Shown one piece after another: positions 1-64,000 of a stretch of DNA of 64,000 nucleotides. The DNA is taken from NCBI GenBank assembly GCA_028287305.1, contig JAQBPX010000015.1:62001-126000 (forward strand), in the 5' to 3' direction. Position numbers and translations under genes: made by a program. Source of the stretch: Gemmatimonadota bacterium. GTDB taxonomy: Bacteria; Gemmatimonadota; Gemmatimonadetes; Gemmatimonadales; Gemmatimonadaceae. The notes below the pieces were generated by a model. That model searched no databases and was not told where the DNA came from. It saw nothing but the letters and a program-made list of their open reading frames with translations. Each line of letters opens with the position of its first letter. The first letter of the stretch is position 1.

Positions 1-1
1 C

Positions 2-1315
2 ATCCTGGCCACGGGTCTCGCCCAGGAATGCGTCGCCGCCGTCCAGCGAGACGCAGGCGGCTCGCCTTCCATCGCTGCCTACGTCCTGCGCCACGTACGC
101 GCGCCGACGGTCTCGGCACCCACGCTGCGGAACCTCCTCGAGCAGACACTCGTTCGAGCGATGATCCCGGCCTCCATCACGTTCGTCGAGTCACTCCCGC
201 TCGGCGCAACCGGCAAGATCGACCGAAGCCGTCTCCCTGCTCCGAGCGCTCCCGAAGGAATCCGTGCCCCGGCCGTTCAGGATGATTCGCTCGCAGGGCG
301 CGTAGCGCGGCTGTTCGCACTCGCGCTGGGCCACTCGAGCTTCACGTTCACGGACGACTTCTTCGATCTCGGGGGCACCTCGTTGATGGCGCTTCGACTT
401 TCGGAGGAGGTCCATCGTGAATTCGATGTCCGGGTGCCCCTCGCCGCGCTCGTGGGCGGAACGTCGGTCATGGCGCTCGCTGCACTGGTGATGGATTGCG
501 GACCCGCTCTCAAGCACGGCGGTCCCCTGGTAGCCATCCGTACGGCAGGTGCGCGCCTCCCATTCTTCCTCGTGCACGCTGCGGGTGGCAATGTCCTCAT
601 CTACCGCGCCCTGGCGGCTCAGCTGCCGCCCGACCTCCCGGTGTACGCGCTACAGGCGTCCGGCCTGGACGGGTCGACGCAGGCGCTCGATCGGGTGGAA
701 CACATGGCTGCACTGTACGTGCAGCACGTTCGAGATGTGCAGCAGCATGGACCCTACAGGCTCGGCGGCTCTTCCGTAGGGGGCTCGGTGGCACTGGAGA
801 TGGCCCGGCTGCTCGAGGAGAGCGGGGAGCAGGTGTCGCTCGTCGCCTTGCTCGACACCTTTCCATCGCGCAACTCATTCACGGTAGAGCGACGGGGTCC
901 GCTCGGTCGCGCACGCAGCGCGTTATGGAGGCTCGCTACGGTGTTCGCCAGCGCGGAGGCCCGCCGCAGCGTGATCACGCAGCTGCGCCGGACGATATTC
1001 CGGGGACTCCGCAGTCCGCTCCGCTCGAGGACTCATGCGGCGGGACCCACGACTGCGGTCGCACTGGTGGTGAGGGGCTGTCGGGACGCCCACGTTGCCT
1101 ACCGTCCATCACGAACTCGCGTGCGCCCGACCCTGCTACGTGCGATGCAGCTGCGAGCCGGTACTCGCGACTTCAGCGATCCTCGACCGCTTTGGGAAAG
1201 GGCGCTCCCCGGACACGTGGACGTGACCGACGTGCCGGGCAACCATGAGAGCATGCTCGCAGAACCCCATGTAGCAGCGCTCGCGCAGCGCCTCGATGCG
1301 CTGCTGGTGCCATGA
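2..1315 (+). CDS. Non-ribosomal peptide synthetase, C-terminal part (A-T-TE), 5' truncated
   Basis: The frame is open from base 2, so the gene begins outside the window; 437 residues are visible. Residues 1-80 are the C-terminal subdomain of an adenylation domain ending in an A10-like motif, LPLGATGKIDR, whose lysine (about 72) normally contacts the adenylate. Residues 95-165 form a carrier domain with FFDLGGTSLMALRL; Ser127 is the expected phosphopantetheine site. Residues 185-437 are a type I thioesterase with GGSSVGG (Ser258), Asp285 in LLDTFPS and His415 in PGNHE as the likely triad. A-T-TE with no later condensation domain marks the terminal module, which releases the peptide. The product cannot be predicted because the A-domain core is missing. 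The stop overlaps the start of the phosphopantetheinyl transferase (ATGA), so the two are probably translated together. Confidence 0.93.
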   Translation: MLATGLAQECVAAVQRDAGGSPSIAAYVLRHVRAPTVSAPTLRNLLEQTLVRAMIPASITFVESLPLGATGKIDRSRLPAPSAPEGIRAPAVQDDSLAGRVARLFALALGHSSFTFTDDFFDLGGTSLMALRLSEEVHREFDVRVPLAALVGGTSVMALAALVMDCGPALKHGGPLVAIRTAGARLPFFLVHAAGGNVLIYRALAAQLPPDLPVYALQASGLDGSTQALDRVEHMAALYVQHVRDVQQHGPYRLGGSSVGGSVALEMARLLEESGEQVSLVALLDTFPSRNSFTVERRGPLGRARSALWRLATVFASAEARRSVITQLRRTIFRGLRSPLRSRTHAAGPTTAVALVVRGCRDAHVAYRPSRTRVRPTLLRAMQLRAGTRDFSDPRPLWERALPGHVDVTDVPGNHESMLAEPHVAALAQRLDALLVP

Positions 1316-1962
1316 TCGGGGTCGATCCGGGCACAACTCCCAGTGTGCAACTCTGGGAGGTACGCACCTCGGGTCCTGTACGCGCCACGTTGCTCAACGC
1401 CTCGGAGCGCGCACGTGCGAACCGAATGGCCAGTCCAGGCACCAGGCGGTTGTTCGTGACCTGTCGCACGGCGCTGCGAGTGATCCTCGGCGATGCGCTC
1501 GGCTTGCCCCCCCTCTCCATAGCACTGGTTGCGGGCGCTGGGGGCAAGCCCGCGCTGGACATGCCGGCCGCGCTGTCCTTCAACGTGTCGCACTCCGGCG
1601 ACGTCGCACTCATTGCGCTTGCGCGGGGCGTGAATGTGGGCGTCGACGTGGAGCGAGTGCCGGATGACGTTGCCGCGCTCGCCGCCGTCGAGGCGTACCT
1701 CACGCCGCGCGAGCGACGGGAACTGATCGCTCACCTGCCCGCCGAACACCCGGGCTTCGTGACGGCCGCGTGGACGCGTCGCGAGGCGCTGCTCAAGGGA
1801 CGGGGCGCTGGCATCTCGGAGGTTGGACTTCGAAGGGACCCCACCACGGACCCCGACTGGACGGTCCGTGACGTCGAGATGCCCCCCGGTTACCGGGCCG
1901 CCCTCGCCGTCGAACTTCCCTGCTGGACGGGCCTCGTGACCCGGGAGCGGTTCACCGGCTAG
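1312..1962 (+). CDS. 4'-phosphopantetheinyl transferase, Sfp type
   Basis: This 216-residue protein should transfer phosphopantetheine from CoA to the carrier-domain serine of the synthetase next door. Family motifs are visible: FNVSHSGD at 90-97, GVDVERV at 110-116 (Asp112 and Glu114 bind magnesium) and WTRREALLKG at 154-163 (Trp154, Glu158, Lys162). The length is normal for Sfp/EntD-type enzymes and longer than AcpS. The ATG lies inside the stop region of the synthetase (ATGA overlap). This coupling suggests a dedicated activating enzyme at the end of a biosynthetic operon. It may also serve other carrier proteins of the cell. Confidence 0.93.
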   Translation: MIGVDPGTTPSVQLWEVRTSGPVRATLLNASERARANRMASPGTRRLFVTCRTALRVILGDALGLPPLSIALVAGAGGKPALDMPAALSFNVSHSGDVALIALARGVNVGVDVERVPDDVAALAAVEAYLTPRERRELIAHLPAEHPGFVTAAWTRREALLKGRGAGISEVGLRRDPTTDPDWTVRDVEMPPGYRAALAVELPCWTGLVTRERFTG

Positions 1963-2017
1963 TCGCTTCTGCGCGGGGGCATCCAACCAGCGGGCCCTGG
2001 CGACTGTCACATCCAGC

Positions 2018-2875
2018 ATGGAAACCACCGTTCACCGCGCCGGCGCGGCCCTCTTCACCGAGCGGCGGCTCGCGTCGATCTCGGTGATGGAGGGCAGCCT
2101 CCCAGCGGGCTTCATGACGCCGCGCCACGCGCACGCGGGCCACCACTTCCTGTTCGTCGCCTCAGGCTGCGTGGAAGATCACGGACTGGCGCGCGCCGAG
2201 CGCTACGAGCCCGGGCAGGTGCGTGAGTCGCCCGACATGGACCGCCACCTGCTGCGCGCCCCCGTCGCGGCGCGAGTGGTGCTCGTGTCGCTGCACCACC
2301 GTGACGACGTGGAGTGGCCGCGATCGCCCGCGAGTCGTCGCACGCACCCTCCGGGCAGCTTTGATGCGCAGGCGCTGCTTCGCGCCCTCGAGGACGATGA
2401 CCCTTGCCCGCGCGAACTCGAGGAGCACGCGCTGTCGCTGCTGGGTCGCCCGCGCATCGAGGAATGCGCGGCGCCCTGGCTGCGGCGCGTGCGCGACCGG
2501 CTGCATGCCGGGTGGCGCGACGCCTCCACCCTCGCCTCGCTCTGCGCGGAGGCAGGCGTGAGTCGCGAGCACGTGACGCGATCCTTCCGCGCCGCGTACG
2601 GCTGCACGATGAGCGAGTACGCGCGTCGCCTGCAGGTCGAGTACGTGCGAAGCCGGCTCGCCGGCGACACTCCGCTCGCCCTCCTCGCCCGCGAGGCCGG
2701 CTTTGCCGACCAGAGCCACATGACGCGCGTGGTGCAGCAGGCCCTTGGCGCGCCCCCGGGGCGCCTGCGGGAGGCACTTCGCCGCCGAGGAAAGGTCAGC
2801 GAGATCACATTCGTTCAAGAATCTCGCGATCCCGCGAGCCAACGTGCGGCGTCCCCTACCGGAGTACGCGCGTGA
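2018..2875 (+). CDS. AraC family transcriptional regulator
   Basis: The 285-residue protein has an N-terminal cupin-like sensor half (HAHAGHHFLFVASG near residue 31, rich in possible metal- or ligand-binding histidines). Its C-terminal half carries two helix-turn-helix units: LASLCAEAGVSREHVTRSF around residue 172 and LLAREAGFADQSHMTRVV around residue 222. This is the AraC/XylS DNA-binding layout. The effector cannot be told from the sequence. The gene ends in a GTGA overlap with the S41-like peptidase gene, so regulator and peptidase are probably co-transcribed. The 55 bp before its ATG separate it from the phosphopantetheinyl transferase gene and show no terminator. Confidence 0.9.
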   Translation: METTVHRAGAALFTERRLASISVMEGSLPAGFMTPRHAHAGHHFLFVASGCVEDHGLARAERYEPGQVRESPDMDRHLLRAPVAARVVLVSLHHRDDVEWPRSPASRRTHPPGSFDAQALLRALEDDDPCPRELEEHALSLLGRPRIEECAAPWLRRVRDRLHAGWRDASTLASLCAEAGVSREHVTRSFRAAYGCTMSEYARRLQVEYVRSRLAGDTPLALLAREAGFADQSHMTRVVQQALGAPPGRLREALRRRGKVSEITFVQESRDPASQRAASPTGVRA

Positions 2876-4503
2876 AGCTGGCCCGCCTCATTCCCTTCGT
2901 CCTCCTCGTGTCGGCTGTACGAGCCCCTGCCCAGACTGCCGCGCAGTGGCGCGAGGACCTCCAGGCCATCGCGCGCGAACTGCCGCGACAGCATGCCGGC
3001 GCATTCCGCCTGGCGAGCGAGGATTCATTTCGCGCGGTGATCGCCCGCGTGGACGCGCGCATGGCCGGCGCAAATCGCGACGAGGCCATCGTGGGACTGA
3101 TGCAGGCCGTGGCGGCGATCCACGACGGGCACACCGCCATGAACCCGGTGTTCATGCCGATGTTCGGGTGGCATCGCTTCCCGGTGATGATCCAGTCGCT
3201 CTCCGACGGACTCTTCATCCAGTCAGCGGATCCCTCGCTCGCGCGCCTGGCCGGCATGCGCATCGTGCGCATCGGGACGGCGCGCGCGGACAGCGCGCTC
3301 GCAGCCGCGATCACGGTGACCGCCGCGGAAAACCCGATGTACGCGGAGCATTGGGGCGTCGAGATGCTCATGATCCCCGAGGTGCTGCACGGGCTCGGCC
3401 TCACCAGCAGCGCGACGTCCGCATCGTTCGTGCTGGAGCGAGGCGGCAAGCGCGAGACGGTGCAGCTCGAGGGCACGCTTTCCTCCGTGGCCATGTCGCA
3501 TACGAGCGGCCCCGTGGCGTTCGACTCCGCATGGGTGGATGCCGCCACCGTGAACGGCGCGACGCTGCCGGTGTCGCGCCATGCGCCGGCGTCGCTCCAC
3601 TACCTGGAGTGGATTCCCGCGCAGCGCGCCGTGTACGCCCGCTATGGCAGCGTGCGCGACGCGCCGGGAGAGACCGTGGCGCAGTTCGCCAACCGCATGC
3701 TGCAGATGGTCGACTCGCTCGGCGCCGATCGGCTGGTGCTCGACGTGCGCGGCAACGGGGGCGGCAACGACTTCCTCAATCGCCCGCTGGAGAAGGGAAT
3801 CCTCAAGTCGCGCGTGAACCAGAAGGGACGGCTATTCGTCCTGATCGGCCGCAAGACGTTCTCGGCGGCGCAGCTGCTGGTGAACGACCTCGAGCGGTTC
3901 AGCGACGCGACGTTCATCGGGGAGCCCACGGCGAACCGCGTGAACTTCTACGGCGACGCGCAGCCGCTGACGCTGCCGAACAGCGGATTGCCGGTGATGA
4001 TCTCCAGAGTGTGGTGGCAGGCGGACCAGCGCGACGCGCGCATGTGGCTGGCGCCGAGTGTCTACGCGCCGGTGACGAGCGCGGATTACCTCGCCGGTCG
4101 CGATCGCGCGCTCGAGGCGGCGCTCGAGTGGGGTGCGTCGCGGCAGCCGAGGGCGAGGCTGGTTGCACTGGCGCCGCGGGCGGCGACGTCGCAGGTGATC
4201 GCCGACAGCGCGCGGGCGATGCTCGCCGACGTGGCGAACCGCTTCGGCAACATCGAGGCGGACGTGAACGCCGCGGGGTATGAGATGCTTCGACAGCACG
4301 ACGTGAAGTCGGCAGTGCGGGCGTTCGAGGCGAACAGCGCCCTGTTTCCAGAATCCGCGAACGCCTTCGACTCGCTGGGAGACGGCCTGCGCGCGGACGG
4401 AGATGTCGCCGGCGCGATCAGGTCGTACGAGCGAGCGCTGCAGCTGAATCCGCGCCAGGACTCATCGCGGAATGCGCTGGCGGAACTGCGGAAGGGCGGC
4501 TGA
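2872..4503 (+). CDS. Secreted S41-family peptidase-like protein with C-terminal TPR
   Basis: I place the start at the GTG at 2872, inside the stop of the AraC gene. Translation from there begins with a clear signal peptide (hydrophobic stretch ending APAQ). The 543-residue protein then has an S41-like domain: HDGHT at 84-88, a conserved Asp-rich strand (LVLDVRGNGGGND) and KTFSAAQ at 328-334, whose Ser331 is the likely nucleophile, followed by FIGEPTANR. Residues 460-540 read as tetratricopeptide-like helices (two alanine-rich repeats ending in AIRSYERALQLNP). This Ser/Glu type of S41 protein usually acts in the periplasm or outside the cell; the substrate is unknown. An open frame extends further upstream but runs antiphase through the AraC gene and is not used. 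Confidence 0.88.
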   Translation: MKLARLIPFVLLVSAVRAPAQTAAQWREDLQAIARELPRQHAGAFRLASEDSFRAVIARVDARMAGANRDEAIVGLMQAVAAIHDGHTAMNPVFMPMFGWHRFPVMIQSLSDGLFIQSADPSLARLAGMRIVRIGTARADSALAAAITVTAAENPMYAEHWGVEMLMIPEVLHGLGLTSSATSASFVLERGGKRETVQLEGTLSSVAMSHTSGPVAFDSAWVDAATVNGATLPVSRHAPASLHYLEWIPAQRAVYARYGSVRDAPGETVAQFANRMLQMVDSLGADRLVLDVRGNGGGNDFLNRPLEKGILKSRVNQKGRLFVLIGRKTFSAAQLLVNDLERFSDATFIGEPTANRVNFYGDAQPLTLPNSGLPVMISRVWWQADQRDARMWLAPSVYAPVTSADYLAGRDRALEAALEWGASRQPRARLVALAPRAATSQVIADSARAMLADVANRFGNIEADVNAAGYEMLRQHDVKSAVRAFEANSALFPESANAFDSLGDGLRADGDVAGAIRSYERALQLNPRQDSSRNALAELRKGG

Positions 4504-4527
4504 ACGGGACTGCGGCAACTGCGAACT

Positions 4528-4610
4528 GCAGATCCTTCGCTTTGCTTTGGATGACGATGGGCGCTCAGGGTGACACCGAACGGCAGATCCTTCGCTTCGC
4601 TCAGGATGAC
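4528..4610. repeat. Two copies of a dispersed repeat with core CGCTCAGGATGAC, plus hairpin
   Basis: Two tandem copies lie between the S41-like gene and transketolase: 4528-4555 (degenerate) and 4583-4610. Both start GCAGATCCTTCGCTT and end GGATGAC. The second copy runs into the transketolase gene and supplies its TGA stop (4601-4603). Right behind it a perfect 11-bp stem (4608-4618 with 4624-4634, GACAGAAGCCG and its complement) forms the last codons of transketolase and may act as its terminator. A third copy is at 21132-21159. Confidence 0.85.
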
Positions 4611-6601
4611 AGAAGCCGCTGCGCGGCTTCTGTCACCTTCAGCACCGTGAGGCCGAGCTCCTCGTAGATCTTCTCGTACGGCGCCGAGGCGCCGTAGCGC
4701 TCCACGCCGATCACGATCCCGTTGTCGCCGACCCACTTGTACCAGCTCATCGGGTGGGCCGCCTCGATCGCCACGCGCGGCACGCCCTTCGGCAGCACCG
4801 ACTCGCGATACTCGGGTGGCTGCTTCGCGAAGAGCTCGTGGCTCGGCATGCTCACCACGCGCGCAGGGATGCCGAGCGCCTGCAGCTTCTGCTGCGCCTC
4901 CATGATGAGGCCTACCTCGCTGCCGCTCGACATAAGCACCACCTTCGCGGCGGCGCCGTCCTTGGGCTCCGACAGCACGTACGCACCCTGCGCGAGCCCC
5001 GCCGCCGACGCGTTCGTCGTGCGATCGATGTAGCCGAGCTTCTGTCGCGTGAGCACGAGCAGCGTGGGTCCCGTCGTGTGCGTGAGCGCGAAGCGCCAGG
5101 CCTCGGCGGTCTCGGTCGCGTCGGCCGGCCGGATGAGCGTGAGGTTGGGCACGGTGCGCAGCGTCGAAAGCTGCTCGATCGGCTGGTGCGTGGGACCGTC
5201 CTCGCCGAGCCCGATCGAGTCGTGCGTGAAGATCCAGATCACCTGCTGGTGCATCAGCGCCGCGAGGCGAATGGCCGGACGACAGTAGTCGCTGAAGATC
5301 AGGAAGGTGCCGCCGAACGGGATGATGCCGCCGTGCAGCGCCATGCCGTTCATGATCGCGCCCATGCCGTGCTCGCGAATGCCGAAGTGCACGTAGCGGC
5401 CGAGGGGATTTTCCTTCGAGAAGTTCTCGGCAGCCTTGATCGCCGTGCCGTTGCTCGGCGTGAGGTCGGCGCTGCCGCCCACGAGCTCTGGCATCAGTGG
5501 ATAGAGCGCATTCAGCACGGCCTGCGACGCCGCGCGGCTCGCGAGGCTTCCGTTCTCCTTGGTGAACTCCGGAAGTGACTTTTCCCATCCGTCAGGCAGT
5601 CGCTTGAGCAGGCGACGCTCGAACTCGGCCGCCTCCTTCGGAAACTGCGCCTTGTATGCGTCCCAGCGTGGCGTCCACTCGCCTCGCGTGGCGCTCCGCT
5701 CCTTCACCTTCGCCTGGAAGTACTGCAGCACGTCCTCGGGCACGAAGAAGGCTTCGTCGTATTCCCAGCCGAGCGCCTTGCGCGTTGCCGCGATGTTCTC
5801 GACGCCCAGCGGCTCGCCGTGCGCCGACGACTTGTCCTGTCGCGGTGAGCCGAAGCCGATGTGCGTGCGCGTCACGACCATCGTGGGGCGCGTGACGTCG
5901 GACTTGGCCTCGGCGATCACCCTGTCGATCGCGTCGAGGTCGTTGACGTCGGCCAGGTGCAGCACCTGCCAGCCGTACGCCTCGAAGCGCTTGCCGGCGT
6001 CGTCACTGTACGAGAGGTCGGTGCTGCCGTCGATCGTGATCCGGTTGTCGTCGTAGAATCCGATCAGGTGTCCGAGTCCGGCGTGACCTGCGAAGGACGC
6101 CGCCTCGTGCGAGATGCCTTCCATGAGGTCGCCGTCGGAGCAGATGAACCAGGTCCAGTGGTCCATGATCGCGTGCCCCTCGCGATTGAACTCGGCGGCG
6201 AGGTGCGCCTCGGCCACGGCCATGCCGACCGCGTTGCCGACGCCCTGGCCCAGCGGGCCAGTGGTCGTCTCGACGCCGGTCGTGTAGCCGTACTCCGGAT
6301 GCCCGGGCGTCTTCGACTCCCACTGCCGGAAGTTCTCGAGGTCCTCCTTCGTGAGGCCATACCCGCTGAGGTAGAGGCACGAGTAGAGGAACATCGACGC
6401 ATGGCCGCAGCTGAGCACGAAGCGATCGCGGTCGGGCCAGTGCGGATCGGCCGGGTCGTGGCGCAGGTGCTCGGCGAAGATCTTGTAGCCGAGGGGCGCG
6501 AGCGCCATGGGAGTGCCGGGATGGCCGCTGTTGGCCTTCTGCACGGCATCCATCGAGAGGATGCGGATGGCGTCGATGGACTTCTGGGCGAGATCTCTCA
6601 T
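4601..6601 (-). CDS. tkt: Transketolase
   Basis: The 666-residue protein transfers two-carbon ketol units between sugar phosphates in the pentose phosphate pathway using thiamine diphosphate. The N-terminus ([19 protein letters not shown]) and the thiamine-binding stretch ([20 protein letters not shown] near residue 155) are typical, as is the length. The pyrimidine domain ([19 protein letters not shown] near 405) and the C-terminal domain are complete. The gene stands alone on the minus strand. Its last residues (RLLSS) are encoded by a hairpin plus a dispersed repeat, so the C-terminus seems to have been remodelled by repeat insertion without harming the fold. Confidence 0.97.
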
Positions 6602-6629
6602 CCCGGAAATCTATCAGAAGCATGGGCTG

Positions 6630-6835
6630 CGGTAACGACGTGGCTTCTGGCTCCTGGCGGGGGCTTCTGTCGTCGGGCTTCGGTAATGTCGGCTTCGGAG
6701 ATAGGGCTACGGAGACGGCGGCCCGAGGGTATCCCCGAAGCCGCCGTTCCCCGCCGTTCCTGTCGCCTGATGCCGCCGCTACTGTAGCCCGACGACCGTA
6801 GCCCTCGCCCGAAGCCTGAAGCCACGCAGTTACCG
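6630..6835. repeat. Intergenic element with long imperfect inverted arms and inner hairpin
   Basis: The 242-bp gap between the subtilase stop and the transketolase start is almost filled by one inverted structure. The left arm (about 6630-6692, CGGTAACGACGTGGCTTC onward) is roughly 80% identical by eye to the reverse complement of the right arm (about 6773-6835). Between them is a smaller perfect stem, ACGGCGGC paired with GCCGCCGT. This long-arm/inner-hairpin plan recurs at 37429, 44141 and 18849 with different sequence. No protein is encoded. Confidence 0.75.
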
Positions 6836-6843
6836 AGGCCTGA

Positions 6844-7929
6844 TCATTTCTTCGCGCCCACGTAAAGCAGCCGCGTCATGGGCGAACGGGCGTCCCGCAC
6901 GACATTGGGCGTGGCGGTGGACACGATCCAGGAGTGGACGTCGTCGGGCGACGCCGAGGGGTTCGACTCGAGGAAGAGCGCGATGGCGCCGGAGACATAG
7001 CCGGCCGACATCGAGGTGCCGTTCCAGAGCTGGACCGTGGGCGTGAGGGTGCGATCGAGGCTCGGCAGGAGCACGGAGTCGCCGGGGGCGTAGACGTCCA
7101 CGCAGGGTCCCCAGGCCGTGCCCGGGGCGCGGCGATCCATCGTGAACCCGCGCGGGTCCTCCGGGTCACGCCAGAGCGCGCTGGCGCCGACCACGATGCT
7201 TCCGTCGGCGTTCCCCGGGCTCACGCGGCAGGCGTTCACGTCCACGTTGCCGGCCGAGACCACCACGGCGATGCCAGCGGCGCGGAGCGCGGCCACGGCG
7301 GAGTCGAGTGCGGGAATGCGCGCGGCGGTGTCGGCGATGAACGACCAGTTCGCCACCGCGGGAGTGCCACCGTGCTTCGCATGGTCGGCGATCGTCCACT
7401 TCGCGCCGTCCACGATCGCCTTGATGGTCCCGCGGAGGCGCTCGCACTGGACCATCTTCACGTCCACGATCTCCGCGTCGGGCGCGACGCCGAGCGAGGT
7501 GCCCGCGATCGCGCCAGCCACGGCGGTGCCATGCGCGTTGCAAATGGCGGGGTCGTCCGGAAAGCCGTCGAATCCCTTGCGCACGCGGCCCTGCAGCTCG
7601 GGATGCGTGGAGAGCACGCCGCCGTCGAACACGTAGACCGTGACGCCAGCGCCGGTGCCGGCGTGACGATAGGTGTGGTCGAGCGTGCTGGTGCGCTGGT
7701 CGATGCGGTCGAGCGCCAGGGAGACCGTCTTCGCCTCGAAGATCGCGCGCGCCCCGTTGGCCATGGCCGAGAGCAGCGCGCCGGTCTTCGCGAACGGCTG
7801 CGAGGCGGCGCCCATGGTGGAGCGGGCAGTGTGGGCGCACCCGAGCGTGGACGCGACGCAAAGCATCGTCGCGGCTGCGAGCTGGAGTGAACGGCTCTTG
7901 TCGACCTGGGTGCGAGTGGCGATGCGCAT
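6844..7929 (-). CDS. Subtilisin-like serine protease (S8), exported
   Basis: The 361-residue protein starts with a positively charged segment and a hydrophobic stretch ending in Cys31 (STLGC). It is probably exported and perhaps lipid-anchored, although the lipobox is imperfect. The S8 triad is visible: Asp102 in VFDGG, His133 in NAHGTAVAG and Ser306 in NGTSMSAG. The oxyanion Asn228 is in SAGN. The catalytic domain fills the protein and there is no long C-terminal extension. No processing partner lies nearby. A perfect 9-bp hairpin lies 60 bp upstream of the start (7989-8010). Confidence 0.92.
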   Translation of the reverse strand: MRIATRTQVDKSRSLQLAAATMLCVASTLGCAHTARSTMGAASQPFAKTGALLSAMANGARAIFEAKTVSLALDRIDQRTSTLDHTYRHAGTGAGVTVYVFDGGVLSTHPELQGRVRKGFDGFPDDPAICNAHGTAVAGAIAGTSLGVAPDAEIVDVKMVQCERLRGTIKAIVDGAKWTIADHAKHGGTPAVANWSFIADTAARIPALDSAVAALRAAGIAVVVSAGNVDVNACRVSPGNADGSIVVGASALWRDPEDPRGFTMDRRAPGTAWGPCVDVYAPGDSVLLPSLDRTLTPTVQLWNGTSMSAGYVSGAIALFLESNPSASPDDVHSWIVSTATPNVVRDARSPMTRLLYVGAKK

Positions 7930-7988
7930 GGTACTTCTCGTTGAATGAATCGCGGTGTTGCTGGTCTCCTGGGTGGGGTAAAGACAAG

Positions 7989-8010
7989 GCGCGTGCCAAA
8001 CGGCACGCGC
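7989..8010 (-). terminator. Hairpin, 9-bp perfect stem, 4-nt loop
   Basis: GCGCGTGCC (7989-7997) pairs with GGCACGCGC (8002-8010) around an AAAC loop. On the minus strand it is followed by CTTGTCTTTACC, a weak T-rich run. It could end minus-strand transcription from the small gene at 8137-8322 before the subtilase gene, or sit in the subtilase leader. Confidence 0.5.
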
Positions 8011-8084
8011 GAGGTGGAGTGAGGGGTGGGTTTGCGAAGTGGTACGGCTGATGCTTTGTGTGTGCGGCTGGTCGAGGATTTTTT

Positions 8085-8130
8085 GCGCCGGGGCCGGTTC
8101 CGCGCAGGTCCGAGGAACCGGCCCCGGCGC
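8085..8130. terminator. Strong hairpin, 17-bp perfect GC-rich stem
   Basis: Positions 8085-8101 and 8114-8130 are perfect reverse complements (GCGCCGGGGCCGGTTCC type) with a 12-nt loop. The structure starts 6 nt past the stop of the minus-strand gene at 8137. In that direction it is followed by an A-run and not a T-run, so it is not a textbook intrinsic terminator. It may protect the 3' end of the message. Confidence 0.6.
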
Positions 8131-8136
8131 GACAGC

Positions 8137-8322
8137 CTACCTCACCAGCTCCTCGATCTCCCCCGCCTTGCAGCGATGCTCGTGGCCGGGATACGAGTGC
8201 CCGCAGTGGATGCACTGCTCCCCGAATCCGGTGCGCTTCCACACGAGGTAGTACACCGCGCGCTGGAGCTTCTTGAGGCGGTCTTCGAGGTCGGACAGGG
8301 AGGGAGAATCAGCCATGCGCAT
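8137..8322 (-). CDS. Small zinc-ribbon-like protein (61 aa)
   Basis: The protein begins with an amphipathic helix (LEDRLKKLQRAVYYLVWKRTG) and then has CIHCGHSYPGHEHRC, a compact Cys/His cluster that could bind one zinc ion. The length, the helix and the Cys pattern argue for a real gene. ATG codons at 8322 and 8316 are both possible starts. No function can be named; a small regulatory or chaperone-like zinc protein is one guess. A strong hairpin follows the stop at once. Confidence 0.65.
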   Translation of the reverse strand: MRMADSPSLSDLEDRLKKLQRAVYYLVWKRTGFGEQCIHCGHSYPGHEHRCKAGEIEELVR

Positions 8323-8358
8323 ACTCTACATCGGACACGCGGGTGCGCAAGTCGCGCG

Positions 8359-8589
8359 TCACGCGTCGCCCTGGATCTTGCGCCCCGTGCCGCCGCCGTA
8401 GGAGCTCCCGTGTTCCTCGGTGCGCGTCAGCGGCTCGGAGCCGGGCTTCTGCGCGCCGCGATCATCGCCGTCCGCCTGCTTCTCCCCGGTGGTACGCTCG
8501 CCCTCCGCGGCTTCCGCGCCGGCGCCGGTCTTCTTCTCGGGTCGATCGGTCTCGCTGCGCTCGACCTGCGTTGGCTTGTCGGTGGCCAT
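8359..8589 (-). CDS. Small hydrophilic, probably disordered protein (76 aa)
   Basis: The protein is almost free of hydrophobic residues, is rich in Glu, Lys, Thr and Gly, and ends in a Gly-rich tail (GSSYGGGTGRK). It is likely disordered; such small proteins are often stress-related, but that is a guess. Translation is supported by an AGGAG motif 8 nt before the ATG. That motif lies within one arm of a perfect 11-bp hairpin (8594-8621), so ribosome access may be controlled. The overlapping plus-strand frames look like shadows. Confidence 0.6.
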   Translation of the reverse strand: MATDKPTQVERSETDRPEKKTGAGAEAAEGERTTGEKQADGDDRGAQKPGSEPLTRTEEHGSSYGGGTGRKIQGDA

Positions 8590-8593
8590 GTGC

Positions 8594-8621
8594 TGCTCCT
8601 GTGATGTGGGTCACAGGAGCA
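8594..8621 (-). promoter_or_regulatory. Hairpin hiding the ribosome binding site of the 76-aa gene
   Basis: On the minus strand the leader reads TGCTCCTGTGA, a 6-nt loop, then TCACAGGAGCA, followed by GCAC and the ATG. The 11-bp stem is perfect and contains the whole AGGAG. In RNA this would block translation until melted or bound. The same palindrome could instead be a DNA operator. Confidence 0.55.
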
Positions 8622-8688
8622 TTCGCAAAGGGCAGTCCACGCATTCGGGTCGCGCCGCGCGCCGGGGCTGATCGCGGCCTAGCTTTCG

Positions 8689-8715
8689 GAACGTCCCACC
8701 CCCGCCAATCGTCCT
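8689..8715 (+). promoter_or_regulatory. Possible ECF sigma factor promoter before the HEAT-repeat gene
   Basis: GGAAC (8689-8693) is separated by 17 nt from CGTCC (8711-8715), with the ATG at 8734. The GGAAC / CGTC pairing at this spacing resembles extracytoplasmic-function sigma promoters in other bacteria. It is one match by eye with no further support. Confidence 0.3.
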
Positions 8716-8733
8716 ACAAGGCGACCTCGCCTC

Positions 8734-10935
8734 ATGACGAATCCTTCCCTGACGCCCACTGCTGGCGCCCCGCTGGCGCCCCCCGTCGCCACGGGCGCAT
8801 CCGCGACGGCCTCCGGGCCGGAGAAGGGAACACAGCAGCTCTCGAAGGACCTCGCCGACTTCCTGATCGAGCTCTCGATCGCGCTGCACAAGCACGCCAT
8901 CTATCCGGCGGGACATCCCCTGCTCAACCTCGCGGTGGACGGCGTCACCAACCGCATCTGGGGGCTGCTCGCCGATCGCAACACGCTCTCCATCGGCATC
9001 GCGCGCCGGCAGCTGGTGATCGAGGGCGTGGCGACGGACGCCAAGCACCCGCTGCTGCACGAGCTGGCGGGCAAGCTGCATCGCCATCACCTGGGCGCGG
9101 TGAAGTTCACGAAGGGCGTCTCGCGCGAGGAGCTCGCCGACGCCCTCGCGACGGTGGGCGTGGACTCGCAGCGCACGGAATCGCCCCTCGGCCTCGAGCT
9201 GGCGAGCGAGGAAGCACGCTGGCCGAACATCCGCTTCTTTCCGCTCACGTACGAGAAGCTCGAGCTGCTCGACGAGGAGGGAGAGGAGGGCGTCGTCGCC
9301 AGCGAGACGAAGATGCGGGCGGGGCGCGCGGCGCAGCTCTGGGTGGGACTCGCCCGCGCCGCGCTGGCGAGCGACACGCTCAACGAGGACGACGAGTCCC
9401 CGCTCGAGCCCGTGGTGGTCGCGAAGGCGATCGACGAGCACCAGCGCGAGACCGCGTACGACCAGGTGATCGTGGGCTACCTGCTGCAGATCGCCGACGA
9501 GCTCAAGGCGACGCGCAGCACCGAGACGGGCGCGCTCCAGCGGCGCATCTCGCGCCTGGTGGGCGCGCTCAGTCCCGGCACGCTCAAGGAGCTGCTTTCC
9601 ATGGGCGGCGAGCGCGGGCAGCGCCGGCGCTTCGTGCTCGACGCGAGCCAGGGGATGAACGTCGAGGCCGTGGTGGACCTCGTGAAGGCGGCCGCCGAGG
9701 CGGAAAAGCAGACCATCTCCAGCTCGATGTTGCGCCTGTTCGGCAAGCTCGCGCGCCACGCCGGCCACGACACGGGCGAGCGACAGATGCGCGCCGACAA
9801 TGGGCTGCGCGAGCAGGTCACGCGGCTGATCACGGAGTGGAGCCTGGACGACCCGAACCCCGACGCCTACACCGCGGTGCTGAAGGAGATGTCGCGCACG
9901 ACCGTGGGCGAGGTGAACACGGTCATGTCCATGGTCTGCGAACCGGAGCGCATCGTGCAGATGGCCCTCGAGGTCGGGACCTTTGGCGATCGCGTATGGA
10001 AGGCGGTGGGCGACCTGGAGGATGCGGGACGCCTGCCGCTGCTGCTCGACATCATGGACGCCGCGCCCAGCCCCGAGCACTCGCGCCTGATCGCCGACTA
10101 CCTGTGGGCGGAGCGACGCACGCTGCGTCGCGCGCTGGAGGAGGGACTCGCCAGCCGCATGGACTTCACCCTCGTGGAGCGGCTGGTGGGCTGGCGCGGC
10201 TACTCCGCCGCGGAGCCGCTGATCGACGCGATCGAGAGCGCCACCGACGGCAAGACGCGCGAGCGCCTGCTCGAGATCCTCTTCACGCTCGGCGACGCGA
10301 TGGCGGCGCTGGTGGCGCGGCGCCTGGATGCGGCGCGCCCCACGCAGCTGCGCGAGATGCTCGCGTTCATCGGCCGCTTCGCGGAGACGCCGCCCGGGTT
10401 CGACGCGCGCGACTACCTGGCGCACGGCGAGAGCGCGGTGCGTCGCGAGGCGGTCAAGCTGCTGCTGAAGAACCCGGTGTCGCGCGACGAGACCATGGTG
10501 CAGGCGCTGCAGGATCCCGATGAGCGCACGGTGTTCCTGGCACTGCAGGCGGCCATGGAGCGCTCGACGCCCCGCGCGCTGGCGCTGATGACGCAGCGCG
10601 TGGAGAAGGGCGAGCTCGACCCGGCGTTGCGCGCGATGGCCATTCGCGCCGTGGGAGCGAGCCGGTCGTCGGCAAGCAAGGCCTGGCTGGTGGAGCGCTG
10701 CACGTACGTCACGCAGCTGCTCAAGCGGCGCAAGATCCTGCCCGCCTCGCCCGAGGCCATCGCCGCGCTCGGCGCGCTCGCGAGCTACTGGCCCGACGAC
10801 AAGCAGGTGAGGCCGTTGCTCGAACTCGCGAAGCGGAGCAAGGATGCCGAGGTGAGGCAGGCGATGCTGAATCCCCGCGCCCCGCTCTCGGAGCGCTACA
10901 CCACCGCGGTGCGCATGGTGGAGGAGCCGGCATGA
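8734..10935 (+). CDS. Large HEAT-repeat-like protein with GHP-type N-terminal domain
   Basis: This is a 733-residue cytoplasmic-looking protein with no signal peptide or membrane segment. Residues 40-160 hold a domain with YPAGHPLLNLAVDG and KFTKGVSREELADAL. A domain of the same layout opens the next protein (YKPGHPQLERAID, EFEEGTTRDEYEAFL). From about residue 450 on, the chain is made of alanine- and leucine-rich helical repeats typical of HEAT/PBS scaffolds (for example VRREAVKLLLKNPVSRDE). No catalytic motif is visible, so a scaffold or regulator of the neighbouring HD-GYP protein is likely. The two genes overlap by ATGA. A possible ECF promoter lies upstream. Confidence 0.8.
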   Translation: MTNPSLTPTAGAPLAPPVATGASATASGPEKGTQQLSKDLADFLIELSIALHKHAIYPAGHPLLNLAVDGVTNRIWGLLADRNTLSIGIARRQLVIEGVATDAKHPLLHELAGKLHRHHLGAVKFTKGVSREELADALATVGVDSQRTESPLGLELASEEARWPNIRFFPLTYEKLELLDEEGEEGVVASETKMRAGRAAQLWVGLARAALASDTLNEDDESPLEPVVVAKAIDEHQRETAYDQVIVGYLLQIADELKATRSTETGALQRRISRLVGALSPGTLKELLSMGGERGQRRRFVLDASQGMNVEAVVDLVKAAAEAEKQTISSSMLRLFGKLARHAGHDTGERQMRADNGLREQVTRLITEWSLDDPNPDAYTAVLKEMSRTTVGEVNTVMSMVCEPERIVQMALEVGTFGDRVWKAVGDLEDAGRLPLLLDIMDAAPSPEHSRLIADYLWAERRTLRRALEEGLASRMDFTLVERLVGWRGYSAAEPLIDAIESATDGKTRERLLEILFTLGDAMAALVARRLDAARPTQLREMLAFIGRFAETPPGFDARDYLAHGESAVRREAVKLLLKNPVSRDETMVQALQDPDERTVFLALQAAMERSTPRALALMTQRVEKGELDPALRAMAIRAVGASRSSASKAWLVERCTYVTQLLKRRKILPASPEAIAALGALASYWPDDKQVRPLLELAKRSKDAEVRQAMLNPRAPLSERYTTAVRMVEEPA

Positions 10936-12158
10936 GCGACCAGCAGCGATTCCTCACTGCGTTCGCGCAGGCGGTGAGCACGATGGCGTTGTACAAGCCG
11001 GGGCATCCGCAGCTCGAGCGCGCGATCGACAAGAGTTATAACGCCCTGCGGGCGCTACAGCAGCTCGATCCCAAGCCGCAGTTCTCCTTCCTCGGCGAGG
11101 AAGTGGTGTACGGCACTACGGCGCTGCGCGAGATGCGCGACTGGGAGTGGGCCACGCGACTCTCGAACGCCGGCGTGCAGCGGCTCGAGTTCGAGGAAGG
11201 GACGACGCGCGATGAGTACGAGGCGTTCCTGGAGGAGGTCGTCGCGCGATTGACGCTGTCGTTCATCGACACCAGCGAGGCGCGCACCACCACGCCGCGG
11301 CGCGCGACGATCAAGTTCGGCGCGATCGGCATCCGCGGAGAGAGCCGCGAGGAGCAGCTGGCGTTCGATGCGCCGGTGCGCACGGCGACCATCGGCTACT
11401 CGCTCCATGACGAGGCCGAGGCGGTGAAGTGGATGCACCGCGAGGTGGGCATCCGCGGGGAGCTGCCGCTGCTCGAGGCCGAGGCCGTGGTGCGGTCGCT
11501 CTCGGTGGCGATGCATGGCGAGAGCGAGATGATGCTGCCCCTGCTCGCGCTGAAGCAGTTCGACCAGTACACCACCACGCACTGCCTGAACGTCAGTGTG
11601 CTGACGATGGCGCTGGCGGAGTACCTGGGAATGGGCGCGCGGGACGTGCGGACCTTCGGGGTGGCTGGGTTGTTGCACGACCTGGGGAAAGTGCGCATCC
11701 CGATGGAGATCCTGAACAAGCCGGGGAAGCTCACGGACGAGGAGCGGGCGGAAATGCAGCGGCACACGGTCGAGGGGGCGAAGATCATCATCGCCAGCGA
11801 TCGTGAACTGGACCTGGCCGCGGCGGTGGCGTACGAGCACCACATCATGTTGAACGGCGGTGGCTATCCCAGCCGGCATTTCAGCCGGGACACCCACAAG
11901 GCGAGCAAGCTGGTCCACGTGTGCGACGTTTTCGACGCCCTGCGTACGAACCGGCCGTATCGGGCCGCCTGGGAGACGGAGCGGGTCCTGGGGTACCTGG
12001 AGGAGCGGGCGGGGACGGAGTTCGAGGCCGACGTGGCCATGCCCTTCGTGCGGATGATGCGGGACATGGAGGGGCGGGTGACCCAGGCGGAGTTCGAGAA
12101 GCCCGAGGAGTTGGGTGAGCAGGCGATTTCGGGCGCTGCGGCCGAATCGATGAAGTAA
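10932..12158 (+). CDS. HD-GYP domain protein, probable c-di-GMP phosphodiesterase
   Basis: The 408-residue protein has an N-terminal domain (1-110) that resembles the start of the HEAT-repeat protein it overlaps. A complete HD-GYP domain follows: His217 region (HCLNVSVLTMALAEYLG), HD at 249-250 in LLHDLGK, a His pair at 303-304 and GGGYP at 309-313. HD-GYP proteins hydrolyse cyclic di-GMP. All expected metal-binding residues appear present, so activity is likely. Its start lies in the stop of the previous gene (ATGA), which suggests a 1:1 complex in which the HEAT protein acts as partner or sensor. A diguanylate cyclase at 47834 could supply the substrate. Confidence 0.9.
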   Translation: MSDQQRFLTAFAQAVSTMALYKPGHPQLERAIDKSYNALRALQQLDPKPQFSFLGEEVVYGTTALREMRDWEWATRLSNAGVQRLEFEEGTTRDEYEAFLEEVVARLTLSFIDTSEARTTTPRRATIKFGAIGIRGESREEQLAFDAPVRTATIGYSLHDEAEAVKWMHREVGIRGELPLLEAEAVVRSLSVAMHGESEMMLPLLALKQFDQYTTTHCLNVSVLTMALAEYLGMGARDVRTFGVAGLLHDLGKVRIPMEILNKPGKLTDEERAEMQRHTVEGAKIIIASDRELDLAAAVAYEHHIMLNGGGYPSRHFSRDTHKASKLVHVCDVFDALRTNRPYRAAWETERVLGYLEERAGTEFEADVAMPFVRMMRDMEGRVTQAEFEKPEELGEQAISGAAAESMK

Positions 12159-12198
12159 CAGACACTTCCGTACCGCGGGGCTTGCTAACAAATTGGTC

Positions 12199-12852
12199 AT
12201 GTGGGCGTCTCATGTACGAAGGGCGCCCATTTTCATCCGGATTGGAGCTTTTTTGCTGACACTTGCGGGCGTTCCAGAACCACGAGCTCGAACGATTCGC
12301 GCGGCTGCCGCCCTCCTCCTGATCGGGGGGGCGATGCTGGGCGTGGTGGACACGTCCATTTCGCTGTCGTTCTTCGAGCGACGCGTGCTCCTGTGGGCCG
12401 GCATCGCGCTGGGCGTGGGCGTCGCGAGTGGTATTCGATACGCGATGCATCAAGCAGTGACGCGTCGCGTATTGCTGCCCTGGGGGGCACTCGGCGGAAT
12501 GCTCGTGGTGTTCACGGTGGTGGCCCGGATGCACGGCGTGTTCAATCACGGGCCCTTTTTGGTGACCACGGTCTTCCGTGCGCTGTTCACCTGCATCGGC
12601 CTGCGCCTCGCGATCGACGCGATGTACGGTCCGCTCCCCAATCCGTGGGAGGCTGACGCAGCGCAGCCCGTGGCCGCCTCCGACCCGGCGTTCGCCATCC
12701 CGGACAGCGCGTGGTACGCCGTGCTTCGCAACCCCGCCCCGATGGCGGAGTCGAAGTCGGAGCAGCCCCTCGAGCTTCGCCTGGTGGACGAGAAGCACGA
12801 GGATCACACGCCCACGCCCCCCAAGCGCAAGTCCGGCGGCACCGCTCGCTAG
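12199..12852 (+). CDS. Small membrane protein of unknown function
   Basis: The 217-residue protein has about four hydrophobic segments (near residues 10-22, 34-50, 64-80 and 95-112). A hydrophilic Pro- and Lys-rich C-terminal tail (PTPPKRKSGG) is probably cytoplasmic. ATG at 12199 is chosen; TTG at 12193 is in frame and also possible. The family is not recognised. It follows the HD-GYP gene by 40 bp and may be in the same transcript. A hairpin sits between its stop and the convergent lipoprotein gene. Confidence 0.65.
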   Translation: MWASHVRRAPIFIRIGAFLLTLAGVPEPRARTIRAAAALLLIGGAMLGVVDTSISLSFFERRVLLWAGIALGVGVASGIRYAMHQAVTRRVLLPWGALGGMLVVFTVVARMHGVFNHGPFLVTTVFRALFTCIGLRLAIDAMYGPLPNPWEADAAQPVAASDPAFAIPDSAWYAVLRNPAPMAESKSEQPLELRLVDEKHEDHTPTPPKRKSGGTAR

Positions 12853-12860
12853 GCCGTCGG

Positions 12861-12878
12861 CCCGCCGCTCGCGGCGGG
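12861..12878. terminator. Hairpin between convergent genes
   Basis: CCCGCCG (12861-12867) pairs with CGGCGGG (12872-12878) around a CTCG loop, in the 30 bp between two convergent stops. It is a short GC stem without a T-run, and a plausible shared terminator. Confidence 0.4.
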
Positions 12879-12882
12879 GCGC

Positions 12883-13509
12883 CTACCGCGTGACGTTCAG
12901 CGAGTAGAGCGCGTGCACGATCGCCGACTGCCGGGCCGCTCCGTGGATGTCGCCGCTCACCATCAGCAGCCCGCCACCATCCAGCCGGTACGCGGCGTGG
13001 ACCGACTTCATGTTCGTGCCCGGTTGCCGGTCGGCATGGAAGTGCGTGCGCATGCCGCTGATCACCACTTCGCACTCGTACTTCGAGACGTGGCCGGACG
13101 AGTCGTTCACCACGTAGTTGGTGGACGTGCGCACGAAGTTGAGCCGGCTGTTGTCGTTGCCCAGCCAGACTTGCACGCTGTCGGGCCGCGCGATGAGCGA
13201 CCGGTCCACCATATGATGGAAGTCCGGCGGCAGCGTGATCCGAACGGGCATCGGGTCGAGGTCGTTGCGCACCCACCCGCCCTCGTCCACTGAGGAGTCG
13301 GCGCAGCTCGACACCGCGCCGTACTCCTCGTGACGGTCGCGATCGATGACGCCTGCCTTCATCTCGCGCGCCTGCGCCGTCGAGTCGCCGACCTGCAGGC
13401 TGAGCTGCTCGGCGGCGATGGCGGACGAGTCGAGCGCGGGATCCTTTCGTTCCCCGCGCGAGCACGCGAGCAGCGCGAGGGACGCGACGAGTACGCTGGC
13501 GCGCCTCAC
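12883..13509 (-). CDS. Secreted lipoprotein of unknown function, paralogue of the next gene
   Basis: The 208-residue protein starts with a lipoprotein signal (MRRASVLVASLALLACSRG; Cys16 in a good lipobox). The mature part matches the product of the upstream gene (13506-14171) in layout: a DLDPMPVRITLPPDF stretch (DLTPLPVVAYLPAEW in the other), RPDSVQVWL against LPDSVQRLF, a YECEV against YCEL strand, and a Gly-rich C-terminal strand followed by an alanine helix. The start overlaps the stop of that gene by 4 bp. No enzymatic motif is visible. It is probably a small periplasmic or surface protein. Confidence 0.75.
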   Translation of the reverse strand: MRRASVLVASLALLACSRGERKDPALDSSAIAAEQLSLQVGDSTAQAREMKAGVIDRDRHEEYGAVSSCADSSVDEGGWVRNDLDPMPVRITLPPDFHHMVDRSLIARPDSVQVWLGNDNSRLNFVRTSTNYVVNDSSGHVSKYECEVVISGMRTHFHADRQPGTNMKSVHAAYRLDGGGLLMVSGDIHGAARQSAIVHALYSLNVTR

Positions 13510-14171
13510 TCGCGCTTCGAGGCCTTCGAGATCATCTCCCTCGTGGCCGGGCCGATCGGCGACGTGAAGCGCACCTGTCGCAATCCCGCGATGATCGCGT
13601 CACGCTGGTCGCGGGTGGTCGCGGTTCCATGGATCGAGACGTAGCCACCCGAGGAGGAGCGATAGAGCGCGCCCACCGTGCCGTCGCGACCCGTGGTGTC
13701 GCGGGGCTGGAGGATCGCCGCAATCCAGCCGTCGTCCAGCGCGAGCTCGCAGTAGCCGGAGCGACTCGAGTACTGGCGCTGGAACTCCGACAGGTCGGCG
13801 GGGCCCACGCTTCGGGTTACGTAGACGGAGTTGCCGCCCGGTCCCGAGAACAATCGCTGCACGGAATCGGGGAGCGCCCAGGAGCCGCGCGCCGTCTCGT
13901 AGAGCGTCCACTCCGCCGGGAGGTAGGCGACGACCGGCAATGGCGTGAGGTCATGTCCCACGAGCCCCATGTTGATCACCGGCGGCGCGGGACAGTTCTC
14001 GTCGACCGCCGTCCCGGCGCCACCGAGCGAGGCGTTGAGCTGCCGTGACGCCGCCGCGGCCTGTGCGGCGGCCGCCTTCTCCGCGCGGTTCGCGCGCGAG
14101 CGGTGCACCGTGTACCAGCTGCCGAACAGCATCGCCGCAATGAGCAGGAGGCGCTTCTGTACGTCCGTCAT
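13506..14171 (-). CDS. Membrane-anchored secreted protein, paralogue of 12883-13509
   Basis: I place the start at the ATG at 14171; the open frame runs further upstream but through the previous gene. The 221-residue product opens with MTDVQKRLLLIAAMLFGSWY, an N-terminal membrane anchor or uncleaved signal. An alanine-rich linker and a globular domain follow, and this domain resembles the downstream lipoprotein (see that entry). The gene begins 2 bp after the stop of the 216-aa gene and overlaps the lipoprotein gene by 4 bp, so the three form one minus-strand operon. Function unknown. Confidence 0.75.
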   Translation of the reverse strand: MTDVQKRLLLIAAMLFGSWYTVHRSRANRAEKAAAAQAAAASRQLNASLGGAGTAVDENCPAPPVINMGLVGHDLTPLPVVAYLPAEWTLYETARGSWALPDSVQRLFSGPGGNSVYVTRSVGPADLSEFQRQYSSRSGYCELALDDGWIAAILQPRDTTGRDGTVGALYRSSSGGYVSIHGTATTRDQRDAIIAGLRQVRFTSPIGPATREMISKASKRE

Positions 14172-14173
14172 TC

Positions 14174-14824
14174 TCAGCTCCCGGTGACGGCCTGGCAGGA
14201 GCGTGGGTCGAAGCCGGCGCGCAGTGTCTTCGAGCCATCGAAGGCGCCGCTCCAGGCGAGCAGCGACCACACCGCCACGCCGTTGCCCGCGCCGGGATTG
14301 CCAGGGGTGATCCAGTCGGTGATGAGCGCAACGCCGCCGCGATTGTTCGCGGTGGTCCAGTACTGCACGCGCCGGTACGGGGTCTCCTCCGTGGCGGGCG
14401 CGATGCATCCGTCCTTCGGCATCCCGCGGAAGAGCATCGCGAGGTCGGTCATGACCATCGCCTGGTCGGACCCGCTGTTACCCACGACCTCGACGGCGTC
14501 GACCCTGGCGTCCTCGTCACCGATCGGCTTCGCGCGGTCGGTGGGGGAGAGCAGCAGGCGCACCTGGCCGAAGCCATCGTTGTTGCGCGGGAGCGTGCCG
14601 ACGAAGCCGACGTAGCGCACGTAGCGCATGCCGGTGAGCCGCTTGGTGCTGCGCCGCACGCTGGTGCCGATCGCCACGCCCGGAGCGTAGTGCTCGACGG
14701 TGGCCGCGATGGGGCGCGGGACCTCGGGACGGGTGAAGTACCCGTAGACCCGGAAGAACCCGATCGCGCAGGCGATGCCGATGCCGAGCGCGGGAAGGGA
14801 GAAGGGGCGCCAGTGGAGGGCCAT
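14174..14824 (-). CDS. Membrane-anchored protein of unknown function
   Basis: The first gene of a three-gene minus-strand operon encodes 216 residues. One membrane segment lies near the N-terminus (LPALGIGIACAIGFFRVYGYF), and the rest is probably periplasmic. Two cysteines (in KDGCIAPA and DPRSCQAV) could form a disulfide. No family is recognised. A strong 16-bp hairpin (14857-14896) just upstream separates it from the M16 peptidase genes, so it likely has its own promoter. Confidence 0.65.
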   Translation of the reverse strand: MALHWRPFSLPALGIGIACAIGFFRVYGYFTRPEVPRPIAATVEHYAPGVAIGTSVRRSTKRLTGMRYVRYVGFVGTLPRNNDGFGQVRLLLSPTDRAKPIGDEDARVDAVEVVGNSGSDQAMVMTDLAMLFRGMPKDGCIAPATEETPYRRVQYWTTANNRGGVALITDWITPGNPGAGNGVAVWSLLAWSGAFDGSKTLRAGFDPRSCQAVTGS

Positions 14825-14856
14825 GTCCCCAGACTGGCGAGGGGTGGTCCCTGTAA

Positions 14857-14896
14857 CAGTGATGCAGTGGGGCAGTGATGCCCCACTGCATCACTG
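14857..14896. terminator. 16-bp perfect hairpin made of CAGTGATG repeat units
   Basis: CAGTGATGCAGTGGGG (14857-14872) pairs perfectly with 14881-14896; the 8-nt loop repeats CAGTGATG. It lies between the stop of the inactive M16 gene and the next minus-strand operon, where a terminator is expected. Related CAGTGATG arrays are at 24310-24331 and 24956-24998. Confidence 0.65.
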
Positions 14897-14900
14897 CAAC

Positions 14901-16379
14901 TCAGGGCACCTGCGTCGCGAGCACCTTTCCATCCGCATCGATGAGCACCACCGGCGCAATCTTCGTTGCCCGGAGCATCGGCTCGATGGTCGCGCGATCT
15001 CCGACCACGATGATGTTGAGATGGTTGAGGTCCAGGTACTTGTTCGCCACGCGCACGATGTCGGCCTTGGTCACGGCCTGGATCTTCGCGGCGTAATCCT
15101 GGTAGTACGTCGCCGGCAGGTCCTGGAGGAAGATGCCGTTGATCGCGCCCGCCACGCCGTTCACGCTCGAGAAGGTGCGCGGGAGCCGCTGCACGAGCGC
15201 CTCGCGCGCCGTGGTGAACTCCTCGTCCGTGATCGGGCGCTCGCCCTGGATGCCCTTGAGCTCCTTCATGAACTCGATCAGCGCGCTGTCCGTCTTGGCC
15301 GTCACGATGTCGCCGCCGGCCCGGAAGGCGCCCGGCCCGCGGCCGAACTGGAAGTTCGACGTCACGCCGTAGCTGTAGCCCTTCTGCTCGCGGATGTTCG
15401 CCTGCAGGCGATTGAGGAAGTTCGCGCCGGAGCCGAGCACCCAGTTGAGCATCTGCAGCGCGTAGTAGTCGGGCGTGTCGCGCGCCGGGCCCGGCATGCC
15501 GAGCGCGAACACGGTCTGCGCGGCCTTGGGCTTGTCGAGCAGGTAGATCGTGGTGGCCTTGTCCGTCGCGATGGCGGGGAAGGTGAACGACGGCTTCTCG
15601 CCGCCGCCGGTCCATTCGCCCAGCGACTGCTCGACCACCTGCCGCGCGCGCGCGGGGGTGATGTCGCCGACCACGGTGATCACCGCGCGACCCGGCTTGA
15701 AGTACGCCTGGTGGAAGGCGACCAGGTCGTCTCGCGTGATGTTGCCCACCGACTGCTCCGTGGCATACGTCGCATACGGATGCGCCGCCCCGTAGAGCGT
15801 GACGCCGAAGACGCGGCTCGCCATGGTGCCCGGCTGGTCCTTGGCCTGCTGCAGCCCCACGAGCGTGCGGCCGCGCAGGCGATCGAAGCCGGCCTGCGGC
15901 AGCGTGGGATGCAGCATCATGTCCGCGAGGAGCGCGAGCGCGGGCTCGACCTTGCTCGAGAGCGCGGTGAAACCGATGCTGCCACTCTCGCCGCCGATGC
16001 CGGAGCCGATCGAGGTGCCGAGGAGCTGCTGCGCCTCGCTCAACTGGTCGGCCGTCTTCGTGGTGGTGCCTTCACTGAGCATCTGCGCGGTGAGCGACGC
16101 GACGCCGATCTTGCCGGCCGGCTCATACTGGTTGGCACCGCCCACGAGCGCGATGTTCACCGAGACGATCGGGAGGTTGTGCTTCTCGCTCACCACCAGC
16201 TTCGCGCCATTGGAGAGCGTGAACGTGGACCACGCCGGCACATGGAATGGGGCGAGCGGTCCAGCCTTGGGAACCACGCTGCGATCGAAGGAGCCGGCGG
16301 CGCCCTGCGCGACCAGCGGGGCGATGGGCAGCAGGAACAGTCCGGCCATCCCGAGTACGCGATGGGAGGTGCGCATCAC
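14901..16379 (-). CDS. M16 family protein, catalytically inactive subunit
   Basis: The 492-residue exported protein has a signal peptide ending LVAQ and the two-lobed M16 fold (LSNGAKLVVSEKHNLPIVSVN at the start; GYSYGVTSNF in the C-terminal half). Where active M16 enzymes have HxxEH, this protein reads GVASLTAQMLSEG, with no His or Glu ligands, so it should not bind zinc. Such inactive partners pair with an active M16 subunit. The active one is encoded directly upstream with a 4-bp overlap, which fits a heterodimeric periplasmic protease. Confidence 0.92.
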   Translation of the reverse strand: MMRTSHRVLGMAGLFLLPIAPLVAQGAAGSFDRSVVPKAGPLAPFHVPAWSTFTLSNGAKLVVSEKHNLPIVSVNIALVGGANQYEPAGKIGVASLTAQMLSEGTTTKTADQLSEAQQLLGTSIGSGIGGESGSIGFTALSSKVEPALALLADMMLHPTLPQAGFDRLRGRTLVGLQQAKDQPGTMASRVFGVTLYGAAHPYATYATEQSVGNITRDDLVAFHQAYFKPGRAVITVVGDITPARARQVVEQSLGEWTGGGEKPSFTFPAIATDKATTIYLLDKPKAAQTVFALGMPGPARDTPDYYALQMLNWVLGSGANFLNRLQANIREQKGYSYGVTSNFQFGRGPGAFRAGGDIVTAKTDSALIEFMKELKGIQGERPITDEEFTTAREALVQRLPRTFSSVNGVAGAINGIFLQDLPATYYQDYAAKIQAVTKADIVRVANKYLDLNHLNIIVVGDRATIEPMLRATKIAPVVLIDADGKVLATQVP

Positions 16380-17809
16380 TTCTTCTCCAGGGTGTAGTGG
16401 CCGCCATCGGCGCTCACGGTGACCTTGCCGCTCTTCTCGGGCTTAGAGGCCATGTCGGCCTTGCCCATCGGGACCACGCTGAGCACCACGCGATTGGCGG
16501 TGAGGTACTTGTTCGCCACGCGCTTGATGTCGGCCGGCGTGACGCTCGTCAGCTCGGCGTACTGCTTCTTGTAGTGCGACGGGTCGTTGTAGTACGCATT
16601 GCCCGACGCGAGGATCTCGGCCTTGCCGAGGTTGGACTCGAGGCCGCTGATGAAGCCGAACTCCTGGCCGGCCTTGGCGCGCGCGAGCTCTTCGGGGGTC
16701 ACGCCATCGCGCTTCACCTTGGCGATCACGGAATCCATCTCCGCCTCGAGCTCCGTGAGCGTGTGGCCGGGGCGCGGCGTCATCACGGAGATGAACTCTC
16801 CCGATTGCTCGCGCGAGTTCTGGCCAGCGAAGGCGCTGGCAGCGAGCTGCTTGTCGTAGACGAGCGCCTTGGTGAGGCGCGCGGTGCGCGGCCCGGAGAT
16901 CACGGCGCCGAGCATCGAGAGCGCGGCGTCATCCCCGTTCGGCTCCGGCACGCTGGGCCACTGGACGTAGAGCCGTGGCACCTGCACGCGGTCCTCATAC
17001 ACGAGGTGCGTCTCGCTGGTGAGCTTCGGCATCGCGACCTTCGGGCGGACGATCGGCTTGCCGCGCGGGATGTCACCGAAGTACTTCGCGACCCAGGCGC
17101 GCGCCTGCTTCGGGTCGAAGTCGCCGACGATCGCGAGCGTCGCGTTGCTCGGGGCGTAGTAGAGGCGGAAGAAGTTCTTCACGTCCTCGACCGTGGCGGA
17201 CTGGAGGTCGGTGAGGTAGCCGACCACCGGCCAGGAGTACGGGTTCGAGTCCGGGTACGTTGCGGTGGTGAGGATCTCGAAGGCACGGCCGTACGGCACG
17301 TTGTCGGTGCGCTGCCGGCGCTCGTTCTGCACGATGTCGCGCTGCGCCTTGAACTTCGACTCGTCGAGCTTGTCCAGCAGCCAGCCCATGCGGTCGGCTT
17401 CCATCCAGAGCGCCGACTCGAGGTAGTTGCCCGGCACGTTCTCGTAGTAGCCGGTGCGGTCGTTCTCGGTGCCGCCGTTGTTGTCCCCGCCCACGCCGCC
17501 GGTCAGGCGATCGTGGAGGCCGTAGGGCACGTTCTTCGAGCCGGTAAACATCACGTGCTCGAACATGTGCGCGAAGCCGGTGCGTCCCGGCACTTCATTC
17601 TTGGATCCCACATGGTACCAGACGTCCACCGTGGCCATGGGCGTCGCGTGGTCCTCGGAGAGGATCACCGTGAGGCCATTCGGCAGGGTGTAGCGCTGGA
17701 GCGGGATGTTGATGTTCGACTTTGGGGGCGCGGCGCCCTGCTGCTGCTGGGCTGCGAGGGCCGGAGGGAGCGCGAGCGCCACGGCCACCGCGAATCGGGT
17801 GATGCGCAT
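16376..17809 (-). CDS. M16 family zinc peptidase, active subunit
   Basis: I place the start at 17809, giving MRITRFAVAVALALPPALAAQ as signal peptide; an in-frame ATG 75 bp upstream would add an unlikely leader. The zinc motif HMFEH is at 81-85 in GFAHMFEHVMFTG, and the third ligand is probably the Glu in VQNERRQ. The C-terminal M16 lobe is complete (477 residues). The enzyme should degrade small peptides or unfolded segments in the periplasm with the inactive partner encoded next (ATGA overlap). Confidence 0.95.
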   Translation of the reverse strand: MRITRFAVAVALALPPALAAQQQQGAAPPKSNINIPLQRYTLPNGLTVILSEDHATPMATVDVWYHVGSKNEVPGRTGFAHMFEHVMFTGSKNVPYGLHDRLTGGVGGDNNGGTENDRTGYYENVPGNYLESALWMEADRMGWLLDKLDESKFKAQRDIVQNERRQRTDNVPYGRAFEILTTATYPDSNPYSWPVVGYLTDLQSATVEDVKNFFRLYYAPSNATLAIVGDFDPKQARAWVAKYFGDIPRGKPIVRPKVAMPKLTSETHLVYEDRVQVPRLYVQWPSVPEPNGDDAALSMLGAVISGPRTARLTKALVYDKQLAASAFAGQNSREQSGEFISVMTPRPGHTLTELEAEMDSVIAKVKRDGVTPEELARAKAGQEFGFISGLESNLGKAEILASGNAYYNDPSHYKKQYAELTSVTPADIKRVANKYLTANRVVLSVVPMGKADMASKPEKSGKVTVSADGGHYTLEKK

Positions 17810-17958
17810 AAGGCGATGCTGGGGTTGGAGGGGTGATGTCCACGTGGAGTCTGCTTCCACGGCGAACGCGGGGCTAGTGGGCATATGTATGGGATGTACG
17901 GTTTCGTCCCAGGGCTGGCGGAGGGCGCTTCCAACCTTCCGGGCGATGCGCCTGTCTA

Positions 17959-17989
17959 GTCAGGGCACGCCCTCTCCTGGAGCCCTGAC
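17959..17989 (+). promoter_or_regulatory. Short hairpin around the ribosome binding site of the DUF4097-like gene
   Basis: GTCAGGGC (17959-17966) pairs with GCCCTGAC (17982-17989), which ends directly before the ATG. The GGAG at 17979-17982 touches the stem base. A role in translation control or as an operator is possible, but the stem has only 8 bp. Confidence 0.35.
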
Positions 17990-18826
17990 ATGAATACCCG
18001 TTTCCTGCGCCGCCTGATCCTTACCCTCGGAGTCACCGGGGGCATCGTGCACGTGCCGTTGGCACATGCACAGTCTCGTTCCGAGCGCGAGTTCGACCAG
18101 CAGCGCTGGCTGGACGACTGTCGCCATAACTCCTGGAACGACCAGGAGCGGGTGTGCGAGGTGCGAGCGTACGGATTGCACGCGAGCAAGTCACTGGACA
18201 TCAAGCCGGGCCCCAATGGTGGCGTTCGAGTGCACGGATGGGATCGCGATAGTGTCGCTATTTTCGCCCTGGTTCAGGCACAGGCGGAGTCAGAGTCCGA
18301 CGCCAATGCCCTGATCAAGGACGTGGCAGTGAAGATCGCGGATGGCAAGATCGACACGGACGGACCCCGAACGCGTCGGCGCCAGAACTGGTCGGTGTCC
18401 TTCGAGATCATGGTTCCCCGCAGCCAGGACATCCGTGCCGAGGCCGAGAATGGCGGGATCTCGGTTCGCGAGGTGCATGGGCTCATCAACGTCGAGACCG
18501 TGAACGGGGGCCTCGACCTCTACCACGTGGGCGGCGACGTCAAGGCGACCACCGTGAATGGCGGGCTCACCGTGGCGCTCGACGGAAAGAAGTGGGACGG
18601 AAAGGGGCTGTCGGCCGAGACCACCAACGGCGGCGTTCGAGTGACGTTCCCCGATGGCTATGCGGCGCACCTGAGGGCGGGCACCACGAACGGCGGGTTC
18701 TCCGTGGACTTCCCGGTCACCATCCAAGGGCGCTTCGGCAAGACCCTCGAGACGGACCTGAATGGGGGTGGACCTTCCATCCGGATCGAGACCACGAATG
18801 GGGGGATCTCACTGCGGCGGGAGTGA
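17990..18826 (+). CDS. Secreted DUF4097-like beta-helix protein
   Basis: The 278-residue protein has a signal peptide ending HAQS. Its C-terminal two thirds are built from short strands that repeat around an NGG turn: ENGGISV, VNGGLDL, VNGGLTV, TNGGVRV, TNGGFSV and TNGGISL. This matches the putative adhesin/DUF4097 family, thought to form a right-handed beta-helix. Two cysteines (DDCRHN, ERVCEV) may form a disulfide in the mature N-terminus. The role is unknown; related proteins are predicted envelope or surface proteins. It is transcribed divergently from the M16 pair, with 180 bp of shared upstream DNA. Confidence 0.85.
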   Translation: MNTRFLRRLILTLGVTGGIVHVPLAHAQSRSEREFDQQRWLDDCRHNSWNDQERVCEVRAYGLHASKSLDIKPGPNGGVRVHGWDRDSVAIFALVQAQAESESDANALIKDVAVKIADGKIDTDGPRTRRRQNWSVSFEIMVPRSQDIRAEAENGGISVREVHGLINVETVNGGLDLYHVGGDVKATTVNGGLTVALDGKKWDGKGLSAETTNGGVRVTFPDGYAAHLRAGTTNGGFSVDFPVTIQGRFGKTLETDLNGGGPSIRIETTNGGISLRRE

Positions 18827-18848
18827 AGCGGCTGGGCTTTCGCCCAGG

Positions 18849-19009
18849 ACTTTGGGCTTTGGGCTTTGGGCTTTGGCAACTACGGAATTGGAATGCAGGG
18901 CCCCGCGCTTCGCTGCGGGGCCCTGCTTCGTTATTGGTTCAACGCAACTTCGAACGTGCCACTTCCGCAGTTCCCAAAGTCCAGGGCCAAAGCCCAAAGC
19001 CCGCAGTCC
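18849..19009. repeat. Intergenic inverted element with GGGCTTT tandem arms
   Basis: Three GGGCTTT units (18854-18874) and the following GGCAACTACGGAATTG face an imperfect inverted copy near 18964-19009 (CCAAAGCCCAAAGCCCGCAG). A perfect 12-bp hairpin lies between them at 18895-18926. A second GGGCTTT triplet is at 22809-22829 before the maltokinase gene. The element fills most of the 229 bp before glgE. Confidence 0.6.
18895..18926 (+). terminator. 12-bp perfect GC hairpin with T-containing tail
   Basis: GCAGGGCCCCGC (18895-18906) pairs with GCGGGGCCCTGC (18915-18926) around an 8-nt loop, followed by TTCGTTATTGG. It lies 69 bp past the DUF4097-like gene and before glgE. It is a likely intrinsic terminator that isolates the glycogen operon. 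Confidence 0.65.
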
Positions 19010-19055
19010 CAGCATATTCCTTGCTCAAGCCGACCACTCTCCAGACCGCCCAAGA

Positions 19056-21158
19056 GTGCCCCCTCGCAAGAAGCCAAAAGTCGTAGAGCCGAGCCTCCCC
19101 GCCGCATCGCTCTATCACCTGGTAGTCGACACCGTCACTCCCGAGCTCGACGGTGGGCGCTACCCCGCCAAGCGCGTCACGGGTGACGTCCTCCGCGTAG
19201 GCGCCAACGTCTTCAAGGACGGCCACGAGCTCCTCTCGGCGCACGTGCTGTTCAAGGGCCCGGGTGACGCGGAATGGAGCGCCGAGCCCATGACGTACTC
19301 GCCGGAGCTCGATCGGTGGTTCGCGTCGGTGGCCCTCGATCGCGTGGGCCGCTGGCGCTACACGGTGGAAGGCTGGACCGACCGCTTCGGGACGTGGCGA
19401 AGCGAGCTGAAAAAGAAGCACGACGCCGGGCAGGACTTCGAACTCGAGCTGCGCGAGGGCTCGGCCATGGTGCGCGAAGCGATGGGACGCATGCGCTTCG
19501 GCTCGCTGCGCGCGACGCTCGAGCAGACGGCGGCGATGATCGTCGCCGACCACGACGCGCCGATCGACCATCGTGTGCATCGCGCGCTGGAGGAGGAGCT
19601 CGCGCTCCTGATGCAGCGGCACCACGCGCCCGCCGACGTCACGCGGTATTCGCGCGAGCTCACGCTGGTGGTGGATCGCGATCGCGCGCGCACGGGGGCA
19701 TGGTATGAATTCTTCCCGCGATCGCTCGGCGCCGGCGGCAGGCACGGCACCTTTGACGATGCCGCCGCGTTCATGCCGCGCGTGGCCGGGATGGGCTTCG
19801 ACGTGGTCTACCTGCCGCCGATCCATCCGATCGGCACGCAATTCCGGAAGGGACGCAACAACTCGCTCACGCCAACGAAGGCCGACGTGGGCAGCCCGTG
19901 GGCGATCGGCTCGGCCGAAGGGGGACACGACGCGATCCACCCGGAGCTGGGCGACGACGCCAGCTTCCGGCGCTTCGTGCAGCGCGCGAACGAGCTGGGC
20001 ATCGAAGTGGCGCTCGACTACGCCCTGCAGTGCTCGCCCGACCACCCCTGGGTGCGCGAACATCCCGACTGGTTCCACATCCGTCCCGATGGGTCGATCC
20101 AGTACGCGGAGAATCCCCCGAAGAAGTACCAGGACATCTTCCCGATCAACTTCTGGTGCGAGGACCGCATCGCGCTGTGGAATGCATGTCGCGACGTGCT
20201 GCTGCACTGGGTGCAGCGGGGCGTGCGGATCTTTCGCGTGGACAACCCGCACACGAAGCCGAGCGCGTTCTGGGAGTGGGTGATCCGCGAGGTGCAGGAC
20301 CGTGATCCGGGGGTGGTGTTCTTCGCCGAGGCGTTCACGAAGCCGAACAAGATGCAGAACCTGGGGAAGCTCGGCTTCACCATGTCGTACACGTACTTCA
20401 CGTGGAAGAATGACCCGCGGGAGCTGCGCGAGTACATGGAAGAGCTCACCGCGGGCGAGATGGTGGAGTACTACCGCGGCAACCTCTTCACGAACACGCC
20501 GGACATCCTGAACGAGTACCTGGTGGACGGAGGAGTGCCCGCCTTCCGCATTCGACTGGTGCTGGCCGCCACGCTCCTTCCGCTCTACGGGATCTACAGC
20601 GGATACGAGCTCGCCGAGAACGTGCCGGTGAAGCCGGGGAGCGAGGAGTACATGGACTCGGAGAAGTACGAGCTCAAGTCGCGCGACTGGAATGCGACGC
20701 CGAACATCACGAGCGACGTGGTGCTGCTCAACCGCCTGCGACGCGAGGAGCCGGCGCTTCGAGCGTACGGCAACCTGGTGTTCGGGGAGAGCGAGAACTC
20801 GCGGGTGCTGTGCTATGTAAAGCAGGGGCTGGGGGCTCAGGGGCTGGGGGAATGGGGAACTACGCACAGCAGGATCGGCGAGGTGCTCGAGGGCGCGCAC
20901 ATCATCGTGGCGGTGAACTGCGATCCGCACGGTGCGCAGGAATCGACCGTCACGGTTCCACTGGAGGCGATGGGGATGGGGGCGGATGAGTCGTATGGCG
21001 TCACCGACCTGCTCACCGGGGCTCACTACACGTGGCGGGGAGCGCGGAACTACGTGCGGCTCGACCCGGCGGTGCAGGTGGCGCACGTGTTCCGGGTGGA
21101 GCGGACGGCGGCAACTACGGCAACTGCAACGGCAGATCCCTCGCTGCGCTCAGGATGA
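19056..21158 (+). CDS. glgE: Alpha-1,4-glucan:maltose-1-phosphate maltosyltransferase
   Basis: This GH13_3 enzyme extends alpha-glucan by transferring maltose from maltose-1-phosphate. Start GTG at 19056 gives 700 residues. The N-terminus matches the family (DGGRYPAKRVTGD), the nucleophile Asp is in GVRIFRVDNPHTKP and the acid/base Glu in VVFFAEAFTKP. The C-terminal beta domain carries an unusual insertion of about 24 residues (KQGLGAQGLGEWGTTHSR, at 20820-20890) between SRVLCYV and HIIVAVNCDPH. Its DNA is repetitive and resembles the intergenic repeats, so a repeat seems to have inserted in frame. The last residues and the stop are also repeat-derived. The gene opens the glycogen/trehalose operon. 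Confidence 0.95.
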   Translation: MPPRKKPKVVEPSLPAASLYHLVVDTVTPELDGGRYPAKRVTGDVLRVGANVFKDGHELLSAHVLFKGPGDAEWSAEPMTYSPELDRWFASVALDRVGRWRYTVEGWTDRFGTWRSELKKKHDAGQDFELELREGSAMVREAMGRMRFGSLRATLEQTAAMIVADHDAPIDHRVHRALEEELALLMQRHHAPADVTRYSRELTLVVDRDRARTGAWYEFFPRSLGAGGRHGTFDDAAAFMPRVAGMGFDVVYLPPIHPIGTQFRKGRNNSLTPTKADVGSPWAIGSAEGGHDAIHPELGDDASFRRFVQRANELGIEVALDYALQCSPDHPWVREHPDWFHIRPDGSIQYAENPPKKYQDIFPINFWCEDRIALWNACRDVLLHWVQRGVRIFRVDNPHTKPSAFWEWVIREVQDRDPGVVFFAEAFTKPNKMQNLGKLGFTMSYTYFTWKNDPRELREYMEELTAGEMVEYYRGNLFTNTPDILNEYLVDGGVPAFRIRLVLAATLLPLYGIYSGYELAENVPVKPGSEEYMDSEKYELKSRDWNATPNITSDVVLLNRLRREEPALRAYGNLVFGESENSRVLCYVKQGLGAQGLGEWGTTHSRIGEVLEGAHIIVAVNCDPHGAQESTVTVPLEAMGMGADESYGVTDLLTGAHYTWRGARNYVRLDPAVQVAHVFRVERTAATTATATADPSLRSG
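20820..20890 (+). repeat. Repeat-derived in-frame insertion inside glgE
   Basis: The DNA reads CAGGGGCTGGGGGCT, then CAGGGGCTGGGGGAAT, then GGGAACTACGCACAGCAGG. These are two imperfect direct repeats followed by the GGAACTACG module found in several gaps here. It encodes the non-conserved insertion of GlgE. Confidence 0.6.
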
Positions 21159-21180
21159 CTGCGGACTCTCTCAGGATGAC
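21132..21180 (+). repeat. Dispersed CGCTCAGGATGAC repeat at the glgE/treS junction
   Basis: A full copy at 21132-21159 and a partial copy (CTCAGGATGAC) at 21170-21180 span the junction. The first encodes the last residues (DPSLRSG) and TGA stop of GlgE and an overlapping ATG at 21155. The second supplies the likely treS start ATG at 21176. Sister copies are at 4528-4610. Confidence 0.8.
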
Positions 21181-22804
21181 TACGGACCCCCTCTGGTACA
21201 AGGACGCGGTCATCTATCAGCTGCACGTGAAGTCGTTTCGCGACGCGAATGGCGACGGCTACGGCGACTTCAAGGGGCTGATCCAGCAACTGGACTACGT
21301 CCAGACCCTGGGCGCGACCTGCGTCTGGCTGCTGCCCTTCTATCCCTCTCCGCTGCGCGACGATGGATACGACATCGCATCGTACGAGTCGATCCATCCG
21401 CAGTACGGCACCATCGAGGACTTCAAGGCGTTCATGGAGGCGGCGCACGCGCGCGGCATGCGCGTGATGACGGAGCTCGTCATCAACCACACCTCCGACC
21501 AGCATCCCTGGTTCGAGCGCGCGCGCAAGGCGCCGAAGGGCTCGCCCGAGCGCGACTGGTATGTCTGGAGCGATGACCCGAACCTCTACGAGGGCACGCG
21601 GATCATCTTCACCGACACTGAGACGTCGAACTGGACGTGGGACCCCGAGGCGCAGCAGTTCTACTGGCATCGCTTCTTCGGCCACCAGCCGGACCTCAAC
21701 TTCGACAATCCGGCGGTGCTCGAGGCGGTGCTCAACGTCATGCGCTTCTGGCTGCGGCTGGGCGTGGACGCGCTGCGCCTCGACGCGATCCCGTACCTGG
21801 TGGAGCGGCACGGCACGAACTGCGAGAACCTGCCCGAGACGCACGCGGTGCTGAAGGCGATGCGCACGGCCCTCGATGCGGAGTTCGAGGGGCGCATCTT
21901 CGTGGCGGAGGCGAACCAGTGGCCGAGCGACGTGCGCGCCTACTTCGGCGACAGCGACGAGTGCCACATGGCATTCCACTTCCCGGTGATGCCGCGCATG
22001 TACATGGCGCTGCGGCGCGAGGACCGCACGCCGATCGTCGAGATCATGCGGCAGACGCCGGCGATTCCCGACGACTGCCAGTGGGCGATCTTCCTCCGCA
22101 ACCACGACGAGCTCACGCTCGAGATGGTGACGGACGAGGAGCGCGACTACATGTACAACGAGTACGCGAAGGACAAGCGGATGCGCATCAACGTGGGCAT
22201 TCGCCGCCGGCTAGCCCCCCTGCTCGACAATGGCCGCCGCCAGATCGAGCTGATGAACGCCCTGCTCATGACCATGCCGGGCACGCCGATCATCTATTAC
22301 GGCGACGAGCTGGGCATGGGGGACAACGTCTACCTGGGCGACCGCAACGGCGTCCGCACGCCGATGCAGTGGACCGCCGACCGCAACGCGGGATTCAGCG
22401 AGGCGGACAGCGCGGCGCTCTTCGCGCCGGTGATCCAGGACCCGCCCTACGGCTTCCACAACGTGAACGTGAATGCGCAGGAGCGCACCGGCACGTCGCT
22501 GTTGCGCTGGATGCGCCGGCTGATCCAGGTGCGCGCGCAATCGCGGGCGTTCGGGCGCGGCACGTGGGAACCGCTGCTGCCGGAGAACCGCAAGGTGCTG
22601 GTGTTCCTGCGGCGCTACGAGGGCGACGTCATCCTCTGCGTGAACAACCTCAGTCGCTTCTCGCAGTTCGTGGAGCTCGACCTCGGCGAGTTCGCGGGCC
22701 GCACGCCGGTGGAGATGTGGGGCGGCACGCCGTTCCCTGAAGTCCGCCAGCAGCCGTACGTGCTAACTTTGGGGCCGCACAGCTTCCTGTGGCTGCGACT
22801 GTAA
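21176..22804 (+). CDS. treS: Trehalose synthase (maltose alpha-D-glucosyltransferase)
   Basis: TreS interconverts trehalose and maltose by intramolecular transglycosylation. The 542-residue GH13 protein starts MTTDPLWYKDAVIYQLHVKSF, typical of the family. An in-frame ATG at 21155 overlaps the glgE stop and could be used for coupled translation. Asp in DALRLDAIPYL is the nucleophile, Glu in FVAEANQWP the acid/base, and NHDE the third carboxylate site. The length matches stand-alone TreS; the maltokinase that is fused to it in many bacteria is the separate next gene. Both start codons lie in a dispersed repeat. Confidence 0.96.
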   Translation: MTTDPLWYKDAVIYQLHVKSFRDANGDGYGDFKGLIQQLDYVQTLGATCVWLLPFYPSPLRDDGYDIASYESIHPQYGTIEDFKAFMEAAHARGMRVMTELVINHTSDQHPWFERARKAPKGSPERDWYVWSDDPNLYEGTRIIFTDTETSNWTWDPEAQQFYWHRFFGHQPDLNFDNPAVLEAVLNVMRFWLRLGVDALRLDAIPYLVERHGTNCENLPETHAVLKAMRTALDAEFEGRIFVAEANQWPSDVRAYFGDSDECHMAFHFPVMPRMYMALRREDRTPIVEIMRQTPAIPDDCQWAIFLRNHDELTLEMVTDEERDYMYNEYAKDKRMRINVGIRRRLAPLLDNGRRQIELMNALLMTMPGTPIIYYGDELGMGDNVYLGDRNGVRTPMQWTADRNAGFSEADSAALFAPVIQDPPYGFHNVNVNAQERTGTSLLRWMRRLIQVRAQSRAFGRGTWEPLLPENRKVLVFLRRYEGDVILCVNNLSRFSQFVELDLGEFAGRTPVEMWGGTPFPEVRQQPYVLTLGPHSFLWLRL

Positions 22805-22841
22805 CGGCGGGCTTTGGGCTTTGGGCTTTGGCAAGGGCGAG

Positions 22842-24308
22842 ATGAACGGACTGGCGAACATCGGCACGGAGAAGATCACGGCGTTCCTCGGCTCGCGTCG
22901 CTGGTACGCGGGCAAGGCGGGCACGCCGCAGTCTGCCCGCTTCCTCGACGTGGTGCCGCTGCCGTGGCAGGGTGGGCAGTTCGGGATTGCACGGCTCGAG
23001 GTGGTGAGCGACGCCGGCATCGCGACTGTCTACCAGCTGCCACTCGACCTCACGGCCGCCGAGCGCGGCGAGATCGTGGACGCCACCGAGGACGACCGCT
23101 TTCGTCGCTCGCTCGCCGATGCCTTCGCGAAGGGTGCGTCGTTCGAGGGAGAGTCGGTGAGCGGGGGCAACGCCCCGCGCTGGGTGCTGGAGCCGGCCGG
23201 TGCGCGAACGCTGAGCGTCGCCCCGCACGCGCGGGTGGCGCTCGAGAGCGCGGAGCAGAGCAACACGTCCATCATCATCGACCAGGACGGGATGCTCAAG
23301 CTCTTTCGCCGGCTCGAGCGCGGTCCGCATCCAGAGGAGGAGATGTCGCGCTACCTCAGCGGGGCGGGAGCGTTCGCCAACACGCCGGCGCTGTTCGCCG
23401 TGGCGCGCTTCGAGGACGCCGAGGGCTCCTCGGTGGCAGGCGTGCTGCAGGAGTTCCTGCCCAAGTCGGAGAACGCGTGGAAGTTCGCGCTCGATTGCGG
23501 CAAGGACTTCTTTCGCGCTCCGCCCGCAACGGAGCCGGCCAATGAATTCTCGCCACGTGCCGAGCGACTGGGTGAGGTGACGCGCGCACTGCATGAGTCG
23601 CTCGCGCGCGGCACCACGCCGGAGTTCGGGCCCGGGCAGTCCACGCGCGAGGATGTGCAGCGGTGGGGTGAGCACGTGCGCGCACAGGTGGAGGCAGGGC
23701 TGGCGATGCTGGAGCAGGTGGTCGCGCAGAAGAAGCTTCCGCCGGAGCGACTGCCGGAGGCGGAGGCGCTCATCGCGCGCGTGGAGCGCCACCGGAACGA
23801 GATCGACGAGCTGGTCGCAGACATTGCCGGGGATGCCGGACTCTCGATCCGCACGCACGGCGACTACCACCTGGGGCAGGTGCTGCGCACGGCGGGCGGC
23901 GACTTCATGGTGATCGACTTCGAGGGGGAGCCGAGCCGGTCGCTCGACGAGCGGCGTCGCAAGACGAGCGCACTGCGCGACGTGGCGGGAATGCTGCGCT
24001 CCTTCGCCTACGCGTCGGCGACGCTCATGCAGCAGAGTGGCGGCGGCAAGCGGCCCATGGACCGGCCCACGCTCGAGGTGCGCGCGGGGCGCTGGGAGCG
24101 CGACGCGCGCGCGGCGTTCCTCAAGGGCTACTTCGCGGCGCCGGACAATGCGGTGGAAGGCATGCTGCCACGCAACGCGAAGAACGCGGAGCGGCTGCTG
24201 GCGGTCTTCGAGACGGAGAAGGTGTTCTACGAGCTGATGTACGAGTTGAACAACCGGCCGGACTGGGCCTGGATCCCGATGCGGGGAGCGACGCGGTTGT
24301 TCGTCTGA
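22842..24308 (+). CDS. mak: Maltokinase
   Basis: The 488-residue protein phosphorylates maltose with ATP to alpha-maltose-1-phosphate, the donor for GlgE. It has the kinase fold of aminoglycoside phosphotransferases: THGDYHLGQVLRT carries the catalytic Asp, and VIDFEGEPSRSLDERRRK holds the metal-binding Asp. The N-terminal cap (FLGSRRWYAGKAG) is typical. The ATG at 22842 follows a GGGCTTT tandem repeat; an upstream in-frame ATG at 22821 would lie inside that repeat. It comes after treS, as expected for the TreS-Mak-GlgE pathway. Confidence 0.94.
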   Translation: MNGLANIGTEKITAFLGSRRWYAGKAGTPQSARFLDVVPLPWQGGQFGIARLEVVSDAGIATVYQLPLDLTAAERGEIVDATEDDRFRRSLADAFAKGASFEGESVSGGNAPRWVLEPAGARTLSVAPHARVALESAEQSNTSIIIDQDGMLKLFRRLERGPHPEEEMSRYLSGAGAFANTPALFAVARFEDAEGSSVAGVLQEFLPKSENAWKFALDCGKDFFRAPPATEPANEFSPRAERLGEVTRALHESLARGTTPEFGPGQSTREDVQRWGEHVRAQVEAGLAMLEQVVAQKKLPPERLPEAEALIARVERHRNEIDELVADIAGDAGLSIRTHGDYHLGQVLRTAGGDFMVIDFEGEPSRSLDERRRKTSALRDVAGMLRSFAYASATLMQQSGGGKRPMDRPTLEVRAGRWERDARAAFLKGYFAAPDNAVEGMLPRNAKNAERLLAVFETEKVFYELMYELNNRPDWAWIPMRGATRLFV

Positions 24309-24309
24309 C

Positions 24310-24331
24310 CTGCAGTGATGCAGTGATGCAG
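24310..24331 (+). repeat. CAGTGATG tandem repeat before the YdeI-like gene
   Basis: CTGCAGTGATG followed by CAGTGATGCAG gives two tandem units, then GGAACTACGG. It starts right after the maltokinase stop and is related to the hairpins at 14857-14896 and 24956-24998. Confidence 0.7.
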
Positions 24332-24351
24332 GAACTACGGGAGCGACTCCG

Positions 24352-24954
24352 ATGCCCACGACCGACAAGCGAATCGACGCGTACATCGCGAAGGCACGGC
24401 CATTCGCCAGGCCCATTCTCGAGCACCTGCGGGCGATCGTGCACGAGACCTGTCCGGAGTGCGAGGAGACGCTCAAGTGGAGCATGCCGCACTTCATGTA
24501 CCAGGGGATGTTCGCCGGCATGGCCGCCTTCAAGGAACACTGCACCTTCGGCTTCTGGCACGGCGCGCTGATCGTGGGCAAGGACGGCAAGCCGCAGGAG
24601 GCGATGGGGAGCTTCGGGCGCATCACCTCGCTCGACGACCTGCCGCCGAAGCGGGTGATCGCCGGCTACGTGAAGCAGGCGATGAAGCTCAACGAGCAGG
24701 GCGTGAAGCGCGTGCCGGCCAAGGCGAAGGACGGTCCCAAGCCACCGATCAAGGTGCCGCCGTACTTCACCGCCGCGCTCGGGAAGGACAGGAAGGCGAA
24801 GGCGGCGTTCGCGGCGTTCAGCCCCAGCCACCGTCGCGAATACCTCGAGTGGATCACCGAGGCGAAGACGGACGCCACGCGTGACAAGCGCATGGCGCAG
24901 GCCCTTGCGTGGATCGCCGAGGGGAAGGGGCGGAACTGGAAGTACCAGAAGTGA
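24352..24954 (+). CDS. YdeI/OmdA-like protein with DUF1801 domain
   Basis: The 200-residue cytoplasmic protein has an N-terminal DUF1801-like domain (IDAYIAKARPFARPILEHLR; TLKWSMPHFMYQG) and a C-terminal OmdA/YdeI-type helical domain (RREYLEWITEAKTDATRDKR; AQALAWIAEGKGRN). Proteins of this type are linked to stress or bacteriocin protection in other bacteria, but no biochemical role is firm. It has no evident link to glycogen and is flanked on both sides by CAGTGATG repeats. It is probably a cassette inserted into the operon. Confidence 0.87.
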   Translation: MPTTDKRIDAYIAKARPFARPILEHLRAIVHETCPECEETLKWSMPHFMYQGMFAGMAAFKEHCTFGFWHGALIVGKDGKPQEAMGSFGRITSLDDLPPKRVIAGYVKQAMKLNEQGVKRVPAKAKDGPKPPIKVPPYFTAALGKDRKAKAAFAAFSPSHRREYLEWITEAKTDATRDKRMAQALAWIAEGKGRNWKYQK

Positions 24955-24955
24955 C

Positions 24956-24998
24956 GCAGTGATGGAGTGATGCATCCCTGCATCACTGATTCACTGCA
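24956..24998 (+). terminator. Hairpin of CAGTGATG units after the YdeI-like gene
   Basis: 24956-24974 (GCAGTGATGGAGTGATGCA) pairs with 24979-24998 around a TCCC loop, with one small internal bulge. It begins 2 nt past the stop. It could end the upstream transcript, in which case treZ and following genes need their own promoter. Confidence 0.5.
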
Positions 24999-25033
24999 TC
25001 ATTGGTGTGCATTTTGCCCTCGCCACGCCGAGA

Positions 25034-26979
25034 ATGAGTGACTCCTCCCCTGGGCTACAACGCGGCGCCCGCCTGATGCCGGACGGTGCCGTGTGCTTCA
25101 CGGTGTGGGCGCCGAATGCGCGCCATGTGCGCGTGTCGATCGAGGACGGTGACGCGGCCGGCGAGCACGAGCTGGCGCCCACGCGCATCGCGGGGGAGTT
25201 CGCGGCCACCATCGATGATGTCGGTGCGGGCGCACGCTACGGGTTCCTCCTGGATAACGCGAGCGCGCCCCTTCCTGACCCGGTGAGCCGCCATCAGCCA
25301 GACGGCGTGCACGGGCGATCGCGCGTCACCGACCCACGCGCGCAGGCATGGACGGATGCCGAATGGCGCGGGCGGTCCATGCGTGAGCTCGTGATCTACG
25401 AGCTTCACGTGGGCACCTTCACCGATGCCGGCACATTCGACGCGGCCATCGCACAGCTCCCGGCATTGGTCGCCCTCGGCATCACGGCCATCGAGCTGAT
25501 GCCGGTGGCGCAGTTTCCCGGAGCGCGCAACTGGGGGTACGACGGCGTACAGCCCTACGCACCGCACGATGGCTATGGGGGCCCCGACGCGCTCAAGCGG
25601 CTCGTGGACGCCGCGCATGGCGCGGGACTGTGCGTCATCCTCGACGTCGTCTACAATCACCTCGGTCCAGAGGGGAATTACCTTGGCGCGTACGGCCCGT
25701 ACTTCACCGACACGTATCGCACGCCGTGGGGACGCGCGGTGAACTACGACGGGCCGGACAGCGATGAGGTTCGGCGGTTCGTGATCGACAATGCGCGCTA
25801 CTGGGTGGAGGAATTCCACATGGACGGCCTCCGGCTGGATGCCGTGCATGGAATCTTCGACTTCGGCGCCCGCCACCTGCTGCACGAGCTCGCCGCCTCG
25901 GTGCACGCGCTGTCTCGAGAGCTCGGCCGCACGGTGGTCGTGATCGGCGAGAGTGACCTGAACGATCCCGAGCTGCTGCGCAGCAGGGAGGAGCATGGTC
26001 ATGGACTGGACGCGCAGTGGAGCGACGACTTCCACCATGCCGTGCACGGCGCCCTCACGAAGGAAACGCGCGGGTACTACCAGGACTTCGGCAGCGCGAC
26101 CATGATCGGTGAGGCGCTCACCGAGCCGTTCGTCTATGACGGTCGCCCCTCGCTCCATCGAAAACGGCGACATGGCGCGCCCTCCACCGGAAGTCCCCGC
26201 GACCGCTTCGTGGTGTGCATCCAGAACCACGACCAGGTCGGCAACCGCGCAATCGGCGACCGCCTTACCACCATGCTGTCGCCGGAGCAGCAGCGCCTGG
26301 CGACGTCACTGCTGTTGCTCTCGCCCTACGTGCCGATGCTCTTCATGGGCGAGGAGTACGGCGAGGTGAACCCGTTCCAGTATTTCACCAGTCACGGCGA
26401 TCCAGCGCTCGCGCAGGCCGTGCGCGACGGGCGCCGCCGAGAGTTCAGCGCGTTCGGGTGGAGCGGCGACGTTCCCGACCCACAGGCCGATTCCACCTTC
26501 GAGCGATCGAAGCTCGATCGCACCCGCGCGGCGACTCCCTCCGGCGCGGCGGCACTCGCACTGCATCGCGACCTGCTCGCATTGCGCCGAGAGGAGCCGA
26601 CGCTCGTGCCCGGCGCCGCCACCGTCAACGTGCAACACGGCGAGCCTGGATGGATCCTGCTCAAGCGCGGCGCACGCGTGCAGGGGATGGACGCGTCGCG
26701 GTACGCCGAGAGCGTGGCGCTTTTCAACTGCACCGCTGCCCCCATGGAGATCCCGATCGACGCCTGGACGATGGAATCACGCTGGTCACTGCGGTGGAGC
26801 TCCGAATCCCCGGGCTACGGCGGCGCGCACGGTCATGCGGCCGATTTCGGCGGCGCGCAACGTGACCGCGAGGCGGATGGCCCGCGTCGGCTGATGGACG
26901 CGCCCACCGCGCCTGCGTCTCGCAACCCCGCCTGTCCGCCGTGGTCGGCGGCGCTCTACCTGGCGGAGGCCGCACGCTG

Positions 26980-26980
<1 letters not shown>
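25034..26980 (+). CDS. treZ: Malto-oligosyltrehalose trehalohydrolase
   Basis: TreZ releases trehalose from the maltooligosyl-trehalose made by TreY. The 648-residue protein has an N-terminal CBM48-like domain (VCFTVWAPNARHVRVSIEDG) and a GH13 barrel: Asp in MDGLRLDAVHGI is the nucleophile, Glu in VVIGESDLND the acid/base, and QNHDQVGNRA is typical of TreZ. The start ATG at 25034 (MSDSSPG) is preferred over an in-frame ATG 27 bp upstream. Its stop overlaps the start of glgX (TGATG), so the two are coupled. TreY, its partner, lies five genes downstream in the same cluster. Confidence 0.95.
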
Positions 26981-29111
<2,131 letters not shown>

Positions 29112-29115
<4 letters not shown>

Positions 29116-31145
29116 GCAGGAAGCGGGGTGGCGGATCGGGAAGCAGTGGCGCGCGGGGCGGCGACGGCGAAGACCGCCGCCGCAGCGGACGCGCGTCCGC
29201 CGCGCCCCGCCGCACCACGCACGAGCCGGATGCGGTGGACCGCCACGCGCACCAGTTCGCGCCGACCATCGGCGAGGTGGACCTGCACCTGTTCAATGAA
29301 GGGACACACCGTCGCCTCTGGCGGATGCTCGGCGCACACCTGCGTGAGGTCGACGGCGTACAGGGTGTCGCATTCGCCGTGTGGGCGCCGAATGCGCGCA
29401 GCGCGAGCGTGGTCGGTGACTTCTGCAGCTGGGACGGCAACGCCTGGCCAATGCGGCCACTCGGCAGCTCCGGCGTGTGGGAGCGCTTCGTGCCGGGCAT
29501 CTCCAGCGGTACGCTCTACAAGTTCGAGCTCCACACCCGCGAGGGCGCGCTGCGCCTGAAGAGCGACCCCTTCGCCTTCAAGATGGAGCAGCACCCGGGC
29601 ACGGCGTCGATCGTGGTGGACGAGGACGCGTACCAGTGGCAGGATGGCGAGTGGATGCAGCGACGTCCGCATCGCGACCCCGCCCGCGAGCCCATGCTCG
29701 CCTACGAGGTGCACCTCGGATCGTGGGCGCGCGGCGAAGGCGATCGCATGCTGAGCTACGCGGAGATCGCCCCGCGCCTGGCGCAGCACGTGAAGGCCCT
29801 GGGCTTCACGCACATCGAGCTGCTGCCGGTAAGCGAGCACCCGTTCTATGGATCGTGGGGCTACCAGGTGAGCGGGTACTATGCGCCCACCTCACGATAT
29901 GGATCGCCGGATGAATTCCGCGCCTTCGTCGACCTCATGCACCAGCAGGGAATCGGCGTGCTCCTCGACTGGGTGCCGGCGCACTTTCCCAAGGACGACT
30001 ACGCGCTGCGCCGCTTCGACGGGAGCGCCCTGTTCGAGCACGAGGACCCGCGGCTCGGTGAGCACCCCGACTGGGGCACGCTGATCTTCAACTACGGGCG
30101 CAACGAGGTGCGCAACTTCCTCGTGGCGAACGCGCTCTACTGGCTGCGCGAGTACCACGTGGACGGCCTCCGCGTGGATGCCGTGGCGTCCATGCTGTAC
30201 CTGGACTACAGCCGCAAGCCGGGGGAGTGGCTGCGCAACGAGCACGGTGGCCGCGAGAACCTGCAGGCCATCAGCTTCCTGCGCGAGATGAACGCGGTGG
30301 TCCACGCCGAGGAGCCGGGGTGCGTGACGATCGCCGAGGAGAGCACCGACTGGCCGGGAGTCACGACACCGGCCGAGCACGGCGGGCTGGGGTTCAGCTT
30401 CAAGTGGAACATGGGCTGGATGCACGACACGCTGCTCTACTTCGGCAAGGACCCCATCCACCGGCGGCATCACCAGGACACGCTGACGTTCGCGATGGTC
30501 TACGAGTACAGCGAACGATTCGTGATGCCCCTGTCGCACGACGAGGTGGTGCACCTGAAGGGCTCGCTCTACACGCGCATGCCGGGAGACCACTGGCAGA
30601 AGCTGGCGAACCTGCGCCTGCTCCTCACGTACATGATCACGCGGCCGGGAAAGAAGCTGTTGTTCATGGGGACGGAGATCGCGCCGGAGCTCGAGTGGAA
30701 CCACGACACCAGCCTGCCCTGGCACCTCACGGCGCACGATCCCATGCGCGAGCAGCTGGTGCAGTTCGTGGCGAGGCTCGGCGCGCTCTACAACGAACGG
30801 CCGGCACTCTGGCGCAACGATCACGCCTGGGAAGGGTTCAAGTGGATCGACGTCTCCGATCGCGACAACTCCGTGCTGAGCTACGTGCGGTGTGATGGGC
30901 AGGAAGAGGTAGTCGTCGTCCTCAACCTCACGCCGGTGCCTCGCGAGCACTACCGGATCGGCATGCCCACGGCGGGCGAGTATGAGGTGCTGCTCGACAG
31001 CGACGCGAGCCACTGGGGTGGCAGCGGCACGCTGCCGGTGTCGCGCGTGACCACGCAGCCGTCACCGTTCCACGGCTTTCCGCAGAGCGTCACGCTCTCG
31101 CTCCCGCCCCTCGGCGCGCTCGTGATGATGCGCGCCTCTCGCTAG
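29112..31145 (+). CDS. glgB: 1,4-alpha-glucan branching enzyme
   Basis: GlgB introduces alpha-1,6 branches into the glucan made by GlgE. The start is the GTG at 29112: an AAGGAGG lies 4 nt before it and it overlaps the glgX stop (GTGA). The N-terminal 50 residues are Arg/Gly/Ser-rich and probably disordered. A CBM48 domain (FAVWAPNARSASVVGDFCSW) and a GH13_9 barrel follow: VDGLRVDAVASMLYLDY (Asp nucleophile), TIAEESTDWPGVT (Glu) and LPLSHDEVVH-type sequence (FVMPLSHDEVVHLKGS). 677 residues. Confidence 0.97.
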
Positions 31146-31159
31146 GAACGGCCGCACCC

Positions 31160-33283
31160 ATGGAAGGCTCGCTGCACGCGCTGGCCGAGGAAGCGGGCAT
31201 CGTGTCACGCTACCTGGACCAGACGGGCACGGAGTGGCGCGAGGCGTCCGACGAGACGCGCATTGCGCTGCTGCACGCCATGGGGATCGATGCGTCGACC
31301 GAAGCGGCCGCGCGCGAGTCCCTTGCCGCGCTGCACCAGGAGCGCGCGAACGAGGTGGTGGCGCCGGTGCAGGTGCTGCACGAGGCGGATGCCAATCGTC
31401 GGCTGGTTCGCGCGAATGCGGATCGCGACGAGCAGGGCGGTATCTGGACCCTGGAGCTCACGCTCGAGGACGGCGACACGCACCATGCGAGTGGCGACCT
31501 GCCCCCGGGCAGGCAACCGCTCGAGCTCACGCTGCCCGTGACCCCCGGCCTCGGCTACCACCGAGTGACCGTCACCACCGAGACGTGGCGGGGAATCCGG
31601 CGCGGCGTGCAGCTGCGGATCGTGGTGCCCGCGTCGGCCGTGTCGCCGGTGGACAAGCTCTGGATCGACGCCCGGCCTCCCCGCGCATTCGGGGTGATCG
31701 CGAACCTCTACACCGTGCGCAGCGCATGGAACTGGGGGAGTGGGGACTTCGAGGACCTCGCACGACTCGCGGCATGGACGGGCGCGCGCGGCGGCGACTT
31801 CCTGGGCGTGAACCCGCTGCATGCGCTGATGAACCGGGATGCGATGATCAGCCCGTACAGTCCCGTGAGCCGGATCTTTCGCAATGTGCTCTACGTCGCG
31901 GTGGACCAGGTGCCGGAGCTGAGCCATGCACCGGAGCTGAAGGCGGAGCTGCGGCGGCCGCCGTTCTCCACGGAGCGAGAGGCGCTCCGCGCGGCCACGA
32001 TGCTCGATTACGGCCGGGTGATGGCGCTGAAGCTTCCCGTGCTCGAGCGGCTGCACGGCGTGTTTCGCGCGCGCGAGCGCGTCGCGCCGGGGGGCGTGGA
32101 CCGCATGCGCGCGTACCAGCGCTTCGTGGCGTCGCGCGATCCGGAGCTCACCCGCTTCGCCACCTGGATGACGATCGCCGAGGTACACGGCGCGGACTGG
32201 CGCGAGTGGCCGGAGGGGCTGCGCTCGGCCGAGTCGCCGGACGTGGAGGAATGGCGGCAGCACCGTGAGGATCGCGTGGACTTTCACCGGTGGCTGCAGT
32301 TCGAGCTGGACCGGCAGCTGGGTGACGCCGCCGATGCGGCACGCGCGGCGGGCATGCGCATCGGCCTGTACCAGGACCTGGCCGTGGGCACGGCGCCGGG
32401 TGGCTTCGACAGCTGGATGTATCCGGGACTCTTCCTGGATGGCGCTCAGGTGGGCGCGCCACCGGATCCGTACTCGGACAATGGCCAGGACTGGGGACTT
32501 CCGCCGCTCGACCCACGCGCGCTGCGGCGTGATGCCTATCGCTACTGGGTGCAGCTGCTGCGCAGCGCCTTCCGTCATGCGGGAGCGCTCCGGATCGACC
32601 ACGTGCTCGGGCTGTTCCGGCTCTTCTGGATTCCGAGGGGCCGCACCGGCCGTGACGGCGCGTATGTGCGCATGCCCATGGACGACTTGTTCGGCATCCT
32701 CGCGCTGGAGAGCCATCGCGCGAATGCCGTGGTGGTCGGGGAGGACCTGGGAACGGTGCCGGAGGAAGTGCCGGCTGCGCTCGCGCGCTGGGGCGTGCTG
32801 TCCAGCAAGGTGCTCTACTTCGAGCGCCACGCCGACGGTGAGTATCGCCGCAGCGAGGACTATCCGGCGCTCGCGCTGGCCACGGTGAACACGCACGACC
32901 TGGCGACCATCGCGGGCTTCTGGTCGGGGCATGACCTGGAAGTGCGTGAGCGCGTGGGCCTCACCACTCACGTGGAACAGCTGGCGCAGGCGCGAGTGGA
33001 GCGCGAGCGCGAGCGTGGCGCGATGTGCAGGCTGCTCGGGATCACGGAGGAGCAGGCCTCCGACAGCGTGCTGTTGCGGGCGCGAATCCACGAGGTGCTG
33101 GCCGAGTCGCCCGCGGTGCTCGTGGGCGTGTCGCTCGACGACCTCGCCGGCGAGCTCGAGCCGGTGAATGTTCCCGGCGTGGGGCCCGAGGTGCACCCGA
33201 GCTGGCAGCGTCGCATGACGCGATCGCTCGAGGAGCTCTTCGACGCCGGCGACGTTGCGCGACTGATTCGCATCCGGCGATGA
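31160..33283 (+). CDS. malQ: 4-alpha-glucanotransferase (amylomaltase)
   Basis: MalQ disproportionates maltodextrins, joining short chains released by debranching. The 707-residue GH77 protein has an N-terminal extension (about 160 residues) seen in the longer actinobacterial-type MalQ. Catalytic motifs follow: ALRIDHVLGLFRLFWIP (Asp nucleophile), VVGEDLGTVPEEV (Glu acid/base) and TVNTHDLATIAGFW. It follows glgB after 14 bp and overlaps treY by ATGA. Confidence 0.96.
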   Translation: MEGSLHALAEEAGIVSRYLDQTGTEWREASDETRIALLHAMGIDASTEAAARESLAALHQERANEVVAPVQVLHEADANRRLVRANADRDEQGGIWTLELTLEDGDTHHASGDLPPGRQPLELTLPVTPGLGYHRVTVTTETWRGIRRGVQLRIVVPASAVSPVDKLWIDARPPRAFGVIANLYTVRSAWNWGSGDFEDLARLAAWTGARGGDFLGVNPLHALMNRDAMISPYSPVSRIFRNVLYVAVDQVPELSHAPELKAELRRPPFSTEREALRAATMLDYGRVMALKLPVLERLHGVFRARERVAPGGVDRMRAYQRFVASRDPELTRFATWMTIAEVHGADWREWPEGLRSAESPDVEEWRQHREDRVDFHRWLQFELDRQLGDAADAARAAGMRIGLYQDLAVGTAPGGFDSWMYPGLFLDGAQVGAPPDPYSDNGQDWGLPPLDPRALRRDAYRYWVQLLRSAFRHAGALRIDHVLGLFRLFWIPRGRTGRDGAYVRMPMDDLFGILALESHRANAVVVGEDLGTVPEEVPAALARWGVLSSKVLYFERHADGEYRRSEDYPALALATVNTHDLATIAGFWSGHDLEVRERVGLTTHVEQLAQARVERERERGAMCRLLGITEEQASDSVLLRARIHEVLAESPAVLVGVSLDDLAGELEPVNVPGVGPEVHPSWQRRMTRSLEELFDAGDVARLIRIRR

Positions 33284-35556
33284 GCACGCGGGAGCGCCCG
33301 CCACTCACGGCCACGTACCGTGTCCAGTTCAGCCGCGAGTTCACGCTTCGGCAGGCGATGGAGCTCGTGCCGCGGCTGCATGCGCTGGGGATCTCGCACC
33401 TGTATGCATCGCCGCTGCTTGCCGCGCGCGCCGGGAGCACGCATGGCTACGACGTGGTGGATCACTCGCGGCTGAATCCGGAGCTCGGCACCGAGGCCGA
33501 CCTGGGCGCGCTGGCCGCCGCACTGCACGCGCTCGGCATGGGGATGATCCTGGACATCGTGCCCAACCACATGGGCGTCGCGCGGGAGAACCGGCAGTGG
33601 GAGGACGTGCTGGAGCACGGCGCCCGCTCGCGATTCGCGAACTGGTTCGACGTGGACCGCCGCTCCCCGCGATCGCGCGGACGCATCGTGCTCCCGGTGC
33701 TGGGCGACGCGCTCGCGCGCGTGCTCGCGCGCGGGGAGATCACGCTGGTCGAGGAAGGCGGCCGCCCGCGCCTGAAATACTTCGACCACAGCTGGCCGGT
33801 GGATGCGACCACCCTTCCGCTCGCGCCTGGCCCCGACGGAATGCGCGCGCTCCTCGCGCGGCAGCACTACGTGCCGGCGCACTGGAAGCGCGCGCCGCAG
33901 GCGATCAACTACCGCCGCTTCTTCGACGTGAACGACCTCGTGGCCATCCGTATCGAGGACGACTCGGTATTCGAGGCCGTGCACGCGAAGCCACTGGAAT
34001 GGGTGCGCGCCGGGATTCTCGACGGCCTGCGGGTGGACCACGTGGATGGGTTGCGCGAGCCGCGCGCATACCTGGAGCGCCTGCGCGATCGCGCAGGCGT
34101 GCCCGTCTGGGTCGAGAAGATCCTCGCGCCCGATGAGCGACTGCCGCTCGAGTGGCCGGTGGCCGGCGCGACTGGTTACGAGTCCCTGAACGACCTCGAC
34201 GACCTCTTCGTGGATGCCGCGGGCTTCGCGGCGATCGAGTCGTGGTACCGCTCGCTGCGGCGCCTGGGGGAAGCCACTTTCGCGGACATCGCCTGGGAAG
34301 GCCGCCGTCGCGTGCTCACGAGTGCGCTCGCAGCGGATGTGTCGCGGCTCGCACGGCTGCTGCCCAACCGTCGCGGCGCGCGCGAGGCCATCGTCGCGCT
34401 CTGCGCCTCGATGCCGGTGTACCGCAGCTACATCGAGCCGCCGGGCGCGCCGAGTGTGCAGGACGCCGAGCGTCTCGAGCGCGCCTTCGCCGGGGCGCGG
34501 GCGCGCGTGCGTGCGCCGGACGTCCAGCGCGCGCTCTCCGAGTTGCACGGCGTGCTGCTCGGCGCAGCGGACAACGAGCGCGAGGCATTCGGGGAATTCG
34601 TCCTCCGCTTCCAGCAAACCACCGGGCCGGCGACGGCCAAGGGCGTGGAGGACACGGCCCTGTACCAGTACGTGCCGCTCGCCTCGCGCAACGAGGTGGG
34701 GGGAGCGCCGGACAGGCCGCTGTCCGATGCGGTGTCGCGATTCCACCGCGAGAACGTCGCGAGGCTCCAGCGATGGCCGCAGGCGCTCGTGGCCACGAGC
34801 ACGCACGACACCAAGCGCAGCGCGGACGCGCGCTCCCGCATCGCGTCGCTGAGCTTCATTTCCCGTGAATGGACCGTGGCAGTGATGCGCTGGCGTCGCC
34901 TGAACGCAGTGCACAAGCGTGCCGTGCGAGGGCGCCTCTCCCCCGACGCCAACACGGAATACCTCTTCTACCAGGCGCTGCTGTCGCTCTGGCCAGCCCC
35001 GCTCGGCGAGCTCGAGGATCGGCTCAATGAGTACATGCTCAAGGCGGCGCGCGAAGCGAAGCTGTCCACCAGCTGGACCGAGCCGGACGCGGAATTCGAG
35101 GAGGCGATGAAAGGGTGGATCTCGGCCGTGCTCTCCGAGGGCGGGGGATCGACATTTCTCGCGGAGGTGGAGGCAGTGAGCGAGCGCGTGCGAGAGCGCG
35201 CCAGGAACGCTTCGCTCTCGCGGGTCGCGCTCCAGCTCACGATGCCGGGGGTGCCGGACATCTATCGTGGCGACGAGTGGTGGAGCTACGCGCTGGTAGA
35301 TCCGGACAATCGGCGTCCCGTGAACTACCAGCTGCCCCGGGACGAGAAGCAGGCGCTCATCGCACGATTGCTGGAGCTGCGTCGCGCGCAGCCGCGGCTC
35401 TTCTCTCACGGCGCCTATTACGTGCTCGACCGAGGCCCGGACGTGCTCGCCTTCGCGAGGGTCCTGGACGGATGGCGTGTTGAAGTGGAGGTGGACCTGC
35501 GCGGCGGCCGGGAGCCCCGCGTTCGGCAGGTCGCCCCGGGGTCTCCCAGCCCTTAG
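33280..35556 (+). CDS. treY: Malto-oligosyltrehalose synthase
   Basis: TreY converts the reducing-end maltose unit of a glucan chain into trehalose; TreZ then releases it. The ATG at 33280 overlaps the malQ stop and gives 758 residues. Family features: TYRVQFSREFTLRQAMELVP at the start, GMILDIVPNHMGV, DGLRVDHVDGLREP (Asp nucleophile), VWVEKILAPDERL (Glu) and STHDTKRSADARSR near the C-terminus. All look intact. A longer open frame upstream runs in another phase through malQ and is not part of the gene. Confidence 0.96.
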   Translation: MSTRERPPLTATYRVQFSREFTLRQAMELVPRLHALGISHLYASPLLAARAGSTHGYDVVDHSRLNPELGTEADLGALAAALHALGMGMILDIVPNHMGVARENRQWEDVLEHGARSRFANWFDVDRRSPRSRGRIVLPVLGDALARVLARGEITLVEEGGRPRLKYFDHSWPVDATTLPLAPGPDGMRALLARQHYVPAHWKRAPQAINYRRFFDVNDLVAIRIEDDSVFEAVHAKPLEWVRAGILDGLRVDHVDGLREPRAYLERLRDRAGVPVWVEKILAPDERLPLEWPVAGATGYESLNDLDDLFVDAAGFAAIESWYRSLRRLGEATFADIAWEGRRRVLTSALAADVSRLARLLPNRRGAREAIVALCASMPVYRSYIEPPGAPSVQDAERLERAFAGARARVRAPDVQRALSELHGVLLGAADNEREAFGEFVLRFQQTTGPATAKGVEDTALYQYVPLASRNEVGGAPDRPLSDAVSRFHRENVARLQRWPQALVATSTHDTKRSADARSRIASLSFISREWTVAVMRWRRLNAVHKRAVRGRLSPDANTEYLFYQALLSLWPAPLGELEDRLNEYMLKAAREAKLSTSWTEPDAEFEEAMKGWISAVLSEGGGSTFLAEVEAVSERVRERARNASLSRVALQLTMPGVPDIYRGDEWWSYALVDPDNRRPVNYQLPRDEKQALIARLLELRRAQPRLFSHGAYYVLDRGPDVLAFARVLDGWRVEVEVDLRGGREPRVRQVAPGSPSP

Positions 35557-35683
35557 TTTTCCAGAGGGGCAGAGTCCGCCTCGCCGCGCCGGTCGGTACG
35601 GCGGCGTGCGTGGATGGCACGATTCCCTCAGCACTTCGCCGTCCCCGGGCATGCCGGGGCAGCATCCGTCGCACGAGGATTAC

Positions 35684-37417
35684 ATGACTGACACGCCCGG
35701 CCCGTCGACCGTCGCCTACTTCTCGATGGAGATCTGCCTCGAGCAGGCGATCCCCACCTATTCCGGCGGCCTCGGCGTGCTTGCCGGTGACACGCTTCGC
35801 TCGGCAGCCGACCTTCGGGTGCCGCTCGTGGCCGTGACACTGCTGCACCGCAACGGCTACTTCCAGCAGAGCCTGGACGCCGAGGGCAACCAGTCGGAGC
35901 GCCCCGTGTCCTGGCGGCCCGAGGAACGCCTGGAGGAGATGCCGGCGCGCGTCGTGGTGCCGATCGAGGGGCGGGACGTCACCATTCGCGCGTGGCGCTA
36001 CCGGGTGATCGGCGGGTCCGGGCACGAGGTGCCCGTGTACCTGCTCGACAGCTCCGTGGATGGCAACAGCGACTGGGATCGCACGCTCACCGATTCCCTC
36101 TACGGCGGCGACCTGCACTACCGGCTCTGCCAGGAAGTGATCCTCGGCATCGGCGGCGCTGCCATGCTCCGGGAGCTCGGCCATGAGCCGATCGTCGCCT
36201 ATCACATGAACGAGGGACACGCGGCGCTCGTCACCGTGCCGCTGCTCGAGTGGCAGCTGGATGGCCGGCCGGTGTTCGAGGTGGAGGATGCGGACCTCGA
36301 GGCCGTGCGCCGCCGCACGATCTTCACCACGCACACGCCGGTGCCGGCGGGCCACGACAAGTTCCCACTGGACATGGTGCGCGCGGTGATCGGCGACAAG
36401 CGCGTGGAGCTGCTCGAGAAGGCGAAGTGCACGGACGAGGGCACGCTGAACATGACGCACATCGCGCTGCGCCTGTCGCGGTTCGTGAATGGCGTGGCGA
36501 TGAAGCACCGGGATGTCTCGCGCGGGATGTTCCCCACCTACCCGATCAACTCGATCACCAACGGCGTCCACGCCACCACGTGGACGTCGCCGCGCTTCCA
36601 GGCCCTCTTCGACGAGAGCATGCCGGAGTGGCGCACCGACAACCTGTACCTGCGCTACGCCGTGGGGATCGGGTTGCCCGAGATCCGGGCGGCACACATG
36701 GACTGCAAGAAGGAATTCCTGGAGGAGGTCGCGAAGCGCACCGGCGTGACGCTCGACGTGAACACCTTCACGATCGGGTTTGCGCGACGCGCGACGCCGT
36801 ACAAGCGCGCCGACCTGGTCTTCAGCGACGTCGAGCGCCTGGTGCGGATCACCGAGCACGTGGGCCCGTTGCAGATCGTGTTCGGCGGCAAGGCGCACCC
36901 GCATGATGGAGGCGGCAAGGAGCTCATCCACCGCATCCATGAGGCGGCGCGCGAGCTCGGCGACCGCGTGAAGGTCGTCTACATCGAGAACTACGAGATG
37001 GAAATCGCGGCGAAGATGGTGGCCGGCGTGGACCTCTGGCTGAACAACCCGATGAAGCCGCTGGAGGCGAGCGGCACGAGCGGGATGAAGGCCGCGATGA
37101 ATGGCGTGCCGAGCCTGTCGGTGCTGGACGGTTGGTGGATCGAGGGACACGTGGAGGGCGTCACGGGCTGGTCCATCGGGAGTGCCGTGGATCCCGAGGG
37201 CGACCAGAGCAAGGATGCGTTCGACCTCTACATGAAGCTGGAGCGCATCATCATGCCGCTGTACTACGGGCTGCCGTACGCATACGCGGAAGTGATGCGC
37301 CACGCGATCGCGCTCAACGGCAGCTTCTTCAACACGCAGCGGATGGTCGAGCAGTACGTGCGGAACGCGTACTTCCCGAATTCAGTGGTGAGCGTGGCGG
37401 AGGCGGTGGTAGCGTAG
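35684..37417 (+). CDS. glgP: Alpha-glucan (glycogen) phosphorylase
   Basis: GlgP releases glucose-1-phosphate from the non-reducing ends of glycogen, giving back the substrate of GlgC. The ATG at 35684 has GAGGA close before it; the 577-residue product starts MTDTPGPSTVAYFSME. It belongs to the shorter GT35 type. The pyridoxal-phosphate lysine is in EASGTSGMKAAMNG, followed by GVPSLSVLDGWWIEG, and the active-site gate lies near YPINSITNGVHA. It is the last gene of the cluster, 127 bp after treY. A 315-bp inverted-repeat element follows its stop. Confidence 0.95.
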   Translation: MTDTPGPSTVAYFSMEICLEQAIPTYSGGLGVLAGDTLRSAADLRVPLVAVTLLHRNGYFQQSLDAEGNQSERPVSWRPEERLEEMPARVVVPIEGRDVTIRAWRYRVIGGSGHEVPVYLLDSSVDGNSDWDRTLTDSLYGGDLHYRLCQEVILGIGGAAMLRELGHEPIVAYHMNEGHAALVTVPLLEWQLDGRPVFEVEDADLEAVRRRTIFTTHTPVPAGHDKFPLDMVRAVIGDKRVELLEKAKCTDEGTLNMTHIALRLSRFVNGVAMKHRDVSRGMFPTYPINSITNGVHATTWTSPRFQALFDESMPEWRTDNLYLRYAVGIGLPEIRAAHMDCKKEFLEEVAKRTGVTLDVNTFTIGFARRATPYKRADLVFSDVERLVRITEHVGPLQIVFGGKAHPHDGGGKELIHRIHEAARELGDRVKVVYIENYEMEIAAKMVAGVDLWLNNPMKPLEASGTSGMKAAMNGVPSLSVLDGWWIEGHVEGVTGWSIGSAVDPEGDQSKDAFDLYMKLERIIMPLYYGLPYAYAEVMRHAIALNGSFFNTQRMVEQYVRNAYFPNSVVSVAEAVVA

Positions 37418-37428
37418 GGGTTTGTTCT

Positions 37429-37743
37429 CGCGCTCAAGGAGTCCGGCTCCACGCACTCCACACCTCATGGTCTCCTGGCGTACCCGCATCCTTGGTTCCA
37501 ACGGAAACCTCCGCGGAACAACTGAGGCGGAGTTCACGGAAAGAGCAACAGCCCAGCTTTTGAAACAGCACACCCATCGGGCTCGAGCTCGATGGGTGTG
37601 CTGTTTCAAAGAGTCAGTTGTAGTGGTCGTGTCCGCGGAATCCGTATCTGTTGTTCCGCGGCTGGTTCCGTTGGAACCAAGGATGCGGGTACGCCACGAG
37701 ACCCAGAAGTGCGGAGCGCGAGGAGCCGGACTCCCTGAGCGCG
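37429..37743. repeat. 315-bp nested inverted-repeat element (112-nt arms around a perfect hairpin)
   Basis: This fills the 336-bp gap between glgP and the convergent flippase-like gene. The left arm 37429-37540 and the right arm 37632-37743 are both 112 nt and about 85% complementary by eye, including a perfect 31-nt block near 37488-37518. The 91-nt centre holds a perfect 21-bp stem (37560-37580 with 37591-37611) whose loop contains the palindrome GCTCGAGC. It is followed by CAGTTGTAGT, which also follows the related central hairpin at 44212-44250. No transposase or target-site duplication is seen. Confidence 0.85.
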
Positions 37744-37753
37744 CGAAGCCAAG

Positions 37754-38851
37754 TCACTCCGCCTCCACGAACTCCTCCTCCGCATCCTCCGTCTTCCTCA
37801 CCGCGCGCAACACCACGCCCCCCGCCACCAGCGCGCCGAGCACGATGTACAGGTAGAACGTGTACACCCGCCACCAGAGCAGCGCGGCCGGAAAGAACTG
37901 TGCGGGGATCACGCCACCTAGCGCCGCGCGAAAGGCCAGCTCCACGGCCCCACCACCCCCCGGCGCCGGCACCACCGCCGCTCCGTACAGGAGGCCGAGC
38001 GGCCAGAGCGCGAGCGGCGTCAGTGGCGTGTGTGGCGCAACGGGAAGCACGAGCGCCGGCAGCACGCACAGTCTCATGGCCACGTGCACGAACGAGGCGA
38101 CGAAGCTCGCGATCGCCCAGCCGGGATGCACGTCGCGCACGGCGGCCACCGTCTCTCGCACCTTCCCCAGCCAGCGCCCGAGCATCTCCCAGCGCCGCTC
38201 GCTGAGGCGCAGCCGCCGCGCCCACGCCGGAGGCTCATCGCCCACCTGCCGCCTGGCGAGCACGATCGCCACCGCGCCCACGCCCAGCACGAACGCGGCG
38301 TACATCCCGACGACTCCCACCAGCGCCGCCAGCACGCGTCCCGCATCGTGGAAGAGCACCGCCACCAGCACCACGACGGCCGCGAGCGACAGCATCTCCA
38401 GGAACAGCTCCGCGAACAGCACCACCAGCGCGCTCGACGCCGGGATGCCGGACTCGGCCAGCACCAGGAACCGCGCGGGCTCGGCGCCCGAGCGCGCCGG
38501 GGTGATCGAGCCACCGAAGTCGCCAGCCACCGTGATCTTCGTGGACACCCACAGCGGCAGCTCGATCCGCACGGCCTTCGCGCTCCACGTGATCTTGAGC
38601 GCGCGCGTGATGATCTCCGTCGCCACGGCGAGCAGCGCCAGCAGGTGCGATGTGAGCGGCAGGCCGAGCGCGGCGCCCTCGCGCGCGCGGCCCACGATCA
38701 GGTAGACGGACACGGCGATCACCGCGGCGAACGACGCGACGGTCACGAGCCAGCGGCGGATGTGCAGGAGGGTCGGGGCTCGGGGAGGCGCTACCGATGG
38801 TCGCCCCCAAGCTACGCGCCGAGCCGCCCGCCGTACACTTCTTGCCGACAT
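37754..38851 (-). CDS. Flippase-like integral membrane protein (YbhN/LPG synthase TM family)
   Basis: The 365-residue protein has about eight hydrophobic segments. It carries two marks of the UPF0104/lysylphosphatidylglycerol synthase transmembrane family: GDFGGSITPARSGAEPARFLV in the N-terminal half and VVPAPGGGGAVELAFRAALG in the C-terminal half. Members move or modify lipids or lipid-linked glycans; the substrate here is unknown. The start is uncertain: the annotated ATG precedes about 30 basic residues, and a later GTG is possible. It lies 8 bp from the divergent hydrolase start. Confidence 0.85.
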   Translation of the reverse strand: MSARSVRRAARRVAWGRPSVAPPRAPTLLHIRRWLVTVASFAAVIAVSVYLIVGRAREGAALGLPLTSHLLALLAVATEIITRALKITWSAKAVRIELPLWVSTKITVAGDFGGSITPARSGAEPARFLVLAESGIPASSALVVLFAELFLEMLSLAAVVVLVAVLFHDAGRVLAALVGVVGMYAAFVLGVGAVAIVLARRQVGDEPPAWARRLRLSERRWEMLGRWLGKVRETVAAVRDVHPGWAIASFVASFVHVAMRLCVLPALVLPVAPHTPLTPLALWPLGLLYGAAVVPAPGGGGAVELAFRAALGGVIPAQFFPAALLWWRVYTFYLYIVLGALVAGGVVLRAVRKTEDAEEEFVEAE

Positions 38852-38859
38852 CGGATTCC

Positions 38860-39628
38860 ATGATCATCACCGCCACGCGAGACGTGCCCGGCGGCACGCG
38901 CACCGACCTCGAGCTCACGGTGGGGCGCGAGCGCGTCCCGGGCATATTGCTGCGCCCGGCGCAGGGCTCGGCTCGCGCCCCCGCAGCCCTCCTGCTGCAC
39001 GGGCTCACCTCGCAGAAGGAGCGCATGGCGGACTCGGTGGGCATGGCGCTGCTGAAGAAGGACGTCGCCTCCCTCGCGATCGACCTGCCGCTGCATGGCA
39101 GTCGTGACGGCAGCGTTGCCGAGCTGCGCGGCGCCACGCCCTTCGCGCTCTTCGGCGTGTGGCGCTCGGCGCTCGGCGCTCGCCGAGGCGCGCGCGGCGC
39201 TCGAGCTGCTCGGGGCGCACGCGGGACTGGACGAGTCCCATCTCGGCGTCGTGGGCTACTCGCTCGGCTCCTATCTCGCACTCGCGCTCGCCTCCGACCA
39301 CGCGGCCATCCGCTGCGTGGCGCTGGCCGCGGGCGGCGACCTGCCGGATCGCACGCCCTTCGCCCCGCTGGTGCGCACCCTGCTGGATCCGCCCGCCATG
39401 GCGCGACGGCTTGCCGGCCGACCGCTGCTGATGGTGAGCGGTACGCGCGATCGCACCGTCACGCCCGCGCAAGCCACGCGGCTCTTCGAGGCGGCGCACG
39501 AGCCAAAGACCATCCGCTGGTACGACGGTGGCCACTGGCCGCCGCCGATGGCGATCAATGCGACGGCGAAGTGGGTCGCCGACTGCCTGCTCCCTTCCGC
39601 GCATAGAGCTCGAACCACGGCGCCGTGA
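38860..39628 (+). pseudogene. Alpha/beta hydrolase, frameshifted by a 7-bp tandem repeat
   Basis: Residues before the break (from MIITATRDVPGG; LLLHGLTSQKERMADS; AIDLPLHGSRDG) and after it (GVVGYSLGSYLALAL with the nucleophile Ser, GTRDRTVTPAQA with Asp, YDGGHWPP with His) together form one complete serine hydrolase of about 250 residues. They are in different frames. The break is at 39161-39181, where GGCGCTC is repeated three times; two copies would restore a continuous frame through VWRSALAEARAAL. The gene is therefore either broken, phase-variable or hit by a sequencing error. Its 3' end overlaps the convergent methyltransferase gene by 74 bp. Confidence 0.8.
39161..39181 (+). repeat. Three tandem copies of GGCGCTC inside the hydrolase gene
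   Basis: Perfect 7-bp units at 39161, 39168 and 39175. One unit more or less shifts the frame by one base, so copy number decides whether the hydrolase is made. Two copies give the intact frame. Confidence 0.85.
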
Positions 39629-40592
39629 CGATCTCGTCGTCCGGCGCGGCGTTGGCGACCAGCGCGAGCAGCGACTTCACCACGCGCTCCTCGATGCCCG
39701 CCCAGCGATGCGTGTACTCGTCCGCGATCGGGACGAGCACGTCGCCGTGCACGCGCTCCACCGTGAACCCCAACGGCTCGAGCAGGTGGCGAAGCGCGGC
39801 GGGCGTGAAGCCCACGCGATAGGGGAAGGCGAGCAGGTTGTTGTGCGCGAGCAGGAGCCGCGCCGCCTTCGCGAGCGGGCCGTGCAGGTGCGACCGCACG
39901 GCCGCGTAGAAGGCGCCGTTGGGAACGCGCAGCGCAAGCACGCCACCATCGCGCAGCATGGCCCCCGCCGCGTGCGCCGCGGCGCGCTGGTCAGGGAGCT
40001 GGTCAAAGGTGTTCCAGATCGCCACGGCATCCCACCGCCGGTGCGGCTCGGCGCGGCGCAGCTGCTCGACGGTTCCATCGTGCGCCGTGAAGCCCATCTC
40101 TCGCGTCACTTCGTTCGCGGCCGTGCTCACGTCCACGCCCTCGGCCTGCCACCCGGCGGCGTGCGCCTCCGCCAGGAAGGCACCGGCGTAACTCCCCACC
40201 TCGAGCACCGATCCGGTGCGCCCCAGCACTTCCCGCAGGCGCGTCGCCTGCGCGCGATACGCCGGGCGCTGGGTCTCGTGCAGCGCACGCAACACGTCCC
40301 CCGACGGCGGTTCTGCGACGTACGCGTCACGCAGCTCGGCGTCGCTCTCGGTGGGATTGCGGAACACGGCGCCGCATCGCGCGCAGCGCACCATGCGCAA
40401 CGGCGCATGCTGCGAGAACGCGACCCGGTCCAGCAGGCGCTCGACGGGCGTGCTGCCGTCGAGGCGCCGCTGGTGAAACTCCCACAGCTCTTCCACCTCG
40501 CGCCGCATGGCGTCCGGTCCGGCGATTTCCACGGCGTCCGTCGCTCCGCACGCCGGGCAATCGCTGAGCGTGTAGGAAATGCCCAGGCTCAC
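39555..40592 (-). CDS. SAM-dependent methyltransferase with N-terminal zinc ribbon
   Basis: I place the start at the GTG at 40592, which overlaps the stop of the upstream lipoprotein gene (GTGA). The 345-residue protein begins with a zinc-ribbon pair (CPACG near residue 9, CARCG near 60). A class I Rossmann methyltransferase domain follows: VLEVGSYAGAFLAEA is the SAM-binding loop, then GVDVS, and WNTFDQLPD in place of the usual post-motif. Such proteins often act on sugars or small molecules. Its C-terminal tail runs into the convergent hydrolase gene. A longer upstream open frame crosses the lipoprotein gene antiphase and is rejected. Confidence 0.86.
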   Translation of the reverse strand: MSLGISYTLSDCPACGATDAVEIAGPDAMRREVEELWEFHQRRLDGSTPVERLLDRVAFSQHAPLRMVRCARCGAVFRNPTESDAELRDAYVAEPPSGDVLRALHETQRPAYRAQATRLREVLGRTGSVLEVGSYAGAFLAEAHAAGWQAEGVDVSTAANEVTREMGFTAHDGTVEQLRRAEPHRRWDAVAIWNTFDQLPDQRAAAHAAGAMLRDGGVLALRVPNGAFYAAVRSHLHGPLAKAARLLLAHNNLLAFPYRVGFTPAALRHLLEPLGFTVERVHGDVLVPIADEYTHRWAGIEERVVKSLLALVANAAPDDEIVTAPWFELYARKGAGSRRPTSPSH

Positions 40593-41578
40593 GGGATGCG
40601 GAAGTACTGCACCTTGCCGTCGTTGAAGAGCGGCACCGCCAGCACGTGGCGCTTCGTGTCCACGCCGATGTCGGCGGGCGCCGCGACTCCCTTCGCGATG
40701 GTGGTCATGGCGCCGGCCGACAGCGAATGCACCGCGCTGTCGGCCCAGCTGCTCACCAGGATGCGCCCGTCCTTCAGCACCTCGATGCCGTCGTACTGTC
40801 CCGGGCCCGCACCGAGCGACGTGGGCGCCGCATCGCCATTCTTCCACGCCTGCACGTTCGGGCCGCCGAAGGGCGCCAGCACGAAGCGACCGTTGGCCGC
40901 GTCCCACGCGATGCCGTTCGGGTTGGCCAGCGAGTCGCCCTTCGCGACTTCCGTCACCTTGCCGCCCTGCAGGCGGAAGATGCGGTTGACGCCGGGGTGT
41001 GACATGCCACCCTTCGCGTCGAATGCGATGCCGGTGTCGGTGATGTACACCGCGCCGTCGCCGCCGATGGCGATGTCGTTGAGGAACGTCGCCTTCATCG
41101 CGCGCAGGTCGACGTTGGCGAGCACGGCCCCGGTCCGGCGATTGATGCCGCGCACCATGTCGATGTCGGCGACCCAGATCGTGTCGCCGCTGAGCGCCAT
41201 TCCCTTGGGCGCGTTGAGCACCACGCCCTTCTTGCCGCCCTCTGCCAGCATGGTCATGCTGCCCGTGCTGTCCGGATTGACCACGGCGATGAAGCCGTTA
41301 CCGTCCTTCTGTGATGGGTTGCCGTTGATGTTCGACACGTACCAGCGATCGAGCTCAGCGTCGTAGCGCACCGATTCCGGCGTCTTCATTCCTTCCGTGC
41401 TGCCCATCGGCGACGCGGTCGCCATGCTTGCTTTCGCGGCGCTGTCGCTTGCGCCGGTCGCGCTCGCGGAGGCAGAATCCGCCTTGTCGCCCCCGGCGGT
41501 GCAGGCGAGCGCGAACAGCGCGACGGTGCCCGCCATCAAGGGCGAAGGAATCGGTATCGAGCGGCCGGTGCGGGTCAT
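40589..41578 (-). CDS. Lipoprotein with beta-propeller (SMP-30/NHL-like)
   Basis: The start ATG at 41578 gives MTRTGRSIPIPSP followed by a hydrophobic stretch and a lipobox at LFALAC. A Ser/Ala-rich linker leads into a propeller-like domain with repeated strands (DRWYVSNINGNPSQKDGNG; GDTIWVADIDMVRGIN; GAVYITDTGIAFD; NGIAWDAANGRFVLAPFGG; DGRILVSSWADSAVHSL). The 329-residue protein resembles SMP-30/gluconolactonase-type proteins, but the metal-binding residues are not clear to me. Enzymatic activity is therefore uncertain. It is co-transcribed with the methyltransferase (4-bp overlap). Confidence 0.8.
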   Translation of the reverse strand: MTRTGRSIPIPSPLMAGTVALFALACTAGGDKADSASASATGASDSAAKASMATASPMGSTEGMKTPESVRYDAELDRWYVSNINGNPSQKDGNGFIAVVNPDSTGSMTMLAEGGKKGVVLNAPKGMALSGDTIWVADIDMVRGINRRTGAVLANVDLRAMKATFLNDIAIGGDGAVYITDTGIAFDAKGGMSHPGVNRIFRLQGGKVTEVAKGDSLANPNGIAWDAANGRFVLAPFGGPNVQAWKNGDAAPTSLGAGPGQYDGIEVLKDGRILVSSWADSAVHSLSAGAMTTIAKGVAAPADIGVDTKRHVLAVPLFNDGKVQYFRIP

Positions 41579-41685
41579 GTGAACCTCGTGCGGAGTGATG
41601 TGACGATCGTCGAACGGAGCAGGGCAGCCGGACGGGTGCTGAACGCGGGGAGGCCCTCCGAAAGTTGCATGCGGGCTGGCGCGCA

Positions 41686-44115
<2,430 letters not shown>

Positions 44116-44140
44116 GCATCCCGGCTCGGCTGGCATCGCG

Positions 44141-44320
44141 CGATTGAAACGCAGATTGCGCTGAACGGCAGCGGCAGATCGCTGCGGTACTACGAACTGC
44201 TTCCTGATTGAAACAGCACACCCATCGGATTCGAGCCCGACGGGTGTGCCGTTACAAGGAATCAGTTGTAGTTGGCAGTCATCTGCCGTTGCCGTGCAGC
44301 GGCCATTCGCGTTTCAATCG
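44141..44320. repeat. Nested inverted-repeat element related to 37429-37743 and to the GxxExxY flanks
   Basis: The left arm 44141-44209 (CGATTGAAACGCAGATTGCG onward) faces an imperfect inverted right arm 44260-44320 that ends GTTTCAATCG. The centre is a near-perfect stem (ACAGCACACCCATCGG with CCGACGGGTGTGCCGT). Both the stem and the following CAGTTGTAGT match the centre of the 37429 element closely. The arm sequence recurs at 50091-50130 and, inverted, at 50549-50579 around the GxxExxY gene. With the 111 bp after it, this fills the 316-bp gap before the BNR-repeat gene. Confidence 0.8.
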
Positions 44321-44367
44321 TTGGGATGCTCGCCTGGTCGCGATGCCCATACCGGCCACCTGAGCCC

Positions 44368-44396
44368 TTGCGCCACGGTCGCCCGGGCCCTTACTA
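44368..44396 (+). promoter_or_regulatory. Possible promoter of the BNR-repeat gene
   Basis: TTGCGC (44368-44373) and TTACTA (44391-44396) are 17 bp apart, 36 bp before the GTG start. Only a partial match to a sigma-70-type promoter. Confidence 0.25.
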
Positions 44397-44431
44397 GAAG
44401 CCACCCCAGTTCCAACCCATCCGGAGGCCCC

Positions 44432-47803
<3,372 letters not shown>

Positions 47804-47833
47804 CCCGGAAGGCGACCGGCGCGTCCAGTGGCA

Positions 47834-49048
47834 ATGCGGCTCCTCCTCTGGCAGTGGAGCACCGCGATCCAGGTGAGCAGCGTCCTGATGATCGCGGTGT
47901 TCTTCGCGGTCCTCAGCCGCTCCGTCCGCCGGGCGGAGCTTCGCTGGTGGGCACAGGCGTGGTGGGCGAACGTGGCGGCCCTCGCCGTGACGCTCACCTT
48001 CTGGCTGCTTGCCCCACCCACCGGCGTGAACCCGGTGCTGCGCGGCGCGTACGTCGGATGCAAGCTGGCCTTCACGCTGTTGCTCATGCAGGGCGCCCTG
48101 GCCATTCGACGGCCAGGCGCGCGCGTGCTCTCGCCGCGCGGATTCGCGGGCGTCATCGCCCTGTACGCGCTCGTGGGTGCCGCGTGGCTCTCCACCATCG
48201 ACCTGATCGGCATTGCGCAGCACGCCACGATGTCGGCTCTCTTCATCGGGTGCGGGCTGGTCATCGCGCGCGGCAACGAGCGCGGCTTTCGCTGGCTGGC
48301 CGCGGGCTTCCTGGTGCGCGGCTCGCTCGCCCTGGTCGAGTTCGTGGCCTACGTCATGGACTTCGCACCGCGATTCGCCCCGGCGCGGCTGTCTCCGCAG
48401 CTGCCGACCTTCCTCGCGGTGCATTCGTCGGTGGACAGCGGGAGCGAATGGCTGCTCGCGCTCGGCTGCGTGCTCGCGCTGTACGGACGCATCCAGCGCG
48501 AGCTCGAGCAGTACAACACCGAGTTGCTCGCCGCGCAGGAAGACCTTCGCCGGCTGGCGGATCGCGACCCGCTCACCGGGCTCGCGAATCGCCGCTCGCT
48601 GCCGGAGGCGTTCCGCAGCGTGCATGACGGAAGCGCCGCGCTGCTCTTCCTGGACCTCGACGACTTCAAGCGCATCAACGACCTGCACGGCCACGGCGCG
48701 GGCGACGACTGCCTCAGGCGCTTCGCCGATGCACTGCGCGAGAGCTTTCGCCCCGGCGACGTAGTGGTGCGCTACGCCGGCGACGAATTCGTGGTGGTCG
48801 CGCCCGGGCTCGATGAGGGCGCCGCCGCGCAACGCGTGGACGTGCTGCGCACGCACCTCGCCTCGCTGGACGGCCTGGCGATCACCTTCTCGGTGGGCAT
48901 CGTGACGCTGGCGGCCGGCGAGCGCGCGGATGAGGCGCTCGTGAAGGCGGACGAGGCGATGTATGCCGCCAAGTCGCAGCGCCGGCGCACCAGCAAGGTC
49001 ATGACGGCCGAGTTCCGCGCCGTGCGGCCGCCCGTGGCTGCGAAGTGA
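47834..49048 (+). CDS. Membrane-bound diguanylate cyclase
   Basis: The 404-residue protein has six or seven hydrophobic segments in the first 210 residues, then a short coiled coil (LEQYNTELLAAQEDLRRLAD) and a full GGDEF domain (DPLTGLANRR; LFLDLDDFKRINDLHGHGAGD). The signature reads AGDEF at 315-319, a variant that is often active. RPGD five residues before it is an RxxD I-site, which allows product inhibition by c-di-GMP. ATG at 47834 is chosen; GTG at 47828 is in frame. It makes c-di-GMP, which the HD-GYP protein at 10932 may remove. Confidence 0.92.
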   Translation: MRLLLWQWSTAIQVSSVLMIAVFFAVLSRSVRRAELRWWAQAWWANVAALAVTLTFWLLAPPTGVNPVLRGAYVGCKLAFTLLLMQGALAIRRPGARVLSPRGFAGVIALYALVGAAWLSTIDLIGIAQHATMSALFIGCGLVIARGNERGFRWLAAGFLVRGSLALVEFVAYVMDFAPRFAPARLSPQLPTFLAVHSSVDSGSEWLLALGCVLALYGRIQRELEQYNTELLAAQEDLRRLADRDPLTGLANRRSLPEAFRSVHDGSAALLFLDLDDFKRINDLHGHGAGDDCLRRFADALRESFRPGDVVVRYAGDEFVVVAPGLDEGAAAQRVDVLRTHLASLDGLAITFSVGIVTLAAGERADEALVKADEAMYAAKSQRRRTSKVMTAEFRAVRPPVAAK

Positions 49049-49088
49049 ACCTTCAAGTCGTAATTACTTCACGCTGCCTGGAACGAGC

Positions 49089-49985
49089 CTACACCGCATC
49101 CTCCGCATTCATCCCCATCGCATGGTAGCCCTTGTCCACGTACATCGTGGTGCCGGTGATGCCGCTCGCGAGGGGTGACGACAGGAACGCGGCAACGTTG
49201 CCCACCTCGTCCGCGTGCAGCGGCGACGTGAGCGGCGCGTTCTTCGACACGTACTCCACCATGCGGCCAATGATGCCGATCGCGCTCGCGGCGCGCGAGG
49301 CGAAGGGGCCCGCCGAGATGGTGTTCACGCGGATGCCGTGCTTGCGACCGGCCTCGTACGCGAGCACGCGCGTGTCGCTCTCGAGCGCGGCCTTGGCGGA
49401 CGACATGCCGCCCCCGTAGCCGGGAATCACGCGCTCGCTCGCCATGTACGTGAGCGAGAGGATGGATCCGTCGGCGCGCATCAGCGGTCCCAGTCGCTGC
49501 ACCATCGACACCAGCGAGTAGGCGCTCGCGCTCATCGCGGCCAGGTAGCCGTTGCGGCTCACCTCGAGCATCGGCTTCTTCACCTCGGGGCCATTCGCGA
49601 GCGAGTGCACGAGGATGTCCAGCGGCTGCGCGCCGAAGTCCGCCACGAGCCGCTCCGCCATCCCGGAGATGGAGCAGTCGCCCACGTCCTTGTAGCGCTT
49701 GCTCGAGCGGACGTCCTCGGGGATCTCGCCGAGCGTGTCGTACACGGCGTCGAGAGGGTAGATCTTCTCGAACTGCAGGAGCGACCCGTCGGAGAGGGCG
49801 CGTGACTCGTCCATCTTCCCGCGCTCGAGCAGGTTGAGGAAGATGTTCAGCGCCGGGGGCCAGGTCCCCACGCACACGGTGGCGCCGGCCTCGGCCAGCG
49901 ACTTGGCGATGGCGAACCCGAATCCCCCGTCATCAGCCACACCGGCGACGAGCGCGCGGCGGCCGGCCAGATCGATCTTGAGCAT
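49089..49985 (-). CDS. fabI: Enoyl-[acyl-carrier-protein] reductase FabI
   Basis: The enzyme reduces the enoyl-ACP double bond in the last step of each fatty acid elongation cycle. The 298-residue protein is the longer plant/chlamydial-type FabI, with a glycine-rich NAD-binding start ([18 protein letters not shown]) and an extra segment around [28 protein letters not shown] and YGGGMSSAK (Tyr-x6-Lys) hold the catalytic Tyr and Lys. The gene is alone on the minus strand. The short gap to the convergent diguanylate cyclase gene shows no clear terminator. Confidence 0.95.
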
Positions 49986-50090
49986 GCCCGGTAGATACGA
50001 AATCCGGGCGGGGCTGACAAGGTCCGGGGCGCGTGAAACGGCTGAGGTCTCCGGGGCCGATATGGGCTACCCTGATCCGGAAGGCTCCGT

Positions 50091-50130
50091 GCGATTGAAA
50101 CGCTGGGAGCCGCTGAACTGCAACGGCAGA
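50091..50130 (+). repeat. Upstream arm flanking the GxxExxY gene
   Basis: GCGATTGAAACGCTGGGAGC, then CGCTGAACTGCAACGGCAGA. It matches the left arm of the 44141-44320 element (GCGATTGAAACGC and CTGAACGGCAGCGGCAGA) and ends 8 nt before the ATG of the GxxExxY gene. Confidence 0.7.
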
Positions 50131-50138
50131 GGCACAGA

Positions 50139-50549
50139 ATGTCGATACCGAGGGTCCCGCTGCTCTACGCAGACATCTCGTCTGTCCTCCTCAAGTCCTT
50201 TTATGAAGTGCACAATGAGCTCGGTCACGGCTTCCTCGAGGCCATCTACCGGAAGGCTCTCGTGCGCGCCATGGCCGCCAACGGCCTGAAATGCGCCCAG
50301 GAGGTGCCGTTGAAGGTGCGTTTTCGCAACGAGGTCATCGGTCATTATCAGGCAGACGTGATCGTCGAGGAGAAAATCATCGTGGAGCTCAAGATCACCA
50401 GCCATATCGAGAAGGCGCATGAAGCGCAGCTCGTCAACTACCTGCGTGCAACCGACTACCGGCTTGGCTTCCTCCTGCTGTTCGGACCGACGCCGGCTTT
50501 CCGCCGAAAGATCAACACGAACAGGGTCGTCAGCGACGATCAGCCGTAG
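50139..50549 (+). CDS. GxxExxY protein, PD-(D/E)XK nuclease superfamily
   Basis: The 136-residue protein carries the family signature GFLEAIY (Gly31, Glu34, Tyr37) after the helix KSFYEVHNELGHG. A PD-(D/E)XK-like core follows: Asp73 in QADVIVEEK, the Glu83-Leu84-Lys85 triplet in IVELKI, and HEAQLVNYL with a Gln and Tyr as in RecB-type nucleases. The family is assigned to this nuclease fold by profile methods, but its function is unknown. Here the gene lies between inverted copies of the arm sequence of the intergenic elements, with very little spacer. It looks like cargo of, or driver for, that repeat family. Confidence 0.92.
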   Translation: MSIPRVPLLYADISSVLLKSFYEVHNELGHGFLEAIYRKALVRAMAANGLKCAQEVPLKVRFRNEVIGHYQADVIVEEKIIVELKITSHIEKAHEAQLVNYLRATDYRLGFLLLFGPTPAFRRKINTNRVVSDDQP

Positions 50550-50579
50550 CCGTTCAGCGCTGTCAGCGTTTTGTTTCAT
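50549..50579 (-). repeat. Downstream, inverted arm flanking the GxxExxY gene
   Basis: The reverse complement reads ATGAAACAAAACGCTGACAG, then CGCTGAACGGC. It is an imperfect inverted match to 50091-50130 and to the left arm at 44141. It begins at the last base of the gene's stop codon. Confidence 0.6.
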
Positions 50580-50642
50580 TTACTTGCCGTGCGTAGTTCG
50601 GGCTCGTTGCGCGCAGCCCCACAAGCTACGACGTTTCGCCCG

Positions 50643-51860
50643 ATGCTCGTCGAGCGAACGCCCAGCCCTCGCGCCACCGCGCACTCGTCCTTTGCCCGCG
50701 GCCTCTGGCGCATCGCGGCGGCAGACGTCTCCGGCGGCAATCGCGTGCGGCTGCTGCACGACGGCCCCGAGACCTTCGACGCGATGGTCGCGCTCATCGA
50801 GTCCGCCACCGCCGCCGTGGCGCTCGAGTCCTACATCCTCCGCTCCGACGAGGTCGGCGAGCGAATCGCCACGGCACTCCTCGCGGCCCGTGCGCGCGGC
50901 TGCACCGTCCGCCTGCTCTCCGACTGGATCGGCGCGCTCGGCATCGGGCGGCGCTTCGTGGCACGGCTGCGCGACGCGGGCATCGACGTCCGCTTCTTCA
51001 ACACGCCCGGCTTCCACCGCTGGCTCGGACTCGTGCCGCGCGACCATCGCAAGCTCCTCGTGGTGGACGAGCGCGCGGGCATCACGGGTGGCGTCGGCAT
51101 CGGTCGCGAATGGGTGGTCGGCTCGCGACGCCCGCGTCACGGCCGTGCCGGAAAGCCCTGGCGCGACACCGCCATCCAGATCGATGGCCCCGCCGCGCAC
51201 GACATGCAGCAGGCCTTCGACAACATCTGGAACCGGACTGACAAGCGCGGCCGCCGCGTGGAGCGCCGCGGAGCGCACAAGCTGCTCCGTCGCGAGGCCA
51301 GGGGAACTGCGCTCGCCCCTGAATCCGCTCCGCCGGCGCTCGTCGGCATCGTGGAGGGCGTGCCGCTCAAGCTCCGCATCGGCCGCGCGCTCCAGGTCCA
51401 GGCGATCTCCGCCGAGCGCTCGATCTGGATCGCCAGCGCCTACTTCATTCCCAGCTGGTCGGACGTGGAGGCGCTCACCGGCGCGGCGCGCGACGGCGTG
51501 GACGTGCGGCTCCTGGTGCCGAGCCGGAACGACCACCCGTGGGTGACCCTGCTGACACGCCGCTTCTATCGCCGGCTGCTCACCAACGGCGTCCGCATCT
51601 GGGAGTGGAAGGGCGAGATGATGCACGCGAAGACGACCGTGATCGACGGACGCTGGGTGCGCGTGGGATCCACCGACTTCAACGTGCTCGGCGTGGCGAT
51701 CAACTATGAGCTCGATGCGATCATCGAGGACGCCACACTCGGGAGCGAGGCGGAACGGATGTTTCTGGCAGATCTCGAGCGTTCCCGCGAGGTTCACCTC
51801 AAGGGGAGGAAGCGCAGCGGCACATCCGGTGCAAGCTCCTCGGACCGCACCCACTCCTGA
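50643..51860 (+). CDS. Cardiolipin synthase-like phospholipase D family protein
   Basis: The 405-residue protein has two HKD motifs: HRKLLVVD in VPRDHRKLLVVDERAG (near residue 137) and HAKTTVID in GEMMHAKTTVIDGRW (near 328). Each is followed by the expected Gly/Ser or Asn (GGVGIG, GSTDFN). It lacks the N-terminal membrane segments of the major cardiolipin synthase, which fits the ClsB-type soluble enzymes that join two phospholipids. ATG at 50643 is chosen; the frame extends further upstream through the repeat arm. The PAP2 phosphatase gene follows after 11 bp, which suggests a lipid-remodelling unit. Confidence 0.9.
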   Translation: MLVERTPSPRATAHSSFARGLWRIAAADVSGGNRVRLLHDGPETFDAMVALIESATAAVALESYILRSDEVGERIATALLAARARGCTVRLLSDWIGALGIGRRFVARLRDAGIDVRFFNTPGFHRWLGLVPRDHRKLLVVDERAGITGGVGIGREWVVGSRRPRHGRAGKPWRDTAIQIDGPAAHDMQQAFDNIWNRTDKRGRRVERRGAHKLLRREARGTALAPESAPPALVGIVEGVPLKLRIGRALQVQAISAERSIWIASAYFIPSWSDVEALTGAARDGVDVRLLVPSRNDHPWVTLLTRRFYRRLLTNGVRIWEWKGEMMHAKTTVIDGRWVRVGSTDFNVLGVAINYELDAIIEDATLGSEAERMFLADLERSREVHLKGRKRSGTSGASSSDRTHS

Positions 51861-51871
51861 CGAGGTCTTCC

Positions 51872-52702
51872 GTGCGTCGCACGACCGCATTCCTGCTGGC
51901 CGGCACCCTGCTCCTCGGTGCCCCGGCATCCCTCTTCGCGCAGGCCGACACCATTCACGCGCGCAAGACACCGCTCTTCACCCTGGCCGACGCCGCACTC
52001 TTCGGCGGATTCGCCCTCGCCACCGTGGCCGTCGCGCCGCTCGACCGCCACTACTCCACCGCGCTCCAGAATCCCAGCCGGCAGGCCGACAAGTTCTACA
52101 CGAGGACCGCCACCATCGTCCGCACGGTGGCGGATCCCGGCGCCATCATCATCGGCGTCTCCATGTACACGGCTGGCCGGCTCACGCACAATGCGAAGGC
52201 CGCGGACCTTGGCTGGCACGGCACCGAGGCGGTGATCGCCGGCGGCGCGCTCGGCGCGTTGATCAAGGGGCTCGCTGGCCGCGCCCGCCCCTACAAGTCG
52301 GCGGCCGACCCGAACCCGCACGACTACCAGTTCCTGCGCGGCTTCTCCGGCGGCAGCGACTACCAGTCGTTCCCGAGCGGGCACACCATCGCCGCGTTCG
52401 CCGCCGCATCAGCCGTCTCCAGCGAGACGAGCCGGTGGTGGCCGAACTCGCGCTGGCTCATCGGGCCCGTGATGTACGGTGGCGCATCGCTGGTCGGCGT
52501 CTCGCGCATGTACAACAACAAGCACTGGGCGAGCGACGTCATGACCGGCGCGCTCATCGGCACCTTTGCCGGCCTCAAGACGGTGCGCTATCACCACACG
52601 CATCCCGGCAATCGCCTCGACCGCTGGATGCTCGGCGCCTCCATCACGCCGCGCGCCAGCGGTGGCAGCAACGTGAGCCTCACCCTCACGCCGCAGTATT
52701 GA
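51872..52702 (+). CDS. PAP2-family phosphatase with signal peptide
   Basis: The 276-residue protein starts at the GTG at 51872 with a signal peptide ending LFAQ. The three acid-phosphatase motifs are complete: KGLAGRARP, SFPSGH and SRMYNNKHWASD (His nucleophile in the last). Hydrophobic helices surround them. The enzyme should dephosphorylate phosphatidate, undecaprenyl diphosphate or a similar lipid on the outer side of the membrane. It lies in a row of phospholipase D, PAP2 and RNA-ligase-like genes; the latter starts inside its stop codon (TTGA). Confidence 0.92.
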   Translation: MRRTTAFLLAGTLLLGAPASLFAQADTIHARKTPLFTLADAALFGGFALATVAVAPLDRHYSTALQNPSRQADKFYTRTATIVRTVADPGAIIIGVSMYTAGRLTHNAKAADLGWHGTEAVIAGGALGALIKGLAGRARPYKSAADPNPHDYQFLRGFSGGSDYQSFPSGHTIAAFAAASAVSSETSRWWPNSRWLIGPVMYGGASLVGVSRMYNNKHWASDVMTGALIGTFAGLKTVRYHHTHPGNRLDRWMLGASITPRASGGSNVSLTLTPQY

Positions 52703-53235
52703 AGTCCGGGATCATCATCCTCGCCGAGCTCCCCTCGCCGCTGCGCGATCGGGTGCACGCGGTGCAGGAACGATACGATCCCCGCATGGCGCGCGGCCTG
52801 CCGCCGCACGTGACGATCGCGGGCTCGTCGGGCATGGGGCCGATCTCGTCACGCTCGAGCGAGGAGGAGCTGCGCTCGGCGCTCGAGCCCATCACGAATG
52901 CGACGCCGCCGCTGGTGCTCAGGTTCGGGCCACCGATGCGATTCATGCAGACGAACGTGGTGTCGCTGCCACTGGACCCGCACGGTCCCCTGCGCGCGCT
53001 GCACGAGGCGATCAGGGCCAGCGGGCTGCGCTTCGAGCCCCCGCGCTTCGCCTTCACGCCGCACTGCACGCTGAGCTTCTATCCCGAGCTCACCCCTGCG
53101 CGAGCACAGGAGCTATTGAGCTACCGGTTCGGCGAGCCCTTCACCATCGACCGGATCCATGTGGACCTCACGACGGAGTTGATGGAGGTGTCGAGGGTGA
53201 TGACGCTTTCCCTGAGTGGCGCGTGGCCTACTTGA
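52699..53235 (+). CDS. 2'-5' RNA ligase family protein (LigT-like)
   Basis: The start appears to be TTG at 52699, overlapping the PAP2 stop (TTGA); no ATG fits before the conserved core. The 178-residue protein has both HxT motifs of the 2H phosphoesterase family: HVTIAG near residue 38 and HCTLSF near residue 119. These enzymes act on 2',3'-cyclic or 2'-5' RNA bonds, and the physiological target is often unknown. Its stop overlaps the convergent TlpA-like gene by 8 bp. Confidence 0.85.
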   Translation: MKSGIIILAELPSPLRDRVHAVQERYDPRMARGLPPHVTIAGSSGMGPISSRSSEEELRSALEPITNATPPLVLRFGPPMRFMQTNVVSLPLDPHGPLRALHEAIRASGLRFEPPRFAFTPHCTLSFYPELTPARAQELLSYRFGEPFTIDRIHVDLTTELMEVSRVMTLSLSGAWPT

Positions 53236-53731
53236 GCGCCTTCCCGATCGCTGCGTCCAGGTCCTGCCGTCCCCCGACGCCGGTATACACTACCTTCCCT
53301 GCGCGATCCAGGACGACCACGTAGGACGTCGCGGGCACGTCATAGGCGCCCGTCGCGTTGCCCTTGCGATCGTAGAAGTGGTCGCCGCCGATTCCGTGCT
53401 TCGCGACGTACGCCTTGACGCGCTCGGGCGACTGGTTCACCGACACGGCGACGGACACGAAGCGGACCTTGCCGGCATACCTGGCCTGTGCCGCCTTGAT
53501 GCGCGGCTCCAGCTCGTGACAGTTCTCGCACCAGGTCGCCCAGAACTCCATCACCACCGGGCCCTTGCCCACCACCTGCGACAGGTCGGCGGCCTTGCCG
53601 TCGAGTGTCTCGACCGATGCGGCGGGGGCCTTGCTCCCCACCTCGATGCCGCTGTCCTGCGCGCGCGCCGAGAATGGCAGGAGCGCCAGCGCGAGGGCGG
53701 CAAGAGTGGTGCGAACGCAGGAGCGCGTCAT
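53228..53731 (-). CDS. TlpA/ResA-like thiol-disulfide oxidoreductase
   Basis: The start at 53731 gives MTRSCVRTTLAALALALLPF and a signal peptide ending ARAQ. The 167-residue protein is a periplasmic thioredoxin-fold protein with EFWATWCENCHELEPR, whose CxxC pair is WCENC. A cis-proline region follows (YDVPATSYVVV). It should pass electrons from the CcdA-like membrane protein encoded directly upstream (4-bp overlap) to periplasmic substrates such as apocytochrome c. A longer open frame that reaches upstream is antiphase to the CcdA gene. Confidence 0.93.
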   Translation of the reverse strand: MTRSCVRTTLAALALALLPFSARAQDSGIEVGSKAPAASVETLDGKAADLSQVVGKGPVVMEFWATWCENCHELEPRIKAAQARYAGKVRFVSVAVSVNQSPERVKAYVAKHGIGGDHFYDRKGNATGAYDVPATSYVVVLDRAGKVVYTGVGGRQDLDAAIGKALK

Positions 53732-54450
53732 AGCAGCAATTCTCCCATCTTGACCAGGTAATATTCCGCCACGCCGATCATCACGATGGCGAACAGGCGC
53801 TTGATCCAGAGCATCCATGCGCCGGCGCGCGGGAGGCGCGCCAGCGATCCACTCGACAGTCCCACCACCACCAGCAACGTGCACATGCCGAGCGAGAAGC
53901 TCAGCAGGTACACGAATCCGAGCACGGCGCTCTTCGTCGTGCTGACCCACGTGAGCACCGCGGCCATCACCGGCGCGGAGCAGGGCGCCGCGACCAGTCC
54001 CGACACCGCACCCATCAGCAGTGCGCCGGAGTAGCGACCTGCCGTGCCCGCGCTGCTCGCCCGCGCCAGCAGGGCCGTGGGCATCCGGATCGGCAACACG
54101 TCGAGCATGGAGAGCGCCGCCAGCAGCAGCAGGTTCGCCATTCCGAAGTAGAGCCATGGATTTGTACTCACGCTGCCGAAGAGCGTTCCCGTCATCCCCG
54201 CCAGCAGCCCCAGGGCGGAATAAACCACCGCGAGCCCGCTCACGTAGGTGAGGGTGAGCCCCAGTGGACGCCACCGGGGCCGGGGCGCGCCGCCGGGCTC
54301 GACGGCCCCGCCGCCCACGATCGCCACCGTGATGGGGATCATGGGGTAGATGCAGGGCGTCAGGCTCGTGAGCACCCCGCCGGCGAAGAGCACCGGCAGT
54401 GCCAGCAGCGGGTGGTGCGCGAGCAGCGCGGGGACGCCGGTGAAGTCCAT
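53728..54450 (-). CDS. CcdA/DsbD-type membrane electron transporter
   Basis: The 240-residue protein has six hydrophobic segments and the two cysteine motifs of the family: LTPCIYPMIPIT in the first helix and AAPCSAPVMAAVL in the fourth. These cysteines carry electrons from cytoplasmic thioredoxin across the membrane. The size fits a minimal CcdA-like unit without the N- and C-terminal domains of DsbD; the separate TlpA-like protein provides the periplasmic part. The start codon of that gene overlaps this stop. Confidence 0.92.
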   Translation of the reverse strand: MDFTGVPALLAHHPLLALPVLFAGGVLTSLTPCIYPMIPITVAIVGGGAVEPGGAPRPRWRPLGLTLTYVSGLAVVYSALGLLAGMTGTLFGSVSTNPWLYFGMANLLLLAALSMLDVLPIRMPTALLARASSAGTAGRYSGALLMGAVSGLVAAPCSAPVMAAVLTWVSTTKSAVLGFVYLLSFSLGMCTLLVVVGLSSGSLARLPRAGAWMLWIKRLFAIVMIGVAEYYLVKMGELLL

Positions 54451-54483
54451 TCGGCGGGAGTTGCGGCGTTAACGGGAGGAGGC

Positions 54484-54513
54484 GTGGGTCGTCCTCCTCG
54501 TGGCACGACCCAC
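54484..54513. promoter_or_regulatory. 9-bp inverted repeat between divergent genes
   Basis: GTGGGTCGT (54484-54492) pairs with ACGACCCAC (54505-54513), in the 75-bp region between the CcdA-type gene and the His/Met-rich protein gene, 12 bp before the ATG at 54526. Its place suggests an operator or leader hairpin; there is no further evidence. Confidence 0.4.
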
Positions 54514-54525
54514 ACGAAGATACCC

Positions 54526-55236
54526 ATGAGACACCACTCGACAACGCTCGTCCTCCTCCTGGCGCTCGCCAGCCGGCTCTCCGCGCAGCAACCGGCGGAG
54601 CACGAGTCGCACGACATGATGGACATGCACGACGCACCCGGCAGTGCGCACATGCTGCACATGGAGATGACGCCGGGGCGCGCCGCCACGCGATCGGACT
54701 CCGTGCGCGCGGCCGACGTGGCGCGCACGCTCAAGGTCGCGCTCGCGAAGTACCGCGACCCGAAGGCCGCCGAGGCGGATGGCTTCAGGCTGTTCGCGCC
54801 GAACATGCGCAACCAGCGCATCTATCACTACACGAACTACCGCTATGCGCTCGAGGAGGCGTTCCGCTTCAACCCCGCGAAGCCCACGTCCATCCTCTAT
54901 CGCAAGGCGCCCGACGGTTCGATGGAGCTGGTGGGTGCGATGTACAGCGCGCCGAAGCGGGCGAGTGTCGCGAAGCTCGACCAGCGCGTGCCGCTCTCCA
55001 TCGCGCACTGGCATCGCCACGTGAACCTCTGCTCGCCGAAGAAGGGCGAGGAGGAGAGATACACGGAGCGAAAGGATGGCGCGCCGCTCTTCGGCCCGGA
55101 ATCACCGATCGCGACGAAGCAGGCCTGTGACGCGGTGAATGGCGAATTCCGCCCGAACCTCTTCGGCTGGATGGTGCATGCGAACGTGATGCTTTCGGAT
55201 GACCCGAAGGTTGTGTGGGGGGACGATCACAAGTGA
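54526..55236 (+). CDS. Secreted His/Met-rich protein of unknown function
   Basis: The 236-residue protein has a signal peptide ending LSAQ. A mature N-terminus very rich in His, Met and Asp follows (HESHDMMDMHDAPG; HMLHMEMTPG), a composition common in copper-handling proteins. The main domain contains RIYHYTNYRYALEEAF, SIAHWHRHVNLCSP and GWMVHANVML, with several His and two Cys that could bind metal. The family is not recognised. It stands divergent from the CcdA/TlpA genes and overlaps a putative barrel gene (GTGA). Roles in metal sensing or delivery are plausible but unproven. Confidence 0.72.
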   Translation: MRHHSTTLVLLLALASRLSAQQPAEHESHDMMDMHDAPGSAHMLHMEMTPGRAATRSDSVRAADVARTLKVALAKYRDPKAAEADGFRLFAPNMRNQRIYHYTNYRYALEEAFRFNPAKPTSILYRKAPDGSMELVGAMYSAPKRASVAKLDQRVPLSIAHWHRHVNLCSPKKGEEERYTERKDGAPLFGPESPIATKQACDAVNGEFRPNLFGWMVHANVMLSDDPKVVWGDDHK

Positions 55237-56102
55237 GGCGAATCGCGCTTGGTGCAGGCGCGCTGTTCCTGTTCTCCAGCGCGGCGCACGCGCAAGCCTC
55301 GGCCGCGGTGGCCGCGGGCGCGATGCACTTTCACGATGGCGGCACTGAACGGGCGGTGACGGCGGCGTTGCGGTGGCGATTCCTCCATGGGCTGGTAGTC
55401 GGCGTGTCGCCCACCTACGCACACGCGACAGCGGCCGACTCGCTCGGAGGCGCGTCTCGCAGCGGATTCGCGGACCTGCCACTCGAGGCGGGCATCGAGC
55501 ATTCCTTTGCCGGCCACGCAGGCGCGAGCATCGGTGCGACCTTCGTGGTGACACTTCCGACGGCCGACAGCGCATCAGGATTTGGTGGCGGCGCCGTTGG
55601 GTACAGCATCGGTGTGGGCCTGGGCCTCGTGCCGGCACCGCGCACATCCCTGCACCTCGGCGCTGGACGCTCGCTCACCGACTTCTCGCTGCAGTCCTCG
55701 TTCGGCGGCTCGGCGTCGGGATGGGGCGACGCAGAGCTCGGCTACACGCTCAGCGATCGCGCGTCGATCAGCGGGGGCGTGAGTTCCGACCTGGGCGCGG
55801 TGGATTCGCTCGAGGGGCATTCCCGATCGCTTGCCGCGGGCATTTCGTTCCAGCCGTTCTCCGGTCCACTGGGCATCACTCTCGGCGGCTCGCACGGCAT
55901 CAGCGGCCAGGCACCGCCGTGGACCCTTTCGCTCAGCGTCGGCACGGACTGGGTGGGACTCGCGCAGGTGACCGCAGCGGGCTCGCCACTGGAGCGCCTC
56001 GCCCAGGTCTTCGGCGGCGGCAACAAGGGCCAGGGCAACGGACGCGGGCGGGGCAGCACCACCTCACCCGGCAACAGCGGTGGCAAGGGGAAGAAGCCGT
56101 AG
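55233..56102 (+). CDS. Putative outer-membrane beta-barrel protein
   Basis: The start is the GTG at 55233, inside the stop of the previous gene. A signal peptide ending AHAQA precedes a chain of alternating strands rich in Gly, Ser and aromatic residues (GFADLPLEAGIEHSFAG; TSLHLGAGRSLTDFSLQ; GDAELGYTLSDRASISGG). This is typical of transporter-like or autotransporter-type barrels. The C-terminal 30 residues are a Gly/Lys-rich tail. The 289-residue protein probably works with the His/Met-rich protein encoded before it. No specific family is recognised. Confidence 0.7.
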   Translation: MRRIALGAGALFLFSSAAHAQASAAVAAGAMHFHDGGTERAVTAALRWRFLHGLVVGVSPTYAHATAADSLGGASRSGFADLPLEAGIEHSFAGHAGASIGATFVVTLPTADSASGFGGGAVGYSIGVGLGLVPAPRTSLHLGAGRSLTDFSLQSSFGGSASGWGDAELGYTLSDRASISGGVSSDLGAVDSLEGHSRSLAAGISFQPFSGPLGITLGGSHGISGQAPPWTLSLSVGTDWVGLAQVTAAGSPLERLAQVFGGGNKGQGNGRGRGSTTSPGNSGGKGKKP

Positions 56103-56166
56103 GGCAGTGCTGCAGGAACGCCGGCCGCGGTTCCTCACACCGCAAACCACACTCCTCACACCGCCG

Positions 56167-59151
56167 TCACTCTCCCCACAACTCCCGGATCCGCAGCTCC
56201 GGGTCCCGCACCGGGCCTGCCGCGTCCAGGGTCGCGCGCACCGCTCGACCCAGCTCGTCGGGGGAGAACGGCTTCGCGATGAAGCTCTCGCGCTCCGGGT
56301 CGATGTCCTGCAGCAGCGTGGCCGTGTACCCCGACATGAACATCACGGCGATGCCCGGCCGCAGCGCCCGCACGCGCTCGGCCAGCTCCCTTCCATTCAT
56401 CATGGGCATGATGACGTCGGTGAGCAGCAGGTCGATGGCCTCGTGCCGCTCGCAGAGCACCAGCGCCTCGCCGGCATTCGCGGCCTCGAGCACGGTGTAG
56501 CCGCGCGCCTCGAGCACGCGCCGACCCAGCCGACGCACGGAGGACTCGTCCTCCACCAGCAGGATGGTCTCGCTTCCCGCGCCGCTCGCCGGGCGCATGG
56601 GTCGTGGTGCAACCTCGGGCCCTGCGCCCTCCGCCACGGGCAGGTACGCGGTGAACATCGAGCCCGCACCCGGGGCGCTGTGCACTTCGATGTTGCCCTC
56701 GTGCTGGCGCAGGATGCCGTAGACGGTCGCCAGCCCCAGCCCGGTGGCCTGGCCCACCGGCTTCGTGGTGAAGAACGGCTCGAAGATGCGCGAGCGCGTC
56801 ACCTCATCCATCCCCACGCCGCTGTCGCGCACCACGATGCAGGCGTAGTCCCCCGGCGCAATCTCGCCGAGCACGCCCGCGTGCGGCAGCGCGAGGCGGC
56901 GGCGCAGCGTGTCGATGCGCAGCGTGCCCCCGGCGGGCATTGCATCGCGCGCATTGAGCGCGAGGTTCATCACCACCTGCTCCAGCTGGGCCCCGTCCGC
57001 GATGATGACGGGAATCCCGGACTCGAGCTGCGTGGTCACCGTGATCTCGGCGCCGATGACTCGCGAGATCAGCTGCTCCACGCCGGCAATCACGTCGTTC
57101 ACCTGCAGGGGACCCTGTTCCGCCTTCCGGTGGCGGCTGAAGGCGAGCAGCTGCCGCGTGAGCTCCGCCGCGCGGCCGGCCGCCTGCTTGATCTCGATCA
57201 CGTCGGCGCGGATCGGGCTCTCTTCCGGCAGGTCCTCCAGCACGAACTCCGAGTAGCTCGTGATGGCCGTGAGCATGTTGTTGAAGTCGTGCGCCACCCC
57301 GCCCGCCATGCGGCCCAGCGCCTCCATCTTCTGGGACTGCAGCATCTCGCGCTGCGCGCGAGCGCGCACGGTGATGTCCTCGAAGAGCACGAGCCGCCCG
57401 CGCGATGCCCCCCGCTCGTCGCGCATCGGCGTCACCACCACGCGAATGGTGCGCCCATCGGCCAGCGCCACGCGACGCTCGCGCGAGGAATCGTCACCGG
57501 TCGCGGCCACGAAGGCGTGGAGGTCGAACTCCGCCGGCGCATCGAAGCGCGCGCGAATGCGCGCGGCCAGCGTGGAGAAGTCGAGCGTCCCCGCCGCGTG
57601 CTCCGTGCCGCTGGCCTCCAGCCGCCAGGTGGTCCAGAGAAGGCCGTTCGAATAGAGGATCTCATCGAGAGCGTCGTTCACCACCAGCAACCCGACGGGT
57701 GCCGCGCCGGCAACGCTGCGCAGCAGCGAGTCCTGCCAGCTCACGCGCTCCTGCACCTGCTGGCGGCTCATCAGCACGCCGAGCTGCGCGGTGACCACCG
57801 CCACCACCTCGAGCAACTCCGGCTCGAAGCGCGGCGCATCGTCGAAGTAGCACTCGAGCACGCCCACCAGCGCGCCGTCCACGAAGATCGGCGCGAGGAT
57901 CCCGCCCAGCAGGCCGCAGGCGGCGGCCGACTCGCGCCGCTGGAATTCGTCCTCGGTCGCAAGGTCGCGGATCAGCACCGGCGCGCCGCTCTCCCAGATG
58001 CGGCCCGGCAGTCCCTCGTCGCGCCGCACGGGGCGGCTCATGGAGTCGGAGATGAACGCCTCGCAGCCGCCTTCGCTCGTGGCGCGAGCGGCCGCGCACA
58101 CCAGGCGCTCGCCGTCGTCCGCGAGTGTCCAGACCAGGCCGACCCGCCAGCCGGTGATGGCCAGCGAGCGATCGAGCGCCACGCGCATCGCAGCCGCGAG
58201 CGTCGGCGCCTGTGCCATGGCGGAGGACAGCGACTGCAGCGTGCGCAGGAGCGCACCGGCGCGCCAGCGGTCCGACACGTCGTAGAAGATCACGAGCACG
58301 GAGGCGAGCGCCTCGCCGCGCGCCGGCTCCGGCGTGAGCAGCGCATGGTATCGCCGGGAACCGCCCGCCGGGATGGCGACGTCGAACTCGACGCTGCGGC
58401 CAGCGCCCGACGCAAGCGCCTCCTGCAGGATGCCGTCCCACCATGCCGCGAATGCCGGAGGGGCGATCTCGGACACGAGGCGACCCACGTATCCGTCCCG
58501 TGGGCGCGCGCCGAGCTTCTCGACGGCGGGATTGATGTACTGCACGCGCAGGTCGCTGCCGAAGCGGACGATCACGTCGGGCGCGTGCTCGGCCAGCGTG
58601 AAGAACTCGTCACCGCGCCGCGCGAGCGCCTCCCGGGCGCGCTGCGCCTCGGCGGCATGTTGCTCGCGCTCCAGCTCCGTGACCACCAGCGACGCGAGGT
58701 CGGTGAGCACGGACAGCTGCGATTCCGTCCAGTGGCGCGCGACGAAGTCCAGCACGCACAGGGTGCCGACCACTTCGCCCGTTGCAACCGTGACCGGCAC
58801 CCCGGCGTAGGCGCGCACGCCGAGCTCGTCCAGCACCGGAGGCAGCTCCCAGCTGGCGTTCAGTTCACGCAGGTCGGGCAGCAGGAGTGGCTCGCCCCGG
58901 TGGCGCATCCGCTCGCACAGCCCGCCGTTCGGCACGGAACCACGCGGAACCGCGACGTGAGCGGGGATCCCGACCACGCTCCAGACCTTGAGTTCCCCAT
59001 CGACCACGAGCGACAGCACCGCACTCGGCGTCGCGAGTGCAGTCGCCGCGACCCGGGCGATGCGATCGAGGACACTCACCTCCTGCGGGCGCTGGCCCAG
59101 GAGCGGATCGATGGTGAGGAGCGGGAGCGTGCTGGAGTCTGCGGCGCGCAT
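56167..59151 (-). CDS. Hybrid sensor histidine kinase (GAF-PAS-GAF-PAS-HisKA-HATPase-REC)
   Basis: The 994-residue soluble kinase has an N-terminal GAF domain (about 20-165), a PAS domain (185-300), a second GAF (315-470), a second PAS (480-605), HisKA with His621 in GGVAHDFNNMLTAI, HATPase_c (NLALNARDAMP, DSGVGMD, GQATGLGLATVYGI), and a C-terminal receiver with Asp912 in LLLTDVIMP. GAF domains suggest sensing of a small ligand or redox state. The GGVAHDFNN type of HisKA is typical of orphan hybrid kinases, and no response regulator lies next to it. The convergent barrel gene ends 64 bp away. Confidence 0.93.
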   Translation of the reverse strand: MRAADSSTLPLLTIDPLLGQRPQEVSVLDRIARVAATALATPSAVLSLVVDGELKVWSVVGIPAHVAVPRGSVPNGGLCERMRHRGEPLLLPDLRELNASWELPPVLDELGVRAYAGVPVTVATGEVVGTLCVLDFVARHWTESQLSVLTDLASLVVTELEREQHAAEAQRAREALARRGDEFFTLAEHAPDVIVRFGSDLRVQYINPAVEKLGARPRDGYVGRLVSEIAPPAFAAWWDGILQEALASGAGRSVEFDVAIPAGGSRRYHALLTPEPARGEALASVLVIFYDVSDRWRAGALLRTLQSLSSAMAQAPTLAAAMRVALDRSLAITGWRVGLVWTLADDGERLVCAAARATSEGGCEAFISDSMSRPVRRDEGLPGRIWESGAPVLIRDLATEDEFQRRESAAACGLLGGILAPIFVDGALVGVLECYFDDAPRFEPELLEVVAVVTAQLGVLMSRQQVQERVSWQDSLLRSVAGAAPVGLLVVNDALDEILYSNGLLWTTWRLEASGTEHAAGTLDFSTLAARIRARFDAPAEFDLHAFVAATGDDSSRERRVALADGRTIRVVVTPMRDERGASRGRLVLFEDITVRARAQREMLQSQKMEALGRMAGGVAHDFNNMLTAITSYSEFVLEDLPEESPIRADVIEIKQAAGRAAELTRQLLAFSRHRKAEQGPLQVNDVIAGVEQLISRVIGAEITVTTQLESGIPVIIADGAQLEQVVMNLALNARDAMPAGGTLRIDTLRRRLALPHAGVLGEIAPGDYACIVVRDSGVGMDEVTRSRIFEPFFTTKPVGQATGLGLATVYGILRQHEGNIEVHSAPGAGSMFTAYLPVAEGAGPEVAPRPMRPASGAGSETILLVEDESSVRRLGRRVLEARGYTVLEAANAGEALVLCERHEAIDLLLTDVIMPMMNGRELAERVRALRPGIAVMFMSGYTATLLQDIDPERESFIAKPFSPDELGRAVRATLDAAGPVRDPELRIRELWGE

Positions 59152-59265
59152 GTGTGAGTCGGGATGGGCGGGAGGGAAGGGTCCCTCCGCGCGGGGGTCT
59201 CCCCCCTGCCACTAAATTTCGGTTCACGAGCGCAGTTTCTTTAACCCGTACCGGTTTTCTCCACC

Positions 59266-60939
<1,674 letters not shown>

Positions 60940-60981
60940 GCGCAGCGCGCCCGAGGGGAGGGTCAAAAGCGACTGCTTGTG

Positions 60982-61051
60982 CCGCGGACGACCGCGGACG
61001 ACGCGGACACTGGTGTCGGTAATCGTCCGCGAAGTCCGCGGTCGTCCGCGG
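60982..61051. terminator. 18-bp perfect hairpin between convergent ettA and glgA/glgM
   Basis: CCGCGGACGACCGCGGAC (60982-60999) pairs perfectly with 61034-61051. The arms contain direct CGCGGAC repeats and enclose a partly paired 34-nt middle. The right arm ends at the base before the stop codon of the glycogen synthase gene. A bidirectional terminator is likely. Confidence 0.6.
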
Positions 61052-62233
61052 CTAAGGCCGTTGCAGTAATTCCCGATAAAACTCGATCGTCCTCACCGCG
61101 ATCGAGCTCCAGCTGAACTTCTCGACCACCCGCGCGCGCCCTGCAGCAGCCATGCGCGCGCGGCGCTCGGGGTCGCGCATCAGCGCATTGACCTCACGGG
61201 CGATCGCGGCAGGATCCCCCGGCGGCACCAGCACGCCCGTCTCACCATCCACGATGATCTCGGGAATCCCCCCAACCGCCGAGGCCACCACCGGCGTCTC
61301 GCACGCCATCGCCTCCAGGTTGATGATCCCGAACGGCTCGTAGACGCTGGGGCACACGAACAGCGACGCGTGCGAATACAGCGCGATGGCGTCCGCCTTC
61401 GACAGCATCTCCGGCAGCCAGTGAATCGTCACCTGCGACGCCGCGCGCGCGAGCTCCACCTCGGCCTTCATCTCCGCGGCGATCTCCGGCGTGTCGGGCG
61501 CGCCGGCACAGAGCACCACCTGCATCCCCGCGTCGAGCAGCGGCAGCGCGCGCACCAGGTGCATTATCCCCTTCTGCCGCGTGATGCGCCCCACGAAGAG
61601 AACCATCGGTACCGATGGATCCACGCCGACTCGCGCCAGCACCTCCGGCGCGGGGCGCCGCGAATATTCGTCGGTGTCGATCCCGTTGTGGATCACCCGC
61701 ACCCTGGCCGGGTCCACGCCATAGAGCGACTCGACGTCGGCCTTCATCGCCTGCGACACCGCGATCACGCCGTCGGCATTCTCGTACGCGGTGCGCTCGA
61801 CCCAGCTCGTCGCGCGATACGCGCTGCCGAGCTGCTCCTCCTTCCACGGGCGGTGCGGCTCGAGCGAGTGCGTGGTGAGCACCAGCTTCGCGCCGGACAG
61901 GGGCTTCGCGAGCAGCCCCGCCATGTGCGCGTACCACGTGTGACAGTGCACGATGTCGGGCGTCGTCGCTGCACCCGCCATCGCCAGGTCGCGCGCGAGC
62001 GTGTCGAACAGCTTCGTGTGGCGGGGATCCTGCGCGGGAATTGGCGCTGGTGCACCGATGCCGCGCACCGAGAGGTTCCCGCTCGCCTCCCGCTGCTCCC
62101 CGAAGCACAACACTTCCACCTGGTGCGCCGCGCCATCCGCGCGCGCCAGCTCGCGCGCCAGGTACTCCACGTGCACTCCCGCCCCACCATACACGTGCGG
62201 CGGGTACTCGTTCGTGAACAGCGAGATGCGCAT
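61052..62233 (-). CDS. glgM: GT4-type glycogen synthase, probably maltose-1-phosphate synthase (GlgM)
   Basis: The 393-residue GT-B glycosyltransferase starts MRISLFTNEYPPHVYGGAGV, as in the actinobacterial glycogen synthase family (GT4), and has VIHNGIDTDEY, LFVGRITRQKG and SVYEPFGIINLEAMACETPVV. It differs from the GT5-type GlgA of E. coli. In mycobacteria the GT4 enzyme makes alpha-maltose-1-phosphate from ADP-glucose and glucose-1-phosphate. Since GlgE, which uses that product, is in this window, the same role is likely here, but elongation of glycogen is also possible. It follows glgC by 14 bp. Confidence 0.9.
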   Translation of the reverse strand: MRISLFTNEYPPHVYGGAGVHVEYLARELARADGAAHQVEVLCFGEQREASGNLSVRGIGAPAPIPAQDPRHTKLFDTLARDLAMAGAATTPDIVHCHTWYAHMAGLLAKPLSGAKLVLTTHSLEPHRPWKEEQLGSAYRATSWVERTAYENADGVIAVSQAMKADVESLYGVDPARVRVIHNGIDTDEYSRRPAPEVLARVGVDPSVPMVLFVGRITRQKGIMHLVRALPLLDAGMQVVLCAGAPDTPEIAAEMKAEVELARAASQVTIHWLPEMLSKADAIALYSHASLFVCPSVYEPFGIINLEAMACETPVVASAVGGIPEIIVDGETGVLVPPGDPAAIAREVNALMRDPERRARMAAAGRARVVEKFSWSSIAVRTIEFYRELLQRP

Positions 62234-62247
62234 CGTGTCCCGCCCGG

Positions 62248-63516
62248 TCAGATGATCGTGCCGTGCGCGATCTCCGCGTTCTTCACCACCACCACGATGC
62301 CGTCGCGGATCTGGAAGCCGGGACCTTCCCCTTCCTGCACTCCCTCCCTGTTCGTGATCACGCAGTGCCGCCCCACCGAGGCGTTCTTGTCGATGATCGC
62401 GTTCTCGATGTGCGTTCCCGCGCCAACACCCGGCTCCAGCGGACCCTCGATGCGGCGCCTCGTGTCCTGCTCCTCCCAGCGATAGTAGTCCGCGCCGAGC
62501 ATCACCGTGCGGTGGATGATCGCGCCGGCGCCGATGTACGAGCGTACGCCGATCATCGAGTCCGTCACCTGCGCATCCACGATCACGCTCCCCTCGCCGA
62601 TGATCGTGTTCTCGATGTGGGAGCGCGACACCTTGGCTGGCGGCAGCAGCCGCGCGTCCGTGTACAGGGGAAAGCGCGCGTCGTAGAGGTTGAACGCGGG
62701 ATGCGGCTGCGCGAGCATGATGTTCGTGTCGAAGAACGAGCGCACGGTGCCGATGTCGTTCCAGTATCCGGTGAACGGGTACACCACCACCTTCTGCTCG
62801 TGGATGGCGCGCGGGATGATCTTCTTCCCGAAGTCGTGGTCGTCGGGGTGCGCGTCCAGCACGGCCTTCAGCACGTCGCCATTGAAGATGTAGATGCCCA
62901 TCGAGGCGAGGTACGTTCGCCCCTGGCCCGCCATCTCCTCCGACACCGGGCTCTCCTTGCCGCCCAGCTCGTCGCTCCGCGGCTTTTCGTAGAATTCGGT
63001 GATCCGCTGCTCGTCATCCGCCTTCAGGATCCCGAAGCCCGGCGCCTCGTCCGCCCGCACGGGGGTGGCCGCAATGGTCACGTCCGCCCCCAGCCGGCGG
63101 TGGTGCTCCAGCATCAGCCGGTAGTCCATCGTGTAAAGTTGGTCCCCAGACAGGATCAGGACTTCATCATGTGGGAAGCTCACGATATGGAGGATCGACT
63201 GCCGCACCGCGTCCGCCGTCCCCTGGAACCACTTCTCGCTGCGCGGCGTCTGCTCCGCCGCCAGGATCGTCACGAATCCGCCCCGAAAGCGGTCGAAGAC
63301 GTACGAGCGCGTGATGTGGTTGTTGAGGCTCGCCGAGTTGTACTGCGTGACCACGAAAATCCGGTCGAGCCCCGAGTTCAGGCAGTTCGAGATCGGCACG
63401 TCCACGAGCCGGTACTTGCCGGCGAGGGGAACGGCTGGCTTGGCGCGATGGCGAGTCAGGGGCGCGAGGCGGGTGCCGATGCCACCCCCGAGGATCACTG
63501 CGAGGACGCGGTTCAT
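62248..63516 (-). CDS. glgC: Glucose-1-phosphate adenylyltransferase
   Basis: GlgC makes ADP-glucose from glucose-1-phosphate and ATP. The 422-residue protein has the nucleotide-binding start VLAVILGGGIGTRLAPLTRH, the substrate motifs FQGTADAVRQ and ILSGDQLYTMDY, and GYWNDIGTVRSFFDTN. The C-terminal left-handed beta-helix (IENTIIGEGSVIVDAQVTDS; IENAIIDKNASVGRH) is typical and may bind allosteric effectors. A TATAAT lies 8 nt before the ATG, so the message may be leaderless. It forms an operon with the GT4 synthase. Confidence 0.97.
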   Translation of the reverse strand: MNRVLAVILGGGIGTRLAPLTRHRAKPAVPLAGKYRLVDVPISNCLNSGLDRIFVVTQYNSASLNNHITRSYVFDRFRGGFVTILAAEQTPRSEKWFQGTADAVRQSILHIVSFPHDEVLILSGDQLYTMDYRLMLEHHRRLGADVTIAATPVRADEAPGFGILKADDEQRITEFYEKPRSDELGGKESPVSEEMAGQGRTYLASMGIYIFNGDVLKAVLDAHPDDHDFGKKIIPRAIHEQKVVVYPFTGYWNDIGTVRSFFDTNIMLAQPHPAFNLYDARFPLYTDARLLPPAKVSRSHIENTIIGEGSVIVDAQVTDSMIGVRSYIGAGAIIHRTVMLGADYYRWEEQDTRRRIEGPLEPGVGAGTHIENAIIDKNASVGRHCVITNREGVQEGEGPGFQIRDGIVVVVKNAEIAHGTII

Positions 63517-63524
63517 TCCCCAAC

Positions 63525-63533
63525 ATTATACTT
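63525..63533. promoter_or_regulatory. Overlapping divergent -10 boxes for glgC and the TolC-like gene
   Basis: The 24 bp between the two start codons contain ATTATACTT. On the minus strand it reads TATAAT, 8 nt before the glgC ATG; on the plus strand it reads TATACT (63528-63533), 7 nt before the other ATG. Either would give almost leaderless RNA. No good -35 is seen. Confidence 0.4.
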
Positions 63534-63540
63534 CCACGTC

Positions 63541-64000
63541 ATGAAATCGAGCGGGCGCGGCGTCCGACGACCGGAATGGTGGAAAGCCTTCGCGCTCGCT
63601 GCCGGGATGGTTGCACTACCCATCGGCGCCCGCGCCCAATCCACCCCGGCGGCGATCACCCGCGGCGATGCCGTGCGGTCGGCGCTGGCTCGGGGTGCGC
63701 GGCTCGCCGTGGCCCGGGCCGACACCTCCACCGCCTGGGCGGCCCTCCTCAGCGCCCAGGCGCTCGAGAACCCGGCCCTGTCTGCCAGCTACAGCAAGTC
63801 GCAGCCGAACTACCACGTCGCCCTCGATTTCCCCCTCGACGCGCTCCTCCTGCGCGGCCGGCGCATCTCCGCCGCCGGAGCGGGCCGCCAGTCCGCCCAG
63901 CTTCGATACGCCTTCGAGGTCGCCGCTGCCCAGCTCGAGGCGGACACGACCTACACGCGCGCCCTCGCTGCGCTCGAGCTCGGTCGGCTCTCCCGGCGCA
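63541..64000 (+). CDS. TolC-like outer membrane efflux protein, 3' truncated
   Basis: The frame starts at the ATG at 63541 and is open to the window edge (153 codons visible). The product begins with a signal peptide (MKSSGRGVRRPEWWKAFALA, then a hydrophobic stretch ending ARAQ). It continues with the helical start of an outer membrane efflux protein (ITRGDAVRSALARGARLAVA; AQALENPALSASYSKSQPNY). Such proteins form trimeric export channels with an inner membrane pump. Partner genes should lie beyond the window. Its start is 24 bp from the divergent glgC start. Confidence 0.82.
   Translation, partial: MKSSGRGVRRPEWWKAFALAAGMVALPIGARAQSTPAAITRGDAVRSALARGARLAVARADTSTAWAALLSAQALENPALSASYSKSQPNYHVALDFPLDALLLRGRRISAAGAGRQSAQLRYAFEVAAAQLEADTTYTRALAALELGRLSRR

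Follow-up and report, generated by a model that had tools for sequence, protein, structure and literature searches.

GxxExxY genes, a commonly annotated family for which we know of no established role, are often enclosed by inverted repeat arms, and this enclosure is real and general across many phyla. In the stretch of DNA that we analysed (the window; 64,000 nucleotides, C24:62001-126000, of a genome totalling 4.37 Mb), one such gene lies between arms that also occur in a gene-less element nearby. We give even chances to the reading that the gene and its arms form one unit, the coding member of a hairpin repeat family, and that the nuclease acts on the hairpins, which get copied or maintained.

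The gene, its arms and its gene-less relatives in the window

The gene of the window is located between an enoyl-ACP reductase gene and a cardiolipin synthase gene; i.e., it is intergenic, outside 23S rRNA, and its ORF occupies the loop of terminal inverted repeats. The features are as follows.

50139 to 50549, plus strand: GxxExxY / PDDEXK_3 gene, 136 aa, predicted RecB/Cas4-type PD-(D/E)XK nuclease (TIGR04256, PF13366)
50091 to 50130, plus strand: left arm (GCGATTGAAACGC...CTGAACTGCAACGGCAGA), inverted relative to the right arm, 82-83% match to the gene-less element
50540 to 50582, minus strand: right arm, inverted relative to the left arm; it overlaps the ORF at its 3' end
49089 to 49985, minus strand: enoyl-ACP reductase gene, neighbour of the GxxExxY gene
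50571 to 51860: cardiolipin-synthase-like gene, the other neighbour
44140 to 44321: gene-less element whose arms (about 44140-44200 and 44265-44321) belong to the family of the gene's arms; nested hairpin
44208 to 44257: core hairpin within the gene-less element; 21-nt arms, 86% complementary
37425 to 37747: second gene-less palindrome; outer arms 37425-37540 and 37632-37747, core hairpin 37559-37610

The arms pair in two stretches, 50111-50130 with 50540-50559 (20 nt, 85% complementary) and 50098-50110 with 50559-50571 (13 nt, 85% complementary), and they form the outermost stem in the predicted single-strand DNA fold of 50085-50585 (z -2.9). The first-pass annotation had the inverted copy start at the stop codon; an imperfect inverted arm is indeed present, but it already overlaps the last codons of the ORF. 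Enclosure was assessed by aligning the upstream flank to the reverse-complemented downstream flank, with cross-locus pairs as the null. By this alignment alone, support for the window locus is modest (score 33, p 0.014); what makes the case is the repeat family together with the other loci.

A genome-wide search with 44139-44322 retrieved the left gene arm (C24:112091-112130; 82-83%, E 7e-4 to 2e-3) and the right gene arm (C24:112537-112571; 83%, E 0.004), which bears out the earlier proposal that the sequence before the gene matches an arm of the gene-less element at 44141-44320. The pattern GCGATTGAAACGC-N-CTGAAC has three exact matches in the genome, namely the left arm of the gene, 44140 and C16:140166. 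The nested hairpin at 44140-44321 is far above chance (z -10.8). Its core matches 37559-37610 at 88%, as expected from the annotated core hairpin common to this element and the one at 37429, and recurs at many other places in the genome. The outer arms of the second palindrome are 116 nt long and 84% complementary, and its core is 96% complementary. The outer sequence of this palindrome of about 320 bp is unlike that of the 44140 element, the core hairpin being what they have in common. What the other members of the window arm family enclose varies: a core hairpin, a hairpin of a different family (L099) or unassigned DNA (L102). Nesting of this kind resembles the outcome of repeated insertion into hairpin loops. 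An Rfam search of 36000-52000 gave zero matches.

The genome contains seven GxxExxY genes, two of which have no clear arms. The GxxExxY genes other than that of the window use different arm families, and for L003-L007 the genome also holds gene-less palindromes that match these arms. Both flanks are repeated elsewhere for 4/7 GxxExxY genes vs 25/356 other genes; a whole-genome search adds L001 as a fifth. Two palindromes of about 540 bp (G000 C4:100056-100596 and C4:595824-596370) contain TCATCCTGAGCG...GATCTGCCGTTG, and a related string was found upstream of the GxxExxY gene L005.

The window protein scores 116 bits against TIGR04256 (cut-off 35) and 119 bits against PF13366 (cut-off 22); these are its sole domain matches, and a transposase domain is absent from the enclosed gene. 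Invariant or nearly invariant positions are G31, E34, Y37, D73, E83, K85, Q97 and Y101 (Y101 invariant or above 90%), among which E34, D73, E83, K85, Q97 and Y101 constitute a complete RecB-type catalytic set. The AlphaFold2 model (mean pLDDT 86.9) has its best PDB match in 4ic1, SSO0001 (Foldseek E 6e-4, Z 9.2), which we take to be a Cas4. Only two Foldseek matches fall below 0.001; restriction enzymes, LHK-Exo and Hjc follow at middling Z values, which are common and indicate the fold only. With D, E-x-K, QxxxY and the fold in place, GxxExxY is predicted to be a RecB-like PD-(D/E)XK nuclease, and domain scores, catalytic residues and model thus agree with the superfamily first assigned to it. 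It resembles Cas4/RecB-type exonucleases (4ic1 SSO0001, LHK-Exo, AddB, MGME1) in fold and in the E / D / ExK / QxxxY residues, whereas it has neither the Fe-S cysteine set nor adjoining helicase or CRISPR partner genes. Membership of Cas4 itself was rejected, as four Fe-S cysteines are required and the window protein has one cysteine. The protein may also be related to Hjc or lambda-exonuclease. The archaeal Holliday junction resolvase Hjc is likewise a small PD-(D/E)XK fold (Z 6.6) and a precedent for structure-specific cutting; however, it ranks below Cas4, and the QxxxY motif of GxxExxY is of the RecB type.

Enclosure and arm sequence across phyla

Among the GxxExxY loci of the own and related genomes, 24/60 beat p<0.003 vs cross-locus pairs. 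A second set of 76 loci covered Proteobacteria, Chloroflexi, Planctomycetes, Bacteroidetes, Verrucomicrobia, Acidobacteria, Cyanobacteria, archaea and others; it was drawn from the GPGLLES subgroup and is biased accordingly. Here, 34 loci reached a score of 40 vs 1/214 neighbouring control genes, so that GxxExxY genes are bounded by inverted arms more often than other genes, a check that had been proposed at the outset. Cross-pairs reached this score in 2.6% of cases, a rate that is elevated because the arms resemble one another across phyla. In an unbiased scan of contig C4 of the own genome (677 kb) for inverted repeats, five had loops of 250-600 nt: two hold GxxExxY genes, two hold TIGR02436 genes and one lies within GC-rich coding DNA. 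Four order-3 Markov sequences contained no inverted repeat with such loops. The genome is palindrome-rich (87 short-loop palindromes in C4), and terminators or other palindromes might accordingly flank the gene by chance; nevertheless, the control genes and the random sequence refute this explanation, and with arm sequence and orientation both conserved between phyla we regard it as scarcely credible.

Arms from different phyla consist of arrayed CACRRAG-like units, e.g., ACCACAGAG-N-ACACAGAG, in a fixed orientation, with CACGAAG, CACGGAG, CGCAGAG and CACCAAG as variants. The upstream arm exceeds 60% purine in 33/41 cases and is pyrimidine-rich in 0/41, and 6-mers repeated at a spacing of 6-14 occur in 29/33 arms vs 2.7 expected. 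Among pairs of the phyla set, arm similarity of at least 26 is found for 35% in the same orientation vs 3% in the opposite orientation. Arms of the Gemmatimonadota set are more diverse than those of the multi-phylum set. Arm similarity tracks protein identity (Mantel rho 0.61, p 0.0005; phyla set alone, rho 0.39, p 0.001). This covariation fits co-inheritance or recognition and does not separate the two.

The same architecture surrounds genes of the four-helix-bundle family TIGR02436, which we take to be the same family as S23p. Arms scoring at least 40 flank 15/28 TIGR02436 genes of relatives (L110-L139), and C4:614498-615103 and C4:624296-625051 are TIGR02436 genes inside inverted arms. These arms are short tandem-repeat arrays, e.g., AGAGTTG, GGACGGTA and TAGGTGT. 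Two unrelated proteins thus share one lifestyle, and the nuclease is not required for the loop-gene architecture; this sharing is the strongest argument that the hairpin, rather than the enzyme, is the common denominator. The hairpins may owe their spread to replication slippage, template switching or some other enzyme, with the small loop genes as cargo. This remains the main rival to our reading, although we consider it unlikely. The nesting of hairpins (L099 in the window arm family; CACAGAG inside CACGAAG arms in G077) is in its favour as well, whereas it does not account for the near absence of other enclosed genes (1/214 controls; C4 scan) or for arm sequence following protein sequence across phyla.

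The intervening sequence (IVS) of Coxiella has the same anatomy: its S23p four-helix-bundle ORF lies within terminal inverted repeats, and heptameric repeats precede the start codon (PMC4990558). GxxExxY elements share with the 23S rRNA IVS that carry an S23p/TIGR02436 ORF the inverted repeats at the ends, the short direct repeats ahead of the start codon and the small ORF in the loop; they differ in being intergenic rather than in rRNA and in the fold of the protein. Given this common anatomy, the arms could act as a transcript stem, as in the RNase III-processed 23S rRNA IVS, and the element would spread or be tolerated as RNA. However, the elements that we found are intergenic, and arm mismatches show no sense-strand G-U excess (103 sense vs 96 antisense, three sets); we therefore hold a role at the RNA level to be very improbable.

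Composite hairpins were observed at G077 C3:1654-1900 and similar places; their outer CACGAAG and inner CACAGAG arms are regularly spaced, about 44-56 nt apart.

Arm copy number, gene distribution and comparison with known systems

Arm copy number was compared with gene presence in three clades; the counts include the arms of the gene itself, which add only a few, and the p-values are optimistic, as the genomes are related and not fully independent. In 30 Thioalkalivibrio genomes searched with CCACRRAG-N1-3-CACRRAG, 7/9 carriers of the gene have 41-195 arm copies and 20/21 non-carriers have 0-8 (p 0.003). More copies accompany the gene also in 59 Gemmatimonad relatives (p 0.0003) and in 74 Mariprofundaceae, a set named after its centre genome Mariprofundus sp. 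EBB-1 (median 12 with the gene vs 5 without, p 0.0006). The gene and the repeats thus have the appearance of a single unit that spreads itself or is maintained jointly, and an association of this kind speaks against loop genes as mere cargo. In favour of cargo are G056 and G087, which are rich in arms (56-69 units) and have no detectable GxxExxY gene; possibly the gene was lost or the assembly is incomplete. Conversely, G072 (C1:634438) and G073 (C1:1207580) have a GxxExxY gene in genomes without any CACRRAG arm pair.

The protein is under purifying selection (dN/dS about 0.06 and 0.10 for intact pairs) and is therefore in use. The gene was found on 8/72,556 plasmids and 0/50,697 phages, with one copy per genome in Thioalkalivibrio against the seven of the own genome. 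A chromosomal gene under purifying selection, with few copies and a RecB/Cas4-like fold, might also be a host nuclease that targets hairpins, for the trimming of cruciforms, for repair or for regulation, and does not spread them. We find this rather improbable: the gene itself sits inside arms, it is distributed patchily (26/59 relatives), and decayed and truncated copies are common.

Under the preferred reading, in which the gene is the coding member of the repeat family, most members would be gene-less hairpins, and one or few per genome would carry GxxExxY between their arms. The target of the protein is most likely the sequence of the arms or the hairpin or cruciform that they form, and the protein would cut or trim DNA there. 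Subsequent repair or replication would copy or maintain hairpins at new intergenic sites, the loops of pre-existing hairpins among them. Several observations tell against this scheme: the TIGR02436 genes in like hairpins, the genomes in which arms and gene do not go together, the three arm types at one Thioalkalivibrio site, the lack of a target-site duplication, and the two GxxExxY genes of the own genome without clear arms.

This scheme resembles the REPIN/RAYT system. RAYTs are low-copy chromosomal genes, genomes with them hold more REPINs, and none were seen on plasmids (PMC8049555). The likeness extends to hairpins built from two inverted arms around a variable spacer, in many gene-less copies, to a low-copy chromosomal driver gene that is near-absent from plasmids, and to repeats that are more numerous in gene-carrying genomes (three clades). 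GxxExxY differs in being a PD-(D/E)XK nuclease, whereas RAYT is an HUH/Y1 transposase, and its arms are often arrays of 7-11-nt units with the gene in the loop. The first-pass annotation had suggested a nuclease member with hairpin derivatives in the manner of RAYT/REP pairs; the gene-less hairpins and the copy numbers in three clades uphold this in part, but it is too narrow, as TIGR02436 is enclosed likewise. MITEs and insertion sequences also have inverted ends and gene-less derivatives; in contrast, the GxxExxY elements have no transposase, no target-site duplication was seen, and their arms diverge between copies.

In the searchable literature, we found no description of an association between the GxxExxY nuclease and hairpins, and the arm sequence and PDDEXK_3 likewise each gave no matches. 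Intergenic hairpins of the CACAGAG/CACGAAG type occur in many phyla and have so far been without explanation; the link to GxxExxY offers both a testable function. It also suggests that REPIN/RAYT-like systems have more than one evolutionary origin, with an enzyme unrelated to RAYT, and gives context to the long-puzzling ORF-bearing 23S rRNA intervening sequences. More tentatively, and with somewhat less confidence than in the single-unit reading, GxxExxY could have founded a new class of bacterial selfish or domesticated elements, as a RecB/Cas4-type nuclease, rather than a transposase, that recognises hairpins of short tandem units and drives their dispersal across phyla; the four-helix-bundle (S23p) elements, including the rRNA IVS, would be a parallel branch.

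An empty and filled site in Thioalkalivibrio

An empty syntenic site, which had been named as a further check, was found in one genus. For the homing unit suggested in the first-pass annotation, such a pair of empty and filled alleles is what we observed, whereas neither a cleavage site nor a target duplication was seen. At one Thioalkalivibrio site, G084, G071, G080 and a diverged clade have a short spacer, and seven genomes, G061 among them, have GxxExxY. Three different arm types flank related genes at this single site: CACAGAG (G061, G081), CACGAAG (G079, G077, G099) and AGGAAGAAGG (G085, G076). Inheritance at the site is mixed with replacement; the copy of G099 is truncated, and that of G081 has several changed residues. 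When G061 was compared with the empty G084, the right junction was sharp (...GTGGTAA / TACAGGCCC) and the left junction was not; no target-site duplication was evident at the empty and filled site. In addition, a 204-bp gene-less hairpin is present in G077 and absent from G080 between conserved neighbours, with spacer divergence obscuring the junction.

At two further loci, L217 and L164, both ends of the GxxExxY gene adjoin an entire gene-less hairpin instead of one arm.
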